Below, one piece after another: positions 1 to 6,811 of a stretch of DNA of 6,811 nt. Source of the stretch: Oscillospiraceae bacterium (GTDB lineage: Bacteria; Bacillota; Clostridia; Oscillospirales; Ruminococcaceae); NCBI GenBank assembly GCA_017848155.1, contig JAGAKC010000033.1, positions 1 through 6,811 of the forward strand, written 5' to 3'. The position numbers were made by a program, and so were the translations under genes. The notes beneath the pieces were generated by a model that was not told where the DNA came from, did not search any database, and saw only the letters and a program-made list of their open reading frames with translations. Within the stretch, counting starts at the first letter, position 1, and each line of letters starts with the position of its first letter.

Positions 1-1283
1 ATGACCTGACCTATATTGCCGGGAACTGCTTCCATCATGATTTCGTTCTTACCCTGCTTGAGGTAAACGTAAATGGGATTTCCATCGTTATCTGCAAGCT
101 CAACAGTCTGCCAGTTGGGATCGTACTTGATCCTTACATCGTCAAGCTCCTTGCAGGGAACCACTCCGTTTATGTACACTCTTCTGTTGGAGAAGAATCC
201 ACGCATCGTGCTCTGACGGCACTTCATCTGGATGGTGTACCATCCGTCAGCGGGAACCTCTACCTCCCAGTTTACAGCCTGAGTTGCCTGATCCCATGTA
301 TCTGTACCGAGCGTATTGTAACGCTTCTTGATGGGATCGGGGTTAGGGCTGATGTGATAATCCACTCTGTCGAATGTAGGATACAGTGTGGAGGATGTTG
401 TATACTTGGGAGTTTCCGCCTCAAACTTGATTGCGGCACCTGTGGAGATTGCAGGTGTATTGTTGATCTCATCCTCTGTGGGCGCAATATCTGCATACGC
501 AGGAAGCTCCTCAGAGTTGAAGAAACGGATGTTATTTATGTAGAGATTTGTCTTAACACCCTCGAGTGTAAGCTCATGCTCACCCTCGGAAAGATAGAAG
601 AAATACGGTGTGTTGATAAGACCATCCTTATCCTTGATAGGATACTGCACCCAGCAGTCATATTCCACCTGGGGAGGACGCTTCTGGTTGCCTCTTGTAT
701 CCTCCTGGATACTGGTCTCGTTTTTCCAGTAACGGTCGAGCTCTACAAGCTCTACCTCGTCAAAGGGACTCTCCCCGTCAAGGAGAATACCGATCTCAAC
801 TGTTGTGTTCTGTCCTGCAACAGGCCAGTACAGCATTTCCATATTATAAAGACCTGCTGTTTCAACGTTGAACTTAAATGTGACGCTTCCCTCGGAGCCT
901 AACCATGAGATGCAGTCATCGTACTCCACGAAACGTGCGACCTCCTGAATATGTCCATCGGAATTGTCGACCTCACTTGTCTTTACAGACGCTATTTCGG
1001 CTCCGTTCGAAGCTGTAAAATCCTTTACATCGACGATGATCTCCTTCATAGGCATTGTCTTGTCGTCATACTTTTCGATGTAGTGTCTGTACGCATTCTT
1101 TGTGCTGACGATGCTGAGGCTGTCAGCAGTAATAGACGAATCTGTCTGTATTATGCTGTCCTCTTCCTCGACAGCTGCAGCCACGGTAAGAGTCGTGTGA
1201 ACCTGAAATGATGTAAAGAGCATCGCAGCAGACATGAACATTGATGCGGCTCTTTTCAGATTCAGACCTTGCTTATTTGCCAC
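1..1283 (-). CDS. Large secreted protein with two carbohydrate-binding-like domains (N-terminal part, cut by window edge)
   Basis: The frame is open from a GTG start to the left edge, giving 427 residues and no stop, so the gene continues outside the window. GTG is chosen because an AAAGGTGG ribosome site lies 8 bases upstream and a signal peptide follows directly. Residues 1-37 have a basic start (K4, K10, R11), a hydrophobic stretch (AASMFMSAAMLFTSF) and a likely cut after VAAA. No lipobox cysteine is visible. Residues about 65-258 form a first beta-rich domain with aromatic and Gly turns (AGLYNMEMLYWPVAG, FFYLSEGEHELTLEGV). Residues about 283-425 form a second, similar domain (VPADGWYTIQMKCR, YLKQGKNEIMMEAV). 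This layout, including the WKNE...RGNQKRPPQVE stretch (residues 186-207), resembles from memory the N-terminal half of the roughly 900-1000 residue extracellular solute-binding proteins of Firmicutes. Those carry CBM6/CBM35-like jelly-roll domains before the binding-protein fold. The likely role is extracellular glycan capture for an ABC system. The solute-binding fold itself lies outside the window, so the full identity is inferred. Confidence 0.75.
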   Translation of the reverse strand, partial: MANKQGLNLKRAASMFMSAAMLFTSFQVHTTLTVAAAVEEEDSIIQTDSSITADSLSIVSTKNAYRHYIEKYDDKTMPMKEIIVDVKDFTASNGAEIASVKTSEVDNSDGHIQEVARFVEYDDCISWLGSEGSVTFKFNVETAGLYNMEMLYWPVAGQNTTVEIGILLDGESPFDEVELVELDRYWKNETSIQEDTRGNQKRPPQVEYDCWVQYPIKDKDGLINTPYFFYLSEGEHELTLEGVKTNLYINNIRFFNSEELPAYADIAPTEDEINNTPAISTGAAIKFEAETPKYTTSSTLYPTFDRVDYHISPNPDPIKKRYNTLGTDTWDQATQAVNWEVEVPADGWYTIQMKCRQSTMRGFFSNRRVYINGVVPCKELDDVRIKYDPNWQTVELADNDGNPIYVYLKQGKNEIMMEAVPGNIGQV

Positions 1284-1388
1284 AGTATTTTCCACCTTTC
1301 CTAGTTTACTGTTTTGCAGCATATCGCCATACGGCGCAAATCGGGTTCTCCCTCCCGATTATGATACATTGTTCCGTTTTACAAACGG
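1282..1388 (-). promoter_or_regulatory. Intercistronic region with several small hairpins before the solute-binding-like gene
   Basis: Between the second ATPase gene and the GTG start of the next gene lie four inverted repeats. The first is CCGTTT-GTA-AAACGG (1374-1388), spanning the ATPase stop codon. The second is AATCGGG with an 8-base loop and CCCGATT (1339-1360), a perfect 7-pair stem. The third is CGCC-GTAT-GGCG (1325-1336). The fourth is ACAGTA/TACTGT (1282-1287 with 1307-1312), which would place the ribosome site in its loop and its base next to the start codon. None is followed by a U run, so they are not simple terminators. I found no convincing promoter here. RNA processing, mRNA stabilisation or translational control are possible; I recognise no known riboswitch class. 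The repeats are seen directly; the role is inference. Confidence 0.4.
1292..1299 (-). promoter_or_regulatory. Ribosome binding site deciding a GTG start
   Basis: AAAGGTGG lies 8 bases upstream of the GTG at 1283. It supports this start over the in-frame ATG codons 15 and 17, which would cut into the signal peptide and lack a ribosome site. Confidence 0.7.
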
Positions 1389-2290
1389 GGGTAAATACAT
1401 ATCCGGCCTTCCTCAAGCTCAACACGGACTTTATCTCCGCCCTTGATCCCGAGCTCTTCCAGATATTCCTTGGGTATCTGCAGTCTGCCTGCACGGTCGA
1501 GCACAGAAAGCTCTTCGTGACCTGCCTCCGCAGCCTCCTCTGACAGCTGTCCGAAGGACTTCAATGCAGAGGACTTTCGCACAAGCTCTGTCGAGGTCTT
1601 TCCGTCACGTATAGCAACGACTCTGTCGATCTGTGCTGAAAGCTTTGTATCATGCGTTACTATTATAATTGTAACGCCCATGACCTTATTAAGATCGCGG
1701 AAAACATCAAGGATAAGCTTTGCTGTAGCCGTATCCACCGAACCCGTAGGTTCATCCGCGAGGAGCAGCTTTGGGTTGTTGGACAGCGCGATAGCTATCG
1801 CCACCCTTTGCTGTTCACCGCCCGACATCTGATCGAGGCGGCTGCTTTTTCTGTGGGAGAGTCCCACCATATCCAGCAGCTCTGTAGCTCTCTGCTTTCG
1901 GTTATTAAAACCCGATAACAGAAGGGGCATCTCCACATTCTGCTGTGCTGACAAATACGGAATCAGGTTGCGCGCATTATTCTGCCACACAAACCCGACT
2001 GTATTTCTTTTATATTCTATAAAGTCCTGCTCTGTAAACTTCAGCATGTCTTTTCCGTCAACGAAAAGAGCACCTGCCGATGGTCTGTCAAGGCCGCCCA
2101 GCATGTTCAGCAGCGTTGATTTACCGCTGCCCGATGCACCGACTATACCCATCAGCTCTCCACGCTCGACCGTGAGGTCAAGTCCCTGCAGAGCCATAAC
2201 CTCGACATCCTTGGACTTATATATCTTGACAAGATTATCCGCCTGCACCATGACGTTTTCAGGCGGTGCCAGCATGACCTTTTTAGGCAT
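1379..2290 (-). CDS. LolD/MacB-type ABC transporter ATPase with C-terminal AbrB/SpoVT-like domain
   Basis: This 303-residue cytoplasmic ATPase should power a membrane transporter. All ATPase motifs are present: Walker A GASGSGKST (51-59), Q-loop Q103 in VGFVWQ, signature MSGGEQQR (155-162), Walker B LLLADEP with catalytic E180, D-loop SVD, and H-loop H213. The stretch RNLIPYL (107-113) after the Q-loop is, from memory, typical of one MacB-like subgroup. The ATPase ends near residue 235. A linker follows, then residues 263-302 match the AbrB/SpoVT swapped-hairpin pattern: LDRAGRLQIP, LEELGI, GDKVRVELEEGR and a final IYP. In AbrB this fold dimerises and binds DNA; here it may serve dimerisation or regulation. 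The ATG is preceded by AGGAGG with a 6-base gap. The start overlaps the previous ATPase gene by 8 bases, which implies translational coupling and suggests a heterodimeric pair. Family calls are firm; the substrate is unknown. Confidence 0.93.
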   Translation of the reverse strand: MPKKVMLAPPENVMVQADNLVKIYKSKDVEVMALQGLDLTVERGELMGIVGASGSGKSTLLNMLGGLDRPSAGALFVDGKDMLKFTEQDFIEYKRNTVGFVWQNNARNLIPYLSAQQNVEMPLLLSGFNNRKQRATELLDMVGLSHRKSSRLDQMSGGEQQRVAIAIALSNNPKLLLADEPTGSVDTATAKLILDVFRDLNKVMGVTIIIVTHDTKLSAQIDRVVAIRDGKTSTELVRKSSALKSFGQLSEEAAEAGHEELSVLDRAGRLQIPKEYLEELGIKGGDKVRVELEEGRICIYPRL

Positions 2291-3014
2291 CTGTTACCTC
2301 CTCATTTTCGTCATCGTGCTTGTTGATCGTTGTATCGCTGATCACACCGTCCTCCAGCGTGTAAACGATATCAGCAATCTCCATCATTGATGTATCGTGT
2401 GTTGTCATTACTATTGTAAGATCATTCTGTCGAACGAGATCCCTGAACAGCTTCATAACAGCGAATCCTGTCGGCGAATCAAGCTCAGCCGTAGGCTCAT
2501 CTGCGAAGATTATCTTCGGCGAATGAGAAATTGCTCTTGCAATAGCCACTCGCTGCTGCTCACCACCGGACATCTCGCCAGGACGATGGTGCATACGTTT
2601 TTCCAGACCCACCTGAACAAGGCTCTGCTTTGCACGTTCGATACGCTCTTTGTAAGGCATTTTTGTAAGCCTCAGTGCGAACTCAACGTTCTCAAAAGCC
2701 GTCATTGTAGATATCAGCGCCACAGACTGGAAAACGAAAGCCATCTCGTTTCTGCGCAGCATATCACGAGCCGCATCAGGAAGCTTCGTGATATCGTTAT
2801 CATCTGTGACGAACTTTACCTGTCCTGATGTAGGGCGATCCAACGCGCCCAGAATATTGATGAGTGTTGTCTTACCCGAGCCGGAACGTCCTCTTAGTAT
2901 AGAGAGTTTATTCGGCTGTATCTGTAAATTTATGCCTTTTAGTGCGTGTACAACGCTGCCATCACCGATCTGGAAGTCCATGCAGACGTTGTTTGCTTCA
3001 ATAATATGTTCCAT
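2283..3014 (-). CDS. LolD/MacB-type ABC transporter ATPase
   Basis: This is a 243-residue cytoplasmic ATPase, a normal length for the LolD/MacB family. Visible motifs are Walker A GRSGSGKTT (42-50), Q96 in MAFVFQ, signature MSGGEQQR (148-155), Walker B IIFADEP with catalytic E173, D-loop ELD, and H206 in TTHD. The stretch ALISTMTAFENVEFALRL after the Q-loop is typical of this family, whose members usually work with FtsX/MacB-like permeases in lipid, lipoprotein or peptide export. Sugar importers normally use longer MsmX/UgpC-type ATPases with extra C-terminal domains, which are absent here. The C-terminus is a short acidic tail (DDENEEVTDA). The ATG has GAGG 5 bases upstream. It is the first gene after a strong promoter and overlaps the next ATPase by 8 bases. 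The partner permease is not in the window and is presumably beyond the left edge. Confidence 0.93.
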   Translation of the reverse strand: MEHIIEANNVCMDFQIGDGSVVHALKGINLQIQPNKLSILRGRSGSGKTTLINILGALDRPTSGQVKFVTDDNDITKLPDAARDMLRRNEMAFVFQSVALISTMTAFENVEFALRLTKMPYKERIERAKQSLVQVGLEKRMHHRPGEMSGGEQQRVAIARAISHSPKIIFADEPTAELDSPTGFAVMKLFRDLVRQNDLTIVMTTHDTSMMEIADIVYTLEDGVISDTTINKHDDENEEVTDA

Positions 3015-3063
3015 AGTAACCTCGTAGTCCGCAGGATTGTGATGTCATTTTACACAAAGCCAT
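2998..3063 (-). other. Possible 21-codon upstream reading frame overlapping the ATPase start
   Basis: The leader of the ABC operon contains an ATG at 3063 that opens a 21-codon frame (starting MALCKMTSQ) and ends at a TGA 15 bases inside the first ATPase gene, in another frame. Only a weak GCGGTG stands upstream, 2 bases from the ATG. It could be a leader peptide that tunes translation, or chance; I lean towards chance. Confidence 0.15.
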
Positions 3064-3090
3064 AACACCGCTATCATATATACCGTATTA

Positions 3091-3119
3091 ATTATATCAA
3101 AAACACACGCGTATGTCAA
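3091..3119 (-). promoter_or_regulatory. Consensus sigma-A promoter of the ABC operon
   Basis: On the minus strand, TTGACA (3114-3119) is followed by a 17-base spacer and TATAAT (3091-3096), which is preceded by TG to form an extended -10 (TGATATAAT). Both boxes and the spacing match the housekeeping consensus exactly. Transcription should start near 3084, giving a leader of about 70 bases before the first ATPase. A CG-centred imperfect palindrome (CACACGCGTATG on the plus strand, 3104-3115) overlaps the spacer and the -35 box and could be a repressor site. Confidence 0.88.
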
Positions 3120-3137
3120 TAAGATTTGAATTTTTTT

Positions 3138-3159
3138 ATGCACTTTATATAAAGTACAT
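3138..3159. promoter_or_regulatory. 22-base near-perfect dyad upstream of the ABC operon promoter (candidate operator)
   Basis: The core ACTTTATATAAAGT (3142-3155) is a perfect 14-base palindrome. It extends by ATG and CAT on the outside with one mismatched pair, giving 22 bases. The dyad ends 18 bases upstream of the -35 box, a position suited to an activator or upstream regulator, and is flanked by T-runs (3131-3137 and 3165-3171). The AT-rich core raises the chance of coincidence. The protein that might bind it is unknown. Confidence 0.4.
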
Positions 3160-3372
3160 TTCGCTTTTTTTGGCTTCAGACTTATTTAGCTCTTTTAAGT
3201 ATCAGATCTATATTTTGTGCACCCCCATTTTTGTTTTACATTTTTGCACTAGATGTTGTTTTGGATAGTACGAGTTTCTATATTTACCTCTTTATTTCAT
3301 ATATGCTGTCTTATTACCTTGTTATTTTTAACAAATTTTCATCCTTGTTTTTATTCACATCTCCATATCCTC

Positions 3373-3404
3373 AAATAAAACAAAAACCGCCCCGAAGGGC
3401 GGTT
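3373..3404 (-). terminator. Intrinsic terminator after the cohesin-like gene
   Basis: On the minus strand, AACCGCCC-TTCG-GGGCGGTT forms an 8-pair stem with a stable cUUCGg loop, followed by the U-rich tail TTTGTTTTATTT. It lies 43 bases past the stop codon and ends the dockerin/cohesin-like unit. Confidence 0.95.
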
Positions 3405-3447
3405 CATTTCGTTTTTAAGAATAGATCTAAGTCAGATTATCTCTGAA

Positions 3448-4119
3448 TTACTTTCTCTTCTTAGCAACTACGATAGCAGCACCAGCGAGAACTGCGGGAA
3501 CTACTGCGAGAGCGATACCAGTGTCAACCTGGTTGTCAGATGTGTCCTCTGTAGAGGGCTCAACTGTTGCGTCAGCTGTATCCTCGATTGTGATGTCAGC
3601 TGTCTCCTCAGCTGTCTCCTCAGCTGTCTCCTCAACAGTTTCCTCAACTGTCTCCTCAACTGTAGGAACGTCTGTTACATCAGCGGACTCACCGTCAACA
3701 ACAACTGCAACTACAGCTGTAGCGTCAACGTCAGCAGCAGAAGACTCAGCGGGAACGAGAGTTACGGAAACTTCCTCGTCAGCAGCAGCGTCTACTGTGA
3801 ATGTGAGGGTCAGGAATACCTGATCAGCGGGAGCCTCAGCGCCTGCCCATGTGAAGATCATTGTATCTGCATTGAAGAATGCAAATGTGTTAGCGGGAGC
3901 TGTAACAACAGCAGAATCAGCAACCAGTGTGAGGTTGTCAGAAGGATCTACTGTGAAAGTAACGTTGTCAGTTGTAACGCCTGTAGCAGCGATCTCAACA
4001 GTGATTGTCTCGCCTGCAACAGCTTCATCGAGAATTGCAGGTGCGAAAGTAGCGGAAGCAGCAACAGCTGTCATAGAAACAACAGCAGCAGCTACGCCGA
4101 GAGATAAAATCTTCTTCAT
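3448..4119 (-). CDS. Secreted, surface-anchored protein with a cohesin-like domain
   Basis: This is a 223-residue protein. The start is the second in-frame ATG (4119): GGAGG sits 8 bases upstream and overlaps the earlier ATG at 4134, so the upstream codon is part of the ribosome site. Residues 1-23 are a signal peptide (MKKILSLGVAAAVV..., cut after ASA). Residues about 30-123 are beta-rich and follow the cohesin order: AGETITVEI, VTFTVDPSDNLTLVAD, NTFAFFNADTMIFTW, VFLTLTFTVDA, VSVTLVP. The domain is shorter than the usual 140 or so residues, so the cohesin call is tentative. A linker rich in Glu and Thr contains five (V/A)EET units (154-173). The end reads NQVDTG, a hydrophobic stretch (IALAVVPAVLAGAAIVVA) and KKRK, the layout of a sortase-type or membrane anchor with a non-canonical motif. 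It lies just downstream of a dockerin gene, so it may be the surface receptor of that protein. An alternative is a general surface adhesin unrelated to cohesins. Confidence 0.85.
   Translation of the reverse strand: MKKILSLGVAAAVVSMTAVAASATFAPAILDEAVAGETITVEIAATGVTTDNVTFTVDPSDNLTLVADSAVVTAPANTFAFFNADTMIFTWAGAEAPADQVFLTLTFTVDAAADEEVSVTLVPAESSAADVDATAVVAVVVDGESADVTDVPTVEETVEETVEETAEETAEETADITIEDTADATVEPSTEDTSDNQVDTGIALAVVPAVLAGAAIVVAKKRK
3598..3657. repeat. 12-base tandem repeat encoding (V/A)EET units
   Basis: Five 12-base units (AGCTGTCTCCTC three times, then AACAGTTTCCTC and AACTGTCTCCTC on the plus strand) encode the acidic linker of the cohesin-like protein. Each unit keeps the reading frame, so unit number could vary by slippage without breaking the gene. 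Confidence 0.85.
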
Positions 4120-4127
4120 ATTATTTT

Positions 4128-4132
4128 CCTCC
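4128..4132 (-). promoter_or_regulatory. Ribosome binding site deciding the start of the cohesin-like gene
   Basis: GGAGG lies 8 bases before the ATG at 4119 and overlaps the alternative ATG at 4134. This rules out the longer form and places the MKK signal peptide at the N-terminus. Confidence 0.85.
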
Positions 4133-4144
4133 ATAAATTTTATA

Positions 4145-4202
4145 GTTTATTTAATCGGTTCATTCCCGGGGCCGAAGCCCCGAGAAGAACGATTTAACAA
4201 AC
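4145..4202 (-). other. Very long intercistronic hairpin with cUUCGg tetraloop
   Basis: On the minus strand the arms 4202-4177 and 4172-4145 pair over roughly 25 positions around a TTCG loop. The inner GGGGC/GCCCC is perfect. Outside it, TTCTC/GGGAA and GTTC/GAAC continue with a one-base bulge, then an AT-rich outer part (GTTTGTTAAATCG with CGATTAAATAAAC) has one mismatch, one wobble and a second bulge. The C(UUCG)G loop is specific to the minus-strand transcript. No U run follows, so it is a poor terminator. I see no promoter between the hairpin and the next gene, so the two genes are probably co-transcribed. The hairpin could then protect or separate the two messages, as known for intercistronic stem-loops in the cip-cel cellulosome operon of Clostridium cellulolyticum. 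Attenuation is the alternative. Confidence 0.75.
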
Positions 4203-4223
4203 AAGAATCAAGTCAGTCCTTAA

Positions 4224-6770
4224 TTACTTAAGGATACCAGCAGCTACATCCTTGAGGATCTTAGCAGCGTCAGCGGAGTTACCTGCGCCGTCGTTGTTGT
4301 AGTCCCACAGAGGAAGCTGTGCAGCCTCGCCAGCAGCGATCTTCTTCAGGATAGCAGCAGCGTCGTCAGAGAATACCTTGCCGTCGCCGTTTACATCACC
4401 GATGAGGATTGTAGGATTGAGCTGCTTGTCAACCTCAGCCATGAGAGCCTCGTAAGCAGCCTTGAGCTCAGGGTGGAAGTTGCTCTTGTATACTGTAACA
4501 GCCTTGTCTGTGATTGTGATGTCGTAGGAATCCTTATCCCATGTGTATACACGGTTGTGAGCGAGGAGGTATCTGTCCTCTGTGTAAGCTTCGTTGTCGA
4601 GCTCTACGTTCTCAGCTGTGTAGTACTTAGGCTCCTTAACGATGGACATATAGTAAGCTGTATCGAGAATGAGTGCTCTCAGCTCCTCTGTCTCTGTCAG
4701 ATCGTTAGCGTCGATCATTTCCTCAACCTCAGCGATGTAGTTGTAGATCTCGCCGTAGCTGTACTTGAATGCGCACCAGTCATTGTAAAGCTCATTATAG
4801 AAGCCCTCGAGGTAGTGATATACCTGGTCAGCATACTCAAGACCATTGATAGAAGCGATCTCATCGTAAGCAGAGATGTTGTCCTTGTACTTCTTGTCAG
4901 CGTCAGCTTCCTTAACCCACTCACGAACCTCTTCACGAGCAGCTACCATGTTCTCGAGAGAATCTGCGAAGATAGCAGCCTGGGATGTCTTCTCCTCGAG
5001 GTCGTAAGACATCTCGATGAGCTCCTTAACATCCTTCTTTGTGTGCTTGCAGTAAGAACCGCCGTATCTGTCCTCGAGAGCGTACTTCAGAGCTCTGTGA
5101 ACGATTGTCCACTCAGCTGCAGAACCCTTCTCTGTACCCTCAGCGATCTGACCGATGGTGTCGATGTTAGCAGCGTGGATGCCAGCGTATTTCTCTGCGA
5201 GGTACTCGTAAGCGAGGGGCAGAGCGTCGCCGAGTGCTGTGAAGTTATCGAAGCCAAGTGTGTGAGCCTCACCCTTGTAGATCTCAGCAGCGGGAACGTA
5301 GTTGTCGATGTAATCAGCAAATGTCTGGTAAACACCGGACCACCAGTCAGCGTCAACCCATACATTGCCAACGTGATCGTCAACAAATACCTTTTCGCCT
5401 TCTGTGCCATCAACGTACTCGGGCTTTACATATACGTAGTCAGCGAGGTCGCACTTAACGCCAGCAGCGATCTTCTTGTAGTCACCCTTAGCGGGAACCT
5501 CATCAGCAACGCCTGTTACGATGCCGTCCTCGTTGAACAGGAAGTAGATATCCTTGCCGCCTTTCTTCTTGGGAACGATTCTGAATCTCAGAGTAGCAGA
5601 CATGAGCTTGCCGCCGCCCCACTCTGTGATGAAGAGAGCGTCCTTGTCAAGGTCAAGAATGTCGTCAGTTGTCAGGCCCTTGAATGCAGCGATGTCATTC
5701 CAAGCCTTGAACTCTGTCTCGTAAAGACCCTTTCTAACCTCAAGCTCGATGTTGTCGAGACCAACAACTTTAGCAACAGTCTGGAACAGTTCGATAGCGT
5801 CTGTAGCAGCGAAGTCATATACAAGTCTGCCGTGGTACTCGTCGAGGAGCTTCTGAACGTCAGCCTTTCTAGCCTTCTTTGTCTCGTCAGCCTGCCATGT
5901 GTTGATCTGGCCAGCTACCTCAACTGCGAGACTGTATGCCATTCTGATGTCATCGAGAGTTGTCTTGTCAGCTGTCTTAACCTCTACGAACTCATCATAC
6001 TTTGTGTAGATGTAGGGCAGGAGGTTCTTGAGCTGGTCGAACATTTCACCGTATGTTACACCAACAGTCTCACCGTTGTTAGTGAAGTACCAACCGAACC
6101 AGAGAGGATCAACGTTGTGGTTAGCTGTACCTCTTCTCCACTGGTCGTAAGCCTTCTCCTTATCGAGAGCCTTCTCCATTGTCTTGATAGCAGCTGTGAA
6201 AGCGGACTTTGTAACTGCCTTGTAAGCATTGAGACCAGCCTTAGCGTCTGTCAGATCGATCCAAGCGTCTGTGATGATACGGAGGTCGGAGGAATCCAGA
6301 ACGGACTCAGCCTCATCGTAAGCGCTCTCGAATATATCCCAAGACTCAGGTGTGTAGATGAGGTCGCCGAGCTCTTCGTTGTTGATGTTGTCTGTCTCGT
6401 AGATCTTTGTGCAGGAATCAATGAGAGCCTTGAGCTCCTCAGCAGTTCTCTGGATCATCTGAGCTCTAACAGCAAGAACCATGTCATAAGCTGTTGTGCA
6501 CTCGTACTCTGTAGCCTCGCCTGTCTTAGCCATCTCGAGAACGTTGTCAGCATGCTCGAGAGCGTCAAGCATTCTCTCTGCGCATCTGGAACCGTACTCA
6601 TAGATATCAGCGGAACGGTAGGAATCGCCGTATACTTCTGTGAGCAGCTTCTCAAGCTCTTCAGGTGTCTTGAGAGCGTTTGTTGCCTCTTCTGCATTGG
6701 CAACCACTGCGATGGAAGAAAGTGCCATTACAGAAGCCATTGCGGAAGAAAAGATTCTTCTTCTTAACAT
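4224..6770 (-). CDS. Large secreted helical protein with C-terminal type I dockerin
   Basis: This is an 848-residue protein. Residues 1-26 are a signal peptide (MLRRRIF..., cut after ANA). Residues 30-380 and 500-710 look mainly alpha-helical. A FIVAR-like helical unit is visible at 139-180 (YTPESWDIFESAYDEAESVL...LTDAKAGL), and a weaker one near 578-622. Residues about 380-480 are richer in beta strands (ATLRFRIV, KDIYFLFNEDG, YVYVKPEYV, GNVWVDADWW). Aromatic clusters occur at 207-230 and 471-481. Residues 789-848 are a dockerin with two calcium loops: DVNGDGKVFSDD (792-803) and DYNNDGAGNSAD (823-834). Position 9 of the first loop is Phe instead of the usual Asn or Asp. I recognise no catalytic domain, so it is likely a structural, adhesive or substrate-binding component that docks onto a cohesin. 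The ATG has AGGAGG 6 bases upstream. Codon use is strongly biased, suggesting high expression. The next gene encodes a cohesin-like anchored protein. The dockerin call is firm; the function of the main body is unknown. Confidence 0.93.
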   Translation of the reverse strand: MLRRRIFSSAMASVMALSSIAVVANAEEATNALKTPEELEKLLTEVYGDSYRSADIYEYGSRCAERMLDALEHADNVLEMAKTGEATEYECTTAYDMVLAVRAQMIQRTAEELKALIDSCTKIYETDNINNEELGDLIYTPESWDIFESAYDEAESVLDSSDLRIITDAWIDLTDAKAGLNAYKAVTKSAFTAAIKTMEKALDKEKAYDQWRRGTANHNVDPLWFGWYFTNNGETVGVTYGEMFDQLKNLLPYIYTKYDEFVEVKTADKTTLDDIRMAYSLAVEVAGQINTWQADETKKARKADVQKLLDEYHGRLVYDFAATDAIELFQTVAKVVGLDNIELEVRKGLYETEFKAWNDIAAFKGLTTDDILDLDKDALFITEWGGGKLMSATLRFRIVPKKKGGKDIYFLFNEDGIVTGVADEVPAKGDYKKIAAGVKCDLADYVYVKPEYVDGTEGEKVFVDDHVGNVWVDADWWSGVYQTFADYIDNYVPAAEIYKGEAHTLGFDNFTALGDALPLAYEYLAEKYAGIHAANIDTIGQIAEGTEKGSAAEWTIVHRALKYALEDRYGGSYCKHTKKDVKELIEMSYDLEEKTSQAAIFADSLENMVAAREEVREWVKEADADKKYKDNISAYDEIASINGLEYADQVYHYLEGFYNELYNDWCAFKYSYGEIYNYIAEVEEMIDANDLTETEELRALILDTAYYMSIVKEPKYYTAENVELDNEAYTEDRYLLAHNRVYTWDKDSYDITITDKAVTVYKSNFHPELKAAYEALMAEVDKQLNPTILIGDVNGDGKVFSDDAAAILKKIAAGEAAQLPLWDYNNDGAGNSADAAKILKDVAAGILK

Positions 6771-6776
6771 AATAGT

Positions 6777-6782
6777 CCTCCT
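6777..6782 (-). promoter_or_regulatory. Ribosome binding site of the dockerin gene
   Basis: A perfect AGGAGG lies 6 bases before the ATG at 6770. Only about 40 bases upstream of the gene are in the window, and no promoter is visible there. Confidence 0.9.
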
Positions 6783-6811
6783 AAAAGTTTTGTTTTTTAA
6801 AACATCTCTGA

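Follow-up and report, generated by a model that had tools for sequence, protein, structure and literature searches.

Pairing between cohesins and dockerins is best known as the code by which fibre-degrading machines are assembled; outside the cellulosome, such pairing occurs in NagJ-NagH, in which a FIVAR bundle lies beside the dockerin and the partners are glycoside hydrolases. The closest described systems comprise (i) ScaE-CttA from Ruminococcus flavefaciens, encoded by adjacent genes, in which a dockerin protein that binds cellulose is anchored to the cell by a cohesin protein with a sortase signal (PMC4081043); (ii) Sca5 from the R. bromii amylosome, a sortase-bearing protein of 894 aa with two cohesins and two X25 modules, the second cohesin of which docks the starch-binding Sas20 (PMC9112005); and (iii) R. 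albus, with many dockerins and at most one cohesin protein per genome, which also bears a dockerin and appears adaptor-like (PMC4081043).

The window analysed here, a stretch of 6,811 bases, is one whole contig of a 2.39 Mb genome from an uncultured gut bacterium (498 contigs, 77% complete) and carries on the minus strand a gene for an 848-residue dockerin protein (4224..6770), followed by a gene for a 228-residue protein (3448..4134). The small protein is, on balance, probably a wall-anchored single-cohesin receptor that would hold the dockerin of the adjacent, mostly helical and likely non-catalytic adhesin on the cell surface. As in ScaE-CttA, the genes are neighbours and the anchor lies downstream of the dockerin protein, in 20/20 genomes holding both, but no sca-type cluster surrounds the pair, the neighbours being ABC-transporter (12) or RNase HI (8) genes; nor was a multi-cohesin protein (scaffoldin) found in 43 genomes of the genus, many of them incomplete and in which diverged scaffoldins could escape detection. 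The resemblance to cttA-scaE proposed in the initial annotation is supported for the arrangement of the two genes; the pair probably works like ScaE-CttA, yet outside a cellulosome. With R. bromii the locus shares the closest fold match of the small domain, a Sca5 cohesin among the matches listed, whereas the small protein is far shorter than Sca5 and has one domain, and Pfam finds no starch-binding family in the large protein. The many dockerins and at most one cohesin protein per genome recall R. albus, although the cohesin-like domain of this locus is coupled to an anchor signal. Unlike in NagJ-NagH, one partner would be a predicted wall-anchored protein and the other a body in which no enzyme is recognised. 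Among the open-access literature matches listed, no title or abstract beginning describes this gene pair.

Locus architecture and transcription unit

The contig ends 41 bases from the start codon of the large gene, so that the promoter and the upstream neighbour are absent from the window. An intrinsic terminator-like site lies 3' of the small gene (3384..3405, minus strand), and the scan, which returned five such sites in the window versus 2.7 (sd 1.8) in shuffles, lists none between the two genes. A promoter-like site (3119-3091) matching 12/12 consensus bases precedes the downstream ABC-transporter genes; because of the terminator-like site after the pair and this promoter-like site, the pair looks like its own unit. 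The effective number of codons is 30.7 for the large gene and 29.3 for the small one, whereas the two ABC genes reach 47.9 and 52.7 and a partial secreted gene 44.0, and the codon usage of the pair correlates at 0.95; this strong common bias suggests high expression of both genes.

The gap between the genes contains a hairpin (4145..4202, minus strand) without a U-tract, a candidate processing or stabilising element that matches no Rfam family. The gap folds at -33.9 kcal/mol in the window, and across the 19 genomes from which it was extracted (G034 left out) it spans 71-98 bases and folds at -25.9 to -37.8 kcal/mol. At least one compensatory change is seen in 7/12 consensus pairs, although the alignment disrupts or gaps some pairs in up to 7/19 rows. 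Since the U-tract is lacking, the hairpin more likely serves in processing or stabilisation than in termination; it would stabilise or process the mRNA, with the small anchor probably made in excess. The positions of both reading frames, the shared terminator and the shared codon bias reported in the initial annotation are all borne out, and the terminator scan and hairpin analysis support an operon organisation.

The large dockerin protein

The large protein, predicted to be secreted, begins with an apparent signal peptide (residues ~1-26; 6693..6770), read by eye and invariant at many positions across 39 aligned sequences, and ends in a type I dockerin (residues 787-848; 4227..4412). The PF00404 match (residues 791-838, E 1.2e-6) scores 29.1 bits versus a cut-off of 22.9, and two F-hand calcium loops are present, in agreement with a type I dockerin. 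The dockerin of the earlier reading is therefore real, and its description as tandem applies to the two F-hand repeats of a single domain. The AF2 model (mean pLDDT 83.9) displays a mostly helical body, in which structural comparison discloses a predicted FIVAR-fold three-helix bundle (residues 107-183; 6222..6452); at sequence level FIVAR (PF07554) stays below the Pfam cut-off (17.0 versus 29.2 bits), the fold being assigned instead from the predicted structure, as had been supposed for the body. The fold comparison covers mainly residues 107-182 and the dockerin, the rest of the body being barely tested, and its matches include 2ozn, the Clostridium perfringens NagJ-NagH cohesin-dockerin complex.

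Besides the dockerin, Pfam (E<=5) returns only the sub-cut-off FIVAR and one weak BBS7 match, and NCBIfam (E<=1) one weak match, in keeping with the earlier view that no enzyme domain is recognisable. Neither an X-module nor a carbohydrate-binding module is found by Pfam, and residues 748-784 are modelled as a hairpin and a helix. The large protein is likely a non-catalytic adhesin, whose FIVAR-type body would bind a surface ligand of host, plant or microbial origin.

The small anchored protein

The small protein comprises (i) an apparent signal peptide (residues ~1-28; 4051..4134), read by eye and strongly conserved in the family; (ii) a predicted cohesin-like nine-stranded domain (residues 33-146; 3697..4038); (iii) an acidic VEET/AEET repeat linker (residues ~150-197; 3544..3687), variable among homologues and with pLDDT under 50 in residues 149-213; and (iv) a C-terminal anchor signal formed by VDTG, a hydrophobic stretch and KKRK (residues 201-228; 3451..3534), an architecture agreeing with that first described. 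Export and sortase anchoring are predicted: an NPxTG motif occurs in 13/23 family members, and the source genome has two sortase-family matches over cut-off, whereas the NPXTG-anchored family NF033846 (Rumino_NPXTG) scores 16.8 bits versus a cut-off of 23.5, the motif here being VDTG.

The structural check of the domain supports a predicted cohesin-like fold. A Foldseek search with the AF2 model places 7urp first, and among the VIA rows listed, cohesins make up 40/50 and 31 of the first 32. On the other hand, PF00963 reaches 14.9 bits in the window and 22.5 bits in G031, under its cut-off of 24.1, so that the fold is predicted from the model while membership of the cohesin family is not established. 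Proof from the sequences of solved structures was set aside: the best cohesin is 5n5p (E 0.048), and single-sequence searches return ribosomal and enzyme chance matches. A profile-profile comparison is weak, the signal peptide making up part of the alignment. By way of this domain, the dockerin of the large protein would dock calcium-dependently to the small protein.

Linkage of the pair across the genus

By a match over the N-terminal domain, the small gene is present in 20/43 genus genomes, the window's own included. In all 20 genomes with both genes, the large-gene homologue lies directly upstream on the same strand (in G034, as a dockerin end at a contig edge), which upholds the adjacency expected in relatives. 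The pair occupies two chromosomal sites, 12 beside ABC-transporter genes, as in the window, and 8 beside RNase HI; the linkage is therefore not the product of one conserved neighbourhood, and the pair is a real, conserved two-gene surface unit. G018 and G062 carry a second small-gene copy between other dockerin genes. Orphan small-protein homologues, without a large gene directly upstream and with zero dockerin matches in the genome, occur in G005 (beside RNase HI) and G010 (near a contig end), and in G061 the pair is present with a diverged dockerin; these cases fit decay of the system and also a small protein with another job. G019 was scored as lacking the small gene, its contig ending soon after the last large-gene match. 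Two further candidates were discarded, namely (i) a third upstream gene as a second cohesin, with no cohesin match in 7 proteins from six genomes, and (ii) contig breaks as a sign of variability, contig ends falling within or next to the gene in G000, G001, G019, G025 and G034 versus a rough expectation of ~4/21.

The dockerin repertoire

Pfam was run on 88 of the 100 dockerin reading frames extracted, with E<=0.001 for 22 of them and E<=1e-5 for 66; the unscanned ones belong to G062 (four), G033 and G009 (two each), and G006, G019, G021 and G032 (one each). The 88 derive from pair genomes (87) and G065 (one), with the pair's own large proteins excluded, and three (L209, L211 and L218) are truncated where the retrieved stretch stops and several where their contig does. 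A glycoside-hydrolase-like domain is found in 3/88; two proteins have GH5 (cellulases), one BNR repeats, five transglutaminase-like and one M60-like domains, and GH85_C, CBM65 and flavodoxin domains occur once each. Beyond these, LRR, FIVAR, Ig-like, Fn3-associated/CHB_HEX_C, beta-helix, MBG/YDG and InlB-type repeats make up most of the modules recognised. Many of the 88 proteins lack any recognised module, and enzymes of unrecognised families are possible among them. A cellulosome would combine a multi-cohesin scaffoldin with many dockerin-bearing glycoside hydrolases; with no scaffoldin found in the 43 genomes and dockerin enzymes this few among the 88 proteins, that reading was set aside.

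Dockerin matches, of which a few proteins give two, number 129 in pair genomes (median 5) versus 21 in genomes without the pair (median 1; Mann-Whitney p 2.5e-6), and the excess persists after removing one per pair genome (p 6e-5). On a single-gene tree of 36 genomes (G000, G003, G008, G009, G019, G025 and G026 absent), presence of the pair changes just four times; with lambda set to 0.5 or 0.9 the association persists (p 1.5e-4 and 0.012), and it is lost under full Brownian motion (p 0.12, poorer model fit), so phylogeny accounts for part of it.

In an alignment retaining 117/119 dockerins, the recognition segments of the large protein's dockerin are on average more similar to other dockerins of the same genome than between genomes (identity 0.509 versus 0.387; 0/20,000 permutations as high; 18 genomes), also without the 690-775-aa protein class (0.535 versus 0.427, p 5e-5; 16 genomes), whereas for dockerins of that class, serving as a control, the effect is not clear (p 0.09 and 0.37; 11 genomes). 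In 8/18 genomes the own-genome dockerins give the highest average match, and in 4 further genomes they rank second or third; part of the effect could stem from amino-acid composition peculiar to a genome and from duplication of dockerins. The resemblance seen in most relatives fits one anchor serving many dockerin proteins, and there the single anchor would also hold the genome's other dockerin proteins, in which adhesin-type modules predominate among those recognised. The window's own genome departs from this, with rank 17 of 18, and the dockerin of its large protein is unlike the other three there; the dedicated pair first proposed accordingly looks too narrow for most relatives and is possible in this genome.

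Competing readings and significance

At sequence level, the two genes form one unit with a terminator-like site behind it, a conserved covarying hairpin between them, strong common codon bias, a true dockerin and linkage at two sites. That the small protein is another beta-sandwich surface protein (an adhesin stalk or CLIPPER-like) that binds no dockerin, and that linkage arises since both genes make abundant surface proteins, is unlikely, though it carries appreciable weight; it sits poorly with the cohesins in nearly all leading fold rows, the strict association of the small gene with a dockerin gene at both sites and the larger number of dockerins in genomes with the small gene. An anchor that holds its neighbour only, the other dockerins binding other or missing partners, would fit a dockerin unlike the other three in the window's genome and the ~700-aa dockerin proteins in G009, G021 and G032, which lack the small gene; it is nevertheless quite improbable, given the rank of own-genome dockerins (best in 8/18 genomes, second or third in 4 more) and the low dockerin number in clades without the pair.

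More improbable still is a reduced cellulosome, in which the pair would be a ScaE-CttA orthologue anchoring plant-fibre-degrading enzymes. Its gene order and logic equal those of cttA-scaE (PMC4081043), and the two GH5 cellulases and the BNR-repeat protein fit it, but PF00963 exceeds the cut-off in only 1/43 genomes (G033), in a different protein type that joins a cohesin to Big_2, multi-cohesin proteins were not found in these genomes, many of them incomplete and diverged ones perhaps missed, and a glycoside-hydrolase-like domain in 3/88 compares with about half of the dockerins going with carbohydrate-active enzymes in R. flavefaciens FD-1 (PMC2930009). If the single-cohesin receptor is correct, a wall-anchored cohesin displays mainly non-enzymatic surface proteins in members of a gut-bacterial genus, as a minimal one-anchor system in which the docking code is separated from polysaccharide breakdown, and its short, diverged cohesin would be of use for protein engineering.

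Putative large-gene cassettes in a relative

In G034, large-gene copies have nine 3' ends, all with an almost identical border stopping precisely at the residues that open the dockerin (SPTTTKGD), and the sequences diverge immediately after it: beyond the border, one copy continues into a full dockerin and then the small gene, one into a dockerin remnant and seven into other sequence. On the 5' side, an identical stretch runs through the ribosome-binding site into the signal peptide in the four copies that can be read upstream of the start codon, while a fifth begins with its start codon. The bodies differ, the best local matches among the seven compared being 29-47% identical, with one pair at 82%. 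The copies look like cassettes through which the displayed body could be swapped, and if exchange does occur, it would add a mechanism that leaves the anchor untouched. A more speculative extension, advanced here only tentatively, is a plug-and-socket arrangement in which a wall-anchored cohesin socket receives a dockerin plug bearing interchangeable helical adhesin bodies, with exchange, in at least one relative (G034), among scattered cassettes bordered by the signal-peptide region and the first dockerin residues, amounting to antigenic-variation-like switching built from cellulosome parts; no paper among the open-access matches listed joins dockerins with antigenic variation. Assembly breaks at the repeats limit the picture of these copies, which carry start signals of their own and might be expressed.

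Possible exchange of large-gene 3' ends, and dispersed homologues

In G034, a genome of the window's genus, nine 3' ends of the large gene (loci L259 and L251-L258; contigs C22, C18, C13, C2, C14, C31, C29, C24 and C17) share a common border that stops exactly at the dockerin start, with a full dockerin and the small gene following it in only one of the nine copies, making these ends candidates for cassette exchange.

Small-gene homologues also occur elsewhere. G018 and G062 each carry a second one flanked by other dockerin genes (L098:8302-8967, on G018:C25, and G062:C11:35456-36088), and orphan small-protein homologues lacking the large gene directly upstream are found in G005 (L247:4391-5323) and G010 (L248:4785-5783), two genomes with zero dockerin matches.

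Further dockerin and cohesin proteins

A 710-residue dockerin protein of G000 (L137:1571-3703, contig C294) carries LRR and FIVAR signals. Dockerin proteins comparable to it in length are found in many relatives, including G009, G021 and G032, where the small gene is missing. In G015 (L140-L147), G016 (L203-L210) and G012 (L150-L156), various dockerin proteins carry variants of the motif EYVVMLCEFSD immediately ahead of the dockerin. Another cohesin protein, with a Big_2 domain, is encoded in G033 (L163), and G065 (L169) encodes a cohesin-like Big_2 protein, its cohesin score below the cut-off, directly followed by a dockerin protein.

Neighbouring genes

Upstream of the large gene, relatives encode a further protein of about 264-283 residues with an anchor-like tail (L079:7520-8371, L081:14056-14901, two in L089, L090:868-1683, L092:3012-3806 and L249:8416-9252), at a position that the window contig stops short of. 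Its start motif is present in 10 of 11 relatives with the pair at the ABC site, being absent in G015, and a Pfam scan of seven such proteins returned zero families over the cut-off.

Within the window, an ABC-transporter ATPase (1379-2290, minus strand) comprises a C-terminal MazE/AbrB-like domain (PF04014, residues 266-301, 30.1 bits versus a cut-off of 24.7), and positions 3-1322 (minus strand) hold the beginning of a protein, probably secreted, that matches Golvesin_C and CBM35 weakly; several relatives encode proteins of about 1000 residues at the equivalent position.
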